Part shown: positions 1 through 64,000 of the stretch, piece by piece | Position numbering within the stretch: position 1 is the stretch's first letter | Layout of the letters: each line of letters opens with the position of its first letter | NCBI RefSeq assembly: GCF_001730525.1 | Contig: NZ_MDFN01000012.1 | Span: forward strand, 62,001 to 126,000 | Origin: Arcticibacter eurypsychrophilus | GTDB taxonomy: Bacteria; Bacteroidota; Bacteroidia; Sphingobacteriales; Sphingobacteriaceae | Direction: 5' to 3' | Length of the DNA: 64,000 nucleotides | Position numbers and translations under genes: made by a program | Notes under the pieces: model-generated | The model's database searches: none | The model's input: only the letters and a program-made list of their open reading frames with translations | What the model was told of the DNA's origin: nothing

Positions 1-660
1 CCGAGTATTGGCATAATCCTGAATCCGTTGGTGGTAATCAATACTAGGGAATTTGTTTTTACTATAGATAAATCCGATACTTTCGAGAGTAGGGATGGGG
101 AAATTAGACCGGTGAAAGGTGTTAAAATATTTTTCTGTAGGGTATGATTTAAGATGAATTGCAGGCTTTAGTTGATCTAACCATTTATTTTTGTAAGGAG
201 TGAAAACGGTATAGGGCTCCTTGCTGTCCTTAAATATTTCATCTTTTTCAAAAATGACCTGGTCTTTAAATTCTTTAAATTCAATTGAATTGTCCTTTAA
301 TAGTTTTTGGACAGCTGTATCGCGATCTTTCGCATAAGGCTCATAATCAGAGTTTGTATAAACAGTATCAAGTTTATAATCCCTTATAAGATTTAAAAAG
401 GCATCTATGGGTTTCTTGTGAAAAATAAGAAGTGACGAACCTTGTTTTTTTAATTTATTATTTAGAGTAGTTAATGAATTATGGATGAAAGTTAATCTGG
501 AATCGTCCTGATCAACTAATTTAGTCAGAATCTCAGGGTCGAATATAAAAATAGGTAAAGTGGGAACACCTGATTTTAAAGCATGGTATAATCCTGCATT
601 ATCCTCCAGGCGTAAGTCTCTCCTAAACCAGAATATATTAATTGGATCAGTCTTTGGCAT
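1..660 (-). CDS. phrB: Deoxyribodipyrimidine photolyase, class I (partial, N-terminal 220 residues)
   Basis: This is the N-terminal part of a DNA photolyase, the flavoenzyme that uses blue light to split cyclobutane pyrimidine dimers. The frame is open from an ATG at 660 to the window edge, so the C-terminal FAD-binding half lies outside. The start reads MPKTDPINIFWFRRDLRLED, the classic photolyase N-terminus (FWFRRDLRLxDN), and PIFIFDPEIL and VYTNSDYEPYAKDRD follow as expected for the antenna-binding alpha/beta domain. The gene begins inside the last codons of the upstream SDR gene (14-nt overlap), so the two are probably co-transcribed and translationally coupled. Identity as a class I photolyase is secure at family level; CPD versus (6-4) specificity cannot be judged without the C-terminal half. 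Confidence 0.9.
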   Translation of the reverse strand, partial: MPKTDPINIFWFRRDLRLEDNAGLYHALKSGVPTLPIFIFDPEILTKLVDQDDSRLTFIHNSLTTLNNKLKKQGSSLLIFHKKPIDAFLNLIRDYKLDTVYTNSDYEPYAKDRDTAVQKLLKDNSIEFKEFKDQVIFEKDEIFKDSKEPYTVFTPYKNKWLDQLKPAIHLKSYPTEKYFNTFHRSNFPIPTLESIGFIYSKNKFPSIDYHQRIQDYANTR

Positions 661-1564
661 ATAAGTCTTTTAAGGCTTCCTTGATGCGTTCAAACTTAAA
701 TTTGAAGCCCGCTTCTCTGATTTTATCTGAACGCGTTCGGGTACTACTCAATACTACGGCTTTCATTTCACCTAAAAAAATCCGAAGAGCTATTGCCGGA
801 AGATTTGGAAGCCAAAGAGTCCTATTAAGAACAGTGGAAATAGATTTAGTTAATTCCTTATTCGTAACAGGATTAGGAGCGGATAGATTATAAGTACCTG
901 ACATTGAACTGTTTTGTAATGCGAATAGATAAGCATTAACCACATCGTCCATGTGGATCCAGGGAATCCACTGTTTTCCTGATCCTAAAACAGTTCCTAA
1001 ATTATATTTCACGGGACCTGCTATTTGAGGGAGCGCGCCACCCTGCAAGCTTAGTACAACACCTGTTCTAAATTTAACTATCCGCATATTTAAATCGAGA
1101 CTCATGTCTGCTGCTTTTTCCCATAAGACGCAAGCCTCTGATAGAAATCCTTCTCCTGGATCACTGTTTTCATCAAGTAATTCATCATTGCGATCGCCGT
1201 AGTAACCAACAGCCGAAGCGGATATAAGTGATTTTACCTGAAACTGCGGATTATCTTTCAGTGCTTTAAAAATAAGGCCTAGAGAATCAACTCTACTGCT
1301 GATAATTGCTTGTTTGCGTTCTTCTCGCCAGGGCTTTTCGGCAATCCCTTCTCCGGCAAGATGTATAATCGTATCAACATTTGCCAGGCAGTTTTTATCG
1401 ATATATCCATTTTTTACATCCCACTTAAATCCTTTAAAAGATGGATTATATTGAGGTTCTTTTCTGCTTAATACATGGATTTGATATCCATGGCTAAGTA
1501 GTAGTTTAACCAGTGGCTTCCCGATCAATCCACTCGCACCTGTAATTAAAACTGTTGCAGACAT
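647..1564 (-). CDS. TIGR01777-family SDR epimerase (YfcH-like)
   Basis: A 305-residue NAD(P)-binding protein of the extended short-chain dehydrogenase superfamily. Seen: the Rossmann motif TGASGLIGKPL at about residues 8-18, IIHLAGEGI near 66, SASAVGYYGDR near 115 (carrying the family's Ser and Tyr), and a C-terminal segment WLPNLPAIALRIFLGEM of the DUF1731 type. This matches the TIGR01777 family, often mislabelled as cell-division inhibitor SulA; the physiological substrate is unknown. The gene is divergent from the [2Fe-2S] protein gene with under 40 nt between starts, and its 3' end overlaps the photolyase start. Photolyase and TIGR01777 genes are frequently neighbours in bacteria, which hints at a shared light or oxidative stress role, but that is inference. 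Confidence 0.85.
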   Translation of the reverse strand: MSATVLITGASGLIGKPLVKLLLSHGYQIHVLSRKEPQYNPSFKGFKWDVKNGYIDKNCLANVDTIIHLAGEGIAEKPWREERKQAIISSRVDSLGLIFKALKDNPQFQVKSLISASAVGYYGDRNDELLDENSDPGEGFLSEACVLWEKAADMSLDLNMRIVKFRTGVVLSLQGGALPQIAGPVKYNLGTVLGSGKQWIPWIHMDDVVNAYLFALQNSSMSGTYNLSAPNPVTNKELTKSISTVLNRTLWLPNLPAIALRIFLGEMKAVVLSSTRTRSDKIREAGFKFKFERIKEALKDLYAKD

Positions 1565-1602
1565 ATTTAAATCTTAACTGAAGAGTTGTACATTTGTTTG
1601 AT

Positions 1603-1935
1603 ATGTTATACGCAAAACACATTTTTATATGTACCAATCAACGTCCTGAGGGTTCCAGGGTATGTTGTGGGGAAAGTCATGGTTTGGCTTTAGTCGCCGC
1701 TTTCAAGAAGGCAATTAAAGATAAAGGACTTCAAACTGAAATAAGGGCACAAAGAACAGGTTGCCTGGAAGCCTGTGAAATGGGCCCTTCATTGGTAGTT
1801 TATCCAGAAGGTATTTTTTATGCTCATGTACAGTTAGAGGATGTTGATGAAATCGTTACTGAACATTTAGAGCATAATCGAATCGTTTCCCGGCTTGTAA
1901 TGGACTTCGATAAACTGCGCGAATTAAAATCGTGA
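1603..1935 (+). CDS. Thioredoxin-like [2Fe-2S] ferredoxin domain protein
   Basis: A small single-domain (about 110 residues) protein of the thioredoxin-like [2Fe-2S] ferredoxin fold, also found in NuoE and as free-standing proteins. From the ATG used here the cluster-type cysteines are at about 10, 21-22, 54 and 58, in the contexts IFICTNQRPEGSRVCCG and TGCLEACEMGPSLVVYPEG. The frame extends 9 nt further upstream to a TTG; the ATG at 1603 is preferred because it begins MLYAKHIFICTN, right at the first beta strand. It probably carries electrons in the cytoplasm, partner unknown. It converges with the CBS gene, the stops being only 1 nt apart. Confidence 0.8.
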   Translation: MLYAKHIFICTNQRPEGSRVCCGESHGLALVAAFKKAIKDKGLQTEIRAQRTGCLEACEMGPSLVVYPEGIFYAHVQLEDVDEIVTEHLEHNRIVSRLVMDFDKLRELKS

Positions 1936-1936
1936 T

Positions 1937-2365
1937 TTAGCTATTAATATATCCTTCCAGTTGTTTAATTGTGTCTTTTTGCGAATCAATGATTGCTTTT
2001 ACCAAATCGCCTATTGAAATCATTGCGACTACTTTTCCATCGTTAATAACAGGAAGATGGCGGATGTGCTTGTCAGTCATTAGATTCATGCAATATTCCA
2101 GCCCATCATTAAGAGAAATAGTTAGCGGATTAGCCGTCATTACTTCATGTACCTGCGTATCTTTTGAAGATTTACCCTGCAGTACAATTTTTCGTGCATA
2201 ATCTCTCTCAGTAAAAATTCCTTTGAGTTGATCTTGCTCGATTATTAGTAGTGCGCTAATGTTCTTTTCCATCATTACTGTTAGCGCATCAAATACTGAT
2301 ATCGATGAATTTATTGAGAACAGATGAGATGGTTTTTGTTTTAAAATGTTGTTTACGGTCTTCAT
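1937..2365 (-). CDS. CBS-domain pair protein
   Basis: A 142-residue cytoplasmic protein made almost entirely of two CBS motifs (about residues 8-65 and 72-130). Typical landmarks are ALLIIEQDQLKGIFTERDYARK in the first (GIFTERD) and RHLPVINDGKVVAMISIGDLVK in the second (HLPVxxxGkvvGmiSigDlv). Stand-alone CBS pairs bind adenosyl nucleotides such as AMP, ATP or NAD and act as energy sensors; the ligand here is not predictable. It has no same-strand neighbour close enough to form an operon, and the repeat-rich gap lies upstream of its start. Confidence 0.85.
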   Translation of the reverse strand: MKTVNNILKQKPSHLFSINSSISVFDALTVMMEKNISALLIIEQDQLKGIFTERDYARKIVLQGKSSKDTQVHEVMTANPLTISLNDGLEYCMNLMTDKHIRHLPVINDGKVVAMISIGDLVKAIIDSQKDTIKQLEGYINS

Positions 2366-2611
2366 AAAGGGTTGTTTTGCATAAATTTAAGTTAAATTCA
2401 TGCAATTATTAAATTTAATTTGGAGATATTTTAAAAATAAAATTATTCTTACAGCATGTGGTCAAGTTTTTTAGATAGCAATTTTAACTAAAATTGAACC
2501 TAGGAAAGTGCTAAAAGCAGGTCCTGAAACTGCCATTTCTTGATTAAGAAATATATGAAAAGGTAATATTTAAAATGGATTAAAACAGGTCTCAAGGATC
2601 AGCCCCAGTAA
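2366..2611. other. AT-rich intergenic region, no gene seen
   Basis: AT-rich non-coding stretch upstream of the CBS gene (minus strand) leading into the 66-bp repeat array. It must hold the CBS promoter, but I could not identify a convincing TTG-N19-TAnnTTTG element on the minus strand. Confidence 0.4.
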
Positions 2612-2998
2612 CGGATGAAATGTTTCAACCTCGTTAGTTTCAACAAATTTACGACGGATGAAAATCATGTAGAAAGTGCGATTGAAATGTTTCAAACTCG
2701 TTGGTTTCGATAATATATAGCGGATGAAAATCATGTAGAAAGTGCGATTGAAATGTTTCAAACTCGTTAGTTTCGATATTATATAGCGGATGAAAATCAT
2801 GTAGAAATTGCGGTTGAAATGTTTCAAACTCGTTAGTTTCGATAATATATAGCAGATGAGAATCATGTACAAATTTCGGTTAAGATGTTTCAACCTCGTT
2901 AGTTTCAACAAATTTACGACGGAAGAAAATCATGTAGAAATTGCGGTTGAAATGTTTCAAACTTGTTAGTTTCGACAATATATAGCGGACAAAATTCA
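2612..2998. repeat. 66-bp tandem repeat array, about six copies
   Basis: Head-to-tail imperfect repeats. Unit starts are seen at 2655, 2721, 2787, 2853 and 2920, with a shortened unit at 2612 and a trailing partial unit at 2986. The unit begins CGGATGAAAATCATGTAGAA and ends in TTTCGATAATATATAG. Each unit contains a short palindrome, TTGAAATGTTTCAA. Copies 1 and 5 share a variant ending (CAACCTCGTTAGTTTCAACA then AATTTACGA) exactly 265 bp apart, so there is a higher-order period of about four units. The 22-codon period keeps a frame open on the minus strand, but no start context, homology or composition supports a protein. There are no unique spacers, so this is not CRISPR. Confidence 0.9.
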
Positions 2999-3236
2999 GT
3001 GTGCGAATTTTTGTAAAGCTGCCTAGCGAATTGAAAAGGCTTATAACGAGATCTTTTTCAATGCAAGGTCCTTAATGTTAGTCTGAAAAGCTAATCTTGA
3101 GCAGCTGGATGATGGAGAAGAATAAGGTCTGTCTTTTGATTGTTAAAAAGATGTAAAGATTAGGCTATAATATAGGTAAGCACTGATCTTACAATTTTTT
3201 TTTAACTAATTTGCATCCAATCAATATAAGGAGGAT
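2999..3236. other. Intergenic region upstream of the DASH-like gene
   Basis: Non-coding stretch between the repeat array and the cryptochrome start. No terminator or canonical Bacteroidota -7 element was recognised. It ends in AAGGAGG at 3228-3234, only 2 nt before the ATG, an unusual Shine-Dalgarno-like sequence for this phylum. Confidence 0.4.
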
Positions 3237-4502
3237 ATGAGTGAGAAGACTATCCTAATTTGGTTTCGCAATGATCTGAGAATACACGACAACGAAGTGC
3301 TGATAGAGGCAGTGAATCGAGCTGGTAGAATATTGCCTGTTTATTGCTTTGACCCCAGATATTTTACCGAAACAAGTTATGGTACATTAAGAAGCGGCTA
3401 TTACAGGACAAAGTTTTTATTAGAAAGCGTTGAAAGTCTCAGAGAAGCATTTAGAGAGCGTGGGGGTAATCTCATCATTAGAATTGGGAAACCCGAAGAT
3501 ATACTTCCCGAGTTGTGTAAACAATATGGTATATCAGAGGTGTATCATCATCGGGAAGTAGCAAACGAAGAAACTGAAATTTCAGCACATGTTGAAGATG
3601 CGCTTTGGAAAATGAAAATTAACCTGAAGCATTTTATCGGACATACCATGTTTCATAAACAAGACCTTCCATTTCCAATTAAAAATATACCGAATGATTT
3701 CTTGATTTTTAAGAAAAAAATAGAGCGGGAAAGTATTGTTCGTCGAGGTTTTGAATCTCCCGATAAATTGGAGGTGCCCTTAGATGTAGAATGGGGGCCA
3801 TTGCCACTTATGGAAAATTTAGGGATAAGTTCTGCTACTGACATTGAAAGTGACTTGCTCTATACAGGTGGCGAAAAAAAAGCACTTGAAATTATGAATC
3901 AACTTTTAGAAATGCCATTTTCGGATTTTGGGGTATTAAATCCGAATAAGTGCAATTCAGCAGTGTTGTCCCCCTGGCTTTCACTGGGATGTTTGTCTCC
4001 GCGCTTAGTCTACTGGAAAGTGAAAGAAAAACTACCACCCAAATCAGATCTAAGTATAAAAATTATCATAGAATTACAATGGAGAGACTTTAATAGATTT
4101 ATGTTAAAAAAACATGGTCCTGTATTGGAGATGAGCTCAAAAAAACTTAAACCTGCTGAAAAATTGAAATTTATAAACTGGAAAGAAGGCCATACAGGTG
4201 AGCTTCTTGTGGATGCCTGCATGCAACAACTTAATGCTACGGGTTATATCAATAGTATTTGTAAATCATTCGTCTCCGCTTACTTAATAAAAAAGTTAAA
4301 AGTACAATGGCCTGCCGGGTCAGCTTACTTTGAAGAAAAGGCAATTGATTTTTCTCCCGCAATTGATTGGGGTAACTGGGCAATTGCCTGTGGTGTAATA
4401 GCTTACGGAAAGTATGCAAATCCTGCTAAGGAAGAAGTTATTGAAGATCAACATATAAAAAATAGATTAATTTATTTGCAGGAGCATAATAAATCAGCCT
4501 GA
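3237..4502 (+). CDS. DASH-like cryptochrome/photolyase family protein with altered FAD pocket
   Basis: A 421-residue flavoprotein-family protein. The N-terminal half is typical of DASH cryptochromes: ILIWFRNDLRIHDNEVL, LPVYCFDPRYF, IRIGKPEDILPEL, and DLPFPIKNIPNDF near 143-155. The C-terminal half keeps the fold landmarks LSPWLSLGCLSPR (244-256), ELQWRDFNRF (279-288) and DWGNW (377-381). However, the usual SNRGRQ segment reads NSICKS (339-344), the second Asp of the usual DYD reads Ser373, and the Asn normally facing flavin N5 reads Asp377. Family members bind FAD and act as single-strand photolyases or blue-light receptors; here the changed residues make FAD affinity and photochemistry uncertain. 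The frame is intact with normal codon use. The start is supported by MSEKTILIWFRND alignment. Confidence 0.85.
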   Translation: MSEKTILIWFRNDLRIHDNEVLIEAVNRAGRILPVYCFDPRYFTETSYGTLRSGYYRTKFLLESVESLREAFRERGGNLIIRIGKPEDILPELCKQYGISEVYHHREVANEETEISAHVEDALWKMKINLKHFIGHTMFHKQDLPFPIKNIPNDFLIFKKKIERESIVRRGFESPDKLEVPLDVEWGPLPLMENLGISSATDIESDLLYTGGEKKALEIMNQLLEMPFSDFGVLNPNKCNSAVLSPWLSLGCLSPRLVYWKVKEKLPPKSDLSIKIIIELQWRDFNRFMLKKHGPVLEMSSKKLKPAEKLKFINWKEGHTGELLVDACMQQLNATGYINSICKSFVSAYLIKKLKVQWPAGSAYFEEKAIDFSPAIDWGNWAIACGVIAYGKYANPAKEEVIEDQHIKNRLIYLQEHNKSA

Positions 4503-4557
4503 TACAAAAAAAACAATATTAGAATTAAATACTTTCTCATATATACGGTTAAACTTT

Positions 4558-4565
4558 TATTTTTG
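4558..4565 (+). promoter_or_regulatory. Possible -7 element (TAnnTTTG) upstream of sucA
   Basis: TATTTTTG fits the Bacteroidota sigma-A -7 consensus TAnnTTTG and lies 23 nt before the sucA ATG. No clear -33 TTG is found at the usual 19-20 nt spacing, so the call is weak. Confidence 0.35.
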
Positions 4566-4588
4566 ACCCATCTTAAGATTTGATATTC

Positions 4589-7381
4589 ATGGACAATCTG
4601 TCATACCTTAGTAATGCACACTCCTCTTACATAGATTCTCTGTACCAGTTATATAAAGAAAATCCGGGATCAATCGATTTTGGCTGGCAGAAGTTTTTTG
4701 AAGGATTTGATTTTGGAAAAGGATCAGAAACGATTAGTGCAGGTGAAACACCACAAAATTTGCTTAAAGAGATCAATGTGATGAACATGATCTATGGATA
4801 CCGGCAACGCGGACACCTATTTACCAATACAAACCCTGTAAGGGAGCGACGTAAATATTTTCCTGGTAAAGAGCTTGAAACTTTTGGATTAAGCGACGAC
4901 GATCTCGATACTGTCTTCAATGCTGGTATTGAAGTTGGCTTAGGTCCGGTTAAGTTGCGCGAAATTCAAGCTTTATTGGAGGAAACTTATTGCCGTTCTA
5001 TTGGCGCCGAATTCGTTTATATACGTAATCCGGAAAAACTGAATTGGTTTAAGACAAGGATGGAGTCCGAAAGAAATACCCCAAACTTAACATTAGACAC
5101 CAAAAAGCAAATATTAAAAAAGCTCAACGAAGCAGTTGTATTCGAAAGTTTTCTGGGTACAAAATTCCTGGGACAGAAACGCTTCTCTCTTGAAGGTGCC
5201 GAAAGTTTAATTCCGGTTCTTGACTTTGTCATTGAAAGAGGTGCCGATCTTGGCATTGAAGAGTTCGTGATCGGTATGGCACATCGTGGCCGCCTCAACG
5301 TCCTGGCTAATATCATGCACAAAACGTATAAGGATATCTTTGCAGAGTTTGAAGGTAAAGGATATGATGAAACTAAACCTTACGGAGGTGATGTGAAATA
5401 CCATCTTGGATTCTCTACTGATGTTCAAACCAAGGCAGGAAAGAAGGTTCATTTAAGTCTTTGTCCAAATCCTTCTCATCTTGAAACGGTAGACCCTATC
5501 GTTGAAGGAATAAGCAGGTCTAAAATAGATTTCAAATATGATGGAGACAACTCCCGACTAGCACCTATATTAATCCATGGTGACGCATCAATAGCAGGGC
5601 AGGGAATTGTATATGAAGTGTTGCAAATGGCTAAATTGGATGGTTATAAAACAGGCGGTACCATCCATCTTGTCATCAATAACCAGGTAGGCTTTACTAC
5701 CAATTACAAAGACGCTCGCTCGTCTTCCTATTGCACAGACCTTGCAAAGATTACACTATCTCCTGTTTTTCATGTCAATGGAGATGATGTAGAAGCACTA
5801 ATCTATGCTATTAATATCTCATTAGAATATCGTCAAAAATATAAAAATGATGTATTCATCGATATCTTATGTTATCGCCGATACGGACACAATGAAGCAG
5901 ATGAGCCTAAATTTACCCAGCCCTTACTTTACAAAGCGATAGAGCAGCATCCAAATCCTAGAGAAATTTATAATAAGAAACTTCTGGAAAGTGGAACAGT
6001 TGATGCAAGTCTGGCTAAAGAAATGGAAAAGGATTTCCGAAGCTTACTTCAGGAGCGTTTGAATGAATCCAAAGAAAGTAACGTGTATCAACCTAACGTT
6101 ATGTTTTCAGGCGCATGGACAGGAGTGAGAATGTCTAAACCCGAAGACTTTGATGTCAGTCCGGATACTGCTGTAACAAAGGAAGAGTTATTATCCATCG
6201 CCCAAACCATTACCACATTACCATCCGATAAAAAGATCTTCCGTAAAATCGAAAAGCTTTTTGAAGACCGAAGAAAAATGGTTCAGAATAACTCACTGGA
6301 TTGGGCTATGGGCGAACTTTTAGCTTATGGTACTTTATTAAGTGAAGGATTCAGGGTTAGGCTAAGCGGACAGGATGTCGAAAGAGGTACTTTTTCTCAT
6401 CGCCATGCGGTAGTTAAAATTGAAGATTCCGAAGAGGAGTTTATCCCATTACAACAATTAAAAAATCAAGATCTGCAGGCCAAGTTTGATATCTATAACT
6501 CACATTTATCCGAATACGGTGTTTTAGGCTTTGAATATGGTTACGCATTAGCTAATCCACATTCATTAACGATTTGGGAAGCACAGTTCGGCGATTTTGT
6601 AAATGGAGCACAGATCATTCTTGACCAATACCTGGTTAGTGCAGAAACAAAATGGCAACGTTCCAATGGAGTTGTGCTATTACTTCCACATGGATATGAA
6701 GGACAGGGACCCGAACATTCTTCAGCAAGAATGGAGCGTTTTCTGGAGTCATGCGCAGATTATAACATCCAGGTTGCTAATTGCACCACACCAGCCAACT
6801 ATTTTCATTTACTTCGTCGTCAGCTAAAACGTGATTTCCGTAAACCACTTGTTGTTTTTACGCCTAAAAGTTTACTTCGGAATTCATTATGCGTAAGCAC
6901 AATTGAGGAATTTACAGAAGCGCGATTTCAGGAAGTAATTGATGACAGCATCGTTAAACCCAATGCAGTAAAGCGGGTTGTATTTTGCACAGGTAAGGTA
7001 TATTATGATTTACGAGAAAAACAAAAAGTAGACTCGCGTTATGATGTAGCTATTGTTAGATTAGAGCAGATTTATCCTTTGCCAATAAAGCAGCTGGAGG
7101 GCATACAGAACAAGTATAATAAAGCAAAAGAATTCTATTGGGTACAGGAAGAGCCTGAAAACATGGGAGCATGGCCTTTCTTATGCAGAAAGTTTAGAAG
7201 TATTGATGTTAATCTTCAGGTAATATCCCGAAAAGAAAGCAGCAGTACAGCTACCGGATATGCTAAACAACATATCTCTCAACAGCTTTATATTATTGGT
7301 AAAGCGTTTGAAGATTTAGCAGGTAAAGAGATAAAGAAGTCAGTAATTAAAACTACCAAAAAAGTAGTTGACATAGATTAA
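4589..7381 (+). CDS. sucA: 2-oxoglutarate dehydrogenase E1 component
   Basis: Thiamine-diphosphate-dependent E1 subunit of the 2-oxoglutarate dehydrogenase complex, which decarboxylates 2-oxoglutarate and transfers the succinyl group to lipoyl-E2 in the TCA cycle. About 930 residues, full family length. Seen: the N-terminal E2-binding helix (LSNAHSSYIDSLYQLYKENP), GMAHRGRLNVLAN, CPNPSHLETVDP, the ThDP region HGDASIAGQGIVYE, CYRRYGHNEADEP, and the transketolase-like C-terminal half with WEAQFGDFVNGAQ and LPHGYEGQGPEHSSAR. The ATG at 4589 is preferred; an upstream in-frame TTG at 4580 would add only three residues. sucB starts 24 nt after the stop, so E1 and E2 form an operon. Confidence 0.97.
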   Translation: MDNLSYLSNAHSSYIDSLYQLYKENPGSIDFGWQKFFEGFDFGKGSETISAGETPQNLLKEINVMNMIYGYRQRGHLFTNTNPVRERRKYFPGKELETFGLSDDDLDTVFNAGIEVGLGPVKLREIQALLEETYCRSIGAEFVYIRNPEKLNWFKTRMESERNTPNLTLDTKKQILKKLNEAVVFESFLGTKFLGQKRFSLEGAESLIPVLDFVIERGADLGIEEFVIGMAHRGRLNVLANIMHKTYKDIFAEFEGKGYDETKPYGGDVKYHLGFSTDVQTKAGKKVHLSLCPNPSHLETVDPIVEGISRSKIDFKYDGDNSRLAPILIHGDASIAGQGIVYEVLQMAKLDGYKTGGTIHLVINNQVGFTTNYKDARSSSYCTDLAKITLSPVFHVNGDDVEALIYAINISLEYRQKYKNDVFIDILCYRRYGHNEADEPKFTQPLLYKAIEQHPNPREIYNKKLLESGTVDASLAKEMEKDFRSLLQERLNESKESNVYQPNVMFSGAWTGVRMSKPEDFDVSPDTAVTKEELLSIAQTITTLPSDKKIFRKIEKLFEDRRKMVQNNSLDWAMGELLAYGTLLSEGFRVRLSGQDVERGTFSHRHAVVKIEDSEEEFIPLQQLKNQDLQAKFDIYNSHLSEYGVLGFEYGYALANPHSLTIWEAQFGDFVNGAQIILDQYLVSAETKWQRSNGVVLLLPHGYEGQGPEHSSARMERFLESCADYNIQVANCTTPANYFHLLRRQLKRDFRKPLVVFTPKSLLRNSLCVSTIEEFTEARFQEVIDDSIVKPNAVKRVVFCTGKVYYDLREKQKVDSRYDVAIVRLEQIYPLPIKQLEGIQNKYNKAKEFYWVQEEPENMGAWPFLCRKFRSIDVNLQVISRKESSSTATGYAKQHISQQLYIIGKAFEDLAGKEIKKSVIKTTKKVVDID

Positions 7382-7405
7382 CCCTTTTTAAAATATATAC
7401 AAATT

Positions 7406-8959
7406 ATGAGTTTAGAGATCAAAGTTCCGCCTGTAGGCGAATCTATTTCAGAAGTAACCTTATCGCAATGGAAAAAAAAGGATGGTGATTATGTTGAAAT
7501 GGATGAGGTTATTGCTGAACTTGAATCTGATAAAGCAACTTTTGAATTAACAGCATCAGTTGCCGGAACTTTAAAAATAACAGCTGCAGAGGGTGATACA
7601 CTAGAAATAGGTGCAGTAGTTTGTACTATCGAAGAGGGAGCAGCCAGCAAGTCCCCGGAAGCGTCAGCAGCTCCTGCTTCGGCTGAAGCAGCAACACTTG
7701 TAACCGCACCAGCAGATCAAGCAGAAGGTTCTTCCAAACCAGAATCAACTGATAGTGGTACAACTTTAGAAATTAAAGTTCCACCTGTAGGGGAGTCGAT
7801 TACTGAAGTAACCTTGTCAAAATGGCTGGTTAAAGATGGTGAAAGTGTGGAAATGGATCAGCAGATTGCCGAATTGGAATCAGATAAAGCCACGTTCGAA
7901 CTTACTGCAGAAACCGCAGGAATTGTAAAACAAATAGCTGAAGAAGGAGCAACCTTAGCAATAGGAGCAGTAGTATGTGCTATTACTTCAGGATCAGCGG
8001 GTTCATCAAGCCCTAAACCAGAAACAGCAGAAGCCAAAGCTACGGCCGACAAATCGCCTAATTATGCATCAGGAACACCGTCTCCTTCTGCTGGTAAAAT
8101 CCTTTCAGAAAAAGGAATAGATCCAGCATCAGTTGCAGGAACAGGTGTATCGGGACGCATTACCAAAGAAGATGCAGTAAATGCTCAAAAAACCGTACCT
8201 CAGCAAAGCGTTAAGAAAGCGGAACCAGTTGCAGCTCCGGCGGCAGTTGTTTCCGGATCACGTAACGAAAGAAGAGTAAAAATGACTTCTTTGCGGAAAA
8301 CCATTGCCAAGCGTCTTATTGCCGTTAAGAGTGAAACCGCGATGTTAACTACTTTTAATGAAGTAGATATGAAGCCCGTAATGGACCTCAGAACAAAATA
8401 TAAAGATAAATTTAAAGAAAAGCACGGTGTTGGTCTTGGCTTCATGTCCTTCTTTACTAAAGCAGTTTGTGAGGCATTGAAAGAATTTCCATCAGTAAAC
8501 GCCAGGATAGAAAATGATGAAATTGTTTATAGCGATTTTGCCGATGTATCCATAGCTGTTTCAGCACCTAAAGGTTTGGTCGTTCCTGTTATTCGTAACG
8601 CGGACGCAATGAGCCTGGCAGAAATTGAAAGGGCTGTTCTTGGATTGGCCTTAAAAGCCCGTGATAACAAATTGACCATTGAGGAAATGACTGGTGGAAC
8701 ATTTACGATCACTAATGGTGGTATTTTCGGTTCAATGATGTCCACTCCAATCATCAATGCCCCACAGTCGGCTATATTAGGCATGCACAATATTGTGGAA
8801 CGACCTATTGCCTTAAATGGCGAAGTAGTGATAAGGCCTATTATGTATATCGCCCTATCTTATGATCATCGGATCATTGATGGAAAAGAGTCAGTCAGTT
8901 TCTTAGTGAGGGTAAAACAATTACTTGAAGATCCGGCTAGACTTCTTCTGGGGGTTTAA
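7406..8959 (+). CDS. sucB: 2-oxoglutarate dehydrogenase E2, dihydrolipoyl succinyltransferase, with two lipoyl domains
   Basis: E2 core of the 2-oxoglutarate dehydrogenase complex; transfers the succinyl group from lipoyl-lysine to CoA. 517 residues, longer than the roughly 400 of single-lipoyl SucB because the lipoyl domain is duplicated: each copy has [12 protein letters not shown] and [11 protein letters not shown], with lipoyl lysines at about 43 and 161. Ala/Pro/Ser-rich linkers follow, then the peripheral E1/E3-binding domain ([21 protein letters not shown]) and the catalytic acyltransferase domain ending in [15 protein letters not shown], with the active-site His near 488 and Asp near 492. 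It is followed by an intrinsic terminator, so lpdA further on is a separate unit. The two-lipoyl layout is reported for other Bacteroidota and is not in itself unusual. Confidence 0.96.
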
Positions 8960-8973
8960 ACCAGGGTATAAAA

Positions 8974-9013
8974 TAAAAAGGGGGTATCTTTAAATGAAGG
9001 TAGCCCCTTTTTA
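8974..9013 (+). terminator. Intrinsic terminator after sucB
   Basis: Inverted repeat with arms TAAAAAGGGGGTA and TAGCCCCTTTTTA (one mismatch) and a 14-nt loop, the descending arm ending in a T run, starting 15 nt after the sucB stop. Confidence 0.75.
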
Positions 9014-9221
9014 TCGAGCAAAAACGCTGTTTTTAGTATTCCGATTTTTTGTATTAGAAAAAAGGTTCCGGACCGCACCGCCCGAAACCAGATTTATGTG
9101 TACAGTTTAATTAAGATATACAACTTGGAAATTTGTTACATGATTATAATAGGAAAATAAATGTCCTTAATTATAAAAACTGTAATAATTTTGTTTGTAA
9201 ATAATGATGATCCTTTTATAA

Positions 9222-10382
9222 ATGAAGTTAATAGTAGTTGATAGTGCCCTACTCATTCAGAAGTTTTTGCAGTTGCCGGTAAATATTTATAAAAATGATA
9301 AAAATTATATTCGCCCTCTAGACGAAGATATTGAATCTATTTTTCACGATAAAACCAACAAATTCTACAAAAAAGACAATTGCATAAGATGGATTCTTAC
9401 GGATTCATCTGGAAAAACCATTGGAAGAATAGCCGCATTTATTAATGAACTAACTGCATACAACTATGATCAGCCTACCGGAAATATTGGTTTTTTTGAA
9501 TGTATAAATGACCAAAAGTCTGCATTTATACTTTTTGATGCCTCCCGTAAGTGGTTGCTTGATAAAGGTATGCAGGCAATGGATGGTCCGGTTAATCTTG
9601 GAAGTCGCGAAAAGTGGTGGGGGCTCCTTGTTGATGGTTTTTATCCGCCCTCGTATTGTTGCAATTATAACTTACCGGCTTATCAGTCCTTTTTTGAAAA
9701 TTATGGATTTAAGGTCTTTTTTAAACAATATACCTATCTCCGGAGTGTGATGGAAAGACTGAATAAGGTCTATTATGCAGTAGCTGAACGCATATTCAGA
9801 AATCCTGATTATCATTTCAAAACGGTTGATAAAGCCCATTTAAATACATTCATAGCAGACTTCAGAACCATATATAACAACGCATGGGTCAACCACGAAG
9901 GCATTGGTGAAATGACAAATCAAGAAGCAGATCATCTCATCCGTTCACTCAAGCCGGTTATGGATGAAAAGATAGCCTGGTTTGCCTACTATAAGAATGA
10001 ACCGATCGGTTTTTTTCTTAGTATTCCCGAATTAAATCAGCTGTTTGTCAAATACGCCAAAGGGAAGCTCAGCTTCACAGTCAAAATGCATTTGCTCTAT
10101 AACAAATGGATGGGCAACTGCAAAACCATGTATGGACTCGTTTTTGGTGTCATACCACAACACCAAAAAAAGGGCGTCGAAATCGCTATGATTGTTGCTG
10201 CTTCCGAATCTTTGTTGAAAAGAAAGGTTTATGAACAGGTACAGATGAACTGGATCGGCGATTTTAATCCCCGGATGATGCATGTGGCTGAACAAATTGG
10301 AGCAAAAATTTATAAAACACATTATACGTATCGGTTTCTGTTTGACAGAGATGCCGAATTCAAGCGACATCCGCTTATTTGA
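9222..10382 (+). CDS. GNAT-like acyltransferase-fold protein of unknown function
   Basis: A 386-residue cytoplasmic protein without signal peptide or membrane segments. It resembles the YghO-like group of GNAT-fold proteins: an N-terminal KLIVVDSALLIQKFLQLPVNIYKNDKNY followed by GRIAAFINEL, DGPVNLGSREKWWGLLVDGF, YQSFFENYGF and, near the C-terminus, a second GNAT-type stretch (GLVFGVIPQHQKKGVEIAMI, close to the acyl-CoA loop consensus) and NWIGDFNPRMMHVAEQIGAK. Such proteins are widespread in Bacteroidota but lack an assigned substrate. It sits between sucB and lpdA, separated from sucB by a terminator and 49 nt from lpdA, so it may share a transcript with lpdA. Fold is moderately sure; function unknown. 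Confidence 0.7.
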   Translation: MKLIVVDSALLIQKFLQLPVNIYKNDKNYIRPLDEDIESIFHDKTNKFYKKDNCIRWILTDSSGKTIGRIAAFINELTAYNYDQPTGNIGFFECINDQKSAFILFDASRKWLLDKGMQAMDGPVNLGSREKWWGLLVDGFYPPSYCCNYNLPAYQSFFENYGFKVFFKQYTYLRSVMERLNKVYYAVAERIFRNPDYHFKTVDKAHLNTFIADFRTIYNNAWVNHEGIGEMTNQEADHLIRSLKPVMDEKIAWFAYYKNEPIGFFLSIPELNQLFVKYAKGKLSFTVKMHLLYNKWMGNCKTMYGLVFGVIPQHQKKGVEIAMIVAASESLLKRKVYEQVQMNWIGDFNPRMMHVAEQIGAKIYKTHYTYRFLFDRDAEFKRHPLI

Positions 10383-10406
10383 TGCGCAAATTAAGGACAG
10401 GAACAT

Positions 10407-10414
10407 TAACTTTG
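10407..10414 (+). promoter_or_regulatory. Possible -7 element upstream of lpdA
   Basis: TAACTTTG matches TAnnTTTG and lies 17 nt before the lpdA start. The nearest TTG upstream is 25 nt away, longer than the usual 19-20, so only tentative. Confidence 0.35.
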
Positions 10415-10431
10415 ATTAAACAAATACAACT

Positions 10432-11835
10432 ATGCAATACGATGTTACAGTAATAGGTAGCGGACCAGGCGGATATGTAGCTGCCATTCGTTGTGCCCAA
10501 TTGGGACTCAAAACCGCTATTATTGAGAAATATGAAACTTTCGGCGGAACATGTCTTAATGTTGGATGTATTCCTTCAAAGGCGTTATTGGATTCCTCCG
10601 AACACTTTTACAATGCGGCTCATACCTTTAAAACTCATGGTATAAATATTAACGATCTTAGTGTCGATCTGAAGCAGATGATTGCACGTAAGGATCAGGT
10701 TGTACTGGAAAATACCTCTGGTATCGCCTACCTGATGAAGAAAAATAAAATTACCACACATATTGGTGTTGGTTCTTTTGAAGATAAAAACACGATTAAG
10801 ATCCGTAAAAGTGATGGTACCGAAGAAACGATCAGCACTAAAAATGTGATTATCGCTACAGGATCCAAGCCTACCGTTCTTCCTTTTCTTCCTATCGACA
10901 AAAAACGAATCATCACTTCTACTGAGGCGCTAAACTTACCCGAAGTTCCCAAACACCTTATTGTAATTGGTGGTGGAGTAATAGGGTTGGAATTAGGATC
11001 CGTTTATGCTCGTTTAGGCGCCAAAGTTACCGTAGTAGAATTTCTTGATTCTATTATCGCTAATATGGACAGCACATTGGGTAAAGAACTTCAGAAATCA
11101 TTAAAGAAAATAGGGTTTGAATTTCTTTTAAGTCATAAAGTTACCGGTGCTCTGGTAAGCGGTGAAACCGTTACCGTTACTGCGGAAAATCCGAAAGGAG
11201 AGACTGTTACAATTGAGGGCGATTACTGTATCGTAGCCGTTGGAAGAACTGCTTATTCTAAAGATTTAGGATTAGAGCGAATCGGTCTGAAATTAGAAGA
11301 CCGTGGCAATAAGATTCCTGTTGATGATCATCTGGAAACAGCTGTCAAAGGCGTTTACGCAATAGGTGATGTGATTAAAGGAGCTATGCTTGCCCATAAG
11401 GCAGAAGAGGAGGGAACTTTTGTTGCTGAAACTATTGCCGGCCAGAAGCCTCATATCAATTACAATTTGATTCCCGGTGTGGTTTATACCTGGCCTGAAG
11501 TGGCGAGTGTGGGTTACACGGAAGATGAGTTGAAAAAACAAGGTAAGAAATATAAAACGGGTTCTTTTCCATTTAAAGCAAGTGGACGTGCTCGCGCAAG
11601 TATGGATACGGACGGATTAGTAAAAGTTCTTGCGGACTCCGTAACAGACGAAATATTGGGTGTTCATATGATTGGTCCACGTGCTGCCGATATGATCGCA
11701 GAGGCTGTCGTTGCTATGGAATTCAGGGCATCTGCAGAAGACATAGGACGCATCAGTCATGCTCATCCTACCTATACCGAAGTCTTTAAAGAAGCGGCTT
11801 TAGCCGCTACTGACAATAGGCCAATCCACATATAA
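10432..11835 (+). CDS. lpdA: Dihydrolipoyl dehydrogenase (E3)
   Basis: FAD- and NAD-dependent enzyme that reoxidises dihydrolipoamide on E2 of the 2-oxoglutarate dehydrogenase and related complexes. 467 residues, normal length. Seen: the FAD-binding GSGPGGYVAA at 9-18, the redox-active disulfide GGTCLNVGCIPSKALL (Cys41 and Cys46), the NAD-binding IGGGVIGLELGSVYARLG, YAIGDVIKGAMLAHKAEEEG, and the C-terminal catalytic SHAHPTYTEVFKEAALAA with the His-Glu dyad. It is 1.5 kb downstream of sucB and probably serves that complex, and any pyruvate or branched-chain complex encoded elsewhere. Transcription ends at the strong terminator shared with the convergent efflux operon. Confidence 0.97.
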   Translation: MQYDVTVIGSGPGGYVAAIRCAQLGLKTAIIEKYETFGGTCLNVGCIPSKALLDSSEHFYNAAHTFKTHGININDLSVDLKQMIARKDQVVLENTSGIAYLMKKNKITTHIGVGSFEDKNTIKIRKSDGTEETISTKNVIIATGSKPTVLPFLPIDKKRIITSTEALNLPEVPKHLIVIGGGVIGLELGSVYARLGAKVTVVEFLDSIIANMDSTLGKELQKSLKKIGFEFLLSHKVTGALVSGETVTVTAENPKGETVTIEGDYCIVAVGRTAYSKDLGLERIGLKLEDRGNKIPVDDHLETAVKGVYAIGDVIKGAMLAHKAEEEGTFVAETIAGQKPHINYNLIPGVVYTWPEVASVGYTEDELKKQGKKYKTGSFPFKASGRARASMDTDGLVKVLADSVTDEILGVHMIGPRAADMIAEAVVAMEFRASAEDIGRISHAHPTYTEVFKEAALAATDNRPIHI

Positions 11836-11845
11836 AACACAATAA

Positions 11846-11884
11846 AAAAAGCCATCAGAATATACGTTACTCTGATGGCTTTTT
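11846..11884. terminator. Bidirectional terminator between lpdA and the RND efflux operon
   Basis: Perfect 14-bp inverted repeat AAAAAGCCATCAGA / TCTGATGGCTTTTT with an 11-nt loop. It has A and T runs on both sides, located between two convergent stops. Confidence 0.9.
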
Positions 11885-11902
11885 CGTTAGAAATCCTTTT
11901 AA

Positions 11903-14900
11903 CTAATAGGTATGTTCCAATACCTCTTTTTCATCAGGGTCTGGTTCAACCATCATCGCCTCAATATCATCTCCTTTTTCATTGAACCCTAATTTCCCCA
12001 TGATCTTATCAAAAGCCTCATAGATAACCGGCACAATAACTAAGGTCAGGAATAGTGAACTGGTCAGACCACCAATAATTACCCAGGCTAAACCATTCTT
12101 CCATTCGGCACCTGCACCTGATGCAAGAGCAATAGGAAGCATCCCAATAACCATCGCAATAGTGGTCATCAGAATCGGACGTAAACGCGCATGGTTAGCT
12201 AAAATCAAAGCCTCCCTTGTAGATTTACCTTCGGCCTTCTGCTGATTCGTAAAATCGACCAATATAATCGCATTCTTAGCAACCAGTCCAATTAGCATGA
12301 TCATCCCTAATATAGTAAAGATGCTCAGGGAGTTGTTGGTTAAAGCTAGAGCCAATAAGGCACCAATAACGGACAGTGGAATGGAAAACATGACAACAAA
12401 CGGGTGGACATAGTTATCATACAAAGCCACCATAATCAGGTAAACCAAAATTAGCGACATCAGTAAAGCCACACCTAAGGTACCAAAACCTTCAGATTGA
12501 TTTTCCTGGTCACCACCAAATTTATAACTCACACCTGACGGTCTTTTCAAATCCTTTATCTGGATCTCAATATCTGAGAATACAGATCCGGAAGGACGAC
12601 CAACAACTTGTGATTGAACAGAAACCTTCGTGCTTTTATCCTGACGTTCTAACTGACTTGGACCAGATCCCTCAGTAACCAAAGCAAATTGTTCCAGCCT
12701 GATCCGCTGATCATCCTTATTCATAAAAGTAAGACCTCTAACGTCGTTGATGCTTTGTCTGCTGTAATCATCCAGGCGAATATTGATGTCATATTCATAT
12801 TCACCCTGACGAAACTTACTATCTGTATTTCCATTGAATGCAGTTTGCATAGTAGCTCCTACCGTTTGAAGCGATAATCCTAATGAAGCCATTTTGTCCC
12901 GGTCTACTTGTACCTTCACTTCAGGGTTTCCGCTTTCTACAGAAAGCTTAACACCTGTTGTACCATTGGTTTTTGCTACTTTAGCTTCTACCACTTGAGC
13001 ATAGGCCATTACACTTGGTAAATCAGGACCCATTACAATCACTTCAATGGGAGCTCTTTCGGCACTTCCCAAAATACTGATTGGTGTAGTTGTAATTTTA
13101 GCTCCGGCTAACTGAGATGAAAGCTCTTTCTTTATTTTCGCAGCATATACATCCGACTGATCTGCCCGTTCTTTTCTTTCTACAAGATGAACGGTTATTT
13201 CTGATTTATAGGCTGTAGATTGACTGGCACCCATACCATCGCTGGTTTGTCCTACCGTAGTGATCAAACGAATAATCTCTGCCTTCTTCGAGAGCAGATT
13301 TTCCGCTTTTGAAGTCATCAGATTAGTTTGCTCAATCGAAGCATCTTTAGGCATTTCAATTTGTACAATGAATTCACCTCTATCGCTTTTTGGAAAAAAT
13401 TCAGATCCAATATAGCCCGTAGCAAGTAATGCGAAAGAAGCAAAGAACAATGCCAATGTTCCCAATAAAATCGTCTTCTTATGTCCAAGTGACCAATTCA
13501 GTATGCTTGTAATCCATGCAGTGAATTTATCAAGACCTTTTTCAAACCGAAGAATAAGTCGCTCAAACATATTCTTTCCTTGCAGGTGTTCCAGCTTTCC
13601 AAAACGAGATGACAATAACGGAACAATAGTGAAGGAGGTAAGCAGACTTAAAAGTGTGGCTATAATTACAACCACACAAAATTGCCTAAGAATGTCTGAA
13701 ACCAACCCGGTACTGATGGCAATCGGGAAAAACACCACCACAATAACCAGTGTAATGGACATTACTGTAAATCCAATTTCACTCGTCGCATCATAGGCAG
13801 CCTTCACACGGTTTTTGCCCATTTCCATATGCCGGTAAATGTTTTCCAACACCACAATGGCATCATCTACCAGGATCCCTACCACAAGAGATAACCCTAG
13901 CAGCGACATTAAGTTCAAGGTATAGCCTAAAAGTTTAATCCCTATAAAGGTCGCAATCAGCGAAGCCGGAATAGAAATCATCACGATAGCCGCATTTCGC
14001 AAACTATGAAGGAAAAATAGCATCACGAATGCTACCAGCAAAACTGCCAGTATAAGGTCATGAATTACCGCATCAGCAGATTCTAGTGTATAAATTGAGC
14101 TATCAGAAGCAATAGTAAGCTTTAAATTATTCTTAGCGTAATCCGTCTGCAGAGAACTGATAATGGCATGAATCCCTTTACTCACCTCTACCGCATTCGC
14201 ATCCGATTGTTTAATTACCTGTAAGGCAATAGACGCTTTCCGGTCTACCCTTGCCAGTTTCTCTACATCTTTTTGTGCATCCTGAACATCAGCAACCTCT
14301 CCTAAACGAACCTGAATACCATTTTTATCTGATACTACCAGGTTTCGCAGTTCTTCTACACTACTGTATTTTCCGGCAAGCCTTACCAGGATATCTCTGT
14401 TATTTGTTTTCACAGATCCTGTTGGGAAATCCAAATTGGAACTCTGGATCACTTGTTGAATATCAAGTAAAGATAATCCGTAAGCCTGAAGTTTGTTGTC
14501 GTCAACGCTTACCTGAATTTCACGCTCACGTCCACCAATAATGTTGACCTGTGCAACCCCGTCCACACGGGAAATAGCTGGCACAATACGGTTATCCATT
14601 AAGTCGTAAAACGCAGCATCATCCATATTGGAGGTTGATGACATCGTAATAACGGGGAGGTCATCCAATGAAAACTTATTCAAAGAAGGGGCCTCTACAT
14701 CATCAGGTAACTGTGATAAAATTGCGTTAACCTTTCTTTGTGCATCATTCAACGCTAAATCTACATCTGTACCACTATTTAAAGTGATGACAACTGACGA
14801 TAAACTTTCATATGAAGTCGCATTTAACTTTTTAATATTTTCCATGGATGACACCGCATCCTCAATCTTTTTAGTTACTGTATTTTCCACCTCACTTGGA

Positions 14901-15064
14901 GATGCTCCCGGATAGATTGTAGTTACAGATACAACAGAAGGAGAAAACTTAGGAAGTAACTCGTAACTCAGTGATCTATAGCTAATATACCCTAGTATGG
15001 TCAGTACTGTAAACAGTACGACCACTATAGTGGGCCTTTTTATTGATATTTCAGCAATTTTCAT
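11903..15064 (-). CDS. RND efflux transporter, inner-membrane permease (AcrB/MexB-like)
   Basis: A 1053-residue proton-driven RND pump, normal length for the HAE1/AcrB group. The two-fold repeat is clear: an N-terminal helix (ISIKRPTIVVVLFTVLTILG), a large periplasmic domain, six helices including VVGILVDDAIVVLENIYRHME with the paired Asp of the proton relay in TM4, then a second half with LLATGYIGSEFFPKSDRGEF and GMIMLIGLVAKNAIILVDF. Substrates are probably drugs, detergents or envelope-damaging compounds; metal export is unlikely because the typical CzcA metal motifs are not seen. Last gene of the tetR-tolC-adaptor-permease unit. Confidence 0.93.
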   Translation of the reverse strand: MKIAEISIKRPTIVVVLFTVLTILGYISYRSLSYELLPKFSPSVVSVTTIYPGASPSEVENTVTKKIEDAVSSMENIKKLNATSYESLSSVVITLNSGTDVDLALNDAQRKVNAILSQLPDDVEAPSLNKFSLDDLPVITMSSTSNMDDAAFYDLMDNRIVPAISRVDGVAQVNIIGGREREIQVSVDDNKLQAYGLSLLDIQQVIQSSNLDFPTGSVKTNNRDILVRLAGKYSSVEELRNLVVSDKNGIQVRLGEVADVQDAQKDVEKLARVDRKASIALQVIKQSDANAVEVSKGIHAIISSLQTDYAKNNLKLTIASDSSIYTLESADAVIHDLILAVLLVAFVMLFFLHSLRNAAIVMISIPASLIATFIGIKLLGYTLNLMSLLGLSLVVGILVDDAIVVLENIYRHMEMGKNRVKAAYDATSEIGFTVMSITLVIVVVFFPIAISTGLVSDILRQFCVVVIIATLLSLLTSFTIVPLLSSRFGKLEHLQGKNMFERLILRFEKGLDKFTAWITSILNWSLGHKKTILLGTLALFFASFALLATGYIGSEFFPKSDRGEFIVQIEMPKDASIEQTNLMTSKAENLLSKKAEIIRLITTVGQTSDGMGASQSTAYKSEITVHLVERKERADQSDVYAAKIKKELSSQLAGAKITTTPISILGSAERAPIEVIVMGPDLPSVMAYAQVVEAKVAKTNGTTGVKLSVESGNPEVKVQVDRDKMASLGLSLQTVGATMQTAFNGNTDSKFRQGEYEYDINIRLDDYSRQSINDVRGLTFMNKDDQRIRLEQFALVTEGSGPSQLERQDKSTKVSVQSQVVGRPSGSVFSDIEIQIKDLKRPSGVSYKFGGDQENQSEGFGTLGVALLMSLILVYLIMVALYDNYVHPFVVMFSIPLSVIGALLALALTNNSLSIFTILGMIMLIGLVAKNAIILVDFTNQQKAEGKSTREALILANHARLRPILMTTIAMVIGMLPIALASGAGAEWKNGLAWVIIGGLTSSLFLTLVIVPVIYEAFDKIMGKLGFNEKGDDIEAMMVEPDPDEKEVLEHTY

Positions 15065-15078
15065 AAGGACAATTTGTT

Positions 15079-16146
15079 CTATTTAATATTCTCTACCAGA
15101 CTTCCGTTAACCAGGTTAATCTGACCGCTCACAATAATGGTTTCGCCTACTTTCAATCCCTCAAGTATTTCAACAGACTCTCCAATTATTCGCCCGGATA
15201 CAACCTTGCGCTCAACCGCTTTATTGTTGTTTTCCAGCATAAACACCTTGTTACTGTTCACACTGCCTACAAAGGCACCTCTTGGAACCGTAATAATGGC
15301 AGCCTGTTGCGGAAAGCTAAATACAGCTGTTCCGTACATTCCCGCCCTTAATTGATTTGTACCATTGTTAATCAGTTCAATCTGCACTGGGAAATTAAGA
15401 CTGTTGTCTGCTTTAGAAGCGATAAAGCTAATTTTTCCCTTAAAGTCTTTGTCTGGAAAAATAGTCGATTTAATACTCACCATATCTCCATTTTTAAGAT
15501 TCACAACCTGAGACTCATTTGCTGTAACATTCAACTTTAACTTCGAAACATCTACAATTTCAAATAAAGCAGTGCCGGGAGATACATAAGATCCCTGTTC
15601 AATAGAACGTTTGTTGATTACGCCGGAGAAGGGGGCCTTTATATTGGCATCACTTGATTTCCTTTTTGATGATTGAACAGACGCTTGGGTAGTCCGCACT
15701 TTTAAACGTGCGTTATCCAATTGTTGACGAGTAACACCACCTGTTTTAAATGCATTTTCATAACGGGATAAATCACGTACAGCATTTTCATAATTTGCAT
15801 CAGCAGTTTCTGTATCTACATTTAGAAGTTCATTGTCAATTCGGGCCAAAACCTGTCCACTGCTTACACGGTCACCTTCGTCAACCGCTATACGGGTTAC
15901 TCTACCGGAGTTTTCAGCAGAAAGTATTAATTGCTGATTTGCTTCAAATGTTCCGTTAGATGAAAAGTCAAGTTCAATTTCTTTTTTGCCAACCTTAACC
16001 GTTCTTACAGCTACAGCACCAGAACTTCCTTCAGCTACGACTGCTGTTTTCTCTGCATTTTTTTTCTTGTTATTTTGCAGTACCCATCCGATTATTACGA
16101 ATGCTGCCAGTACTCCTATAATGGAAATTATAGTATTTCTTTTCAT
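15079..16146 (-). CDS. RND efflux periplasmic adaptor (membrane fusion protein)
   Basis: A 355-residue HlyD/AcrA-type adaptor linking the inner-membrane pump to the TolC-like channel. Seen: an N-terminal membrane anchor (IISIIGVLAAFVIIGWVL), the biotinyl-lipoyl-like half-motifs ENSGRVTRIAVDEGDRVSSGQVLARID and IKAPFSGVINKRSIEQGSYVSPG flanking a helical hairpin (about 100-165), a beta-barrel domain, and the C-terminal membrane-proximal domain ending GETIIVSGQINLVNGS. There is no lipobox, so anchoring is by the helix. It lies 14 nt upstream of the permease gene and 4 nt after tolC, as in a tight operon. Confidence 0.92.
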   Translation of the reverse strand: MKRNTIISIIGVLAAFVIIGWVLQNNKKKNAEKTAVVAEGSSGAVAVRTVKVGKKEIELDFSSNGTFEANQQLILSAENSGRVTRIAVDEGDRVSSGQVLARIDNELLNVDTETADANYENAVRDLSRYENAFKTGGVTRQQLDNARLKVRTTQASVQSSKRKSSDANIKAPFSGVINKRSIEQGSYVSPGTALFEIVDVSKLKLNVTANESQVVNLKNGDMVSIKSTIFPDKDFKGKISFIASKADNSLNFPVQIELINNGTNQLRAGMYGTAVFSFPQQAAIITVPRGAFVGSVNSNKVFMLENNNKAVERKVVSGRIIGESVEILEGLKVGETIIVSGQINLVNGSLVENIK

Positions 16147-16150
16147 GTCC

Positions 16151-17515
16151 TTAGTTTATGAGCGATTTGATATTACCGTTAGATTTCATTAATTGTATTT
16201 CAGCCAGTTTATAATTTAATAAAGCCTGGGTGTAGCTGTTCTGTGCATCAGTTAGTGAAGTTTCTGAACTAAGCAGATCGGTTAATGTAGCTAAACCGTT
16301 ATTATAATTATTCTGTGTGCTGTTGAATACTTCACGTGCGAGTCTTTGATTTTCATTCTGATTTCTAATCGTGTTGACGCTTGTTGCTAATTGCACTTTA
16401 GCATTACTATAAGCCAGGTTGAGTGATTGCCTGTTGTCCTTTAAATCCTCGCCTAACTGATCAATTTCAATCTGCGACTGCCTAACTCGCGATCTCCTAC
16501 CAAAACCATCAAAGATGGGGATACTTAAATTTAATCCTATAGCCGACGAAGGTATCCAGCTCGCTGTGCTAGCTGACTTGAAAAGATCAAATTTATTGCT
16601 CAAACCACTTTTGCTATAGTTGCTGACAAAGGATAGTTTAGGATAGTATTCAGCAATTTTTGATTTTTTCTGTAAAATCAGCAGCTGTTCCTGTTTCTTT
16701 AATAGCGTGTACTCTGTTAAACCAGATACATCTACCGTATCAGTTAAATTAGAAGCACTCTGCTGCATTTGGTTCAATTCTTCTTTCGGAATTTGAATGG
16801 CTATGCCTATAGGCATGCCGATATAGTATTTCAACATATTTTCTTGCTGAAATGCTGTTTTATCCAATTCGTCTTTTTGGGTCTGAATATTAGTCAGACT
16901 TACCTTAACTCGATCCACGTCGATACGTGTAGCCAATCCATTCTTGAATTGATCAGCCAATATCTTTTCGGTTTTTTTAAGGGAGTTTAAGTTTGCTTCA
17001 ACAGCAGCTATCTTCTCTCTGCTTACCAATACCTGATAATAAGAGGATGCAACCATTTGCAATACATTTTCTTCACTCAGGTCTACGTTCAAATTATAAT
17101 ATTCCTCCGCTGTTTTGGCTGCTTTAAAACCTACAAAAACACTTTGGTTAAAAAGCTGCTGACTTAATTGTACCTGTGCATTTGCGGTGTACTTCTTACC
17201 GAAAGCGACCAATACGTCTTCTCCCGGTTTTCCTAATAGCTCTCCGGGAAGTAAACTTTTTTGAAGTTGCAAGTTATCATTCAAACTTCCAGTGGCAGAA
17301 ATTTGAGGATAGGCATCAGATCGGATCTCAGTAGTCATCTCTTTTCCTTTCTGTGCTTCCAGTCTGGCTTTTTTAATCGTTACATTGTTTTTTAGTGCAA
17401 AGGTTAATGCTTCCTTCAAGGATAGTTGTACAGTCTGGGCTTGGATATTGCCCATATTGATTACGCTAAGGAACAGCAGTAATGCTATTCCCGCGATCTT
17501 TTTCGGTGTGTTCAT
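16151..17515 (-). CDS. TolC-family outer membrane efflux protein
   Basis: A 454-residue outer membrane channel of the tripartite pump. The signal peptide (KKIAGIALLLFLSVINMGNIQAQ) ends at AQA/AQT-type cleavage near residue 27. Two internally similar OEP repeats follow, the first opening LSLKEALTFALKNNVTIKKARLEAQKG and the second around GLATLTDLLSSETSLTDAQNSY, with long helical segments typical of the periplasmic tunnel. It is first of the three pump genes and 68 nt downstream of the TetR gene on the same strand, so it is likely controlled by that regulator. Confidence 0.92.
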   Translation of the reverse strand: MNTPKKIAGIALLLFLSVINMGNIQAQTVQLSLKEALTFALKNNVTIKKARLEAQKGKEMTTEIRSDAYPQISATGSLNDNLQLQKSLLPGELLGKPGEDVLVAFGKKYTANAQVQLSQQLFNQSVFVGFKAAKTAEEYYNLNVDLSEENVLQMVASSYYQVLVSREKIAAVEANLNSLKKTEKILADQFKNGLATRIDVDRVKVSLTNIQTQKDELDKTAFQQENMLKYYIGMPIGIAIQIPKEELNQMQQSASNLTDTVDVSGLTEYTLLKKQEQLLILQKKSKIAEYYPKLSFVSNYSKSGLSNKFDLFKSASTASWIPSSAIGLNLSIPIFDGFGRRSRVRQSQIEIDQLGEDLKDNRQSLNLAYSNAKVQLATSVNTIRNQNENQRLAREVFNSTQNNYNNGLATLTDLLSSETSLTDAQNSYTQALLNYKLAEIQLMKSNGNIKSLIN

Positions 17516-17583
17516 TCGTATCAGTACTTGTTGCTTTTTATATATTTATAGATGCAGGCATTCATTGAAATTTATTTGCCTGG

Positions 17584-18198
17584 TTATTTTGAGGTTTTTA
17601 GTCCTGAAATAAAGACTTTGGTAAATTCTTCTTGTTTCGTAAGTATGGCCTCAAACTCTTCATTTCCCGGAAATAGTTTTTTGTTCTTTGTGATAAAAAC
17701 AAACATGCTCAAGCCGGTTAACACATCTATATATAATCCACTCATTTTATGAGGGTCTATTTTAGAAATACTTCCATTGTTAACTGCTTTTTCTAAGAGG
17801 CCGGTAACGAAAGCCGCCTCTTTAATATGCGCCTTTTTCATAATTGGCTGGCAGGAATCGTGGATCTGTCCAACCTCTTGGGTCGCTTCAGTTAATTTCA
17901 ACATGAAATACCTTTCCATGAACTTTTTGCGGAGAGTAAGTATGCAGTAAAATTCTTCGTCCAGACTTTGTAAGCCATCCATGCATTTATGCAATTCTTC
18001 AAAGTACTGGTTCATTATACGTTCTACCACAGCAATAACGAGCGTCATTTTATCAGGGAAATAGTAATACAATGCCGGCTGAGTAACTGATATGTCATCT
18101 GCTATTTCATTCATTGTAGTCTTTTGTATGCCAAAATGAGAGAAACGTTTTATGGCACTCTCTACAATTAATTCCCTTTTCTTATCTAACTCACCCAT
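17584..18198 (-). CDS. TetR/AcrR-family transcriptional regulator of the efflux operon
   Basis: A 204-residue repressor-type protein. The N-terminal TetR helix-turn-helix is clear: RELIVESAIKRFSHFGIQKTTMNEIADDISVTQPALYYYFPDK (about 9-52). The C-terminal ligand-binding half is helical and not conserved. Its place at the head of the tolC-adaptor-permease cluster implies it senses a toxic compound and derepresses the pump, with autoregulation. A palindrome TGACC-N13-GGTCA lies 15-37 nt upstream of its ATG. It is a clear paralogue of the second TetR gene about 640 bp upstream. Confidence 0.9.
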   Translation of the reverse strand: MGELDKKRELIVESAIKRFSHFGIQKTTMNEIADDISVTQPALYYYFPDKMTLVIAVVERIMNQYFEELHKCMDGLQSLDEEFYCILTLRKKFMERYFMLKLTEATQEVGQIHDSCQPIMKKAHIKEAAFVTGLLEKAVNNGSISKIDPHKMSGLYIDVLTGLSMFVFITKNKKLFPGNEEFEAILTKQEEFTKVFISGLKTSK

Positions 18199-18212
18199 CT
18201 GTTTTAATTATC

Positions 18213-18235
18213 TGACCTTTTTTATAATTTGGTCA
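18213..18235. promoter_or_regulatory. Candidate TetR operator (TGACC-N13-GGTCA)
   Basis: A 23-bp dyad with perfect 5-bp arms TGACC and GGTCA immediately upstream of the tetR start, overlapping where the promoter should be. Such dyads are typical of TetR operators. No binding evidence; inferred from position and symmetry. Confidence 0.45.
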
Positions 18236-18835
18236 AAAATAAGGTAAGATTCTTTATTCTCAAATTTTATATTCATTTTTTGAGAGATATTTAAAAAATT
18301 AACCTTTTTATGATAAAACTTAAGATCAATATCGATTTTGGAGGTATATCTGTTAGTAGGAATCTGATATCCCATCGGTCTAATTATGCAAAAAATATAG
18401 CTATTTTAGGGCTATATGCAGGACTTGTTACTCACCTGTTTATAATTGATAGCAAATTTATACTAGTAAGTTTCCGACAAAAGTCCGACTTAAAGGTCCT
18501 ACAGTCGGACTTATATGGGATTCTTATTGCATTCTTACTGGAATTATTTATATGAGGTTAACAAAAAGCTGACTGTGTTTTGTACTGAAAGTGCATGACA
18601 AAAAGGGAGAATTAAGCTGCTTTACATTTGCAGAAAAAAAAATGGATGCTTGCCTGTTTTTGCAATCGGTTCATCCACTTGATTTCCTTTGGAAGGAAAT
18701 TACCTATTGGAGTTTTATTTCCAACGAGCTTTTTGTTGTTGGAAAACTGCGGTAATAGAAATGAGAATTATAGCCAGTGCTACATGACTTTTAATAAAAA
18801 GTTCAATATAGAATTTATAGGAGTATCTATATGAA
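18236..18835. other. 600-bp gap between two tetR genes, no convincing gene
   Basis: Two short frames on the plus strand (18310-18555 and 18628-18834) lack start contexts, homology and coding-like composition and are not called. The gap holds a hairpin at 18481-18512 and an isolated TACATTTG at 18623-18630. The latter resembles a -7 element but has no -33 partner. Confidence 0.4.
18481..18512. other. Inverted repeat AAGTCCGACT / AGTCGGACTT
   Basis: A perfect 10-bp inverted repeat separated by 12 nt in otherwise featureless AT-rich DNA. No T run follows on the plus strand; on the minus strand a short TTTT follows. It could be a weak terminator for minus-strand readthrough, a protein-binding site, or a structured RNA. 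Confidence 0.5.
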
Positions 18836-19462
18836 CTAACAGATCTCCAAAGCTGAGCGGACCATTAAACCCTTAAGAAATATTTCTCCTAGTTTTTTCT
18901 GACGGATCAGTATCGTATCAAATTGCTCCTTTTCGGGAAAAAAGGCTTGAGTGTGTCTCTTTAAAACTGTAAAGTAGATACCTGATAAGGCATCCTTTAA
19001 TAATCTGGCAGTTTCTTCCAGATCAGATACTTCGAATTCCCTTGCGGAGATTCCAATTTCCAGCACTGTTTTCAAAACGGTCACTTCAGAATCTTTTGCT
19101 TTTGTAAACATACAGGCAAGGCCTTCTGGAAGTTCAGATCCTGTAACCTTAGTAAAATCAAGGAGGTTGTAGTACTTACGGATAAAATCTTGTCTTTTGT
19201 CCAGGCAAATAGTAAGAGCTTGCAAACTGTTAGTTGCACGACTCACATCTTTCAGAAGTTCCTGATCCATGTTTTCAATTATGCTTTGGAGCACTGCAGA
19301 GTACAGAGAAATTTTATCAGGAAAGTAGTAATACAACAGCGCTTTAGATAGTGACAAATCAGTAGCAATCTCTGTCATTGTTGTTTTAGAGAGTCCGAAA
19401 TGGGCAAAGCGTTTAAGGGCAGCGTCAATAATTAGGTCCTTTTTCTTATCCTGGTTTTCCAC
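18836..19462 (-). CDS. TetR/AcrR-family transcriptional regulator, second paralogue
   Basis: A roughly 208-residue TetR regulator, closely similar to the one at 17584-18198 in the DNA-binding domain (DLIIDAALKRFAHFGLSKTTMTEIATDLSLSKALLYYYFPDK versus the same pattern there) and also recognisable in the C-terminal half (LDKRQDFIRKYYNLLDFT). The GTG at 19462 is chosen because it gives the same N-terminal length as the paralogue; a TTG at 19471 would add three residues. A 17-nt palindrome AAAATAAAGTTTATTTT lies just upstream. It has no adjacent target gene on its strand other than the distant efflux operon, so it may also feed into that pump or act elsewhere. Confidence 0.87.
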   Translation of the reverse strand: MENQDKKKDLIIDAALKRFAHFGLSKTTMTEIATDLSLSKALLYYYFPDKISLYSAVLQSIIENMDQELLKDVSRATNSLQALTICLDKRQDFIRKYYNLLDFTKVTGSELPEGLACMFTKAKDSEVTVLKTVLEIGISAREFEVSDLEETARLLKDALSGIYFTVLKRHTQAFFPEKEQFDTILIRQKKLGEIFLKGLMVRSALEIC

Positions 19463-19470
19463 GTTAGTCA

Positions 19471-19487
19471 AAAATAAAGTTTATTTT
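19471..19487. promoter_or_regulatory. 17-nt palindrome upstream of the second tetR gene
   Basis: AAAATAAA-G-TTTATTTT, perfect symmetry about a central G, starting 9 nt upstream of the likely GTG start. It is a possible autoregulatory site, but AT-rich palindromes occur by chance in this DNA. Confidence 0.3.
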
Positions 19488-19579
19488 CCTAATGCAGGTA
19501 TAATCTTCAAAATATAGGATGGTTTTATTTTGGGGGATTATAATTTATAAATGCGAAATTCGGCCATTAAAACATAAAT

Positions 19580-20596
19580 ATGCTCCTGATAACCGAAAAT
19601 GTTTCCCTGAAAAGGATGAATACTTTTGGCGTAGAAGTTTACGCCCGTTGGTTCACGGAAATCAACACAGAAAGAGATTTGGAGGAATTGTTCTCAAGCG
19701 ATAAATGGAAATCTACTCCCCGGTTAATAATAGGAGGTGGAAGCAACTTGCTTTTCACTAAGGATTTTGAGGGGATTGTCATAAAAATGAATATTCAGGG
19801 AGTAACCCAGAATATAAAAGGTACACAGGTTTTTGTTACGGCAGGAGGAGGGGTGGTATGGAATGACCTTGTGAAATATTGTGTGACGAATGGTTTTGCA
19901 GGTATGGAGAATTTAAGTCTAATTCCTGGTTCTGTAGGAGCGTCGCCGGTTCAGAATATCGGTGCATATGGTGTTGAATTAAAAGATGTATTTTTTTCCT
20001 GCAAAGGTTATCACATTGAAACCGGAGAAATGAGGAAATTCAACTATGAAGATTGTCATTTTGATTACCGGGATAGCATTTTCAAAAGAGAACTTAAGAA
20101 TCAGGTAGTGATTACATCGGTTACCTTCAAGCTTAGTTTAGAAGCGGAAATTAATATTTCCTATGGTGCCATCAGTCAGGAGCTCCAGGCAAGAGATATA
20201 CACAATCCTACTATAGAGGATGTTTCCAAAGTGGTAGCTGATATTCGGGTGGCCAAACTTCCAGATCCTTCTACGATAGGAAACGCAGGTAGCTTTTTTA
20301 AAAATCCTGTTATAAATACTAGTCAATTTGAACAAATACAGTCTGCTTTTCCAGACATAGTACACTATTGTCTACCAAATAGTACAATTAAATTAGCCGC
20401 TGGATGGATGATTGACCAGTGTGGCTGGAAAGGGAAACAAATTGGTCAAACCGCAACATGGCAAAACCAGGCATTAGTTATAGTCAATATTGGAAACGCC
20501 TTGGGTACAGAGATATATAATTTCTCACAATCGATTATTGATGATGTAAATGAGAAATTTAGCGTGATATTAGAGCGAGAAGTGAATGTGATATAG
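19580..20596 (+). CDS. murB: UDP-N-acetylenolpyruvoylglucosamine reductase
   Basis: FAD- and NADPH-dependent enzyme that makes UDP-N-acetylmuramate, the second committed step of peptidoglycan synthesis in the cytoplasm. 338 residues, the longer type I (E. coli-like) form. Seen: the N-terminal NTFGVEVYARW, the FAD-binding PRLIIGGGSNLLFT, the NLSLIPGSVGASPVQNIGAYGVE stretch, CHFDYRDSIFK with the substrate-binding Tyr/Arg, and LPDPSTIGNAGSFFKNP with the catalytic Ser. C-terminal LAAGWMIDQCGWKGKQIG is also typical. The gene is divergent from the second tetR and stands alone; no strong promoter motif was identified. Confidence 0.95.
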   Translation: MLLITENVSLKRMNTFGVEVYARWFTEINTERDLEELFSSDKWKSTPRLIIGGGSNLLFTKDFEGIVIKMNIQGVTQNIKGTQVFVTAGGGVVWNDLVKYCVTNGFAGMENLSLIPGSVGASPVQNIGAYGVELKDVFFSCKGYHIETGEMRKFNYEDCHFDYRDSIFKRELKNQVVITSVTFKLSLEAEINISYGAISQELQARDIHNPTIEDVSKVVADIRVAKLPDPSTIGNAGSFFKNPVINTSQFEQIQSAFPDIVHYCLPNSTIKLAAGWMIDQCGWKGKQIGQTATWQNQALVIVNIGNALGTEIYNFSQSIIDDVNEKFSVILEREVNVI

Positions 20597-20719
20597 TTTA
20601 TGGTAACGTTAATTCGGTATTAATTTACCTTTTTCAAGGTGGTTTCTGTGGATAACAAAAGTTTTAGCATAGAGTTTGTGTGATTGTTATCATATTATTA
20701 ATCTCTAAAACTTTTTAAT

Positions 20720-21259
20720 ATGACAAAGATCGAATTCAACACTATGGTTATGCATCAGGCAAGTTCTTTGAAAATGTATGCATTGCATTTCACCCACGAT
20801 GCTGATGACGCTAACGATTTGGTTCAAGATACTTTACTAAAAGCTATTACATACTATAATAAATTTAAAGAAGGAACGAACTTAAAAGGATGGCTATATA
20901 CGATTATGAAAAATACATTCATAAACAACTATCGTCGTTTTGTAAAAATTAGTTCTTTTGTAACCAAGTCTGACGAGATATCATCTGCTAACCTTGTTTT
21001 TTCATCCACAAAAAATCAAGGTGAATCGAAATTTATAATGGATGACATAAAAAATGCTTTAGGTAAATTACCTGATGAATATTATGTTCCATTCAGCATG
21101 TATTTCGAAGGACATAAATATCATGAAATTGCCGATCATTTATCTATTCCCATTGGAACAGTGAAAACACGGATCCATGTAGCAAGGAAACTGCTTAAAA
21201 AGAATTTAAAGCCTTATGATAATGGTGTTAAAAAACCAATATATGCTGAGGCTGATTAA
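20720..21259 (+). CDS. ECF-type sigma-70 family RNA polymerase sigma factor
   Basis: A 179-residue sigma factor with only regions 2 and 4. Region 2 is visible as HFTHDADDANDLVQDTLLKAITYYNKFKEGTNLKGWLYTIMKNTFINNYRR (about 23-74). Region 4 is LPDEYYVPFSMYFEGHKYHEIADHLSIPIGTVKTRIHVARKLLKK (about 115-160), an HTH for the -35. No anti-sigma gene is adjacent, and an intrinsic terminator follows, so it is a single-gene unit; regulation by a partner encoded elsewhere, or a constitutive role as seen for some Bacteroidota ECF factors, are both possible. Confidence 0.92.
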   Translation: MTKIEFNTMVMHQASSLKMYALHFTHDADDANDLVQDTLLKAITYYNKFKEGTNLKGWLYTIMKNTFINNYRRFVKISSFVTKSDEISSANLVFSSTKNQGESKFIMDDIKNALGKLPDEYYVPFSMYFEGHKYHEIADHLSIPIGTVKTRIHVARKLLKKNLKPYDNGVKKPIYAEAD

Positions 21260-21285
21260 CTCAAATTAACAAACTCAAAATGCAT

Positions 21286-21313
21286 AACCCCGGATCTAAT
21301 CTGGGGTTTTTTT
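21286..21313 (+). terminator. Intrinsic terminator after the sigma factor gene
   Basis: Arms AACCCC and GGGGTT around an 11-nt loop, followed by a T run, 27 nt after the stop. Confidence 0.8.
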
Positions 21314-21431
21314 ATTACATATGAAATTTCAGGAACGAAAATAATCGTTTGAACATAGGATTATATAATAATTAAGTATGTTTGTAGTTAACCTGCATAC
21401 CATAAACAGGTGATCATGTATTCAGGCCTTC

Positions 21432-22403
21432 ATGTCAAAGTTAGACGAAATAAAAAAACCTATAGAGAACGAACTGGAATCATTTGAAGATAAATTCAAA
21501 TCTTCCATGAAAAGTTCAGTTCCATTGCTTGACCGAATTACACACTATATCGTAAAGCGTAAAGGGAAACAGATCAGACCCATTTTTGTATTCTTCTCTG
21601 CAAGCTTATGTGGAGGAATAACTGAGGCAACCCACAGAGGAGCAGCATTGGTTGAACTTTTACATACGGCTACTCTTGTGCATGATGATGTAGTAGATGC
21701 ATCGTATGAAAGGAGAGGTTTTTTCTCTGTAAATGCGTTATGGAAAAATAAAATAGCCGTGTTAGTAGGTGATTATCTGCTTGCTAAAGGTCTGTTGTTG
21801 TCCATCGACAATAATGATTTTCAATTATTGAAAATTGTTTCTTCAGCTGTTAAACTGATGAGCGAAGGGGAACTGCTTCAAATAGAGAAAGCGCGTCGCC
21901 TGGACATAAGCGAAGAGATTTATTATGAAGTAATCCGTCAGAAAACAGCGTCTTTAATTGCTTCTTGTTGTTCTTGTGGTGCAGCCTCTGCGGGAGCAGA
22001 TGACATCGTAGTAGAAAAGATGCGCTTGTTTGGCGAAAAGATTGGAATGGCTTTTCAAATTAAAGATGATCTGTTTGACTTTGGAACTGATGATGTAGGG
22101 AAACCTTTGGGGATCGACATCAAAGAAAAGAAGCTAACGCTTCCGCTTATTTATGCATTGAATAAAGTTTCAAAAGCAGAGCGGCAACGGATCATTAACC
22201 TGGTTAAAAATCATAATGAGGATAAGGTAAAGGTGGAAGAGGTAATCTCTTTTGTTAGAAACAATGGGGGACTTGCTTATGCGGAAATGCAGATGCTGCG
22301 TTTTCAGGATGAGGCTTTTGAAGTATTAAACACTTTCCCCGATCACCCTTCTAAAATCGCCCTGGAGCAGGTGGTACGCTTTACAACAGAGCGAAAGAAG
22401 TAA
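21432..22403 (+). CDS. Polyprenyl (all-trans) diphosphate synthase
   Basis: A 323-residue trans-isoprenyl diphosphate synthase (IspA/IspB superfamily) that condenses isopentenyl diphosphate onto an allylic primer. Both Asp-rich motifs are present: LVHDDVVDASYERRG (first, DDVVD at about 84-88) and FQIKDDLFDFG (second). GKQIRPIFVFFSA and the KPLGIDIKEKKLTLPLIYAL stretch are characteristic of the long-chain (octaprenyl/heptaprenyl) type that makes the menaquinone side chain. Residues before the first DDxxD would set chain length, which I did not determine. It converges with the GH3 gene with 8 nt between stops. Confidence 0.92.
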   Translation: MSKLDEIKKPIENELESFEDKFKSSMKSSVPLLDRITHYIVKRKGKQIRPIFVFFSASLCGGITEATHRGAALVELLHTATLVHDDVVDASYERRGFFSVNALWKNKIAVLVGDYLLAKGLLLSIDNNDFQLLKIVSSAVKLMSEGELLQIEKARRLDISEEIYYEVIRQKTASLIASCCSCGAASAGADDIVVEKMRLFGEKIGMAFQIKDDLFDFGTDDVGKPLGIDIKEKKLTLPLIYALNKVSKAERQRIINLVKNHNEDKVKVEEVISFVRNNGGLAYAEMQMLRFQDEAFEVLNTFPDHPSKIALEQVVRFTTERKK

Positions 22404-22411
22404 TTAATTAC

Positions 22412-23929
22412 TTAGTTGCCGTTCATCTGAGCCAGAATCTGTTCCACGTACTTCCGTTCATTTGCGAGTCGGGGTACCTTATGCTGACCGCCTAACTTGC
22501 CACGATTCTTCAGCCAGGTATAGAATGTTCCTTGAGGGGCAACATGAATGGTAGGACGCTGCAGAGCTATATTATTAAAGCGTTTAGCGTCGTAATCTGA
22601 ATTTATTTCCCTTAGTGTCTGATCTAGAATGTCGGTAAAGTGTTCCATGTTTTGCGGAAGGCTTTCGAACTCGATAATCCACTCGTGTCCACCTGTTGCA
22701 TGGTCGCTAAAGTAAATAGGACAAGCTGTAAAATCGCGTATAATGGCACCTGTTTCTTTACTGGCCACCGTCAATGCTTTTTCAGCATTATCAACAATTA
22801 CTTCTTCGCCAAATGCATTCATAAATTGCTTGGTTCTGCCGGTAATCTGAATACGGTAGGGTAAAATAGAGGTGAACTTAATGGTATCACCAATTACATA
22901 ACGCCATAAACCACCATTTGTAGAAATGATAAGGGCGTAATTTTTACCTAGCTCAACTTCGGACAGGCTTTTAGTAGGAGGGTTCTCTTCGGCAAAATTC
23001 TCCATGGGAAGAAATTCATAGAATACGCCGTAATCCAGCATCAGTAACATTTCTTCAGAATCGGGTAAATCCTGAATGCCAAAAAAACCTTCTGAAGCGT
23101 TATAGGTCTCCAGATAATACATGGAAGGAGAAGGAATCAGCTTTTTGAACTGCTCCCGATAAGGGCCGAACTTAACTGCTCCGTGAATATAAAGCTCCAG
23201 ATTTGGCCATACTTCCAGCAGGTCGTTTTTGCCCGTAATTTCCAAAATTCTTTTGGCAAGCACAATGGTCCAGGTAGGCACACCAGCTATTGAGGTCACA
23301 TTTACATCCTTAGTAGCCTGAGCCATCAGTTCAATCTTTTCTTCATAATTATCCATCAAGCTGATGGACATATCAGGGGTGCGATGAAACTCTGCCCATA
23401 TAGGCAGATTCTTGATTAGTACAGCAGATATATCACCGAATGAAATATCTGCATTGTAATTATTCACTTGGTGACTTCCGCCAAGAACTAGTGATTTTCC
23501 GGTGAATAACTGGCTTTCAGGTCTGTTATTACAGTAAATAGAGATCATGTCCTTACCGCCCTTGTAATGGCATTCTTCGAGTGATTCTTTACTTACAGGA
23601 ATAAATTTGCTTCTGTCGTTTGTGGTACCAGATGATTTGGCAAACCATTTGACTTCGGTAGACCAAAGGATATTTTGCTCCCCAAGCATCATCCTCTCGA
23701 TATAAGGCTTTAGCGACTCGTAGTTCTGGAGGGGCACGCGTTCTTTAAACTGTTGTTGGTTAAAGATGGAATCGTAGTGGTATAACTTCCCCCATTCGGT
23801 AGACCTAGCCGAAGAAATAAGCGTGCGGAACACTTCATCCTGAACATCATGAGGGTGATTCATAAATAGCTCAATCTGATCCATTCGTTTTTTCATGAAC
23901 CAGGTCACAATCGTATTTACAAGTGTCAT
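22412..23929 (-). CDS. GH3 auxin-responsive promoter family protein
   Basis: A 505-residue member of the GH3 family, an ANL-superfamily adenylating fold first known in plants, where members conjugate amino acids to plant hormones; bacterial members are common in Bacteroidota with unknown substrate. Seen: [19 protein letters not shown] (the ATP-binding P-loop-like SSGTTxxKxK equivalent), [16 protein letters not shown] (YxASE motif) and [14 protein letters not shown] (YRxGD-like motif). The ATG overlaps the lptB stop as ATGA, so it is translationally coupled to lptB and co-transcribed with recJ-lptB. The biological link to LPS transport is not established. Confidence 0.88.
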
Positions 23930-24678
23930 AAGGGGTTAGTGTTGTTGTTCTTTTTTTTACGCAATTCGAAATGCTGTCCAAGATAAAACTTTCTGGCCAT
24001 TTCATTACTTGCAATTTCTTGTGGTGTACCGGCAAGCATAATTTTACCTTCTGTTAGTAAATAAGCGCGATCTGTGATAGAGAGCGTTTCCTGAACATTA
24101 TGGTCGGTAATTAAAATGCCAATATTCCTGTCTTTTAATCTGGAAACTATCGATTGGATCTCCTCTACTGCTATCGGATCTACCCCTGCAAAGGGCTCAT
24201 CCAGCAGAATGAAATTCGGCTCAGCAGCAAGAGCACGGGCAATTTCTGTACGTCTTCTTTCGCCTCCTGAAAGAAGGTCACCGCGGTTTTTACGTACGCG
24301 GTTTAAACTAAATTCAGAGAGTAGCTCTTCCAATTTATGTTTTTGATCCGCTTTGCTTAATGACGACATCTCGAGTACGGCTTTCACATTATCTTCCACA
24401 CTCAGTTTTCTGAATACAGAAGCCTCCTGGGCAAGGTATCCTATCCCTTTTTGTGCCCTGCGGTACATGGGGTCGCCTGTGATGTCTTCCGTCTCCAGAT
24501 AAACATTCCCTTCATTAGGCTTTATTAATCCCACAATCATATAGAATGATGTGGTCTTACCTGCTCCGTTAGGACCTAGCAGACCTACTATTTCTCCCTG
24601 TGCTACCTGAAAGGAAACGTGATCTACAACAGTACGCTGTTTGTATTTTTTAACTAAGTTTTCTGCTCTAAGTATCAT
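23926..24678 (-). CDS. lptB: LPS export ABC transporter ATP-binding protein
   Basis: A 250-residue ATPase of the LptB2FG complex, which extracts lipopolysaccharide from the inner membrane and drives its transport to the cell surface. Seen: Walker [15 protein letters not shown] (about 34-47), the Q-loop region [18 protein letters not shown], signature [16 protein letters not shown], Walker [16 protein letters not shown] and the H-loop [19 protein letters not shown] and the YDRAYLL-type end are typical of LptB rather than amino-acid transporters. lptF/G genes are not next to it. It sits 1 nt after recJ and overlaps GH3 by 4 nt. Confidence 0.94.
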
Positions 24679-24679
24679 T

Positions 24680-26389
24680 TTATTGGTGCTGAGGTGTTCG
24701 TCTTACACCCTTCAAATTTAACTGGATGGAACGTTTTTCTTTCCAAACGTTCTCCTCAATGGTATAACAAATATCAAATTCCTGATTTTCATTAATGATA
24801 TCGAGTGACTCCCCTAAGCCAAATCCAATGCAATCAAATGGCTTTGAATCTCCTTGTTTAACAGTCATTTTAATATGATTGTTTCCTACTACAAGGGCAT
24901 GTCCTATACATGTTACTTGTTCACTTATAAAGATGGGTGTAGAATTTAGCGGTCCAAATGGAGCGAACTGATTTAATACTCTAAAAAACTTACCGTCAAT
25001 TTTTTCAAGCTGGAGCTTAGCGTCTATGACTAACTCCTGTACCAAAAGTTCGTCAGGAATTGTTTTTGATACCACATCTTCAAATCTTTCCTGCAGGGCA
25101 AGAATGTTTTCTGTTTTGAGTGTAATACCGGCAGCATATTTATGACCTCCAAATTGTTCGAATAAGTCGCTACATGAATTTAAGGCCTCATAGAGGTCGA
25201 ATCCAATAACAGAGCGCGCAGATCCTGAAACCTGTCCGTTCGACTGTGTAAGTACAATAGTTGGCCGGTAATATTTTTCTGTTAGCCTGGAAGCTACTAT
25301 TCCAATAACGCCTTTATGCCATCCTTCATTATAAACAACGGTAGTTTTTCGCTTCAATAGATTAGGGTCGGCAGCAATCATAGCAAGAGCCTGCTCTGTA
25401 ATGGAGGCATCATGCTCTTTTCGTTCCGTGTTTTTGATATTGATGATATGACTATGTGCGCGTGCGATATCTCTGTTTTCGGAGATCAGCAAATTTACGG
25501 AATGCCGGGCATCATCTATTCTTCCTGAAGCATTGATCCTTGGTCCGAGGGTAAACACCACATCGGATATGGTATATTGTTTTTTACCTGTTATTTCAAT
25601 CAATGCGGCCATGCCGTGGCATGGTGAGGTATTCAAACGTTTAAGTCCAAATTTAGCAAGTACCCTGTTTTCTCCTGTTATAGGAACAATGTCAGATGCA
25701 ATACTGACTACTACAAGGTCCAGATAACATTCAAGCTCTTGAAAAGGGATGCTGTTTTCCATGGCAAAAGCCTGTACCAGCTTAAATCCTATACCACATC
25801 CGGAAAGTTCTTTATATGGATAAGAGCAGTCTGGCTGTTTAGGGTCGAGTACGGCAACTGCATCCGGAATAATACATCCCGGTAGATGATGGTCGCAGAT
25901 GATAAAATCTATATGTAAACTATTAGCGTATTCTACCTTATCAACGGATTTGATACCACAATCTAATGCTATGATTAAGCTGATGCCATTTTTATGGGCA
26001 TAATCAATTCCTTCGGTAGAGATGCCATAACCTTCTTTATAACGGTCGGGGATATAATAGTCTATGTGATAATGATACTTACGAAAAAAACCAAATACAA
26101 GTGCAACGGAGGTGGTACCATCTACGTCATAATCGCCATAGATCAAAATCTTTTCCTTTGAAAGGAGTGCTTGTTGAATCCGGCTCACAGCAATATCCAT
26201 TCCTTTCATTAAAAAGGGATCATGTAGCTGCGCTAATTCCGGTCTGAAGAAACTTCGGGCATCTTCAAATGAAGTAATATTCCTGTTTACCAGCAGCGTT
26301 GCCAGAACTTCGTCAATATTAAGTTGATCCTGAAGTTCCTTAACAGCTTTCAGGTCCTTTAACTCCTGTTCTGCCCACCTTTTTTGCAT
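24680..26389 (-). CDS. recJ: Single-stranded-DNA-specific exonuclease RecJ
   Basis: A 569-residue 5'-3' ssDNA exonuclease of the DHH phosphoesterase family, acting in RecF-pathway recombination, mismatch and base excision repair. Seen: motif [15 protein letters not shown] (about 79-92), motif [27 protein letters not shown] with the diagnostic [18 protein letters not shown], the DHHA1 domain with [16 protein letters not shown] and [12 protein letters not shown], and a C-terminal OB-like domain. The start gives MQKRWAEQ, the usual N-terminus. It is the first gene of recJ-lptB-GH3 on the minus strand and divergent from the MBL gene. Confidence 0.95.
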
Positions 26390-26485
26390 ATCTTTGTTTA
26401 GGTTGTGGGGTAAAGATACTATTTAAAACGCTATTTTACCCTCACCTGTTTATAAGCAATTCATTGTCAACTCATACAATTTACC

Positions 26486-27256
26486 GTGAAAGTATACGCA
26501 TTGACTGAGGGTTCCTATTCCGTAGATAGCTCTAAAAAATTTATTCCATTTAATCCTGAAACAGATAATCCTAAAGACAGGCCTGCTTCCTTATTTATTT
26601 ATGTGCAACCTTTTTTAGTTGAAATAGCCGGTAAGCTGATCTTATTAGATACTGGGTTAGGTTATAAAAACGAAGCCGGCAAGCTGGTTATTCATGAAAA
26701 TATCCGAAAGGCTGGATACGATCCTGATGATGTAAGTATGGTGCTGATGTCCCATCTTCACTTTGATCATGCTGCAGGGATGGTGTATGAGAATGATGGC
26801 AAATGGCAGTTGTCTTTCCCTCATGCCGAATATGTGATCAATAGAGATGAGTGGGAAACGGCATATAGTGGCGAGTCGGCCTCTTATCACACTGATATTT
26901 TTGATATTGTTCAGCGCAGTGGAAGTATCCGTTTTATAGAAGGAGATGGAGCTTTAACCGATCAGATCAGTTATGAGGTAACTGGAGGACATTGTAAGTA
27001 TCACCAGGTCTTTCTGCTGAATGAGAATGGGGATAAAGCCTTTTATGGAGCAGATATATTACCGGAACCGGAACAGTTACTTCGAAAGTTTAAAGCAAAG
27101 TATGATTATGATGGAGCGAGATCTTTGGAATTGCGTAGCCACTATGGTAAGCTAGCTGCTGAAGAGAATTGGTTGTGCCTCTTTTACCATGCTAAAAGTG
27201 GTGCTTTGGGTAGGGTAGAAGAAATAGATGGAAGTTTTAAAATCAAGAAGGTTTAA
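26486..27256 (+). CDS. MBL-fold metallo-hydrolase
   Basis: A 256-residue metallo-beta-lactamase-fold hydrolase without signal peptide. Metal ligands are seen in MVLMSHLHFDHAAGMVY (HxHxDH), ATGGHC-like TGGHCKYHQVFLL and FYGADILPEP; ILLDTGLGYKNEAGKL precedes as expected. Proteins of this type include lactonases and hydroxyacyl hydrolases; the substrate cannot be told. The start is GTG at 26486, the only start consistent with a full first strand (VKVYALTEGSYSVD). Divergent from recJ, terminated by a strong hairpin shared with yceI. Confidence 0.82.
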   Translation: MKVYALTEGSYSVDSSKKFIPFNPETDNPKDRPASLFIYVQPFLVEIAGKLILLDTGLGYKNEAGKLVIHENIRKAGYDPDDVSMVLMSHLHFDHAAGMVYENDGKWQLSFPHAEYVINRDEWETAYSGESASYHTDIFDIVQRSGSIRFIEGDGALTDQISYEVTGGHCKYHQVFLLNENGDKAFYGADILPEPEQLLRKFKAKYDYDGARSLELRSHYGKLAAEENWLCLFYHAKSGALGRVEEIDGSFKIKKV

Positions 27257-27287
27257 AAATAAAGAGGCCTATAAGGCCTCTTTATTT
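27257..27287. terminator. Bidirectional terminator between the MBL and YceI genes
   Basis: Perfect 14-bp inverted repeat AAATAAAGAGGCCT / AGGCCTCTTTATTT with a 3-nt loop between two convergent genes. Confidence 0.9.
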
Positions 27288-27299
27288 TAGTTTGACTTA

Positions 27300-27893
27300 T
27301 TATTTCTTGGCTACAAGATTGATAGACAACGTAAATTCATCACTTATAGCCTTGTCACCAATACTGGCGAAAAAGCTTTTTGAATTATAACGGATATCAT
27401 ATTGTGTTCTGTCAATCTTAACATTTTGTGCTACTGCGACTACTGCATTTTTTTCTCTTTTTACGATTGCAGGAAATGACAATGGTTTAGTGATTCCTTT
27501 GATCGTTAGAGTTCCAGTAATTGTAACCTGGTTTGCGCCTGCTGGTGTAACTTTGGTAATGTTGAAATTTGAGGTGCCATATTTTGCAGTTCCGAAGAAA
27601 TCTTCTGCATTTAAATGACCTTCTAATTTTGTTTTGTATTCGCCTTCAAGATCGGTAACAGAGATTGTTTTCATATCTGTTATGAAAGATCCACCTTGAA
27701 GATTGCTTCCGTTAAAAACTAGGTTTCCTGATGCTAACTTAATTGTTCCGTTATGTTTTCCTGTTACTTTTTCAGCATGCCATGCAATTGATGATGCTTT
27801 GGTATCAATAATAAAAGTTTCTGATTTTAAAGCTGGCTTAAATGCGGAAAATAAAGCAATTGCTGCTAGGGCTAATACGGGTGCTAATTTCAT
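27300..27893 (-). CDS. YceI family protein (exported)
   Basis: A 197-residue secreted protein with signal peptide (KLAPVLALAAIALFSAFKPALK) followed by the YceI lipocalin-like beta-barrel, which in characterised members binds polyisoprenoids or other lipids in the periplasm. Seen: TFIIDTKASSIAWHAEKVTGKHNGTI, AEDFFGTAKYGTSNFNIT and TITGTLTIKGITKPLSF, all typical. Its role here is unknown; nearby genes give no clue because it stands alone on its strand. Confidence 0.88.
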   Translation of the reverse strand: MKLAPVLALAAIALFSAFKPALKSETFIIDTKASSIAWHAEKVTGKHNGTIKLASGNLVFNGSNLQGGSFITDMKTISVTDLEGEYKTKLEGHLNAEDFFGTAKYGTSNFNITKVTPAGANQVTITGTLTIKGITKPLSFPAIVKREKNAVVAVAQNVKIDRTQYDIRYNSKSFFASIGDKAISDEFTLSINLVAKK

Positions 27894-28174
27894 TTTTTTG
27901 TTATTTATGAGGCAAACATAGGGTTAAGAAATGAACAATAGATGTTTAAACAGGTATTTGTTTTAATATGACAATAGTAACATATATGCGATTTTGAAAT
28001 AAGACTCAGTGTCCGGATTAAAGTTGTTTAAATAAAATATGCTTAATAAGCAGGTGTGTAATTTAAATTTAGTTTTATTGCTATAGAAATTCAGAAATAT
28101 CCGGTAAAGTATCGAGAAAACTTTCTCTTCAGATAGCACAACAAGAAAGTGAACCTGAGACTGATTGTTTTCTA

Positions 28175-29419
28175 CTAGATTCTCTTTTTTAATTTTAGAA
28201 TAATGTACCTGTTATTTGTGCCTTTGCTCAGGATGTTTAATATAAAACTTCTATTATCCTTTGAACTAAAAAGGGCATTGATTTCTTCTAATCCTATTTC
28301 TTTTACCGGTTTAAAATCTATGCTTAGTATTTCATCTTCGCTACGCAAGCCAACGTCTTCCCCAGCTGAAAGAGGTTCAACCCGACTGATGAAGATCCTT
28401 TTAAAGTCAGGGCCTATAGTGATTAATTCAAGACCGCTCATGTCGTGTTCAAAAGGTTCTTTAAAGTGGCTGGATGGTTTCAGATAGATGCGATTGCGGC
28501 TATAATCAAAAGTTACCTGAAATTTTTTAAGAACAGGATTACCCAAGTTTCCGTTTCTATTAGGGTATACAAATCCTTTTACCGTTTCATTATATTCTGG
28601 AAAAGAAGATACCACATCATTAAGCGTGAATTTGCTAATCTTTAAGTTTTTAATCCGGGCAATATGTCCGTTTATAGGTCCCAAAAGCCCAACTCCCAGA
28701 TTGGCCTTGATGTTTTTTTTGGGTAAAAGGAAAGATTTTCCATTATAATTTTCTAAAGAAATGGCATGGCCGGCTCCTGTATCAATGATTAATTTAAGAG
28801 GAATGGTGGTGCCATTATCGGATTTCATAGTAACAAAGACATAAGGCTTTTTTTCTTCTAAAGATATGGGGATGAGGATGTGTTTCCTCTCTTTAAAACC
28901 TTGTTCAAAAGGGTGAAGGACCAATCGTTGTGTTGAATATCTTATTTCTACTATAAAACTATTAAAGAAATCATAGCCAATTAGTCCATAAATAGGAATA
29001 CCTAATGTTTCGGATAGTTCTAAAAGGTCATTATTTAATATAATTGCAGGGATAGAGTCCGTTCTTGTTTTTCCAATCTGCATAGAGATTTTCGGAGCAA
29101 TGGATGCTCTCAGTTCATCTCCCTGACCAAAGCCGGTTATTCTGATCGACCCCAGGTTCTTCAATTTTAATGAATCAATTAACGAGGGATTGGTGATTAG
29201 GCACATCCCTATTCCTGTATCAAGTAAAAAGTTATATGGCCCTTTTTGGTTGATCTTTACTGGGATAACGATCAGGTTTTTAACCAATTTAAAAGCTATG
29301 GATAGTTGTTTTTTCTGATTTAGAAAATAAAATTCCTGAGCACAAGCGATTTGGCTTTCTAAATAAAAAATATGTAGTACAATTAAAACTACCTTTAAAT
29401 ATGGTTTTAAAGCAATCAT
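28175..29419 (-). CDS. Exported aspartyl protease-like protein with PDZ domain
   Basis: A 414-residue protein with a signal peptide (VVLIVLHIFYLESQIACAQ) and two retropepsin-like halves, each with a DTG motif: NFLLDTGIGMCLIT at about 63 and LKLIIDTGAGHAISL at about 209. This gives one polypeptide with two active-site Asp, as in a two-domain clan AA peptidase. The C-terminus is a PDZ domain (EPLSAGEDVGLRSEDEILSI). Such 'aspartyl protease family' proteins are common in Bacteroidota; substrates are unknown and periplasmic or surface location is inferred. It has no operon partner; the upstream 150 nt separate it from the divergent trehalase gene. Confidence 0.83.
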   Translation of the reverse strand: MIALKPYLKVVLIVLHIFYLESQIACAQEFYFLNQKKQLSIAFKLVKNLIVIPVKINQKGPYNFLLDTGIGMCLITNPSLIDSLKLKNLGSIRITGFGQGDELRASIAPKISMQIGKTRTDSIPAIILNNDLLELSETLGIPIYGLIGYDFFNSFIVEIRYSTQRLVLHPFEQGFKERKHILIPISLEEKKPYVFVTMKSDNGTTIPLKLIIDTGAGHAISLENYNGKSFLLPKKNIKANLGVGLLGPINGHIARIKNLKISKFTLNDVVSSFPEYNETVKGFVYPNRNGNLGNPVLKKFQVTFDYSRNRIYLKPSSHFKEPFEHDMSGLELITIGPDFKRIFISRVEPLSAGEDVGLRSEDEILSIDFKPVKEIGLEEINALFSSKDNRSFILNILSKGTNNRYIILKLKKRI

Positions 29420-29568
29420 AAGATTACAACTGGCATATAAAAATACATAATTTTTACTTTACATTAGGGACAATCTCATTAGGATCCGTGCTATCAGAAG
29501 GTGTGTTTTTTATCGATCAACCTGGTGTTTATCCTACATTTACTGTTTCATATAAATCGCTATAATTT

Positions 29569-31158
29569 ATGCATGTTCATTCCAAACTCGTTTTTGTATT
29601 ACTGTTATTTGTGATGGCTTCCTGCAGACAAAATGTGCAGATGAAAGATAAGTCACCAATGGACCTATATCCTGGTTTGTTTGGTGCAGTACAAGTAAGT
29701 CATTTGTTTTCTGATAGCAAAACCTTTCCGGATTGTATCCCTAATAGAGATCCGGCGGATATATTAAAGGACTATGAACAGCAGAAGACAAAAAGCGGAT
29801 TTAATCTGAAAACGTTTGTAGAACAAAACTTTACTTTACCAGAGAAGGCTGCAGAAAATTATAAGAGTGATATAAATGCGGGTGTTGAGGCTCATATTAA
29901 CACCTTGTGGGATGTTTTAAAACGCCGGCCGGATAAGTATAATCAATACAGTTCACTGATTGCACTACCTCAGCCTTATATCGTACCGGGAGGAAGGTTC
30001 CGTGAAGTGTATTATTGGGATTCTTATTTCACCATGCTTGGTCTGGAAGAAAGTCAGCGGGTGGATCTCATAGAAAATATGGTTAATAACTTCGCTTATT
30101 TGATACGTACCTACGGCTTTGTTCCTAATGGAAACCGGACCTATTATTTAACCCGTTCGCAGCCCCCCTATTTCTCCCTGATGCTGAAGTTGTTGATGGA
30201 TAATAAGAAGCTTAAAAGTGATTCTGTGCTTGCCTCAAATAAAGATGCGCTGGAAAGGGAATATCATTTTTGGATGGATGATAAGGGAGCAAAAGAGGGT
30301 GCCAGCTTACATGTAGTATATATGCCTGGAGGTGAAAAGCTAAACCGATATTATGATGCAGGTAACTGGCCTCGTGAAGAAGCATACACTGAAGATATAA
30401 CCGCTGCTGCTCAAAGTAAATTGTCCCAAAAAGAGGTGTACAGGCATTTGCGCTCAGGAGCAGAATCTGGTTGGGACTATAGCAGCCGATGGCTTTCTGA
30501 TGGTAAAACATTAAAAACGATTCATACTACTGATATAATACCTGTCGATCTGAATTGCCTTTTATACCACATGGAAATGATGCTCGCCCGATCTTACAGG
30601 ACAAGCAGTGATAAAAAAGCAGGGGAGTTTATGATTCAATCTGCAGAAAAGCGGAAGAAGGCAATTGTTAAGTATTGCTGGGATCAGGGCTCCGGGTGGT
30701 TTAGGGACTATGATTGGAAAGCTTCTAAAATGACCCCAGCTGTTAGTCTGGCCGGCGTATATCCTTTGTTCTTCAATATGGCCTCCCTTGGGCAGGCAGA
30801 TAGTGTTTCGCTGATGATTCAGAATAGGTTTTTAAAGCTTGGGGGTCTAGTTACTACACTTGCTGATACTGGACAACAATGGGATTCGCCAAATGGCTGG
30901 GCTCCTTTGCAATGGATGGCTATAGCCGGATTATCCAATTATAAAAAAGAAGATCTTTCGCGCGAAATTGCTAAACGCTGGAGTCAGCAGAATATCCGTG
31001 TTTTTAATAAAACCGGAAAACTGCTTGAGAAGTATAATGTGATGGATACGACATTGACCGCAGGGGGAGGGGAGTATCCGACTCAGGATGGATTTGGCTG
31101 GACTAATGGGGTATTAATGAAGATTATGAGTAGACAAAAGATGCGGGGTGTTAATTGA
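29569..31158 (+). CDS. treA: Trehalase, glycoside hydrolase family 37 (exported)
   Basis: A 529-residue GH37 enzyme that hydrolyses alpha,alpha-trehalose to two glucose. The N-terminus (LVFVLLLFVMASCRQ) looks like a lipoprotein signal with Cys near residue 19, so it is probably periplasmic or membrane-anchored. Both family signatures are present: PGGRFREVYYWDSY (about 136-149) and QWDSPNGWAPLQ (about 441-452). RYYDAGNWPREEAYTED and SGAESGWDYSSRW lie between, carrying the catalytic Asp region, and the C-terminus has GGEYPTQDGFGWTNGV. No trehalose uptake or regulatory gene is adjacent. Confidence 0.94.
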   Translation: MHVHSKLVFVLLLFVMASCRQNVQMKDKSPMDLYPGLFGAVQVSHLFSDSKTFPDCIPNRDPADILKDYEQQKTKSGFNLKTFVEQNFTLPEKAAENYKSDINAGVEAHINTLWDVLKRRPDKYNQYSSLIALPQPYIVPGGRFREVYYWDSYFTMLGLEESQRVDLIENMVNNFAYLIRTYGFVPNGNRTYYLTRSQPPYFSLMLKLLMDNKKLKSDSVLASNKDALEREYHFWMDDKGAKEGASLHVVYMPGGEKLNRYYDAGNWPREEAYTEDITAAAQSKLSQKEVYRHLRSGAESGWDYSSRWLSDGKTLKTIHTTDIIPVDLNCLLYHMEMMLARSYRTSSDKKAGEFMIQSAEKRKKAIVKYCWDQGSGWFRDYDWKASKMTPAVSLAGVYPLFFNMASLGQADSVSLMIQNRFLKLGGLVTTLADTGQQWDSPNGWAPLQWMAIAGLSNYKKEDLSREIAKRWSQQNIRVFNKTGKLLEKYNVMDTTLTAGGGEYPTQDGFGWTNGVLMKIMSRQKMRGVN

Positions 31159-31412
31159 AGTAAAAATCAGGGAATATGTATAGATAAAGGCTATTAGGGT
31201 TGGTTTATGCTAGGACAAATCAAGAGTATATTTCGTCTTTATAAAAGTTTTGGGTGATCTGTTTTTAGTTCCCAAGCGTTAACAGAAAAAAAAAACAGGC
31301 TTTAAATCAACTGAATCTGTATGCAGAGAATTAAAATAATACCTTTTATTTCAAAGGGAATCTTTAGGTAAATTATCAGAATGAAAACAGTTTTTTGCGT
31401 AATATTGAGACC

Positions 31413-32096
31413 ATGAAAATCCTGATTGTAGAGGACGAAAAGAATCTGGCCCTAGAGATGACTGAGTTTTTTCGTAAGGAAGGTTACTCTATTGAAAATG
31501 CCTGGAAGAAATCGTCTGCTGAAGATAAAATAGCTGAAAATACATATGATTTTATACTATTAGACCTGGGTCTGCCTGGAGGAGATGGTTTTGAATTGCT
31601 GCATCAGCTCAAAAAGTTAAAAGGGCGTGAAGATGCCGTGATTATCCTTACTGCCAGGGGAGACGTGGAAGATCGCATTAAGGGCTTAGAGGCTGGAGCG
31701 GATGATTATCTGCCAAAACCCTTTTCCTTAACGGAGCTTTTGGCCAGAATGCATGCTATCATCCGGAGGAAACATAACCTGAAGATGAATGAAGTGAATG
31801 TACATGGTTTTATACTTGATATTAGAAATCATGAAGTTAGTTTTAACCAGCAGCGTTTAAGCTTAACGGCAAAAGAATTTGAGATTTTTAATTACCTGGT
31901 ATTGAATAAAAATAGGGTAATTTCCCGTATTAACCTTACTGAACATGTGTGGGGAGATATTCTGGAGATCAATGCCGATTCAAATTATGTAGATGTGCAT
32001 GTCAAAAATCTACGGAAGAAGCTATCTGTGTTTGCTCCTAATGAATGGTTTGAAACCGTAAGAAGTATTGGTTATAGAATAAATGTAGGCGGATGA
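31413..32096 (+). CDS. OmpR/PhoB-family response regulator
   Basis: A 228-residue two-component response regulator. Receiver domain: MKILIVEDEKNLALEM at the start, phosphoacceptor Asp in YDFILLDLGLPGGDGFELL, and Lys in DYLPKPFSLTELLARM. The C-terminal winged-helix DNA-binding domain shows LSLTAKEFEIFNYLVLNKNRVISR and SNYVDVHVKNLRKKL. The ATG at 31413 is chosen; an upstream TTG would add residues without domain match. The gene overlaps the histidine kinase start by 4 nt, so the pair is co-translated. Confidence 0.93.
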   Translation: MKILIVEDEKNLALEMTEFFRKEGYSIENAWKKSSAEDKIAENTYDFILLDLGLPGGDGFELLHQLKKLKGREDAVIILTARGDVEDRIKGLEAGADDYLPKPFSLTELLARMHAIIRRKHNLKMNEVNVHGFILDIRNHEVSFNQQRLSLTAKEFEIFNYLVLNKNRVISRINLTEHVWGDILEINADSNYVDVHVKNLRKKLSVFAPNEWFETVRSIGYRINVGG

Positions 32097-33406
32097 AACT
32101 GCAGCTAAAACTCGCTTTTTATAATACGTTAACTAAGGTTGTTATTATTACGATCATGGCTGGGCTTATTCTAGTTTCTATTAACAGGATCTCAGTCCAC
32201 CATATTCAACAGCGTCTCCTGCATAAAAAAAGTAAACTCATTTCGAATCTTTCTTCAATGGAGATTAATGACCTGTTAACCCAACAGGGAACTTTTACTG
32301 ATTATAACTTACTAAAGGAGGAATATATTATACTAAAGAGGGGACCGGCTCATCTGATCAAACCCAAACAGTACTTCCGACAGGGGAACCGTACCATTGA
32401 GGGCAGTGACGAAGAGTATCAGATTTTAATAGCGGAATTTACTTATAAAGGCAAAAACTACTTACTGGAGCTTGGCGAAACGACTTCTACGTTGGGGCAG
32501 CTGGAGCATACCATTTCCATGTATACCTTTTTTATCCTTTTGGCCTCCATTATATTGACCTCTGTAACTGATTTAGCATTTACGGGATTTCTGCTAGCAC
32601 CTTTTTACAAGATCATTGATCAGAAACTCAATAAGGTAAACGATCCGATCAGCTTTAATTATGAGGGTATTAAAACTACTACAGAAGATTTTAGGATTCT
32701 GGATCAAAGTATCAGCTCCCTGATGAAGAAAATGGCGGATATGTTTAGCCGGGAAAAGGAATTTATCGCTAATGTTTCGCATGAATTATTGACACCCATC
32801 ACGATACTAAGCACCAGATTGGAGAATCTGCTGAATGACGAAAAGTTATCTGCAGCAGGGGAGACAAAAATATTTGCTTGTTTAAAAACACTTACTCGTC
32901 TGAAATCAATTATTAATAGTCTCTTGTTGATTTCTAAAGTGGAGAATAATCAATATGATAAGCTGCATACGATCTCTGTAAAGGAGGTTGTGGACGAAGT
33001 TTATGAGGAAATGGAAGACCGTTTGGTGACTATGGATTTAAAGTTTACAATTGACCTGCAGGAAGATCATGCTTTTAAAGGTAACCGTTACTTGTTTCAT
33101 ACGTTGTTAATGAATATCGTGAATAATGCGATCAAGTACAATCGTCACTCTGGATCAGTTTCCATTAATGGGAATCATGCAAATGGTCAATTTATGCTTA
33201 CTGTGCGAGATTCAGGTCAGGGAATGCTGCTGAATCAGGTAAAAAATGCTTTCCAACGATTTGAAAAGTTTCAGTCAAAAAAGGAAGATAGTTACGGTTT
33301 AGGCCTGTCTATTGCACAAAGTATAGCTAGTTTTCATCACCTGGAGCTTGATATTCAATCCGAAAAGGGTAAAGGAACTCAGGTGAATATTATTTTTCCG
33401 AAATAG
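32093..33406 (+). CDS. Sensor histidine kinase, partner of the adjacent response regulator
   Basis: A 437-residue membrane kinase: a first transmembrane helix at about 15-35 (VVIITIMAGLILVSI), a periplasmic sensor of roughly 115 residues with no recognised fold, a second helix at about 145-170, a HAMP-like linker, then HisKA with the phosphoacceptor His in EFIANVSHELLTPITIL and the ATPase with N box (LLMNIVNNAIKYN), G1 (VRDSGQGM), F and G2 (SYGLGLSIAQSIA). The usual HELRTP reads HELLTP. Start overlaps the regulator stop as ATGA. The tiny exported peptide gene downstream could be a target or a third member of the unit. Confidence 0.92.
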   Translation: MKLQLKLAFYNTLTKVVIITIMAGLILVSINRISVHHIQQRLLHKKSKLISNLSSMEINDLLTQQGTFTDYNLLKEEYIILKRGPAHLIKPKQYFRQGNRTIEGSDEEYQILIAEFTYKGKNYLLELGETTSTLGQLEHTISMYTFFILLASIILTSVTDLAFTGFLLAPFYKIIDQKLNKVNDPISFNYEGIKTTTEDFRILDQSISSLMKKMADMFSREKEFIANVSHELLTPITILSTRLENLLNDEKLSAAGETKIFACLKTLTRLKSIINSLLLISKVENNQYDKLHTISVKEVVDEVYEEMEDRLVTMDLKFTIDLQEDHAFKGNRYLFHTLLMNIVNNAIKYNRHSGSVSINGNHANGQFMLTVRDSGQGMLLNQVKNAFQRFEKFQSKKEDSYGLGLSIAQSIASFHHLELDIQSEKGKGTQVNIIFPK

Positions 33407-33478
33407 CTTTTGTCTTCATTCAATCTTCATGTACCGTTTGGAACTTTGAGATATCAAATAACAAACATAGTATATATC

Positions 33479-33670
33479 ATGAAAAGATTAATTTTAGCAT
33501 TAGCATTTGTTGCATCCTCAGTAGGTGCATTTGCGCAAACTACACCTAGTACTACAACATCAAAACCAGTAGCGCACAAAACAATGTCTCACAAGAAAAT
33601 GACTAAGAAGGTGACTACTACAACTCCCGCGTCAAAAACAACTGTAAAAACTCCAGCAAAGAAATATTAA
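33479..33670 (+). CDS. Small exported Lys/Thr-rich peptide
   Basis: A 63-residue peptide starting MKRLILALAFVASSVGAFAQ, a textbook signal peptide with AxA-type cleavage after about residue 19-20. The mature part is about 43 residues, made mostly of Thr, Lys, Ser and Pro (TTPSTTTSKP, KKMTKKVTTTTPASKTT), strongly basic and probably unstructured. No family was recognised. It starts 72 nt after the kinase stop and is followed by a terminator, so it may be on the same transcript. Because of its size and composition it could resemble acid-shock-like or surface-binding peptides, but function is unknown. The ATG is preferred over a longer TTG-started frame that would bury the signal peptide. Confidence 0.7.
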   Translation: MKRLILALAFVASSVGAFAQTTPSTTTSKPVAHKTMSHKKMTKKVTTTTPASKTTVKTPAKKY

Positions 33671-33694
33671 TATTTCAGTAGGGGAAGGCTTAAA

Positions 33695-33734
33695 ATAAAA
33701 GAGGATGCTCCGATTAGGGTGCATTCTCTTTTAT
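33695..33734. terminator. Terminator between the small peptide gene and pruA
   Basis: Inverted repeat ATAAAAGAGGATGC / GCATTCTCTTTTAT (one G-T pair), 12-nt loop, A and T rich flanks, between convergent genes. Confidence 0.85.
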
Positions 33735-33769
33735 ATATATAAACTGGTTTAAATATAACCAAGATTGAG

Positions 33770-35401
33770 CTAATCGTCTTCGTGAAAAGAATAACGGTAA
33801 TCTGTAGCCGGATCTAAAGTTTCTTTTATCGTTCTGGGAGAAACCCAGCGCAACAAGTTGATCATAGAACCTGCTTTGTCATTCGTGCCAGAACCTCTGG
33901 CACCACCAAAAGGCTGCTGTCCTACAACAGCTCCAGTACATTTATCATTAATGTAGAAGTTGCCTGCAGAATTCCGAAGGGCAGTGGTCAATTTTTCAAT
34001 CACATACCGATCCGAAGCGATGATTGCGCCGGTAAGTGCATAAATAGAAGTCTTGTCAAGCAGCTCAATAGTTTCATCCAACTTTTCGTCATCATAAACA
34101 TAGAGGGTAAGAACAGGGCCGAAGATCTCTTCACACATGGTCACTGAAGAAGGATCTTGAGTGACGAGAATAGTGGGATCTATAAAATAGCCTTTAGACT
34201 TATCGTATTTTCCACCAGCGATGATCTCTACACCTGGATCTGCTTTTGCCTGATCAATAGCAGCTGCTAATTTGTCAAAAGATTTTTCGTCGATAACAGC
34301 ATTAATAAAGTTTCTGAAATCTTCGACAGGTCCAACTTTCAAACTAGCAAGATCACAAACCAAAAGCTTTTTAAGTTCAGGCCAGATCGATTTCGCTACA
34401 TAAGCCCGGGATGCAGCAGAGCATTTTTGTCCCTGATATTCAAAGGCTCCTCTAACGAGTGCTGTATTGGCAACTTTAAGATTGGCAGATCCATGAACAA
34501 AGATATAATCCTTACCACCAGTTTCGCCTACAATACGGGGGTAGGTCTTGTATTTATGAATGGAGTTTCCAATTGTTTTCCAGATGTTTTGAAATACGGC
34601 TGTTGATCCGGTAAAATGAATACCGGCAAAGTCTGGGTGTTGAAAAATAATTTCCCCTGCATCAGGTCCGGATACATAAATCAGGTTAATTACGCCATCG
34701 GGCAAACCGGCTTCCTTAAGTACTTCCATAATTACGCTTGCTGCATAAACCTGGGTGTTAGCGGGCTTCCATACGACCACATTACCCATCAAGGCAGGAG
34801 CTGTAGGAAGATTTCCTGCAATGGCAGTGAAGTTAAAGGGAGTTAATGCAAATATGAATCCTTCGAGGGGACGTTGTTCTAAGCGATTCCATGTTCCTTT
34901 TGAAGAAACGGGTTGTTGCGCATAGATGTCGGTCATGTACTTTACATTGAAACGAAGGAAGTCAATAAGCTCACATGCGGAATCAATTTCTGCCTGATAG
35001 GCGTTTTTAGACTGGCCAAGCATGGTTGCCGCATTCAATTTATAGCGGTAAGGACCTGCTATAAGGTCGGCAGCTTTAAGGAAAATAGCAGCCCTTTGTT
35101 CCCAGGCTAGATTTTCCCAGCCAGCCTTTGCTGCTAATGCAGCATCTATGGCCTGTTTTACGTGCGTTTTATCACCCTGATGAAAGTGTCCTAGCACAAA
35201 TTGGTGATTGTGGGGAGGCCTTATCGCTAATTTATTACCAGTGCGCACTTCTTCTCCACCGATGTACATGGGTATATCGGCCTGTTGAGAATAGGCTACA
35301 GAAATTGCTTCTTTTAAGTAAGATCGTTCAGGGCTACCCGGACTATAGTTTTTTACCGGTTCATTTACCGGTGTTGGGACATTAAAAAAACCTTTTGTCA
35401 T
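33770..35401 (-). CDS. pruA: L-glutamate gamma-semialdehyde dehydrogenase (P5C dehydrogenase)
   Basis: A 543-residue NAD-dependent aldehyde dehydrogenase that oxidises glutamate semialdehyde (from proline via P5C) to glutamate. Seen: FALTPFNFTAIAGNLPTAPALMGN, KPANTQVYAASV for cofactor binding, HFTGSTAVFQ, the catalytic Glu context RIVGETGGKDYIFV and the catalytic Cys in FEYQGQKCSAASRAYV, and NFYINDKCTGAVVGQQPFGGARGSGTNDKAG, which is diagnostic of the stand-alone PutA-type ALDH4. Proline dehydrogenase is not adjacent. Single-gene unit on the minus strand. Confidence 0.94.
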   Translation of the reverse strand: MTKGFFNVPTPVNEPVKNYSPGSPERSYLKEAISVAYSQQADIPMYIGGEEVRTGNKLAIRPPHNHQFVLGHFHQGDKTHVKQAIDAALAAKAGWENLAWEQRAAIFLKAADLIAGPYRYKLNAATMLGQSKNAYQAEIDSACELIDFLRFNVKYMTDIYAQQPVSSKGTWNRLEQRPLEGFIFALTPFNFTAIAGNLPTAPALMGNVVVWKPANTQVYAASVIMEVLKEAGLPDGVINLIYVSGPDAGEIIFQHPDFAGIHFTGSTAVFQNIWKTIGNSIHKYKTYPRIVGETGGKDYIFVHGSANLKVANTALVRGAFEYQGQKCSAASRAYVAKSIWPELKKLLVCDLASLKVGPVEDFRNFINAVIDEKSFDKLAAAIDQAKADPGVEIIAGGKYDKSKGYFIDPTILVTQDPSSVTMCEEIFGPVLTLYVYDDEKLDETIELLDKTSIYALTGAIIASDRYVIEKLTTALRNSAGNFYINDKCTGAVVGQQPFGGARGSGTNDKAGSMINLLRWVSPRTIKETLDPATDYRYSFHEDD

Positions 35402-35593
35402 ATTTTAAAAAACTTAAGGTGTAAAGATATTAAACCTTTAAGCATATAAAAGGATTGTCTTGTAATTGAAAACGATAGCAGAACAATCCAGGCAATCCTC
35501 CAATTAATATCAGTTTCAAATGACAATATTTGCCTATATTGCACTTTATAATTTATAGTTACCTGAGCTTTAAAAATATTTTAGTGTATTGAT

Positions 35594-38062
35594 ATGGAAA
35601 GCAATGTTCAATTGCAATTAGCGTCTGATTTTGTGCAATTTACAGATAAAAATATTTTTTTAACAGGCAAAGCAGGAACTGGAAAAACCACCTTTTTACA
35701 TGAGCTAAAAAAATATTCGGTGAAGCGGATGGCTATTGTTGCTCCAACAGGGGTGGCAGCGATCAATGCAGGCGGGGTGACTATTCACTCGTTTTTCCAA
35801 TTACCATTTGGTCCTTACATCCCCGAAGATGCTGGTAATCCTCCTCAGAAAAGAAATACCTCTTTTAATGCCAATAGATTTCATAAAGAAAAAATTAATC
35901 TGATTAGGAGTCTCGATCTTTTAGTTATCGACGAAATTAGTATGGTTAGGGCGGATACATTGGACGGAATCGATGAAGTGTTGCGCCGGTATAAGGATCA
36001 CTCTAAACCTTTTGGTGGATTACAATTATTAATGATTGGTGATCTGCATCAGCTTTCGCCAGTCGTTAAGCAGGATGACTGGCAGATCCTCAAGGACTAC
36101 TATCCTAATCTTTATTTTTTTAACAGTAAAGCTCTTAAAAGAAGTTTACCGGTTAGTATTGAGTTAAAACATATCTACAGACAGTCTGACACCGCTTTTA
36201 TTGATCTTTTGAATCGTATTCGCGAAAATGCAATTGATGCGACTGTATTGGATAAATTGAATGAAAGATACATTCCAGGGTTCAATCCGCCGGATGAACA
36301 GGGTTATATTACATTGACAACGCATAATAATCTTGCACAGGAAATAAATGTGAAGAAACTCCTTCAGCTTAAGGTGAAAGTCCAAACGTTTATAGCTGAG
36401 GTTGAACAGGATTTTCCTGAATATTCCTATCCTACGGTTGTTGATCTTGAACTTAAAGTTGGGGCACAGGTCATGTTTGTTAAAAATGACAACTCCAGAG
36501 AAAAGCTATTTTATAATGGTAAAATTGGAAAGGTTATTCGTTTAACTGATGATACCATTTATGTTAAATGTCCCGATGACCAATTAGATATAGCCGTGCA
36601 AAAGGCAGAATGGCAGAATATAAAATATACCTTAAATCCTGTAACGAAAGAAGTTGTGGAAAGTGTAATTGGTACTTTTAGTCAGTTTCCTTTAAAACTG
36701 GCCTGGGCAATAACCATACATAAAAGTCAGGGTTTAACATTTGAACGTGCGATTATTGATGCGAATGCTGCATTTGCGCATGGGCAGGTTTATGTCGCGC
36801 TAAGTCGTTGCAAAAGCTTTGAAGGCATGGTATTGAGTTCAGCAATCTCCTCCTCAAGTGTAAAAACAGATGGCACTGTTGCTGAGTATACTCGTAACGC
36901 GAGCAATAATGAGCCTGGCGAAAAGCAACTGAATCTTTCCAAGATCTCATTTCAGCAATCCTTATTATTTGATCTCTTTGACTATAAAGATATTAAGCAG
37001 TATTTCTTTCAGTTTCAGAAGATCGTACAGGATAATGACCGGATCGTTGCTCCTTCCCTTGCGGATGATTTGATGGAAATGAGAGAAGCCGCGGAGAAAG
37101 AAATCTACCTGATAGCTGCTTCTTTTCAAAAACAGTTGCAGTCATTACTTCAGGAGGACCACATTCCTGAGGAAAATGAAGTACTACAGGAAAGAGTTAA
37201 AAAGGCTTGTGTTTATTTTGTGGAGAAAACAAAGGTTATCCTTCAGGAGGCCTTTCGGAAGTTTAGTTTGGAAACCGATAACAAGGCTATAAAAAAGAGT
37301 TTGGGTGATGCTTCGGAGCGGCTAAAGAAGGCTGTGTTTATTAAAGTGACATCCTTGGGTTTTGGCCTCCGTGGGTTTAATACGCTGGGGTATTTGAAGA
37401 CAAAAGCCAATGCGGATATTGACTATGAAACTTCCTTAAAGGTCATTCCTGCAACACGGAAACCCCCTATAACTACTAATGTTCATGCTGAGTTGTATTC
37501 CACTTTATGGAAATGGAGATCAGATATAGCAGCGGATCGGAATATTCCTGTATATATTGTGCTGCCTCAAAAATCACTTATTGAGCTTGTCGAGCAATTA
37601 CCTTCCACAGCAGAAGAATTGGAGAAGATAAATGGAATAGGCAAAACGAAAGTAAAATCGTTTGGAAAAGATATATTGGAGATGATCGCTTCATACTGTG
37701 AGAATAAGGGAATCGACAGGCATCCTATGGAAATTAAACTTAAGGAAACGAAGGTTAAAATTGATACAAAGGAAGTTTCTCTTGATTTGTTTAGATCGGG
37801 AAAAAATATCCAGCAGATCGCTACGGAAAGGAGTCTCAGTGTAGGTACTATAGAATCCCATATAACATTTTATATTGGCTCCGGGGTTATTGGGATTCAT
37901 GAAATGGTGCCAGAAGAAAAGGCAAATAGTATTGCAAAATATATTAAAGCACATCATCCTGAATCCATTAACGATATTAAAGGAGCACTTGGTGATGCAG
38001 TGACCTATTCAGAAATACGGGCGGTAATGAAGCACTTAGAATATGTGCAGATTACGGTTTGA
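35594..38062 (+). CDS. PIF1/RecD-like DNA helicase with HRDC and C-terminal helix-turn-helix domains
   Basis: An 822-residue superfamily 1B helicase. Walker A is FLTGKAGTGKTTFL (about 21-34), motif Ia IVAPTGVAAINAGGVTIHSFF, Walker B LLVIDEISMV, LMIGDLHQLSPV, and near 370-400 the UvrD-C-like end AWAITIHKSQGLTFERAIID and GQVYVALSRCKS. A middle coiled linker follows. An HRDC domain (about 635-705, VYIVLPQKSLIELVEQLPSTAEELEKINGIGKTK) and a C-terminal HTH region (FRSGKNIQQIATERSLSVGTIESHI) complete it. PIF1 relatives unwind G-quadruplexes and RNA-DNA hybrids; the HRDC-HTH tail recalls RecQ. It is probably a genome-maintenance enzyme. The TPR kinase gene begins 47 nt downstream. Confidence 0.87.
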   Translation: MESNVQLQLASDFVQFTDKNIFLTGKAGTGKTTFLHELKKYSVKRMAIVAPTGVAAINAGGVTIHSFFQLPFGPYIPEDAGNPPQKRNTSFNANRFHKEKINLIRSLDLLVIDEISMVRADTLDGIDEVLRRYKDHSKPFGGLQLLMIGDLHQLSPVVKQDDWQILKDYYPNLYFFNSKALKRSLPVSIELKHIYRQSDTAFIDLLNRIRENAIDATVLDKLNERYIPGFNPPDEQGYITLTTHNNLAQEINVKKLLQLKVKVQTFIAEVEQDFPEYSYPTVVDLELKVGAQVMFVKNDNSREKLFYNGKIGKVIRLTDDTIYVKCPDDQLDIAVQKAEWQNIKYTLNPVTKEVVESVIGTFSQFPLKLAWAITIHKSQGLTFERAIIDANAAFAHGQVYVALSRCKSFEGMVLSSAISSSSVKTDGTVAEYTRNASNNEPGEKQLNLSKISFQQSLLFDLFDYKDIKQYFFQFQKIVQDNDRIVAPSLADDLMEMREAAEKEIYLIAASFQKQLQSLLQEDHIPEENEVLQERVKKACVYFVEKTKVILQEAFRKFSLETDNKAIKKSLGDASERLKKAVFIKVTSLGFGLRGFNTLGYLKTKANADIDYETSLKVIPATRKPPITTNVHAELYSTLWKWRSDIAADRNIPVYIVLPQKSLIELVEQLPSTAEELEKINGIGKTKVKSFGKDILEMIASYCENKGIDRHPMEIKLKETKVKIDTKEVSLDLFRSGKNIQQIATERSLSVGTIESHITFYIGSGVIGIHEMVPEEKANSIAKYIKAHHPESINDIKGALGDAVTYSEIRAVMKHLEYVQITV

Positions 38063-38109
38063 TCTTATTAATACGAATGCAAGATAACCAACAGTTTTAA
38101 ACACAAATT

Positions 38110-40041
38110 GTGATTAAAGAATATTTTAAACCTATCATTTTCAGCATTTGCTGCCTAACCGTACTTAATTGTTCTGCCGGTACGGATATGGCAAAGTATC
38201 CCAAAGCCAACAGTGTTATAATCAAAACTATTGATTCTTTGAATGATTTGGCATTTAAGGTGAAGCGAAATAATATTACCCGAGCGCTTGATATTCTTTA
38301 TCAGTCATCCTATCTGGCTGAAAATAATAATTATGAAAATGGAATTGCCACAGCTCTGTTAACCGAAGCAGGTATATATCAGCAGAATGGTTATTTTAAA
38401 CGTGCTTTAACATTATATTATAAGTCGTTAAATATCAGCGCTAAAAATGGTGACTCCATGAATATTGCCAGAGCCAATCAACAGATTGGTAGTATCAGTA
38501 TGGAGAGTGGTAACTATAGAGAGGCAGAGCGTCAGACCATTATAGCGATGAAATACTTCACCTTATTAAGCAAGAAAGAGGATATCATTAATATGAAGAA
38601 TAGCCTCGGATCAATACTGATGAATCAGGGTAATCAGGTTGCTGCTATGAACTATTTTAATGCGGCGTTGCTTGATGCCAGTAAAATTCATTATGAATAT
38701 GGTATAAAAAAGGCGTGTTACAATATAGGACTGGTGAATAGCAGTACCGGAATGTTTAATAATGCAAAGATCTATTTTTTAAGAGCCCTTGCTTTTGATA
38801 TTAAGAACAAAGATAACTATGGTATTGCGCTGGTTAAAAATCAATTGGCAATCATTGCAATCAAAATGAAAGATTATGCAACGGCAGAAAACCTACTTGA
38901 ATCTTCCATAGTTGCTTCCAGATCAATTTCAGCTGCGCAGCTGGAAATTGATGCCGTTAGTAGTTTATGCCTTATATATAAAGAGCAAAAAAAACTGGAG
39001 AAAGTCATTGAGTGGCAACAGGTGCTTATCCAAAGACATCAGAAACTTTTGGAGAAGGAAAAGGTTTACGCCATGAATTTTATGGAAATTCTAAGGGAAA
39101 AGGAGCAGGAGCGATTTTTATTTCAAAAGAAAATTCTTAAGGGACAACAGGACGCAAAATACGTCAGCATGATTCTCGGAGTGGTAGGTCTTGGTCTTGT
39201 TATATTTATTGTAGTCGTACTTTTATGGTATAAGAATTATATAAAGATCAAAGCCTACAGCAAGGAATTAATGAGTAGTAATATCGTTATTCAAAGTCAT
39301 ATTCTTTCTCTTAAGACTTTGAATCAAGAAATCTCAGGTCAGAACAGCAGTCTGGAGGAATCAAACAAGATGAAAGATAAGCTTCTATCGATCATTAGTC
39401 ATGATCTCAGACAGCCCCTGGCTAATACGAAAGGGATTTTGGATCTTATTGATGGCGATTATTTGAGTGTTGATGAGATGAATCAACTTTTGAAGGATTT
39501 GGATACCCAGTATGTGAGATCCCTGACCTTGCTGGATAACCTATTGTTCTGGATTAAGAGTCAGATGGCTGGACAGAAAATTGAATCAAAGCTAATCAAT
39601 TTAAGAATCCTTATTAATGAGATCAGTCATGAACTGGAAATTTCGGCCAGTAAAAAAGGTATTACTATCATAAATGATATTCAGGATCGTGTTAACATAT
39701 CGGGCGACCTTGAAATGATGAAGGTAGTTTTCCGGAATCTGATCTCCAATTCAATCAAATTTACTGAAAAGGGCTTTGTGAAAATTTATGTAACGGAAGG
39801 CGCTGAGCTCTGTGTTCATGTGCACGATAGCGGCGTGGGCATGACTGATGAAGCGTTAAAAAAAGTATTAAGCAAGAACTATTTTACTACAAGGGGAACA
39901 CATAAAGAATCAGGTTCGGGTTTCGGACTGTTAATATGCAAGGACCTTATCAGCAAGCATGGAGGGAAAATGGAAGTGAAGAGTGAAATAAACAAAGGCA
40001 CAGAATTCACTATTTTCTTATCGAATGTGATTAAACCATAA
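38110..40041 (+). CDS. TPR-repeat sensor histidine kinase
   Basis: A 643-residue hybrid of periplasmic TPR repeats and a cytoplasmic kinase. From a GTG start it opens with a signal-like segment (IIFSICCLTVLNC). It then has about six TPR-like helical pairs (for example YYKSLNISAKNGDSMNIARANQQIGSISMESGNYREAERQ and AMNYFNAALLDASKIHYEYGIKKACYNIG) up to about residue 320. A transmembrane helix (ILGVVGLGLVIFIVVVLLWY, about 354-373), coiled coil, HisKA with His in LLSIISHDLRQPLANTKG, and HATPase motifs FRNLISNSIKFTEKG, DSGVGMT and GSGFGLLICKDL follow. No response regulator is adjacent, so its partner is elsewhere. This architecture is common in Bacteroidota. Confidence 0.87.
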   Translation: MIKEYFKPIIFSICCLTVLNCSAGTDMAKYPKANSVIIKTIDSLNDLAFKVKRNNITRALDILYQSSYLAENNNYENGIATALLTEAGIYQQNGYFKRALTLYYKSLNISAKNGDSMNIARANQQIGSISMESGNYREAERQTIIAMKYFTLLSKKEDIINMKNSLGSILMNQGNQVAAMNYFNAALLDASKIHYEYGIKKACYNIGLVNSSTGMFNNAKIYFLRALAFDIKNKDNYGIALVKNQLAIIAIKMKDYATAENLLESSIVASRSISAAQLEIDAVSSLCLIYKEQKKLEKVIEWQQVLIQRHQKLLEKEKVYAMNFMEILREKEQERFLFQKKILKGQQDAKYVSMILGVVGLGLVIFIVVVLLWYKNYIKIKAYSKELMSSNIVIQSHILSLKTLNQEISGQNSSLEESNKMKDKLLSIISHDLRQPLANTKGILDLIDGDYLSVDEMNQLLKDLDTQYVRSLTLLDNLLFWIKSQMAGQKIESKLINLRILINEISHELEISASKKGITIINDIQDRVNISGDLEMMKVVFRNLISNSIKFTEKGFVKIYVTEGAELCVHVHDSGVGMTDEALKKVLSKNYFTTRGTHKESGSGFGLLICKDLISKHGGKMEVKSEINKGTEFTIFLSNVIKP

Positions 40042-40088
40042 TTTTTGTCTTCAATTTCCTACCTTAGCTTGATTATTTGTTTTTGAAA

Positions 40089-41042
40089 ATGACTACATCC
40101 TTTGATTTTGAAAAGCCTATAGCTGATCTTCTACAGCAGATAGAGAAAGTTCAGCAGATTGCTGAAAAGACGAAAGTTGATATGAGCGGAACGCTTGAAG
40201 AGCTTAATCAACAGTTAAATACGACAAGAGAACAGATCTATTCTAATCTTACAGGTTGGCAGAAGGTACAGATTTCCAGGCATCCAGAAAGACCTTATAC
40301 CTTGCAATACATCGAAATGATGTGTCAGGATTTCATTGAGCTGCATGGTGATAGAACTGTTAAAGACGATAAAGCAATAGTTGGAGGCTTTGCATCTATT
40401 GGCGGGCAGACTGTGATGGTCATTGGTCATCAAAAGGGTACGAATACGAAATTACGTCAGTTTCGTAATTTTGGTATGGCTAATCCTGAAGGTTATCGCA
40501 AAGCACTCCGCCTGATGAAGCTGGCGGAAAAGTTCAATAAACCTGTTATTACTTTGATTGATACTCCAGGAGCATTTCCCGGTTTAGAAGCGGAAGAACG
40601 TGGCCAAGGCGAAGCTATTGCACGTAACTTGTTAGAAATGTCTGTTCTGAGAGTTCCCGTCATTTGTGTGATCATTGGGGAAGGTGCATCAGGTGGTGCA
40701 TTAGGAATTGGAATAGGGGATAAGGTACTGATGTTGGAACATTCCTGGTATTCGGTTATTTCCCCTGAAAATTGCTCAGCCATATTATGGCGCACATGGG
40801 ATTTTAAGGAGCGTGCCGCAGAATGTCTGAAGCTTACTGCAGATGACATGCTTAAGAATCGGTTGATTGACGGAATAATTCCAGAACCTTTAGGGGGTGC
40901 TCATTATAACCCTGCGATGATGGGTGGAATCCTGAAAGAAAGAATTCTGAAAGAGTTAGCTGAACTAAAGGCTAAAGATATTGACACGGTTGTAACAGAA
41001 AGAATTGATAAATTCTGTGCAATGGGAGTGGTAGTTGAATAA
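40089..41042 (+). CDS. accA: Acetyl-CoA carboxylase carboxyltransferase subunit alpha
   Basis: A 317-residue carboxyltransferase alpha subunit; with AccD it transfers carboxyl from biotinylated AccB to acetyl-CoA to make malonyl-CoA, the first step of fatty acid synthesis. Seen: [91 protein letters not shown] and [14 protein letters not shown], all diagnostic of AccA. The ATG at 40089 is used; a TTG four codons earlier is possible. It ends in a perfect 64-nt palindrome acting as a bidirectional terminator. Confidence 0.96.
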
Positions 41043-41045
41043 ATT

Positions 41046-41109
41046 ACGATTAGGAATAAACAAGAAAGGCCCTGAATATTCAGGGCCTTTCTTGTTTATT
41101 CCTAATCGT
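41046..41109. terminator. Perfect 64-nt palindrome, bidirectional terminator
   Basis: The left half (ACGATTAGGAATAAACAAGA then AAGGCCCTGAAT) is an exact reverse complement of the right half, 32 bp with no loop spacer. It fills nearly all of the 71-nt gap between the accA stop and the stop of the convergent DUF2723 gene. The inner GAAAGGCCCTGA/TCAGGGCCTTTC part is an ordinary terminator stem; the outer 15-16 bp extend it unusually far. Confidence 0.9.
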
Positions 41110-41113
41110 GCTG

Positions 41114-44100
41114 CTAATAGTTTAATGAAAGTTTACTTTGCAGGTTTGTAAATTGTTTTTGAATTTCAGCATGAAGCGCTGTTTGTTTGTTAGCCTCAGT
41201 GATTTTGAGCAATTCATTGTAAACGGATATTCCTAACTGAATATCGTTCATCGCGAACTTTTGTCTGCTATTTGACAATCCACCAAGGTATCCTAATTCC
41301 GCCCCGATATAGTCACTGGTATTTTTAACCAATTTGTTTGCAGCCTTCGTTTCACCCACCTTATAAAGCAGATCTGCTGTATAATACCGGTGAAGGATAT
41401 AGTAAAACAGATAATTTTTATCGGGAACAACTTCAAGAGACTTGTTTATTACCTTTTTGGCTTCTGTAATACGACCTTGTTCATATAATTTGGTTGCCAG
41501 TGTATTGAAGCTTTTGATTACCGTTGCGATCATCCTTGTCGTTTCAGGATCAAGGTAATGGGCATTTTTCATGTTACCCCATACAAACTTATTGATCAGA
41601 TTATTGTACATCTGATCGGTATTAATAAGTTCCGGCTCTTGTTTCGTAGAGTCAGCTACTGCAGTTTTTAAAGGTAAAAGCCGGTACGCAAAACCTTCAT
41701 TGTAAAGGTATTTATCCAAACCTATATAATTGCTTGAAGGAACCGTAACTGCAAAATAAACAGGACGTTTCCAGTCATTATGAGCAAGAATATCAATCAT
41801 TGCCAATTCTGTCTTGGTTACATAGTTCTTGTTATAGGTCCATTCCATTACAGGCGTAATACTATCTTTCAGAGCTAAACTAACTGTTTTGGTAGCCAGT
41901 ACCTGTGCCGGATCAATGGTAATTTTAAAGCTTTTGGTAGGAAGAATATTTTCTTTAGTGCCATCCTGCTGAACGGGGAACTTATCGTTCTCATTATCTG
42001 ATGTTAGTACTTCAAAAAGACTCTTCATCTCAATAGGATCTGCCAATTTGTAATCGTAATACCGGATCACGTCCCGTACTCCCTGAACAAACTTGGCATT
42101 AGGCATGGTAATTGGTAGCGGCTCTGCCTGGTTGATCTTATCCTTCATCTGGCGGATGTACCAATCCGTGCCCAGCAAACTTAAGTTTACTATACGCACA
42201 TCGGGGCGAACACCCTCCACTTCCTGTACATACCAAAGCGGGTAGGTATCGTTATCCCCATAAGTAAAGAGGATGGCGTTTGGAGCGCAGGATTGTAGAT
42301 AATCGATTGCAAAATCGCGGGTAGTGAATTTTTCTGAGCGGTCATGGTCATCCCATTCCTGTGAAGCCATTAATACCGGTGCAGCCAATAAACCAATAAC
42401 GGTGGCACCGATGCCGGCAACCTTGGCGGATATACGCTTCGACAGCCAGCTGGCAATAGCGGTAACCCCCAAACCGATCCATATGGCAAATGCATAAAAA
42501 GACCCGGCATAGGCATAATCACGTTCTCTTGGCTGGAGTGGATTTTGATTCAGATATAAAACAATGGCCATTCCCGTAAAGAAGAACAGTAACCCAACTA
42601 CGCCTGCATCTTTTTGATTGCGTTTGAAATGCCAGAAGGCACCAATTAATCCCAATATAAGAGGAAGGAAAAAGAGTCGGTTATGCGCATTGTTTTCGGT
42701 AATGCTAGGAGGAAGGTTATCCTGAGAGCCTAAAATTAAGGCGTCTATTGGTTTTATTCCTGAGATCCAGTTTCCTGATGTATAGTTTCCTTGTCCCTGA
42801 TCATCGTTCTGGCGACCTGCAAAGTTCCAAAGAAAATAGCGGGCATACATAAAGCCAGTTTGATATGAAAACAGGAAACCAAGGTTATCAGAAAAAGTGG
42901 GCTTTTCAGTTTCTCCCAGCTTCATCCAGTCGCGATAATAACCTACATGTTGCGGGTCGTCGCTGTACATCCTCGGAAGGAGGGTATTGCGATCATATTC
43001 AGTTGAGAACTTTCTGCCGGCAATTTCATATTTAGAATCACCTTTCCGGTATATATTATCGTTCTGTTCGTAATTTGTAACCTGCGAATCGAAATACTGT
43101 CCATATAATAATGGACGATCTCCATATTGTTCCCTATTCAGGTAACTTAAAAAGGCAAATGCATTGTCGGGGGCACTATTATTTAAGGCTGGATTAGCTT
43201 TTGCACGTACAAGAATCATGGCGTAAGAGCTATAGCCCAACATGATAAAGGCAAAACAAATTAAAGCCAGATTTAATAGCGGTTTGACGCTTTTTATGGA
43301 GTAAATGATTCCATAAGTTGTAGCAGCTACCACTAATAAAGCAAATACAAATACACCACTTCCGAAGCCCATGCCCAGTGTATTCACAAAGAACAAGTCA
43401 AAGTAAGCAGCAAATTTGACCAAATACTGGATAATGCCGTACTGGATAATTGCCAATATCACAATCCCTGCAAATAACGAAAGGAGACTACCCTTACCTG
43501 TAGGTTGTTTAGATCGTTTGAAATAATATACCAGAGCCATTGCCGGTATTACAAGCAGGTTAAGTAGATGTACTCCTATAGACAGGCCTATTACATAGGC
43601 AATAAATATAAGCCATTTGTCTGCCCCAACTTCATTAGCATGTGCATCCCATTTCAGTATAGCCCAAAATACGATGGCTGTACAGAGAGAGGACATGGCA
43701 TATACTTCAGACTCAACTGCAGAGAACCAAAAGGTATCAGAGAAAGCATAAGCAAGTGCGCCTACGAGTCCAGATCCTATTATAGTAATCAGCGTAGCGG
43801 GTTTTAATTCTTCTCCCGTCTTATAGATCACCTTTTTAGCAAGCGCTGTGATGGTCCAGAATAGAAAGAGGATAGTTGCCCCGCTTGAAAGAGCTGATCC
43901 TACATTCATCCAATAAGCTACTTTGGTTACGTCTGACCCGGCAAGGAGTGAAAATATCTTTTGAAGGATCAGAAATAATGGAGCACCGGGTTGGTGAACA
44001 ATCTGTAGTTTATAAGCAGCAGCGATAAATTCACCGCAATCCCAAAAACTTGCTGTGGGCTCTGCGGTCATTATATAAGTCGCAGTAGCGATTATAAAAC

Positions 44101-44140
44101 ATAGCCAGCCGAAGAGGTTGTTGATTTTATTGTAATTCAT
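41114..44140 (-). CDS. DUF2723 membrane glycosyltransferase-like protein (GT117 / protein O-mannosyltransferase-like)
   Basis: A 1008-residue integral membrane protein of the DUF2723 family. It has about a dozen transmembrane helices in the first 570 residues, with FWDCGEFIAAAYKLQIVHQPGAPLF at about 32-56 carrying the GT-C-type acidic motif between the first helices. A large C-terminal extracytoplasmic part of about 430 residues follows, with TPR-like helices near the end (INKSLEVVPDKNYLFYYILHRYYTADLLYKVGETKAANKLVKN). Members are thought to be lipid-linked sugar-dependent O-glycosyltransferases acting on exported proteins; this is family inference. It is single on its strand, bounded by the palindrome. 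Confidence 0.88.
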   Translation of the reverse strand: MNYNKINNLFGWLCFIIATATYIMTAEPTASFWDCGEFIAAAYKLQIVHQPGAPLFLILQKIFSLLAGSDVTKVAYWMNVGSALSSGATILFLFWTITALAKKVIYKTGEELKPATLITIIGSGLVGALAYAFSDTFWFSAVESEVYAMSSLCTAIVFWAILKWDAHANEVGADKWLIFIAYVIGLSIGVHLLNLLVIPAMALVYYFKRSKQPTGKGSLLSLFAGIVILAIIQYGIIQYLVKFAAYFDLFFVNTLGMGFGSGVFVFALLVVAATTYGIIYSIKSVKPLLNLALICFAFIMLGYSSYAMILVRAKANPALNNSAPDNAFAFLSYLNREQYGDRPLLYGQYFDSQVTNYEQNDNIYRKGDSKYEIAGRKFSTEYDRNTLLPRMYSDDPQHVGYYRDWMKLGETEKPTFSDNLGFLFSYQTGFMYARYFLWNFAGRQNDDQGQGNYTSGNWISGIKPIDALILGSQDNLPPSITENNAHNRLFFLPLILGLIGAFWHFKRNQKDAGVVGLLFFFTGMAIVLYLNQNPLQPRERDYAYAGSFYAFAIWIGLGVTAIASWLSKRISAKVAGIGATVIGLLAAPVLMASQEWDDHDRSEKFTTRDFAIDYLQSCAPNAILFTYGDNDTYPLWYVQEVEGVRPDVRIVNLSLLGTDWYIRQMKDKINQAEPLPITMPNAKFVQGVRDVIRYYDYKLADPIEMKSLFEVLTSDNENDKFPVQQDGTKENILPTKSFKITIDPAQVLATKTVSLALKDSITPVMEWTYNKNYVTKTELAMIDILAHNDWKRPVYFAVTVPSSNYIGLDKYLYNEGFAYRLLPLKTAVADSTKQEPELINTDQMYNNLINKFVWGNMKNAHYLDPETTRMIATVIKSFNTLATKLYEQGRITEAKKVINKSLEVVPDKNYLFYYILHRYYTADLLYKVGETKAANKLVKNTSDYIGAELGYLGGLSNSRQKFAMNDIQLGISVYNELLKITEANKQTALHAEIQKQFTNLQSKLSLNY

Positions 44141-44384
44141 ATATTATACCAGTATCGATATCGAGCCCGAAATTAATGAATTGAATTTAATTACCAAGTT
44201 TTACAGGAGAGGTTTAACACATTTTAGTAATCAATTTTGTGCAATACCTGATACAGCTGTTCTGTGAAGATTTGATATTGACTCTTAAACGTTTTTTTAT
44301 AAAGTTTTTGTGTTTGATAAACAGGATGTTAGTGGAGCAGTAAAAGCGAAATGCATCTAGATAACTATTATTTGAAAAAATGTG
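44141..44384. other. Intergenic region upstream of the tRNA-Gln promoter
   Basis: AT-rich gap between the DUF2723 start and the tRNA-Gln promoter. A 69-codon frame on the minus strand has no coding support. It must contain the DUF2723 promoter, which I could not pinpoint. Confidence 0.35.
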
Positions 44385-44415
44385 TTGCATTAACAGGTTA
44401 ATCCTCCTATATTTG
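44385..44415 (+). promoter_or_regulatory. Bacteroidota-type promoter of tRNA-Gln
   Basis: TTG at 44385-44387 and TATATTTG at 44408-44415 with a 20-nt spacer match the sigma-A consensus TTG-N19/20-TAnnTTTG. The element is followed by GCATTCC, the same sequence that follows the rpsL -7 element. Confidence 0.75.
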
Positions 44416-44452
44416 CATTCCATTTAGAAGGAAAAACTAATAAATGGAAGAT

Positions 44453-44523
44453 TGCCCGATAGTATAAAGGTAGTACAACGGTTTTTGGTATCGTTTGTCT
44501 AGGTTCGAATCCTGGTCGGGCAA
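44453..44523 (+). tRNA. tRNA-Gln (anticodon TTG)
   Basis: A 71-nt cloverleaf: acceptor arms TGCCCGA and TCGGGCA with discriminator A, D-arm with AGTATAAAGGTAGTAC, anticodon stem ACGGT/ATCGT with loop TTTTGGT (anticodon TTG, reading CAA), and T-loop GGTTCGAATCC. The U1-A72 pair is typical of bacterial tRNA-Gln. The 3' CCA is not encoded. No other tRNA is adjacent. Confidence 0.97.
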
Positions 44524-44654
44524 CAAACAATTCGGATTTTCTGATCGCTTGAAAAGTGTACATTCAATTCAAAGTTCGAATTTATGTTGTCATAAATAAA
44601 ATATTTTGAGTTCTTTATATAGTAATCATAAGATCCACTGTCCGAACGATTAAA

Positions 44655-45614
44655 ATGCCACTCAGATCCAATCCCGTTAAGTTATTCGCCGGCTCAGGCA
44701 CTACAGCACTAGCTGCTAAAATAGCAGGTTCCTATGGAATCGAACTTGGTGATGTTGTTACATCGCGTTTCAGCGATGGAGAATTCCAACCTTCTTATAA
44801 TGAATCTATTCGCGGATGTGATGTATTCGTTATTCAATCCACAAATCAGCCTTACGATAACCTGATGGAACTCTTGTTGCTTATTGATGCAGCAAAAAGA
44901 GCTTCAGCCCATTACATTACGGTTGTGATGCCATACTTTGGAATGGCAAGACAGGATCGTAAAGACAAACCACGCGTAGCGATTGGTGCCAAGCTGGTTG
45001 CTAATTTACTTACTGCTGCCGGAGCTCATCGGATCATGACTATGGATTTGCACGCCGCACAGATACAAGGATTTTTTGATATCCCTGTAGATCATTTGGA
45101 TGCTTCCGTCATCTTTGTCCCTTATATAAAGAGTCTTAGTTTACCCCATCTTACTATTGCTTCACCTGATATGGGCGGTTCATACCGGGCACGTACATTC
45201 GCTAAATTCTTTAATGCGGAAGTAGTGATTTGTGATAAACGGCGTAAAAGAGCCAATGAAATTGAATCCATGTCCATTATCGGAGATGTAACCGGTCAGG
45301 ACATTGTGTTGATGGACGACATTTGTGATACGGCAGGAACACTCGCCAAGGCAGCGGAATTGATTATGAAAAACGGTGCACGCAGTGTAAGAGCAGTATG
45401 TTCGCATCCCGTGCTTTCAGGTAAGGCCTACGAAACGATCGAAAATTCGGCCCTTACAGAGCTGATTGTTACTGATACGATTCCTTTAAAACAACCTTCT
45501 GATAAAATAAAAGTCCTTTCTACAGCAGATCTTTTTGCTAAAGCTATTTCAATAGTACATGAGCATGGATCTATAAGCGGATTATTCAGTGTAGAACAAA
45601 ATTTGAATACCTAA
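44655..45614 (+). CDS. prs: Ribose-phosphate pyrophosphokinase
   Basis: A 319-residue PRPP synthase that makes 5-phosphoribosyl-1-pyrophosphate from ribose 5-phosphate and ATP for nucleotide, His and Trp synthesis. Seen: VKLFAGSGTTALAAKIA, GDVVTSRFSDGEFQP, MPYFGMARQDRKDKPR, the PRPP synthase signature MTMDLHAAQIQGFFDIPVDHL, SPDMGGSYRARTFAKFF, and the PRPP-binding loop VLMDDICDTAGTLAKAA. It is followed after 16 nt by the L25 gene, an order shared with many bacteria (prs-rplY-pth). Confidence 0.96.
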   Translation: MPLRSNPVKLFAGSGTTALAAKIAGSYGIELGDVVTSRFSDGEFQPSYNESIRGCDVFVIQSTNQPYDNLMELLLLIDAAKRASAHYITVVMPYFGMARQDRKDKPRVAIGAKLVANLLTAAGAHRIMTMDLHAAQIQGFFDIPVDHLDASVIFVPYIKSLSLPHLTIASPDMGGSYRARTFAKFFNAEVVICDKRRKRANEIESMSIIGDVTGQDIVLMDDICDTAGTLAKAAELIMKNGARSVRAVCSHPVLSGKAYETIENSALTELIVTDTIPLKQPSDKIKVLSTADLFAKAISIVHEHGSISGLFSVEQNLNT

Positions 45615-45630
45615 CAATAAATATATAAAT

Positions 45631-46212
45631 ATGAAAACTATCGCTATTAGCGGTTCCCTTAGAGGGAACGTAGGGAAACGCGACGCAAAGGAATTGCGTT
45701 ACGAAGGTAAAGTGCCTGCAGTTCTTTATGGTGGAAAAGGCCAGACTCATTTTTCGGTTTTGGCAAGTGACTTAAAACTTTTGATCTTCAGTTCAGATGT
45801 AAGTTTTGTTGGTCTTGAAATTGACGGAGTAACTACTCAGGCAATCATTCAGGATACTCAATTCCATCCTTTAACAGATCAGATCATACATATTGATTTC
45901 TTGGAGCTTCAGCTTGACAAACCTATTGTTATGCAGATTCCTGTTCAATTAACAGGTACATCTCCAGGTGTTAAAATGGGTGGTAAACTATTTCAGAAAC
46001 TACGTAAACTGCGTGTAAGAGCATTACCTGCAGACATGCCACAATACGTTCAGGTTAATATAAATACATTGGATGTTGGACATGCAGTACGTGTACGCGA
46101 TTTAGATTTCAAGGGTTATGATGTAATCAATACACCAGAAGATACTATCGTATCTGTAACTACTTCTCGTGCTTTAAGACAAGCAGAGCAGGATGCAGTA
46201 AAGGGTAAATAA
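45631..46212 (+). CDS. rplY: 50S ribosomal protein L25 (Ctc/TL5 type)
   Basis: A 193-residue L25 of the long Ctc type: an N-terminal 5S-rRNA-binding beta barrel (TIAISGSLRGNVGKRDAKELRYEGKVPAVLYGGKGQTHFSV), conserved IQDTQFHPLTDQIIHIDFLEL, and the C-terminal TL5 domain (VQLTGTSPGVKMGGKLFQKLRKLRVRALP, GHAVRVRDL). It sits in the large subunit, near 5S rRNA. It lies between prs and pth in a common operon arrangement, but here an intrinsic terminator separates it from pth. Confidence 0.95.
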   Translation: MKTIAISGSLRGNVGKRDAKELRYEGKVPAVLYGGKGQTHFSVLASDLKLLIFSSDVSFVGLEIDGVTTQAIIQDTQFHPLTDQIIHIDFLELQLDKPIVMQIPVQLTGTSPGVKMGGKLFQKLRKLRVRALPADMPQYVQVNINTLDVGHAVRVRDLDFKGYDVINTPEDTIVSVTTSRALRQAEQDAVKGK

Positions 46213-46238
46213 TATCTTTTGCATTCGGTAAAAATCGT

Positions 46239-46278
46239 AAAAGAGGGGTTATCTGTAGAGATAACCCCTCTTTTTTTT
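46239..46278 (+). terminator. Intrinsic terminator after rplY
   Basis: Perfect 16-bp inverted repeat AAAAGAGGGGTTATCT / AGATAACCCCTCTTTT with a 4-nt loop and a trailing T run. Confidence 0.93.
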
Positions 46279-46328
46279 AACCAGCTACCTTATAAAGATA
46301 GCTGGTTTATTCATTTCCTCTTTTAATT

Positions 46329-46336
46329 TACATTTG
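46329..46336 (+). promoter_or_regulatory. -7 element immediately upstream of pth (possible leaderless mRNA)
   Basis: TACATTTG matches TAnnTTTG and ends only 4 nt before the pth ATG, so the start of transcription would fall at or next to the start codon. The -33 position holds TTT rather than TTG at about 20-nt spacing. Confidence 0.5.
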
Positions 46337-46340
46337 TAGA

Positions 46341-46910
46341 ATGAAATACCTAATTGTAGGTCTTGGAAATATCGGACAGGAGTATGCAGATACTCGTCAT
46401 AATATAGGGTTTATGATTGCTGACGCACTTGCTAAAAAAGAAGGCATAAGTTTTTCCAATCTCCGTTTAGCTTACTACATGGAATACAGTCATAAAGGCA
46501 GAAAGGTTTATGTAATTAAACCGACCACATTTATGAACTTAAGCGGAAAAGCGCTTAATTATTGGATGAATGATCTCAAAATCCCGATTGAAAATATTCT
46601 GATCCTGGTAGACGATCTGGCCATTCCATTTGGCAAGGTTAAAATCAAACCAAAGGGAAGCAATGCCGGTCATAATGGCCTTAAAAGTATTGAATCTGTT
46701 CTTAATGGATCTAATTACGCTCGACTTCGGTTTGGTATATCAGACAATTTCCCTAAAGGGCGTCAGATTGACTATGTGCTGAGTGGTTTCGATGACGATG
46801 AGCGTCCTGCACTACCCGCATTAATTGATCGTTCGGTAGAGATGATCGAAAGTTTTGTTACCGTTGGCCCTGAACTAACGATGACCCGTTTTAATAATAG
46901 CGACCTATAA
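46341..46910 (+). CDS. pth: Peptidyl-tRNA hydrolase
   Basis: A 189-residue esterase that frees peptides from tRNAs that drop off ribosomes; essential in most bacteria. Seen: YLIVGLGNIGQEYADTRHNIGFMIAD with the catalytic His in TRHNIGF, KPTTFMNLSGKAL, LILVDDLAIPFGKVKIKPKGSNAGHNGLKSIE (Asp and the GHNGLKS motif), and RLRFGIS. The ATG begins the strand directly (MKYLIVGLGN). It runs without a gap into the ArsC/Spx-like gene. Confidence 0.96.
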   Translation: MKYLIVGLGNIGQEYADTRHNIGFMIADALAKKEGISFSNLRLAYYMEYSHKGRKVYVIKPTTFMNLSGKALNYWMNDLKIPIENILILVDDLAIPFGKVKIKPKGSNAGHNGLKSIESVLNGSNYARLRFGISDNFPKGRQIDYVLSGFDDDERPALPALIDRSVEMIESFVTVGPELTMTRFNNSDL

Positions 46911-47261
46911 ATGATGATACATATTTACGGAATCAAAAACTGTAGTACAGTACAGAAAGCACTGAACTGGTTCGATGAACACAAATTAACGTATGAATTT
47001 CATGACTTTAAAAAAGTTGTAGTTTCGGAAGAGAAGCTGGCTTCATGGGCTAAACAAGTAGGCTGGGAGGCCTTGGTCAATAAAAAAGGAACCACCTGGA
47101 GAACCGTAGATCCTACAACGCAGCAGTCGGTTGTGGATGCCTCTACAGCCTTTCCGCTGTTGATAGAAAAGACCAGCCTGATAAAAAGGCCTGTTATTGA
47201 GCAGGGTGATACTGTATTGTTAGGGTTCGATGAGAGCCGTTATCAAGAGCTGTTCCAATAA
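46911..47261 (+). CDS. ArsC/Spx/YffB-family thioredoxin-like protein
   Basis: A 116-residue protein of the arsenate reductase-like family. Seen: IYGIKNCSTVQKALNWFDEHKLTYEFHDFK with the single active-site Cys near residue 10, then WEALVNKKGTTWR and PLLIEKTSLIKRPVIEQGDTVLLGFDESRY, the RPvi motif being typical. Lack of a second nearby Cys and the short length favour the YffB/Spx-like branch rather than a true arsenate reductase. Its ATG abuts the pth stop, suggesting co-transcription. Confidence 0.87.
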   Translation: MMIHIYGIKNCSTVQKALNWFDEHKLTYEFHDFKKVVVSEEKLASWAKQVGWEALVNKKGTTWRTVDPTTQQSVVDASTAFPLLIEKTSLIKRPVIEQGDTVLLGFDESRYQELFQ

Positions 47262-47356
47262 ATTATTTATCTTTTTAGGTTAGCTTAAATATTCAGATCA
47301 TTTTTGCGTTAACTATGCATGATCTTTACTATGATCATAGACCGTTATTCCCCTTT

Positions 47357-49348
47357 ATGTATTCTATAAAAATTCTCGTTTTTTTTCTTTCTCTGTCTTT
47401 CGTATCCATTTATTCAATCGCTCAGCAAAGCGGTAACTCTTCCGGCAAGAACAATAAGAACACTGGTATTTATGATTATTCTGAAGCTTTCGCCGGGTCA
47501 ATCTATGGATCGTCAGGTAATGAAACTCGTTCGGCTTCGGGAAAACCCGGACATGCTTATTGGCAAAATCGGGCAGACTATAAGATTCAAGTTGCTTTGA
47601 ATGAAAAATTAAAGACCATAACTGGTTCTGAAATAATAACCTATACCAACAATAGTCCCGATAATCTGGAATTCATTTGGCTTCAGTTGGATCAAAACCT
47701 ATATAAACAAGGTTCACGTGGATTGGCAATTGTTCCCCTTGGAGGAAGTCGAAGCGGAGTAAAGGGACAGGTGTTTGATGGTGGTTACAAGGTAAAGTCG
47801 GCGAAGTTGTTGACCGACGACGGCAAAGAAATAGAGCTTAACTGCATGATTGATGATACAAGGATGCAGCTTTTATTGCCCGAAGCACTAAAATCTAAAA
47901 CGAAGCTTAAACTTAAAATTGAATTTTCTTTCATCATTCCTGAATATGGTTCCGATCGGATGGGAATCTTAGAAACCACCAATGGTCCTGTTTTTTCATT
48001 AGGGCAATGGTATCCGCGACTTTGTGTATATGATGATATTTCTGGTTGGAATACGATTCCATATACTGGTCCGTCGGAGTTTTACCTGGAGTATGGCAAT
48101 TTCGATGTTGCGATTACTGTGCCGGCAAATCATGTGGTAGCCTGTTCCGGACAATTGCTTAATCCGGATAAAGTCTTTACTGCCGATCAGCTTAAGCTAT
48201 GGAATGAAGCGGCAGAAAGTGAAAAAACGGTCATGATAAGATCGGAAAAAGATGCCCGCAATGCGATTAAACCCTCCGAAGAAACCCGTACCTGGGAGTT
48301 TAGGATGGAAAATACCAGGGATGTGGCTTGGGCATCCTCATCTGCCTTTATGGTTGATGCGGCGCGAATAAATTTGCCGGACGGAAAAGTTTCCCTGGCT
48401 GTTTCGGCGTATCCTGCAGAGTCAAGCGGTAAGTTTGCCTGGGGAAGATCAACACAATATATTAAAGCATCTGTAGAGTATTACTCGGCAAAGTTGATGG
48501 AATACCCCTATCCTGTAGCCATAAATGTAGCTAGTAATGTGGGCGGAATGGAATATCCGGGACTTGTATTTTGCGGGAGTAAAGCCCGTACCTCAGCACT
48601 ATGGGGGGTTACAGACCATGAATTCGGGCATACCTGGTTTCCAATGATAGTGGGGTCTAACGAACGTTTGTATCCATGGATGGATGAAGGGCTGAATACA
48701 TTTATAAATGAATTTTCGACCACCTCGTTTAATGAAGGTGAGTATGACAAAGGGGCACAAAATAAACGGAGATGGGTTTCTTTAATAACAGACTCATCTT
48801 TTGAACCGGTTGTGAATAGTGCAGACAATATAAAGGAAAAGAATATCACCTATCTTTCTTACTATAAACCTGCTGTAGCGCTGTTTATGCTGAGGGATTA
48901 TGTACTGGGTCCGGAGCGTTTTGATCGTGCCTTCAAATTGTACATTGACCGCTGGGCATTTAAACATGCAACTCCTGATGATTTCTTTCGTACCATGGAA
49001 AACAGCAGTGGTGAAAACCTGAATTGGTTTTGGCGTGGCTGGTTTCTGAATAACTGGGAGCTGGATCAAGGCATTACAGGAGTGAATTACGTTAAAAATG
49101 ACCCTTTAAATGGTATCTTAATTACGGTGGTGAACCTGAATAAAATGGTGATGCCGGTTGTTGTAGAGATAACTACAAAGAGTGGTAACATTTTCCGGGT
49201 GAAGCTTCCTGTGGAAATATGGCAAAGGGATGCGAGCTGGACCTTTCAGTATCCTTCTACAGAAGAGATAGCAACGGTAAAAGTTGATCCGGATGAAGCG
49301 TACCCGGATATCAACACCGATAATAACACCTGGCAGGTTAAGAACTAA
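47357..49348 (+). CDS. M1-family zinc metallopeptidase (exported)
   Basis: A roughly 663-residue secreted aminopeptidase-like protein. From the ATG at 47357 it starts with a signal peptide (ILVFFLSLSFVSIYSIAQQ); an ATG 14 codons earlier is also in frame but puts charged residues first. The catalytic domain has VGGMEYPGLVF (the GAMEN-equivalent exopeptidase motif) and DHEFGHTWFPMIVGSNERLYPWMDEGLN, giving the zinc ligands HEFGH plus a downstream Glu. The N-terminal beta domain and C-terminal helical segment are as in the family. Periplasmic or surface location is likely; it may help peptide nutrition. A REP-like hairpin follows the gene. Confidence 0.9.
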   Translation: MYSIKILVFFLSLSFVSIYSIAQQSGNSSGKNNKNTGIYDYSEAFAGSIYGSSGNETRSASGKPGHAYWQNRADYKIQVALNEKLKTITGSEIITYTNNSPDNLEFIWLQLDQNLYKQGSRGLAIVPLGGSRSGVKGQVFDGGYKVKSAKLLTDDGKEIELNCMIDDTRMQLLLPEALKSKTKLKLKIEFSFIIPEYGSDRMGILETTNGPVFSLGQWYPRLCVYDDISGWNTIPYTGPSEFYLEYGNFDVAITVPANHVVACSGQLLNPDKVFTADQLKLWNEAAESEKTVMIRSEKDARNAIKPSEETRTWEFRMENTRDVAWASSSAFMVDAARINLPDGKVSLAVSAYPAESSGKFAWGRSTQYIKASVEYYSAKLMEYPYPVAINVASNVGGMEYPGLVFCGSKARTSALWGVTDHEFGHTWFPMIVGSNERLYPWMDEGLNTFINEFSTTSFNEGEYDKGAQNKRRWVSLITDSSFEPVVNSADNIKEKNITYLSYYKPAVALFMLRDYVLGPERFDRAFKLYIDRWAFKHATPDDFFRTMENSSGENLNWFWRGWFLNNWELDQGITGVNYVKNDPLNGILITVVNLNKMVMPVVVEITTKSGNIFRVKLPVEIWQRDASWTFQYPSTEEIATVKVDPDEAYPDINTDNNTWQVKN

Positions 49349-49691
49349 ACGGATTCGGGAGGAGAAGGAGTCGGTTAGGAGAGTAATCCGCATATAGACC
49401 TTGCCTTGTTCTTTGGAGCTGGCTTCGTGCTCCGTTTCGGGTCGAAGCACGAAGCCAGCTCCAACGAACAAAGAACGAACAGTACTCGTATTCAACTTCC
49501 AGTTGGTACCTTAGTTTTTCGAGAAGGGTATCCATAATGTGTAGATGATATCATTGCGTTTCAGTTGTTTGAGGGCTATTCTATAAACCTATTTCCACTT
49601 TATAGCGCATAATTAACGGCATAGGTAGGGTTTTAAGCGATGGTACAAGTACTTACCGAAATATAATCGCATAATATAATAGTTCAACCCC
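49349..49691. other. Intergenic region with a REP-like hairpin, upstream of the str operon
   Basis: A gap of about 340 nt without a gene. Frames on the minus strand across the hairpin are palindrome shadows. The only structure is the 66-nt inverted repeat at 49406-49471, then plain AT-rich DNA up to the rpsL promoter. Confidence 0.5.
49406..49471. repeat. REP-like GC-rich inverted repeat
   Basis: Arms of 26 bp with one mismatch (outer TTGTTCTTTGGAGCTGGC, inner TTCGTGCT, against AGCACGAAGCCAGCTCC on the right) around a 14-nt loop. GC content is far above the surroundings and no T run follows, so it is not a simple terminator. It is typical of REP-type or other small palindromic mobile elements placed after genes. 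Confidence 0.65.
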
Positions 49692-49721
49692 TTGATAATC
49701 ATAAATTTCTTATTACCTTTG
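49692..49721 (+). promoter_or_regulatory. Promoter of the str operon (rpsL)
   Basis: TTG at 49692-49694 and TACCTTTG at 49714-49721 with a 19-nt spacer, an exact match to the Bacteroidota sigma-A consensus. It gives an AT-rich leader of roughly 50 nt before the rpsL ATG. Confidence 0.8.
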
Positions 49722-49778
49722 CATTCCTTTTTAGGACAATACAATTAAGTAAATTTAATTAAAAACAAAAAAACGTAA

Positions 49779-50198
49779 ATGCCTACTATTCAACAATTAG
49801 TTAGGAAAGGTAGAGTAGCTCTGGTGGATAAGAGTAAATCCCCAGCGTTGGACAGCTGTCCACAGCGAAGAGGCGTGTGTACCCGTGTATACACTACTAC
49901 CCCTAAAAAACCAAACTCAGCAATGCGTAAAGTTGCGCGTGTTCGTTTAACAAATGGAAAAGAAGTGAACGCTTATATTCCAGGAGAAGGACACAATTTG
50001 CAGGAACACTCTATCGTATTGATCAGAGGTGGACGTGTTAAAGATTTACCAGGTGTACGTTATCACATCATCCGTGGAGCATTAGATACTTCAGGAGTAG
50101 CTGGAAGAAATCAACGTCGTTCAAAATATGGTACAAAACGTCCTAAACCAGGACAGGCAGCTGCAGCCCCTGCAAAAGGAAAGCCTAAAAAGAAATAA
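49779..50198 (+). CDS. rpsL: 30S ribosomal protein S12
   Basis: A 139-residue S12, part of the decoding centre. Seen: [47 protein letters not shown], and [37 protein letters not shown]. The two lysines equivalent to E. coli K43 and K88 are present, so there is no sign of the classical streptomycin-resistance substitutions. The C-terminal tail ([16 protein letters not shown]) is longer than in E. coli. First gene of the str operon, 17 nt before rpsG. Confidence 0.97.
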
Positions 50199-50200
50199 GT

Positions 50201-50207
50201 AAGGAGG
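50201..50207 (+). promoter_or_regulatory. Canonical Shine-Dalgarno sequence before rpsG
   Basis: AAGGAGG followed by 8 nt to the rpsG ATG, an ideal SD. This is notable because Bacteroidota genes mostly lack SD sequences and their ribosomes sequester the anti-SD. Confidence 0.7.
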
Positions 50208-50215
50208 ATATATAA

Positions 50216-50683
50216 ATGAGAAAGTCAAAACCAAAAAAGAGAATTATCCTTCCTGATCCGAAGTTCAATGACGTAATGGTAACCCGTTTCGTGAATAACA
50301 TGATGTACGACGGAAAGAAATCAATTGCTTATTCAATCTTTTACGATGCTGTTGAACTAGTTGAAAAACGTACAAGTGAAAGTGGCCTTGAAGCATGGAA
50401 AAAAGCATTAAACAATGTGATGCCAGCTGTAGAAGTTAAATCCCGCCGTGTAGGTGGAGCAAACTTCCAGGTTCCTACTGAAGTTCGCGCAGAGCGCAAA
50501 ATTGCTTTAGGAATGAAGTGGTTAATTTTGTATTCCCGTCGTCGTGGAGAAAAGACCATGATGGAGAAACTGGCAGGTGAAATCATGTCGGCTTCTAAAG
50601 GAGAAGGTGCTGCTGTAAAGAAGAAAGAAGATACGCACAAAATGGCTGAGGCTAACAAGGCGTTCTCTCACTTCCGTTTCTAA
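50216..50683 (+). CDS. rpsG: 30S ribosomal protein S7
   Basis: A 155-residue S7 that nucleates assembly of the 30S head. Seen: [89 protein letters not shown] and [20 protein letters not shown]. Length and ends are normal. It carries a strong SD, unusual for this phylum, and is followed by a terminator-like hairpin before fusA. In E. coli S7 represses its own operon; whether that holds here is unknown. Confidence 0.97.
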
Positions 50684-50712
50684 TTAATAAGATTACATAG
50701 ATTTAAAATAAA

Positions 50713-50758
50713 TTACATCAGTCTGGTTTAGTTTTGCAGACTGATGTAATCCTTTTTT
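50713..50758 (+). terminator. Terminator-like hairpin (possible attenuator) between rpsG and fusA
   Basis: Perfect 13-bp arms TTACATCAGTCTG / CAGACTGATGTAA with an 11-nt loop, followed by CCTTTTTT. It has all features of an intrinsic terminator inside the str operon, 23 nt before the fusA ATG. Confidence 0.8.
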
Positions 50759-50781
50759 AATTAGAGAATCATAAAAACATA

Positions 50782-52890
50782 ATGGCAAGAGATTTAAAAT
50801 ATACAAGAAATATAGGTATTGCTGCCCATATTGATGCGGGTAAAACCACAACAACTGAGCGTATCCTCTATTACGCAGGGGTTAGCCATAAAATAGGTGA
50901 AGTACATGAAGGTGCTGCAGTTATGGACTGGATGGCTCAGGAGCAGGAACGTGGTATCACGATCACTTCCGCTGCTACAACTGTGGAATGGAAATACAGA
51001 GATCATTCCTATCACATCAATATTATTGATACACCGGGTCACGTGGATTTTACTGTAGAGGTAAATCGTTCATTACGTGTACTTGATGGATTAGTATTTC
51101 TTTTTTCAGCAGTTGATGGTGTTGAACCTCAATCTGAAACCAACTGGCGTCTTGCTAATAACTATAATGTTGCCCGTATAGGCTTCGTTAACAAAATGGA
51201 CCGTTCAGGAGCTGACTTCTTAAATGTAGTTAAGCAGGTTAAAGAAATGTTGGGTAGCAACGCAGTGCCATTGCAATTGCCAATTGGTGCTGAAGAGCAT
51301 TTTCAGGGCGTAATTGACCTGATTAACTTCCGTGGTATCGTTTGGAATGAGCATGATAAAGGTATGACCTTTACTGAAGTGCCTATTCCTGAAGATATGA
51401 TTGAAGAAGCAACTGAATGGAGAGAGAAATTGCTTGAATCTGTTGCTGAATATGATGAAACCTTAATGGAGAAATTTTTCGATGCTCCTGAAACAATTAC
51501 TGAACGCGAAGTACTTGATGCTTTACGTAAAGCTGTTTTAGATGCAAAGATTGTTCCTATGGTTTGTGGTTCATCTTTCAAGAATAAGGGTGTTCAAACG
51601 ATGCTTGATTACGTGATGGAATTACTTCCTTCACCAATGGACGTTGAAGGTATTGTGGGTACTAACCCTGATACTGGTGCGGAAATTGTTCGTAAACCAT
51701 CTGTTACTGAGCCTTTCGCAGCTTTAGCATTTAAAATTGCAACTGATCCTTTCGTAGGTCGCCTTTGTTTCATCCGTGTTTATTCAGGTAATCTGGATGC
51801 CGGTTCTTATGTGTATAACATGAGATCAGGAAATAAAGAACGTATTTCCCGTATCTTCCAAATGCATGCAAACAAGCAAAATCCTATTCCTAATGTTGGA
51901 GCTGGTGATATTGCTGCTGTAGTTGGTTTTAAGGATATCAAAACAGGTGATACACTTTGTGATGAAAAGTTCCCGATCGTTCTTGAGTCTATGAATTTCC
52001 CTGAGCCGGTTATCGGTTTAGCGATTGAACCTAAAACTCAGGCTGATATGGATAGATTAGGTTTATCTTTAGCTAAGTTGGCGGAAGAAGATCCTACATT
52101 CCATGTAAAGACAGATGAGGAAACAGGACAAACAGTTATTTCAGGTATGGGTGAGCTTCACTTAGATATTTTGATGGATCGTTTGAAACGTGAATTCAAG
52201 GTTGAAGTGAATCAGGGTGCACCGCAAGTAGCTTACAAGGAAGCGATTACTGGTACTGCTCAACACCGTGAAACATATAAGAAACAAACTGGTGGTCGTG
52301 GTAAATTTGCCGATATTCAGGTTATTATCTCTCCTATTGATAAGGACTTTGAAAAGGGCGGACTTCAGTTTGTGAATGAAATTTCTGGTGGTTCTATTCC
52401 ACGTGAATTTATTCCTTCTGTAGAAAAAGGTTTTGCTGCTGCCATGGCTAATGGTGTGTTGGCAGGATTCCCTCTACCGAACATGAAAGTTCGTTTAATT
52501 GATGGATCTTTCCACGCAGTCGATTCAGATGCTTTGTCTTTTGAAATCTGTGCACGTTCTGCATTCCGTGAAGCATTGCCAAAATGTAAGCCAGTTCTAA
52601 TGGAGCCAATAATGAAGGTAGAAATACTTACTCCGGAAGAAAATATGGGTGACGTGATTGGTGATATGAACCGTCGTCGTGGTCAATTATTAGGTATGGA
52701 TTCTCGTGCTGGTGCTCAGGTAATTAAAGCTACAGTGCCTCTTTCTGAAATGTTTGGTTATGTAACTCAGTTACGTACGATTACTTCAGGACGTGCAACC
52801 TCTACTATGGAATTTGATCACTATGCTGAAGCTCCACGTGGTGTTCAAGAAGAAGTTATTGCTAAGGTAAAAGGTAGCAAGAATAATTAA
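50782..52890 (+). CDS. fusA: Elongation factor G
   Basis: A 702-residue translational GTPase that drives translocation of tRNA and mRNA. Seen: G1 [17 protein letters not shown], switch I with [18 protein letters not shown]3 [15 protein letters not shown]4 [12 protein letters not shown], domain II with [15 protein letters not shown], domain IV with [15 protein letters not shown], and [22 protein letters not shown] plus the C-terminal [14 protein letters not shown]. Full length, with the usual start [13 protein letters not shown]. It is followed by another hairpin and rpsJ. Confidence 0.97.
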
Positions 52891-52904
52891 TATAAAAACA
52901 AATC

Positions 52905-52936
52905 GCCTTACTTAACTAATAGCTCTTAAGTAAGGC
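52905..52936 (+). other. Hairpin between fusA and rpsJ
   Basis: Perfect 11-bp arms GCCTTACTTAA / TTAAGTAAGGC with a 10-nt loop, between the fusA stop and the rpsJ start (16 nt before the ATG). No T run follows, so it is not a standard terminator; it may be an RNA processing or regulatory site. Confidence 0.65.
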
Positions 52937-52951
52937 TTAACAAAAATAACA

Positions 52952-53257
52952 ATGAGCCAAAGAATTAGAATTAAATTAAAATCTTACGATTACAACTTGG
53001 TTGATAAATCAGCTGAGAAAATCGTTAAAACTGTAAAACCTACTGGTGCAGTAGTGAGTGGTCCTATTCCCCTTCCAACAGAAAAGAGAATTTTTACAGT
53101 ATTGCGTTCTCCACACGTAAACAAGAAGGCTCGTGAGCAGTTTGAATTATGTGCTTATAAAAGACTTCTTGACATTTACAGTTCTAACTCTAAGACAGTA
53201 GATGCTTTGATGAAACTTGAATTGCCAAGTGGTGTTGAAGTTGAAATTAAAGTGTAA
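52952..53257 (+). CDS. rpsJ: 30S ribosomal protein S10
   Basis: A 101-residue S10 (NusE), part of the 30S head and of Nus antitermination complexes. Seen: [72 protein letters not shown] and [11 protein letters not shown]. It is usually first in the S10 operon, with rplC (L3) next. Here an intrinsic terminator and a convergent gene follow at once, so the remaining ribosomal genes lie elsewhere. This needs no frameshift or loss in rpsJ itself. Confidence 0.97.
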
Positions 53258-53280
53258 GTACTTGTTGCTTATATGATATA

Positions 53281-53318
53281 AAAAAAGACCATGCTTGTTT
53301 TAAGTATGGTCTTTTTTT
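53281..53318. terminator. Terminator after rpsJ
   Basis: Inverted repeat AAAAAAGACCATGCTT / AAGTATGGTCTTTTTT with one G-T pair and a T run, 23 nt after the rpsJ stop; it can also serve the convergent gene. Confidence 0.9.
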
Positions 53319-53388
53319 GTAATGAATAGAACAAAAGCCTTGTTAAGTTTTGAAAGACGCTTAGCCTTATTTTGTTAATATAGTTTTG

Positions 53389-54003
53389 TTAATCCCGGCG
53401 TCCTAAGTCGTCTAGTTTGTTTCGTTCATCCTGCAATTCGCGGGCTAATTTCTTTTCTCTTTCGTTGGCTTTAACCTTGTATGTTTGGAATTCTGCTGAA
53501 AGCTCTTCAAATAATTTAATACGGTACCTTGCTTCTTTACGTGCACCTATGGATTGGAATATGCTGACTAAAAGAGCGATTCCAAGTACCAGAACTGCAC
53601 CCCACATGATCATATTGTAGGTAGACTTATCTACAGGCATGCCCAAAAAGCTTACCTGGTCTAATTTTGAAGTAGATGCTGCTAATGCTTCCTCATTCGT
53701 TGCTAGGTTTTTTTTAAGACCTTCGACCGATGTGGTTAGGGTTTTAAATTTAGTCTGCACCTGAGCAAGCTTCCTATGCTCTTGTTTTAAGGAATCGGTA
53801 GCGCTTCGCCATAAGTTGGTTAAACGTGTTGGATTAACCAGCTTATATCCATCCAGAGTTCTGGACTTGCTGAGCATATCTTTATATTGACTGTTTAAGC
53901 TTAGATCTGCTACTTTTGTGGTGTCTTGAGCTTTCAAATCAGTAAAAGATCCGCATATTAGTATGCTTGAAAGTGTCAGTCCTAATAAAAAGGAATTTTT
54001 CAT
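53389..54003 (-). CDS. Envelope protein of unknown function with a transmembrane helix and coiled coil
   Basis: A roughly 204-residue protein. From the ATG at 54003 it begins with a signal peptide (SFLLGLTLSSILICGSFTDLKAQ). A helical region of about 85 residues follows (LTNLWRSATDSLKQEHRKLAQVQTKFKTL), then a transmembrane helix MIMWGAVLVLGIALLVSIF at about 130-148, and a charged cytoplasmic coiled coil (EARYRIKLFEELSAEFQTYKVKANEREKK). No catalytic motif is visible. The longer frame from 54048 would put 15 residues before the signal peptide and is not used. I do not recognise a characterised family. Its last helix may interact with a cytoplasmic partner. It converges with rpsJ and diverges from tyrA. 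Confidence 0.75.
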   Translation of the reverse strand: MKNSFLLGLTLSSILICGSFTDLKAQDTTKVADLSLNSQYKDMLSKSRTLDGYKLVNPTRLTNLWRSATDSLKQEHRKLAQVQTKFKTLTTSVEGLKKNLATNEEALAASTSKLDQVSFLGMPVDKSTYNMIMWGAVLVLGIALLVSIFQSIGARKEARYRIKLFEELSAEFQTYKVKANEREKKLARELQDERNKLDDLGRRD

Positions 54004-54123
54004 AGTGTTGGAATTTCTAATTAAAGATGAATTGTTTAAGAAAATCAATTCTATAATAGCAATAATAAGTTAAAGTTATTACTTGCAAAAATAAGATCTA
54101 AAATCTATGCATATATTTACAGT

Positions 54124-55380
54124 ATGAACATTGGTATCATAGGTTTAGGAGACATGGGTTCGGTTTGTGCTAGAAAGTGGGCATCTAAAGGATTTACGGT
54201 ATTTGGCAGTGATCTTCCTGAAAGATATGATCTTCTAACTGAACAGTTTGAGGGTACTTCTGTCACTATTTTAGAGTCGTCAAAAGCGGTAGCAAGAAAG
54301 GCCGACTTCCTATTATATTCCGTTGAGGCAACAAATATAGGACCTGTTGTTGCTCAAACAGCCGATTCGGTAAAATATGGTTGTATCATAGCGGGTCAAA
54401 CTTCTGTGAAAACTCCGGAGATTGCTGCCTTTGAAAAATATTTGCCTTCGGATGTTCATATAGTGACTTGTCATTCTTTACATGGTCCTGCGTTTGCAAC
54501 AGAAGGTCAAAAATTGATTGTGGTGAGACATCGGGCTACTGATGCTATTTACCATCAGGCAATGCAAATATTTGAAGCTCTGGAATCTGAAATAATTGAA
54601 ATTGCAGATTACAAAATGCATGACCAGATTATGGCTGATACGCAAGCGGTAACACATATGGGATTTGAGAGTATGGGTACTGCATGGAAAAATGCAGGTT
54701 TTTATCCCTGGGATCATGGTGCGTATTCGAATGGAATTGACAATGTGAAAATCCTGACTACTTTACGGATTTTTAGTTATAAAGCGCATGTTTATGCTGG
54801 ACTTGCTATTTTAAACCCTTATGCGCGTAAACAGGTAAGACAATACGCGAAGTCTGAATCAGAACTATTTAAAATGATGATCTGCGAAAGAGAGGATAGT
54901 TTTCGGCAGCGGATTAAGGCAGCGAGTGAATTTGTATTTCATGGGCTGCGAGATTTTATAACACTTGATCCGGAAATCATGAAGGATTTCAAAATGGCTG
55001 AAGAGGCTGGAAGTTATATGCCAAATTCGCATTTGAGCTTGCTGGCTATGGTAGATGCCTGGTATCAGATGAGGGTTAATCCGTATGAAAATTTAATTTG
55101 TCAAACGCCTCCGTTCCGTTTACGACTAGGGATAGCTGAGTATTTGTTTAAAAATGAAGCCCTTTTGGAGGAAACGATTCAGACGGCTCTGTATGATAAA
55201 AGTATCCGTGCAGATGACCTGGAGTTTCATTCTGCAGTACGGGAGTGGGCATCGATTATTGAATATGGTGATATGAATGGGTACCTTTCTCATTTTGATC
55301 AGGTAAAGGGGTTCTTTGCAGACAGGTTGCAAGAGGGGGCAAGGCAAAGTGCAAGGTTAATTGAAAAGCTTACTCAATAA
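54124..55380 (+). CDS. tyrA: Prephenate dehydrogenase, long fungal TYR1 type
   Basis: A 418-residue NAD(P)-dependent enzyme that oxidatively decarboxylates prephenate to 4-hydroxyphenylpyruvate for tyrosine synthesis. Seen: the Rossmann motif GIIGLGDMGSVCARKWA (5-21), YSVEATNIGPVV, AGQTSVKTPEIAAFEKYLP, the active-site HSLHGP at about 117-122, IMADTQAVTHMGFESMGTAW, KAHVYAGLAILNPYA and NSHLSLLAMVDAWYQM. From memory these closely track yeast TYR1 over its whole length, including a C-terminal extension that short bacterial TyrA (about 280 residues) lacks. No ACT or chorismate mutase domain is visible. No other aromatic pathway gene is adjacent. The family is confident; the evolutionary path is inference. 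Confidence 0.86.
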   Translation: MNIGIIGLGDMGSVCARKWASKGFTVFGSDLPERYDLLTEQFEGTSVTILESSKAVARKADFLLYSVEATNIGPVVAQTADSVKYGCIIAGQTSVKTPEIAAFEKYLPSDVHIVTCHSLHGPAFATEGQKLIVVRHRATDAIYHQAMQIFEALESEIIEIADYKMHDQIMADTQAVTHMGFESMGTAWKNAGFYPWDHGAYSNGIDNVKILTTLRIFSYKAHVYAGLAILNPYARKQVRQYAKSESELFKMMICEREDSFRQRIKAASEFVFHGLRDFITLDPEIMKDFKMAEEAGSYMPNSHLSLLAMVDAWYQMRVNPYENLICQTPPFRLRLGIAEYLFKNEALLEETIQTALYDKSIRADDLEFHSAVREWASIIEYGDMNGYLSHFDQVKGFFADRLQEGARQSARLIEKLTQ

Positions 55381-55435
55381 TTTTTGTTTATTGTGGGAAC
55401 GAAGGGGTGTTCTTATCTGTATTTTGTATCGAAAG
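55381..55435. other. Short spacer after tyrA
   Basis: A plain AT-rich stretch between the tyrA stop and the first copy of the 54-bp array. No terminator hairpin was recognised. Confidence 0.3.
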
Positions 55436-55810
55436 CTACAATTGGATTTGAGAACCTGGTTCTTTTATAAGATCAACTGAAATGAAAGTTTATAATTCTG
55501 TGCTGCGTGCCTGTCTTTATATTAAGATTAACTGATTGAGAGATTATAATTCTGTGCTGCGTGCCTGTCTTTAAATTAAGATCAACTGATTGAGAGATTA
55601 CAATTCTGTGCTGCATGCTGTTTTTATATTAAAATCAACTGATTGAAAGTTTACAATTAAATATCGGGATCTTTTTTTTTATAAAGATTACTTGAATTGA
55701 AGATTATAATTGGGCCGAGAGGAGCTGTTTTTATATGAATCACTGTATCGAAAGATTTACAATGCTTTAGTGCGTGCTTGTTCTTTTATTAAAGATATTT
55801 GGTATTGTGC
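55436..55810. repeat. 53-54-bp degenerate tandem repeat array, about seven copies
   Basis: Unit starts near 55436, 55490, 55544, 55598, 55651, 55704 and 55757, giving a strict 53-54-bp phase. Copies 2-4 are best conserved: a unit begins TTATAATTCTGTGCTGCGTG and ends in AACTGATTGAGAGA, while outer copies retain mainly the TTACAATT start and the AAGAT(C/T)AACTGA segment. The frames contain stops, so this is not a protein repeat. No unique spacers. The array is unrelated in sequence to the 66-bp array at 2612. Confidence 0.85.
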
Positions 55811-55984
55811 AAATTGAAGCAAAACTTCTGTTAGGCAAGGGTATATTAAGTTTAAAAGGTCGTTCTAGCTCTGAGAATAGTGAGGTTTAATATTTTAGAA
55901 AATAATTGATTTAATGTAGCTGTGGTATAAAAAACCAAAACAATGTTAAAAGTATATAGTTCAGTATTTTATAAAATCTTTACT

Positions 55985-57283
55985 ATGCGAATTTTGCAAA
56001 TATCATTGGTAGTCTATGTTACCGTAATCTTAATGGCCTGTAGCCCGAATAAGAGTCAAAGTCAGCCGCAGGAAGCTACTCAAGATACAGCTGGAAGTGC
56101 AACATTACCTTCTCCTGGAGAGTCAAAAACCAGCTATAATCGGGTGATTGGTTGGCCCGAAGGTAAAACGCCTATTGCACCTGCTGGATTTACGGTAACC
56201 AAATATGCCGGTAGCTTAACTAATCCAAGGTGGATCTATGTGGCACCAAATGGTGATGTTTTTGTAGCGCAGGCAACCACTGAATCAAAAAAAATTGCTG
56301 ATGTTATTAGTGGGAAATCTAAATCACAAAATTTAGGGGACAGTCCTAATTCAATAGTATTGTTTAGGGATACGAATAAGGATGGAAAGCCGGAGGTTTC
56401 GAAGGTGTTTTTATCAGGATTAAACCGCCCATTCGGCATGTTAATCATTGGCAACTTTTTTTATGTGGCCAATACAGATGGCGTGTGGATGTATCCGTAT
56501 AAAGAAGGCCAGGAAGACATAACTAGTGCCGGAAAGAAGATTCTTGATTTGCCTGCAGGAGGGTATAATAATCACTGGACCCGCAATTTAATAGCAAGCC
56601 CAAATAATTCTAAAATTTATATTTCAGTAGGTTCTGGAAGTAATGTAGCCGAACATGGCATGCAGAATGAAAGTAGGCGAGCTAACATACTGGAGATTAA
56701 TCCAGATGGAAGCGGCGAACGTATATATGCTTCAGGATTAAGAAATCCGGTAGGAATGTCCTGGAATCCTGTAAGTAAGGTATTATGGACCTCCGTAAAT
56801 GAACGCGATGAATTAGGAGATGATCTCGTACCCGATTATATTACTGGCTTAAAGGATGGTGGTTTTTATGGTTGGCCTTATTCTTATTTCGGACAGCATG
56901 AGGATCCCAGACGGGCAGGAGAGAATCCAGAGCTTGTAAAAAAGGCAATAGTGCCTGACGTAAACCTTGGAGCCCATACTGCTTCTTTAGGTCTTGCATT
57001 TTATAATCTAACATCATTTCCTGAAAAATACCGAAATGGGGCTTTCATTGGTCAGCATGGTTCATGGAACCGCTCTACGCTTGCTGGGTATAAAGTGGTG
57101 TTTGTTCCATTTAAAAATGGTAAACCTGCAGGGCAATTAGAAGATTTCTTAACTGGATTCATAGTTGAAAAGGGGGGGAATGATGTATACGGTCGTCCGG
57201 TTAGTGTTGCTGTAACTCCAGATGGCGCATTATTAGTGGCCGATGATGCAGGCAATACGATCTGGCGGGTAGCCGCAAAATAA
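55985..57283 (+). CDS. Sorbosone dehydrogenase family (glucose/sorbosone) lipoprotein
   Basis: A roughly 432-residue beta-propeller dehydrogenase of the PQQ-type glucose/sorbosone dehydrogenase family. From the ATG at 55985 it has a lipoprotein signal with lipobox LMAC (Cys near residue 19), so it is probably anchored in the periplasm or outer membrane; an ATG 14 codons upstream is less likely. Seen: NPRWIYVAPNGDVFVAQA, GLNRPFGMLIIGNFFYVANTDGVW, HWTRNLIASPNNSKIYISVGSGSN, YASGLRNPVGMSWNP and YGWPYSYFGQHEDPR. Cofactor use is inferred from family. The TonB receptor gene follows by 6 nt, so the two likely form an operon and act on one substrate. Confidence 0.85.
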   Translation: MRILQISLVVYVTVILMACSPNKSQSQPQEATQDTAGSATLPSPGESKTSYNRVIGWPEGKTPIAPAGFTVTKYAGSLTNPRWIYVAPNGDVFVAQATTESKKIADVISGKSKSQNLGDSPNSIVLFRDTNKDGKPEVSKVFLSGLNRPFGMLIIGNFFYVANTDGVWMYPYKEGQEDITSAGKKILDLPAGGYNNHWTRNLIASPNNSKIYISVGSGSNVAEHGMQNESRRANILEINPDGSGERIYASGLRNPVGMSWNPVSKVLWTSVNERDELGDDLVPDYITGLKDGGFYGWPYSYFGQHEDPRRAGENPELVKKAIVPDVNLGAHTASLGLAFYNLTSFPEKYRNGAFIGQHGSWNRSTLAGYKVVFVPFKNGKPAGQLEDFLTGFIVEKGGNDVYGRPVSVAVTPDGALLVADDAGNTIWRVAAK

Positions 57284-57289
57284 ATCTAC

Positions 57290-59341
57290 ATGCGTATATA
57301 CTTTTTTATAGCTTTCTTTATAACCTCTTTATCCGCAATCGCTCAAGACCCTGATAGTATTGAGCGATTGGATGAAGTGCAGATAAAGGCATATTTTAAT
57401 AGGCAACCTATATTGAGGTTACCATCTACTGTTGGTTTTTTAGGCAAGAGGATGCTGGATGAACAACAACCGCAGTCATTGGTTTCCGCTGTAAATTCAA
57501 TCCCTGGTGTACGGATGGAAGAACGATCTCCGGGAAGTTATCGTTTATCGATCAGGGGTAGTTTGCTTCGGTCACCTTTTGGGATCCGTAATGTAAAAAT
57601 GTATATTGACGATTTTATCCTGACTGATGCAGGCGGCAATACTTATTTAAATGCATTGGATGCTGGGGGGGTATCTCAATTGACCATTTTAAAGGGACCA
57701 GAGGCAAGTGTTTATGGTGCAAATACAGGAGGCGTTGTTTTAATTAACACGACAGATGAAGATTCTTCCTCCGTTAAAGGGAGCCTTGTAGGTGGGGCTT
57801 ATGGTTTGTTTCAACAGAATCTGTCTCTTCAAAAAAAATGGGATAAAGTAAATTTGGCTATTAAGCAGGCCTATCAGAAGTCGGATGGGTACAGGAATAA
57901 CAGCGCGCTGGATAGAAAGTATATACAAGCCTTACCGCAATGGAATTATTCGGTTAATGCTTCAATTAAGGCAATATTTCTGTATTCTGACATGAGTTAC
58001 CATACTCCGGGAGGATTAACAGAACTGCAATTCCTTGCCACCCCGAGGGCTTCCAGACCAGCTTCAGGTAATAATCCTGGTGCTGAAGAGCAAAAGGCTG
58101 GTATTTATAATAAAACACTCCTTGTAGGATTGCAGCATGAGATAAAGCTCAGTAGCAATTTTAAACATGTTATTTCGTATACGGGTTCCTTTACTGACTT
58201 TAAAAACCCCTTTATTACGAATTATGAAACGAGAAAAGAGCAGACTGCCGGATTAAGGACTTACCTTCAATATTCAGGTATGCCTGTTTTATCGATTCCT
58301 ATAGATTGGGAAATTGGATACGAAGGTCAACGTACTACATCAGATATTAGTAATTATAGCAATCTGGGAGGGGTTAAAGGAACCCTGCGCTCTGCGGATC
58401 AAATAACGAACAATCAGCAATTTGTATTTTCTCACGTAAGTTTCGATATAAATTCAAGGCTAATACTTGAAGCGGCAGCTAGTATTAACTTTTACAATTA
58501 TGATTACGGTGCTTTGGGTTTAAGTAAATCGGAGCTAAGCACTGTTAAATTTGATACGCAGTTTATGCCTCGCCTTGCTATGTCCTATAAGCTTTCAGAT
58601 ATGTTTGCGCTTAGGGCATCAACGAGTAGGGGTTATTCAGCACCCACTATTGCAGAAGTTAGAGCATCTAATACGATTATTAATACGAATCTTCAACCTG
58701 AATCAGGATGGAATTATGAAACGGGTTTACGTATGTCTCTCTGGAATAACCGTCTGTATTGGGATGGAGTACTGTTTAAATTTGATCTTACTGATGCCAT
58801 AGTGAGGCGCCTTGATGAAACAGATGCAGAATATTTTATTAATGCCGGGGGAACCAAACAAAGTGGAATAGAGTCACAGCTTATGTATTGGGTCATTCCT
58901 GAAAAAAAGACAGGCTTATTACGTAGTTTACAGTTTAGAAACAGTTATACCTTCAGCTCTTTTTCGTTCAGTAACTATCAGGATGAAAAGGCTGATTATT
59001 CAGGCAATCGCTTAACAGGGGTTCCCCGTCATGTCCTGGTTTCCTCTATAAGTATGGGATTTCCTAAAAATTACAGCTTGTTTGTTCAGCATAACTTTAC
59101 ATCTTCTATTCCATTAAATGATGCAGGTACAGCGTATGCCAAAAAGTACCATCTCTTACAAGCTAAAGCGTCTTACCAATTTAAAGCATCAGCTCAAACA
59201 AATCTGTCTATCTTTATAGGTGCTGATAATATTTTAAATCAATTATATAGTTTGGGAAATGATTTGAATGCTTTTGGGAGCAGATATTTTAATGCAGCAG
59301 CAAAAAGGAACTTCTTTGCCGGACTAACTATGGCTTTATAA
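57290..59341 (+). CDS. TonB-dependent outer membrane receptor
   Basis: A 683-residue outer membrane beta-barrel receptor. It has a signal peptide (IYFFIAFFITSLSAIAQ), then a TonB-box-like stretch (ERLDEVQIKAYF) and plug domain (QPQSLVSAVNSIPGVRMEERSPGSYRLSIRGSLLRSPFGIRN, GPEASVYGANTGGVVLINT). The barrel follows, with typical SRGYSAPTIAEVRASNTIINTNLQPESGWNYETGL and a C-terminal strand ending in an aromatic-rich segment (NFFAGLTMAL). No carboxypeptidase-regulatory N-terminal domain or SusD partner is seen, so this is not a SusCD system. Substrate unknown; co-located with the sugar dehydrogenase lipoprotein. Confidence 0.9.
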   Translation: MRIYFFIAFFITSLSAIAQDPDSIERLDEVQIKAYFNRQPILRLPSTVGFLGKRMLDEQQPQSLVSAVNSIPGVRMEERSPGSYRLSIRGSLLRSPFGIRNVKMYIDDFILTDAGGNTYLNALDAGGVSQLTILKGPEASVYGANTGGVVLINTTDEDSSSVKGSLVGGAYGLFQQNLSLQKKWDKVNLAIKQAYQKSDGYRNNSALDRKYIQALPQWNYSVNASIKAIFLYSDMSYHTPGGLTELQFLATPRASRPASGNNPGAEEQKAGIYNKTLLVGLQHEIKLSSNFKHVISYTGSFTDFKNPFITNYETRKEQTAGLRTYLQYSGMPVLSIPIDWEIGYEGQRTTSDISNYSNLGGVKGTLRSADQITNNQQFVFSHVSFDINSRLILEAAASINFYNYDYGALGLSKSELSTVKFDTQFMPRLAMSYKLSDMFALRASTSRGYSAPTIAEVRASNTIINTNLQPESGWNYETGLRMSLWNNRLYWDGVLFKFDLTDAIVRRLDETDAEYFINAGGTKQSGIESQLMYWVIPEKKTGLLRSLQFRNSYTFSSFSFSNYQDEKADYSGNRLTGVPRHVLVSSISMGFPKNYSLFVQHNFTSSIPLNDAGTAYAKKYHLLQAKASYQFKASAQTNLSIFIGADNILNQLYSLGNDLNAFGSRYFNAAAKRNFFAGLTMAL

Positions 59342-59388
59342 GGTAAGATTATAAGTCAACCCTCATTTCTTAACCTACAATCCTTTTC

Positions 59389-59396
59389 TATCTTTG
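59389..59396 (+). promoter_or_regulatory. -7 element before the GT39-like gene
   Basis: TATCTTTG matches TAnnTTTG and ends 10 nt before the ATG at 59407. The -33 position has TTT at about 20-nt spacing. Transcription would start within a few nucleotides of the start codon. Confidence 0.5.
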
Positions 59397-59406
59397 CAGG
59401 ACTATT

Positions 59407-61008
59407 ATGATGAAGCAAATAGAAGATTATATAGATAGGCACCCAAATAGAATATTTTTCTTGTTTATCCTTTTGGCGCTTCCCGCCTTTTTAATAAACT
59501 TAGGTCTTTTACCACTATTTGCTGATGAGCCTACACGATCAAATGTAGCTTTGGAAATGATCCTGAGTAAAAATTATGCGGTCCCAACTATTGCAGGCGA
59601 TTATTATTATAATAAACCCCCTATTTATAATTGGATCCTGGCCTCCTTATATCTTCTATCCGGGAGTTATTCGGAATTTATTACCAGGCTCCCTGCAGTA
59701 ATTCCTATGTTCTTATTTGCTATAACGATTTATATTTCTGTGAGTTATTTCATTAAGGATAAAAGAATGGCCATGCTGAGCGGTCTGTTTTTTCTTGTAA
59801 ACGGACGGATGCTGCTATATGATTCTATGTTGGGACATATTGATATATTTTATTCATGGCTCACCTTTATAGCGTTTATGAGCATCCTTTATTTCTATCA
59901 AAAGAGGTTGTGGTTTATGCTCTTTTTTATTTCCTATCTCATTACATCCGTTACTTTTTTGAGCAAAGGCTTGCCATCTATCGTATTTCAGGGTTTTACC
60001 TTAATCGCTTTTCTAACTTATACCAGGAACTTTAAAAAGTTATTCAGCTGGCAGCATATTGTTTCCGGTTTATTATGCCTTATTATTATATGGGCCTACT
60101 TTTATAACTATTCACGCTTTAATGCTAATCTGGAAGGATACTTTAGTACGATATGGGATCAAAGCAGTCAGCGCACCGCTATCCGTACCGGATTTTGGTA
60201 CAGTATTAAACATATCCTTACCTTTCCCTTTGAGCACATTGTCCATCTTTTACCTGCTAGTTTATTGCTCGTATTTTGCCTGAATAAGAATTTCATTCAG
60301 GGGATAAGAAAGAACGAATTTCTCCTTTTTTGCAGTGTAACTTTTCTCTCCAATATCTGGGTATACTGGTTGTCGCCTGAAACGCGTCCTCGTTATCTAT
60401 TAATGTTATATCCATTTCTTTTTATCATTTGGAGCCATGCATATTACACCTATAAAGATAACTTCCCTAAGCTCAACCATGTTTTTGAAACGACTCTCCT
60501 GATTGTAGGAATACTGGTTACCCTTGCTGTTTGTGCTCCATTATTTATAGGAATGAACGCTTATGTGAATTATCTGCCATTTAAGGTAATTACCGTGTTT
60601 ATGGGATGTGCTTTCTTTACCTTTTTAATCTTTAATTTTCAAAGACATCAATTGTTAGCCTTTGTTGGCCTGCTTCTTATGATACGTCTCGCCTTTAGCT
60701 TTTTTGTGTTACCACATCGTTCTCAAAACAATGAAGGTCAGTATTATAAGGCTGCGTCAATAGAAATGGGTAAAATTAGTAAAGGAAGTAACTTCTACTT
60801 TTACCATTTTGATCCACCTGTGTTTAGTATTCCATTTTATCACCGTCTTGTTTTTTATATTGAGCGGGAGCGGATGGATATTATTCAAACCACTGAAGCT
60901 GATACTAAGCCCGGGTATTATCTTACCTTTGACAGGGATTTAAATAATCCCCAAGCGGTTTTAGTAAAAACCTATGAAAATAATCTCAAACTATTTAAAG
61001 TGAAATGA
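59407..61008 (+). CDS. ArnT/GT39-like membrane glycosyltransferase
   Basis: A 533-residue polytopic membrane protein with about 10-12 helices. The GT-C acidic motif is near the N-terminus after the first helix (FLINLGLLPLFADEPTRSNVALEM), and ITRLPAVIPMFLFAITIY and WVYWLSPETRPRYLLMLYPFLF follow; the latter's xPRYLL motif matches ArnT-type enzymes. Such enzymes move a sugar from a polyprenyl-phosphate donor to an exported lipid, protein or glycan. The next gene overlaps by 4 nt and encodes a polyprenyl-phosphate sugar synthase, which fits donor supply. Acceptor unknown. Confidence 0.85.
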   Translation: MMKQIEDYIDRHPNRIFFLFILLALPAFLINLGLLPLFADEPTRSNVALEMILSKNYAVPTIAGDYYYNKPPIYNWILASLYLLSGSYSEFITRLPAVIPMFLFAITIYISVSYFIKDKRMAMLSGLFFLVNGRMLLYDSMLGHIDIFYSWLTFIAFMSILYFYQKRLWFMLFFISYLITSVTFLSKGLPSIVFQGFTLIAFLTYTRNFKKLFSWQHIVSGLLCLIIIWAYFYNYSRFNANLEGYFSTIWDQSSQRTAIRTGFWYSIKHILTFPFEHIVHLLPASLLLVFCLNKNFIQGIRKNEFLLFCSVTFLSNIWVYWLSPETRPRYLLMLYPFLFIIWSHAYYTYKDNFPKLNHVFETTLLIVGILVTLAVCAPLFIGMNAYVNYLPFKVITVFMGCAFFTFLIFNFQRHQLLAFVGLLLMIRLAFSFFVLPHRSQNNEGQYYKAASIEMGKISKGSNFYFYHFDPPVFSIPFYHRLVFYIERERMDIIQTTEADTKPGYYLTFDRDLNNPQAVLVKTYENNLKLFKVK

Positions 61009-61955
61009 AAGATCTTTCCGTAGTAATTACAGTCCTCAACGAAAGAGAAAATATATTACCTCTCCTGGATGCGATCAGGAATGCACTAGGTCCGCTTAGT
61101 TATGAAGTGGTATTTGTAGATGATGGATCATCTGACGGAACTCAAAAAGAGATTCGTAAATATGCCGATGATCATATTATATTAGTTGAGCTTCGGAGGA
61201 ATTATGGACAAAGTACTGCAATGACAGCAGGTATTGAACATTCCACAGGACGATACATTGCACTATTGGATGGCGATTTACAAAATGACCCAACTGATAT
61301 TCCTTTAATGCTTGAAAAACTGATTGACGAAGATTGGGATGTTGTAGCTGGAAACAGGAAGGATCGTCAGGATGGCGCATTCCTGAGAAAATTTCCATCT
61401 ATGATTGCTAACGCCATCATTCGCCGTATGACAGGTGTTTATATTAAAGACTACGGATGTACGTTAAAGGTATTTAAAAGAGAAATTGCTGAGGATCTCG
61501 GTATTTATGGAGAGCTTCATCGTTTTATACCTGTACTGGCTAAACTTCAGGGCGCCAGTATTACTCAGGTTGATGTTAAACATCATGCGCGGATGTATGG
61601 TAAATCTAAATATGGGCTGAGTCGAACATTCAAAGTGATGGCAGACTTGATTACCATGGTTTTTTTCGGAAAATACATACAGAAACCCATGCATTTATTT
61701 GGTACACTCGGTTTTGTATCTTTTGGACTAGGCTTATTGATCAATTTTTATTTGCTCATCTTAAAGCTTCTTGGTCATGACATTGGTGGAAAACCATTAT
61801 TGATTTTAGGGCTTATATTGCTTTTGGGAGGTATTCAACTCATCACCATTGGTATTATTGCAGAAATCAGTATCCGTAATTACTTTGAAGGGACGAACAG
61901 AAAAACATATCAGGTCAGACGAATATTTAATGGACAAGAAGAAACTCTGGAGTAG
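61005..61955 (+). CDS. Glycosyltransferase family 2, polyprenyl-phosphate sugar synthase (GtrB/DPM1-like)
   Basis: A 316-residue GT2. Catalytic domain: LSVVITVLNERENILPLLDAI, VVFVDDGSSDGTQKEIR, RNYGQSTAMTAGIEHSTGRYIALLDGDLQNDPTDIPLML with the DxD (DGD), and DYGCTLKVFKREI. Two transmembrane helices near the C-terminus (FGTLGFVSFGLGLLINFYLLIL and PLLILGLILLLGGIQLITIGI) are as in GtrB/ArnC. It probably attaches a sugar from a nucleotide donor to undecaprenyl phosphate. It overlaps the GT39-like gene upstream by 4 nt and the flippase-like gene downstream by 26 nt. Confidence 0.9.
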   Translation: MKDLSVVITVLNERENILPLLDAIRNALGPLSYEVVFVDDGSSDGTQKEIRKYADDHIILVELRRNYGQSTAMTAGIEHSTGRYIALLDGDLQNDPTDIPLMLEKLIDEDWDVVAGNRKDRQDGAFLRKFPSMIANAIIRRMTGVYIKDYGCTLKVFKREIAEDLGIYGELHRFIPVLAKLQGASITQVDVKHHARMYGKSKYGLSRTFKVMADLITMVFFGKYIQKPMHLFGTLGFVSFGLGLLINFYLLILKLLGHDIGGKPLLILGLILLLGGIQLITIGIIAEISIRNYFEGTNRKTYQVRRIFNGQEETLE

Positions 61956-62838
61956 CGCTAAGGTTGCGTTTAAAATTATTGTCACTTGTCTTCTGATCTA
62001 TTATGTATTTCAGAAAATTGATTTTAATAAAGTAAAGAGTCTGTTTTTAACAAGTAATTTATGGTTCATCCTGTTGGCCTTTTTTACTTATTTATTATCT
62101 CAGATTGTATCATCATGGCGATTACTAGGTTTTTTAAAAGCAATAGGACTAGACTTTTCTTTCGGGTTTAACTTCAGGTTATATCTGTTGGGTATGTTTT
62201 ACAATGTTTTTTTACCCGGAGGAATAGGAGGGGATGGATATAAAGTGTATTTACTGCGTAAGAAATATAAATTACCTACCAAAAGATTGTTATTAGCACT
62301 TTTCTTTGACCGTTTAAGTGGCCTTTGGGCTGTTGGTTTTATCTCTGTATCGCTAATCATCTTTATTCCTCAGATTCAAATACCCAAAACCTGGCCTATA
62401 GCGGCCCTGTTAATAGGAACCCTGATCTATTACCTGGTGATGAAAAGGTTTTTTACTGACTATTCCCGACACTTTTTTCGAAGCCATATAAAGGCAGGTA
62501 CCGTACAGTCACTGCAAATATTAAGTGTAATTTTTATACTATTATCTCATGACTTTACAGGAAAATTTTCTCCTTATCTATTTAGTTTTCTGATGTCATC
62601 TATTGCCGCATTGGTTAATATAGGGGTAGCGGGGTTAGGAGTAAGAGATTTATTCATGGCTCACGCAGCTTCATTATTTGATATCAATCAAAATTGGGCA
62701 GTATTTATAACCTTTACATTCTGGATGATTAACGTCCTTGCATCTTTACCGGGATTATGGTTTGTATACCGGTCCAAAGAATTTGAACCTCTCCCAACAG
62801 AAGAAGAGGCAGAACTGGTTAAGAAAGAACAGGAATAA
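61930..62838 (+). CDS. Flippase-like integral membrane protein (UPF0104/AglD family)
   Basis: A 302-residue protein with about eight predicted helices of the lysylphosphatidylglycerol-synthase transmembrane / UPF0104 family. Seen: AKVAFKIIVTCLLIYYVFQKIDFNKVKSLF, LSQIVSSWRLLGFLKAIG, MFYNVFLPGGIGGDGYKVYLLRKKY (the LPGxxGGDxxR-like motif) and VAGLGVRDLFMAHAASLFDI. The start at 61930 overlaps the GT2 gene by 26 nt; a longer upstream frame would run deep into that gene and is rejected. Such proteins often sit beside GT2 and GT-C genes and may flip or handle lipid-linked sugars. Confidence 0.85.
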   Translation: MDKKKLWSSAKVAFKIIVTCLLIYYVFQKIDFNKVKSLFLTSNLWFILLAFFTYLLSQIVSSWRLLGFLKAIGLDFSFGFNFRLYLLGMFYNVFLPGGIGGDGYKVYLLRKKYKLPTKRLLLALFFDRLSGLWAVGFISVSLIIFIPQIQIPKTWPIAALLIGTLIYYLVMKRFFTDYSRHFFRSHIKAGTVQSLQILSVIFILLSHDFTGKFSPYLFSFLMSSIAALVNIGVAGLGVRDLFMAHAASLFDINQNWAVFITFTFWMINVLASLPGLWFVYRSKEFEPLPTEEEAELVKKEQE

Positions 62839-62938
62839 AGAAAGTGATGCTAATGAATTGAACATTTGCAAGTTTTGGATACAGATTAATTCTCAAGGAA
62901 TTGATGCCTAACCAATAATACGAAAAGGAACGAATAAA

Positions 62939-62989
62939 ACAAAAGGAAAGAGGGTATTCATAAGACATGATTACCCTCTTTCCTTTTGT
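62939..62989. terminator. Bidirectional terminator after the glycan module
   Basis: Perfect 18-bp inverted repeat ACAAAAGGAAAGAGGGTA / TACCCTCTTTCCTTTTGT with a 15-nt loop, located between convergent genes. Confidence 0.9.
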
Positions 62990-63046
62990 TCTTTAAATAA
63001 TCTATTGAGTTAAACCCAAATGATTAGGGTGATCTTTAATTGCTTC

Positions 63047-64000
63047 TCAATGTCTCAGACCTTTTACAGCGTAAAACCCTTTAAACCAATTATAAAAAGA
63101 TAAAAGTCCTTCCTCAAGTGAGGTAGAGGGATCATAGTTCAAATATTCCTGTGCTTTAGAAATGTCTGCAAAGGTTGTAGATACATCTCCAGGCTGCTCT
63201 AAATAGCGATCAATAATAGCTGTCTTACCACAAATTTCTTCAATTGCAGTAATTAATTTTCTAAGGGTAATGGTATTATGATTCCCGATGTTTATAATTT
63301 CAAAATTTGATCTGTCATAGTCTAAAGCTGCCACAATTCCTTTTACTGCATCATTTACAAAAGTATAATCGCGACTGGTTGTGCCATCACCATAAACAGG
63401 GATCGCATTTTCTTCTGAAATAGACTTAAAAAATTTATGAATAGCAAGGTCGGGACGCTGTCCTGGGCCATATACTGTAAAGAAACGGAGAGCTAAAAAA
63501 CGAATACCATATAAGTGACTGTAAACATGTCCTAGCATTTCACCCGCAATCTTAGAAGAAGCGTATGGACTAATTGGACATAAAGTATCTTCCTCGATCC
63601 ATGGCGAATGTTCGTTAACGCCATACACGCTGCTGGAAGAAGCGAAAATAAAACGCTTTATGTCGTTTGCATGTGCATATTCAAGTAATACCTGCGTTCC
63701 GTTGATATTAACATCCAAGTATAGTGATGGATTCTGTATGCTTGGTCTTACACCTGCCTTTGCTGCCAGGTGGATAATAATATCTACCTCTTTGGCAAGA
63801 TTTAAATCTTCCGCATTTCTAATGTCTCCCTGAATAAAGGAAAAATCAGGATTAGGAAGAAAAGGCTTTATATTCCATTCTTTTTGTTCAATAGAATAAA
63901 AGTCATCAAAATTATCGATACAGGTTATTTTGTATTTTTTACTTTGTAATAATGAAGCAATCAGGTTGCTCCCAATAAAACCAGCACCACCAGTTACAAG
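63047..64000 (-). CDS. NAD-dependent sugar-nucleotide epimerase (UDP-glucuronate 4-epimerase-like), partial at 5' end
   Basis: The frame is open from the stop to the window edge, giving 317 residues and lacking only a few N-terminal ones. It begins LVTGGAGFIGSNLIASLLQ, the Rossmann motif of extended SDRs. Seen next: IIHLAAKAGVRPSI, FIFASSSSVYGVNE, PISPYASSKIAGE with the catalytic YxxxK, RFFTVYGPGQRPDLAIHKF, TSRDYTFVNDAVKGI and LDYDPSTSLEEGL. AKAGVRPS and YGPxxRPDMA-like RPDLA fit UDP-glucuronate 4-epimerases and relatives. It probably supplies a nucleotide sugar for surface glycans. Confidence 0.88.
   Translation of the reverse strand, partial: LVTGGAGFIGSNLIASLLQSKKYKITCIDNFDDFYSIEQKEWNIKPFLPNPDFSFIQGDIRNAEDLNLAKEVDIIIHLAAKAGVRPSIQNPSLYLDVNINGTQVLLEYAHANDIKRFIFASSSSVYGVNEHSPWIEEDTLCPISPYASSKIAGEMLGHVYSHLYGIRFLALRFFTVYGPGQRPDLAIHKFFKSISEENAIPVYGDGTTSRDYTFVNDAVKGIVAALDYDRSNFEIINIGNHNTITLRKLITAIEEICGKTAIIDRYLEQPGDVSTTFADISKAQEYLNYDPSTSLEEGLLSFYNWFKGFYAVKGLRH

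Follow-up and report, generated by a model that had tools for sequence, protein, structure and literature searches.

Altered flavin pocket and lesion site in a DASH-derived cryptochrome-like protein of Arcticibacter eurypsychrophilus, a possible case of departure from repair within the Sphingobacteriaceae

In DASH cryptochromes, a loop and the C-terminal tail contact DNA, and the YK.TRNG motif of the canonical loop presumably has a role at the lesion. The two lesion positions are occupied by Gln and Tyr, which is a feature of this group (PMC7560933, Table 1), and a complete Trp chain includes either a canonical or an alternative third Trp (PMC7560933). For folate binding, E149 of AtCRY3 is described as essential (PMC4831468). 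The FAD contacts given for the plant cryptochrome AtCRY2 include R359, D387, D389 and D393, and the same source connects Asp at the site facing flavin N5 with the oxidized state of cryptochrome flavin (PMC7782693). An anionic radical is given for the N378D mutant of E. coli photolyase (PMC10940379).

The window, the whole 64,000-nucleotide stretch of A. eurypsychrophilus DNA that was analysed, encodes a protein of this group (Table 1). Its frame is intact, as a sequence-only reading of the window had stated. The domain search identified PF00875 and PF03441 and no fused effector domain; a partner was sought among the adjacent genes only. The best NCBIfam family is DASH (TIGR02765), with 292.1 bits under a cut-off of 317.05, while the plant cryptochrome model TIGR02766 gives 76.5 bits under a cut-off of 603.85. 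The AF2 model, which is cofactor-free and was computed with 69 family sequences as input, has a pLDDT of 89.9 and a pTM of 0.91. This model is closest to DASH structures, namely 6kii by Foldseek and, by VIA, AtCRY3 2j4d (Z 41.3) and 6kii (Z 41.1), in a range of 39.7–41.3 for the DASH cryptochromes AtCRY3 (2j4d/2vtb), Synechocystis 1np7 and Arthrospira 6kii. According to the trees and the predicted structure, the protein descends from within the DASH clade and has the DASH fold. No other fold appeared among the best 50 Foldseek and the best 50 VIA matches, all of them photolyase/cryptochrome chains. Low AF2 confidence at the loop 229–239 was discarded as a sign of disorder, because the loop of a canonical control (L080, 236–245) is equally low.

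Table 1. Coordinates of the cryptochrome-like gene, its diagnostic sites and its surroundings (window positions unless another locus is named; E. coli residues from the alignment to PhrB, in literature numbering with Met = 0)
Feature	Position	Strand	Evidence or remark
Class I photolyase, running past the left window edge	1..660	-	438 aa in L004 9344-10660; MHNRVRM and NIGGW; ~2.6 kb upstream of the cryptochrome-like gene
SDR (TIGR01777), 2Fe-2S ferredoxin-like (below model cut-offs) and CBS-domain genes	647-2365		Between class I photolyase and cryptochrome-like gene
66-bp tandem repeat, 5.7 copies	2612..2989	.	Between CBS gene and cryptochrome-like gene
DASH-derived cryptochrome-like protein, 421 aa	3237..4502	+	Intact ORF; domain search, alignment, fold match
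Antenna (PF00875) domain, residues 1-170	3237..3746	+	39/170 columns invariant in 148 family sequences
HHREV, residues 104-108	3546..3560	+	H104, H105, R106 fixed in the 148 family sequences and variable among the 27 comparison DASHs
E112 = AtCRY3 E149 (folate-antenna Glu) by alignment	3570..3572	+	Glu in 149/149; alignment to 2j4d_A, chain index assumed to equal entry numbering
Shortened loop before LSPW, residues 226-240, without the canonical DASH YK.TRNG motif	3912..3956	+
NSICKS, residues 339-344, in the DASH SNRGRQ columns	4251..4268	+	N341->S340, R342->I341, R344->K343, DASH Gln->S344
W358 = E. coli W359, kept	4308..4310	+	Alignment
D371 = E. coli D372, salt-bridge Asp, kept	4347..4349	+	Asp in 147/148 family sequences
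S373 = E. coli D374	4353..4355	+	Asp in 0/148 family sequences vs 26/27 comparison DASHs
DWGNW, residues 377-381	4365..4379	+	N5-facing N378->D377; proximal W382->W381 kept
Own C-terminal tail, residues 386-421, replacing the DASH YDP..Y..W tail	4392..4499	+
Presumed sucA, 2-oxoglutarate dehydrogenase E1	4589..7381	+	86 nt downstream of cryptochrome-like gene; start taken as ATG 4589
Canonical DASH, contig 4 of the same genome	L005 8493-9785		35% identical to the cryptochrome-like protein

The sequence-only reading treated the gene as a paralogue. That status is ruled out by the genome matches, the loci and the tree, which identify it as the resident DASH orthologue of the Sphingobacteriaceae. 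Of 301 Sphingobacteriaceae genomes, 283 contain a match at E <= 1e-60; ten have two matches, and in at least one of the 283 (G069, with L152) the match is a DASH of another type. When a different DASH served as query in a search of the whole class, 69 of 247 genomes matched at E <= 1e-70, six of them Sphingobacteriaceae, a comparison that is rough as both queries and thresholds differ. The gene that follows on the same strand, which we take to be sucA, lies downstream of the orthologue, on its strand, in 75 of the 80 loci of named relatives, at a median distance of 350 nt over those 75 and at 82–108 nt in all nine Arcticibacter/Desertivirga-type loci. Of 58 family loci with flanks of ~1.5 kb, 52 show sucA or sucB. 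Neither was found at any of 32 loci of comparison DASHs (29 from the class-wide search plus L034, L035 and L005, with two places included twice).

Three photolyase-family genes are found in the A. eurypsychrophilus genome (4.69 Mb, 93 contigs): the class I photolyase, the gene described here, and the canonical DASH on contig 4, which differs from it in having SNRGRQ, D374, N378 and Gln/Tyr intact. Because this second DASH groups with those of other families in the tree, it represents a separate, added lineage, possibly acquired horizontally. Together with the class I photolyase, it could cover repair. The link of the cryptochrome-like gene to the upstream class I photolyase, SDR, 2Fe-2S and CBS genes was given no weight as to function; the arrangement is conserved mainly in the Arcticibacter/Desertivirga clade: SDR is present in 35, 2Fe-2S in 13 and CBS in 11 of the 80 loci, some of which end early. 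The class I photolyase query matches all 80 loci, mostly by cross-matches on the DASH gene, and real neighbours (>=50% identity) number 22. A diverged array related to the 66-bp repeat stands upstream of the A. svalbardensis orthologue.

The flavin pocket departs from that of DASH proteins at several of the sites noted earlier. NSICKS does lie in the SNRGRQ columns, which the alignment does not misplace, so that Lys stands for R344; Asp faces N5 within DWGNW, and the proximal and second Trp remain, all as the sequence-only reading had it. The salt-bridge Asp, in turn, had been misassigned. Ser373 was taken for its loss, but E. coli D372 aligns with D371, still an Asp, and Ser373 occupies the D374 site. 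In AtCRY2, D387 precedes D393 by six residues and therefore corresponds to E. coli D372 and to D371 here; Ser373 then corresponds to AtCRY2 D389. K343, S373 and D377 are shared by the nearest named relative, A. svalbardensis (L007/L071, 93% identical), and the N5 column is variable across the family.

Further changes had been missed, namely S340 and I341, both lesion positions, the short loop, the lost YDP..Y..W tail and the lack of a distal Trp. The lesion columns were set at E. coli M345/W384, whose spacing of 39 equals that of M358/W397 in PMC7560933, and both are altered (Gln to S344, Tyr to I383). No Trp aligns with Synechocystis W320 or W375, and a W320/W306-type Trp is absent from all 40 family rows displayed; the Trp chain is thus incomplete, with a proximal and a middle Trp and neither third position filled. 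E279, W282 and R283, equivalent to E. coli E274, W277 and R278, are kept. The protein shares with DASH cryptochromes their ancestry, fold, folate Glu, proximal and middle Trp and salt-bridge Asp. It differs from them by the absence of the lesion Gln/Tyr, SNRGRQ, the TRNG loop motif, the tail and the distal Trp, by Asp at N5, and by an antenna domain more conserved than the FAD domain. Plant cryptochromes (AtCRY1/2) resemble it in the N5-facing Asp and in having no DASH lesion Gln, but AtCRY2 has Arg and Asp (R359, D389; PMC7782693) where it has Lys and Ser at the R344 and D374 sites, and it is without their long C-terminal extension. Its N5 Asp arose independently of plant cryptochromes, within DASH.

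The two halves of the protein were compared in 148 family sequences and 27 comparison DASHs. Of the latter, 25 belong to other families of the class, and the remaining two come from genomes of the family but cluster with these 25; L152, from G069, is counted there for this reason. Two class I photolyases (L204, L207) and two loci without an ORF (L200, L210) were kept out of the comparison set; L212 repeats the canonical DASH of the A. eurypsychrophilus genome and L197 repeats L034, and L019 was left out as its open frame ends early with one internal stop. N341, R342, R344, Q345, D372, N378, W382 and Y384 are invariant in the comparison DASHs. In the family, these columns vary widely, except D372 and W382 (147/148 each); R344 is Arg in 137 and Q345 is kept in 108 sequences, and the N5 column reads N125 T9 D5 I4 V2 A1 G1 E1.

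The distribution of conservation is inverted as well. In the comparison set, pairs share 41% identity in the N-domain and 62% in the FAD core, which is the higher in 351/351 pairs; in the family the values are 67% and 54%, with FAD higher in 460/10,878. This inversion accompanies the loss of the lesion site and is not a property of the whole family, because the 19 canonical-motif members behave like ordinary DASH (FAD core more conserved in 170/171 pairs) and the 129 reduced members do not (112/8,256). The 80 named loci were found via two N-terminal peptide patterns, with a possible bias toward N-domain conservation; the 46 loci not found in this way have the same inversion, FAD being higher in 27/1,035 pairs. 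Eighteen N-domain columns, including E101, H104, H105, R106, W124, N129, H132, H136 and K141, are fixed in all 148 sequences and <60% uniform outside, so the description of this half as ordinary DASH does not hold. The FAD core has 9 invariant columns of 151, or 12 once L008, the A. pallidicorallinus orthologue, is set aside, and these 12 include D372 and the proximal Trp. Family subsamples of 27 sequences have on average 56 (N) and 20 (FAD) invariant columns vs 12 and 45 in the comparison set.

This pattern bears on whether the protein is still a photolyase, with a substrate site remodelled for another lesion or RNA, or with a lesion pocket supplied by a partner. Such a function would be compatible with the preserved fold, E279, W282 and R283 and with the frequency of R344 and Q345 in the family. 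We regard it as quite improbable: in this protein N341, R342, the tail, the loop motif and the Gln and Tyr of DASH are lost, and the reduced forms vary more in their FAD domain, contrary to the 27 comparison DASHs. A second possibility, the chief rival to the reading preferred below, is a flavin-independent scaffold or folate-binding protein, with a functional antenna domain and a FAD domain shrinking to a structural remnant. The conserved antenna domain could indeed serve a light-independent role, and its 39/170 invariant columns, with the folate Glu fixed, against 9/151 in the FAD core, fit this idea, as does the A. pallidicorallinus orthologue, which has lost all four key flavin residues and kept its ORF and a better conserved N-domain. 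D372 and W382, however, show no exception in the other 147 sequences, which is hard to explain without flavin, and the dN/dS of the FAD core is 0.04–0.07 between the A. eurypsychrophilus and A. svalbardensis genes, depending on bounds and method. The scaffold is considered rather unlikely, albeit the most serious of the alternatives.

Over the whole gene, the same two orthologues differ by 115 nt and 30 aa, with a dN/dS of 0.078. For 31 pairs outside the canonical list, the median dN/dS is 0.057 (0.053 in the FAD core), a ratio without a canonical comparator, as no canonical-form pair was found within the dS range of the pairwise analysis. These ratios indicate that the gene and its relatives are under strong purifying selection and are not decaying, which agrees with the earlier argument from the intact frame. 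Erosion of a photolyase domain whose job is covered by the canonical DASH on contig 4 is therefore largely refuted and very improbable, even with the second DASH in this genome and the pocket residues lost in L008: a match is kept in 283/301 genomes, and the second DASH occurs in one only of the nine Arcticibacter/Desertivirga-type genomes, that of A. eurypsychrophilus, so the change in the other eight cannot be due to redundancy.

The A. pallidicorallinus orthologue (L054 6001-7230) has an intact frame and antenna domain, with Glu, Gly, Ala and Arg at R344, D372, N378 and W382. Compared with all eight members of the clade, its N-domain identity exceeds its FAD-core identity. Its flavin pocket is apparently gone, and flavin may be dispensable in this branch. 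Two observations on close relatives weigh in part against the sequence-only reading: pocket residues are missing in this orthologue, and L009, L010 and L014 have the usual Asn and Arg.

The order of the changes was estimated from a tree of 139 of the 175 rows, obtained by a quick method with 36 family rows left out, in which 38 of 136 inner branches are open. The fewest changes required are 1 for D374, 5 for loop length, 6 for R344, 7 for the Gln/Tyr pair, 8 for R342 and 13 for N378. The single D374 change separates 26 comparison DASHs from a group made up of the family and L152, the latter with Asn at this site. From the tree we infer that D374 was lost first, then the lesion positions, and then, in places, the N5 residue. 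In four more distant family members of genus code g17 (L162, L164, L165, L166), Ile is found at the N5-facing position, and L162 also has Gln at R344.

The parallel with plant cryptochromes drawn by the sequence-only reading holds for Asp at the N5 site; it concerns one column only, which is variable across the family. Asp is found there in five sequences, those of A. eurypsychrophilus, A. svalbardensis and two Desertivirga and L093, a canonical-motif metagenome sequence, and four of the five have Lys at R344. A branch-specific, adaptive tuning to a plant-cryptochrome-like photocycle could be seen in this shared Asp and Lys, in the link between Asp and oxidized flavin (PMC7782693) and in the anionic radical named for N378D (PMC10940379). 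It would add to the preferred reading rather than oppose it. Asp accounts for only 3 of the 13 changes at this column, the other outcomes being T, I, V, A, G and E, and looks like one outcome of relaxation. As the column varies throughout the family, the Asp described here may be relaxation and not tuning; alone, it is weak evidence for a plant-like photocycle, and we consider the tuning unlikely.

The preferred explanation, to which we assign a probability of about one half, is that the resident DASH orthologue was turned from lesion repair into a repair-deficient, antenna-bearing flavoprotein. The comparison shows Asp at D374 to be missing from the whole family lineage, through one change on the tree. 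Several lineages, with that of A. eurypsychrophilus as an extreme example, subsequently lost SNRGRQ, Gln/Tyr, the long loop and usually the tail. In the resulting reduced forms, the FAD domain varies widely around a fixed D372 and proximal Trp (L008 aside), the antenna domain is nearly fixed, and purifying selection is strong. Folate and flavin would still be bound, K343 could still pair with D371 in a salt bridge, and a light or redox change at the flavin would still be coupled out, not into a DNA lesion but by altering how the conserved antenna-domain face contacts a partner. By analogy with plant cryptochromes (PMC7782693) and E. coli N378D (PMC10940379), D377 facing N5 predicts a flavin more readily held oxidized, and from the lack of a distal Trp one would expect photoreduction to be slow or altered. 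On this reading the probable role is that of a light or redox sensor, and the step to light sensing is the weakest. The earlier suggestion that it is not a repair enzyme is supported indirectly, by lost lesion positions and strong purifying selection with D372, the proximal Trp and the folate Glu kept; it is plausible for a broader reason than the residues then cited.

A wider and more tentative possibility is that the Sphingobacteriaceae repeatedly made their resident DASH photolyase a signalling or scaffold protein, with the flavin/DNA domain freed and the folate-antenna domain frozen as a working surface. The A. pallidicorallinus branch would then be folate-only or cofactor-free, and the plant N5 Asp would have re-evolved in Arcticibacter and Desertivirga. 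No title or abstract start describing such a family-wide change was seen among the matches listed for cryptochromes or cry-DASH in Bacteroidetes and Sphingobacteriaceae, or among 20 of the 26 matches on loss of repair in cry-DASH, subscription papers and preprints being outside the scope of that search. The way in which photolyases turn into cryptochromes remains a question, one mostly approached through ancient lineages. In the present case, a DASH lineage seems to have left repair on several occasions inside a single bacterial family, of which canonical-motif, intermediate and reduced members are sequenced and many are cultured, so that the proposed order of losses is open to direct biochemistry.
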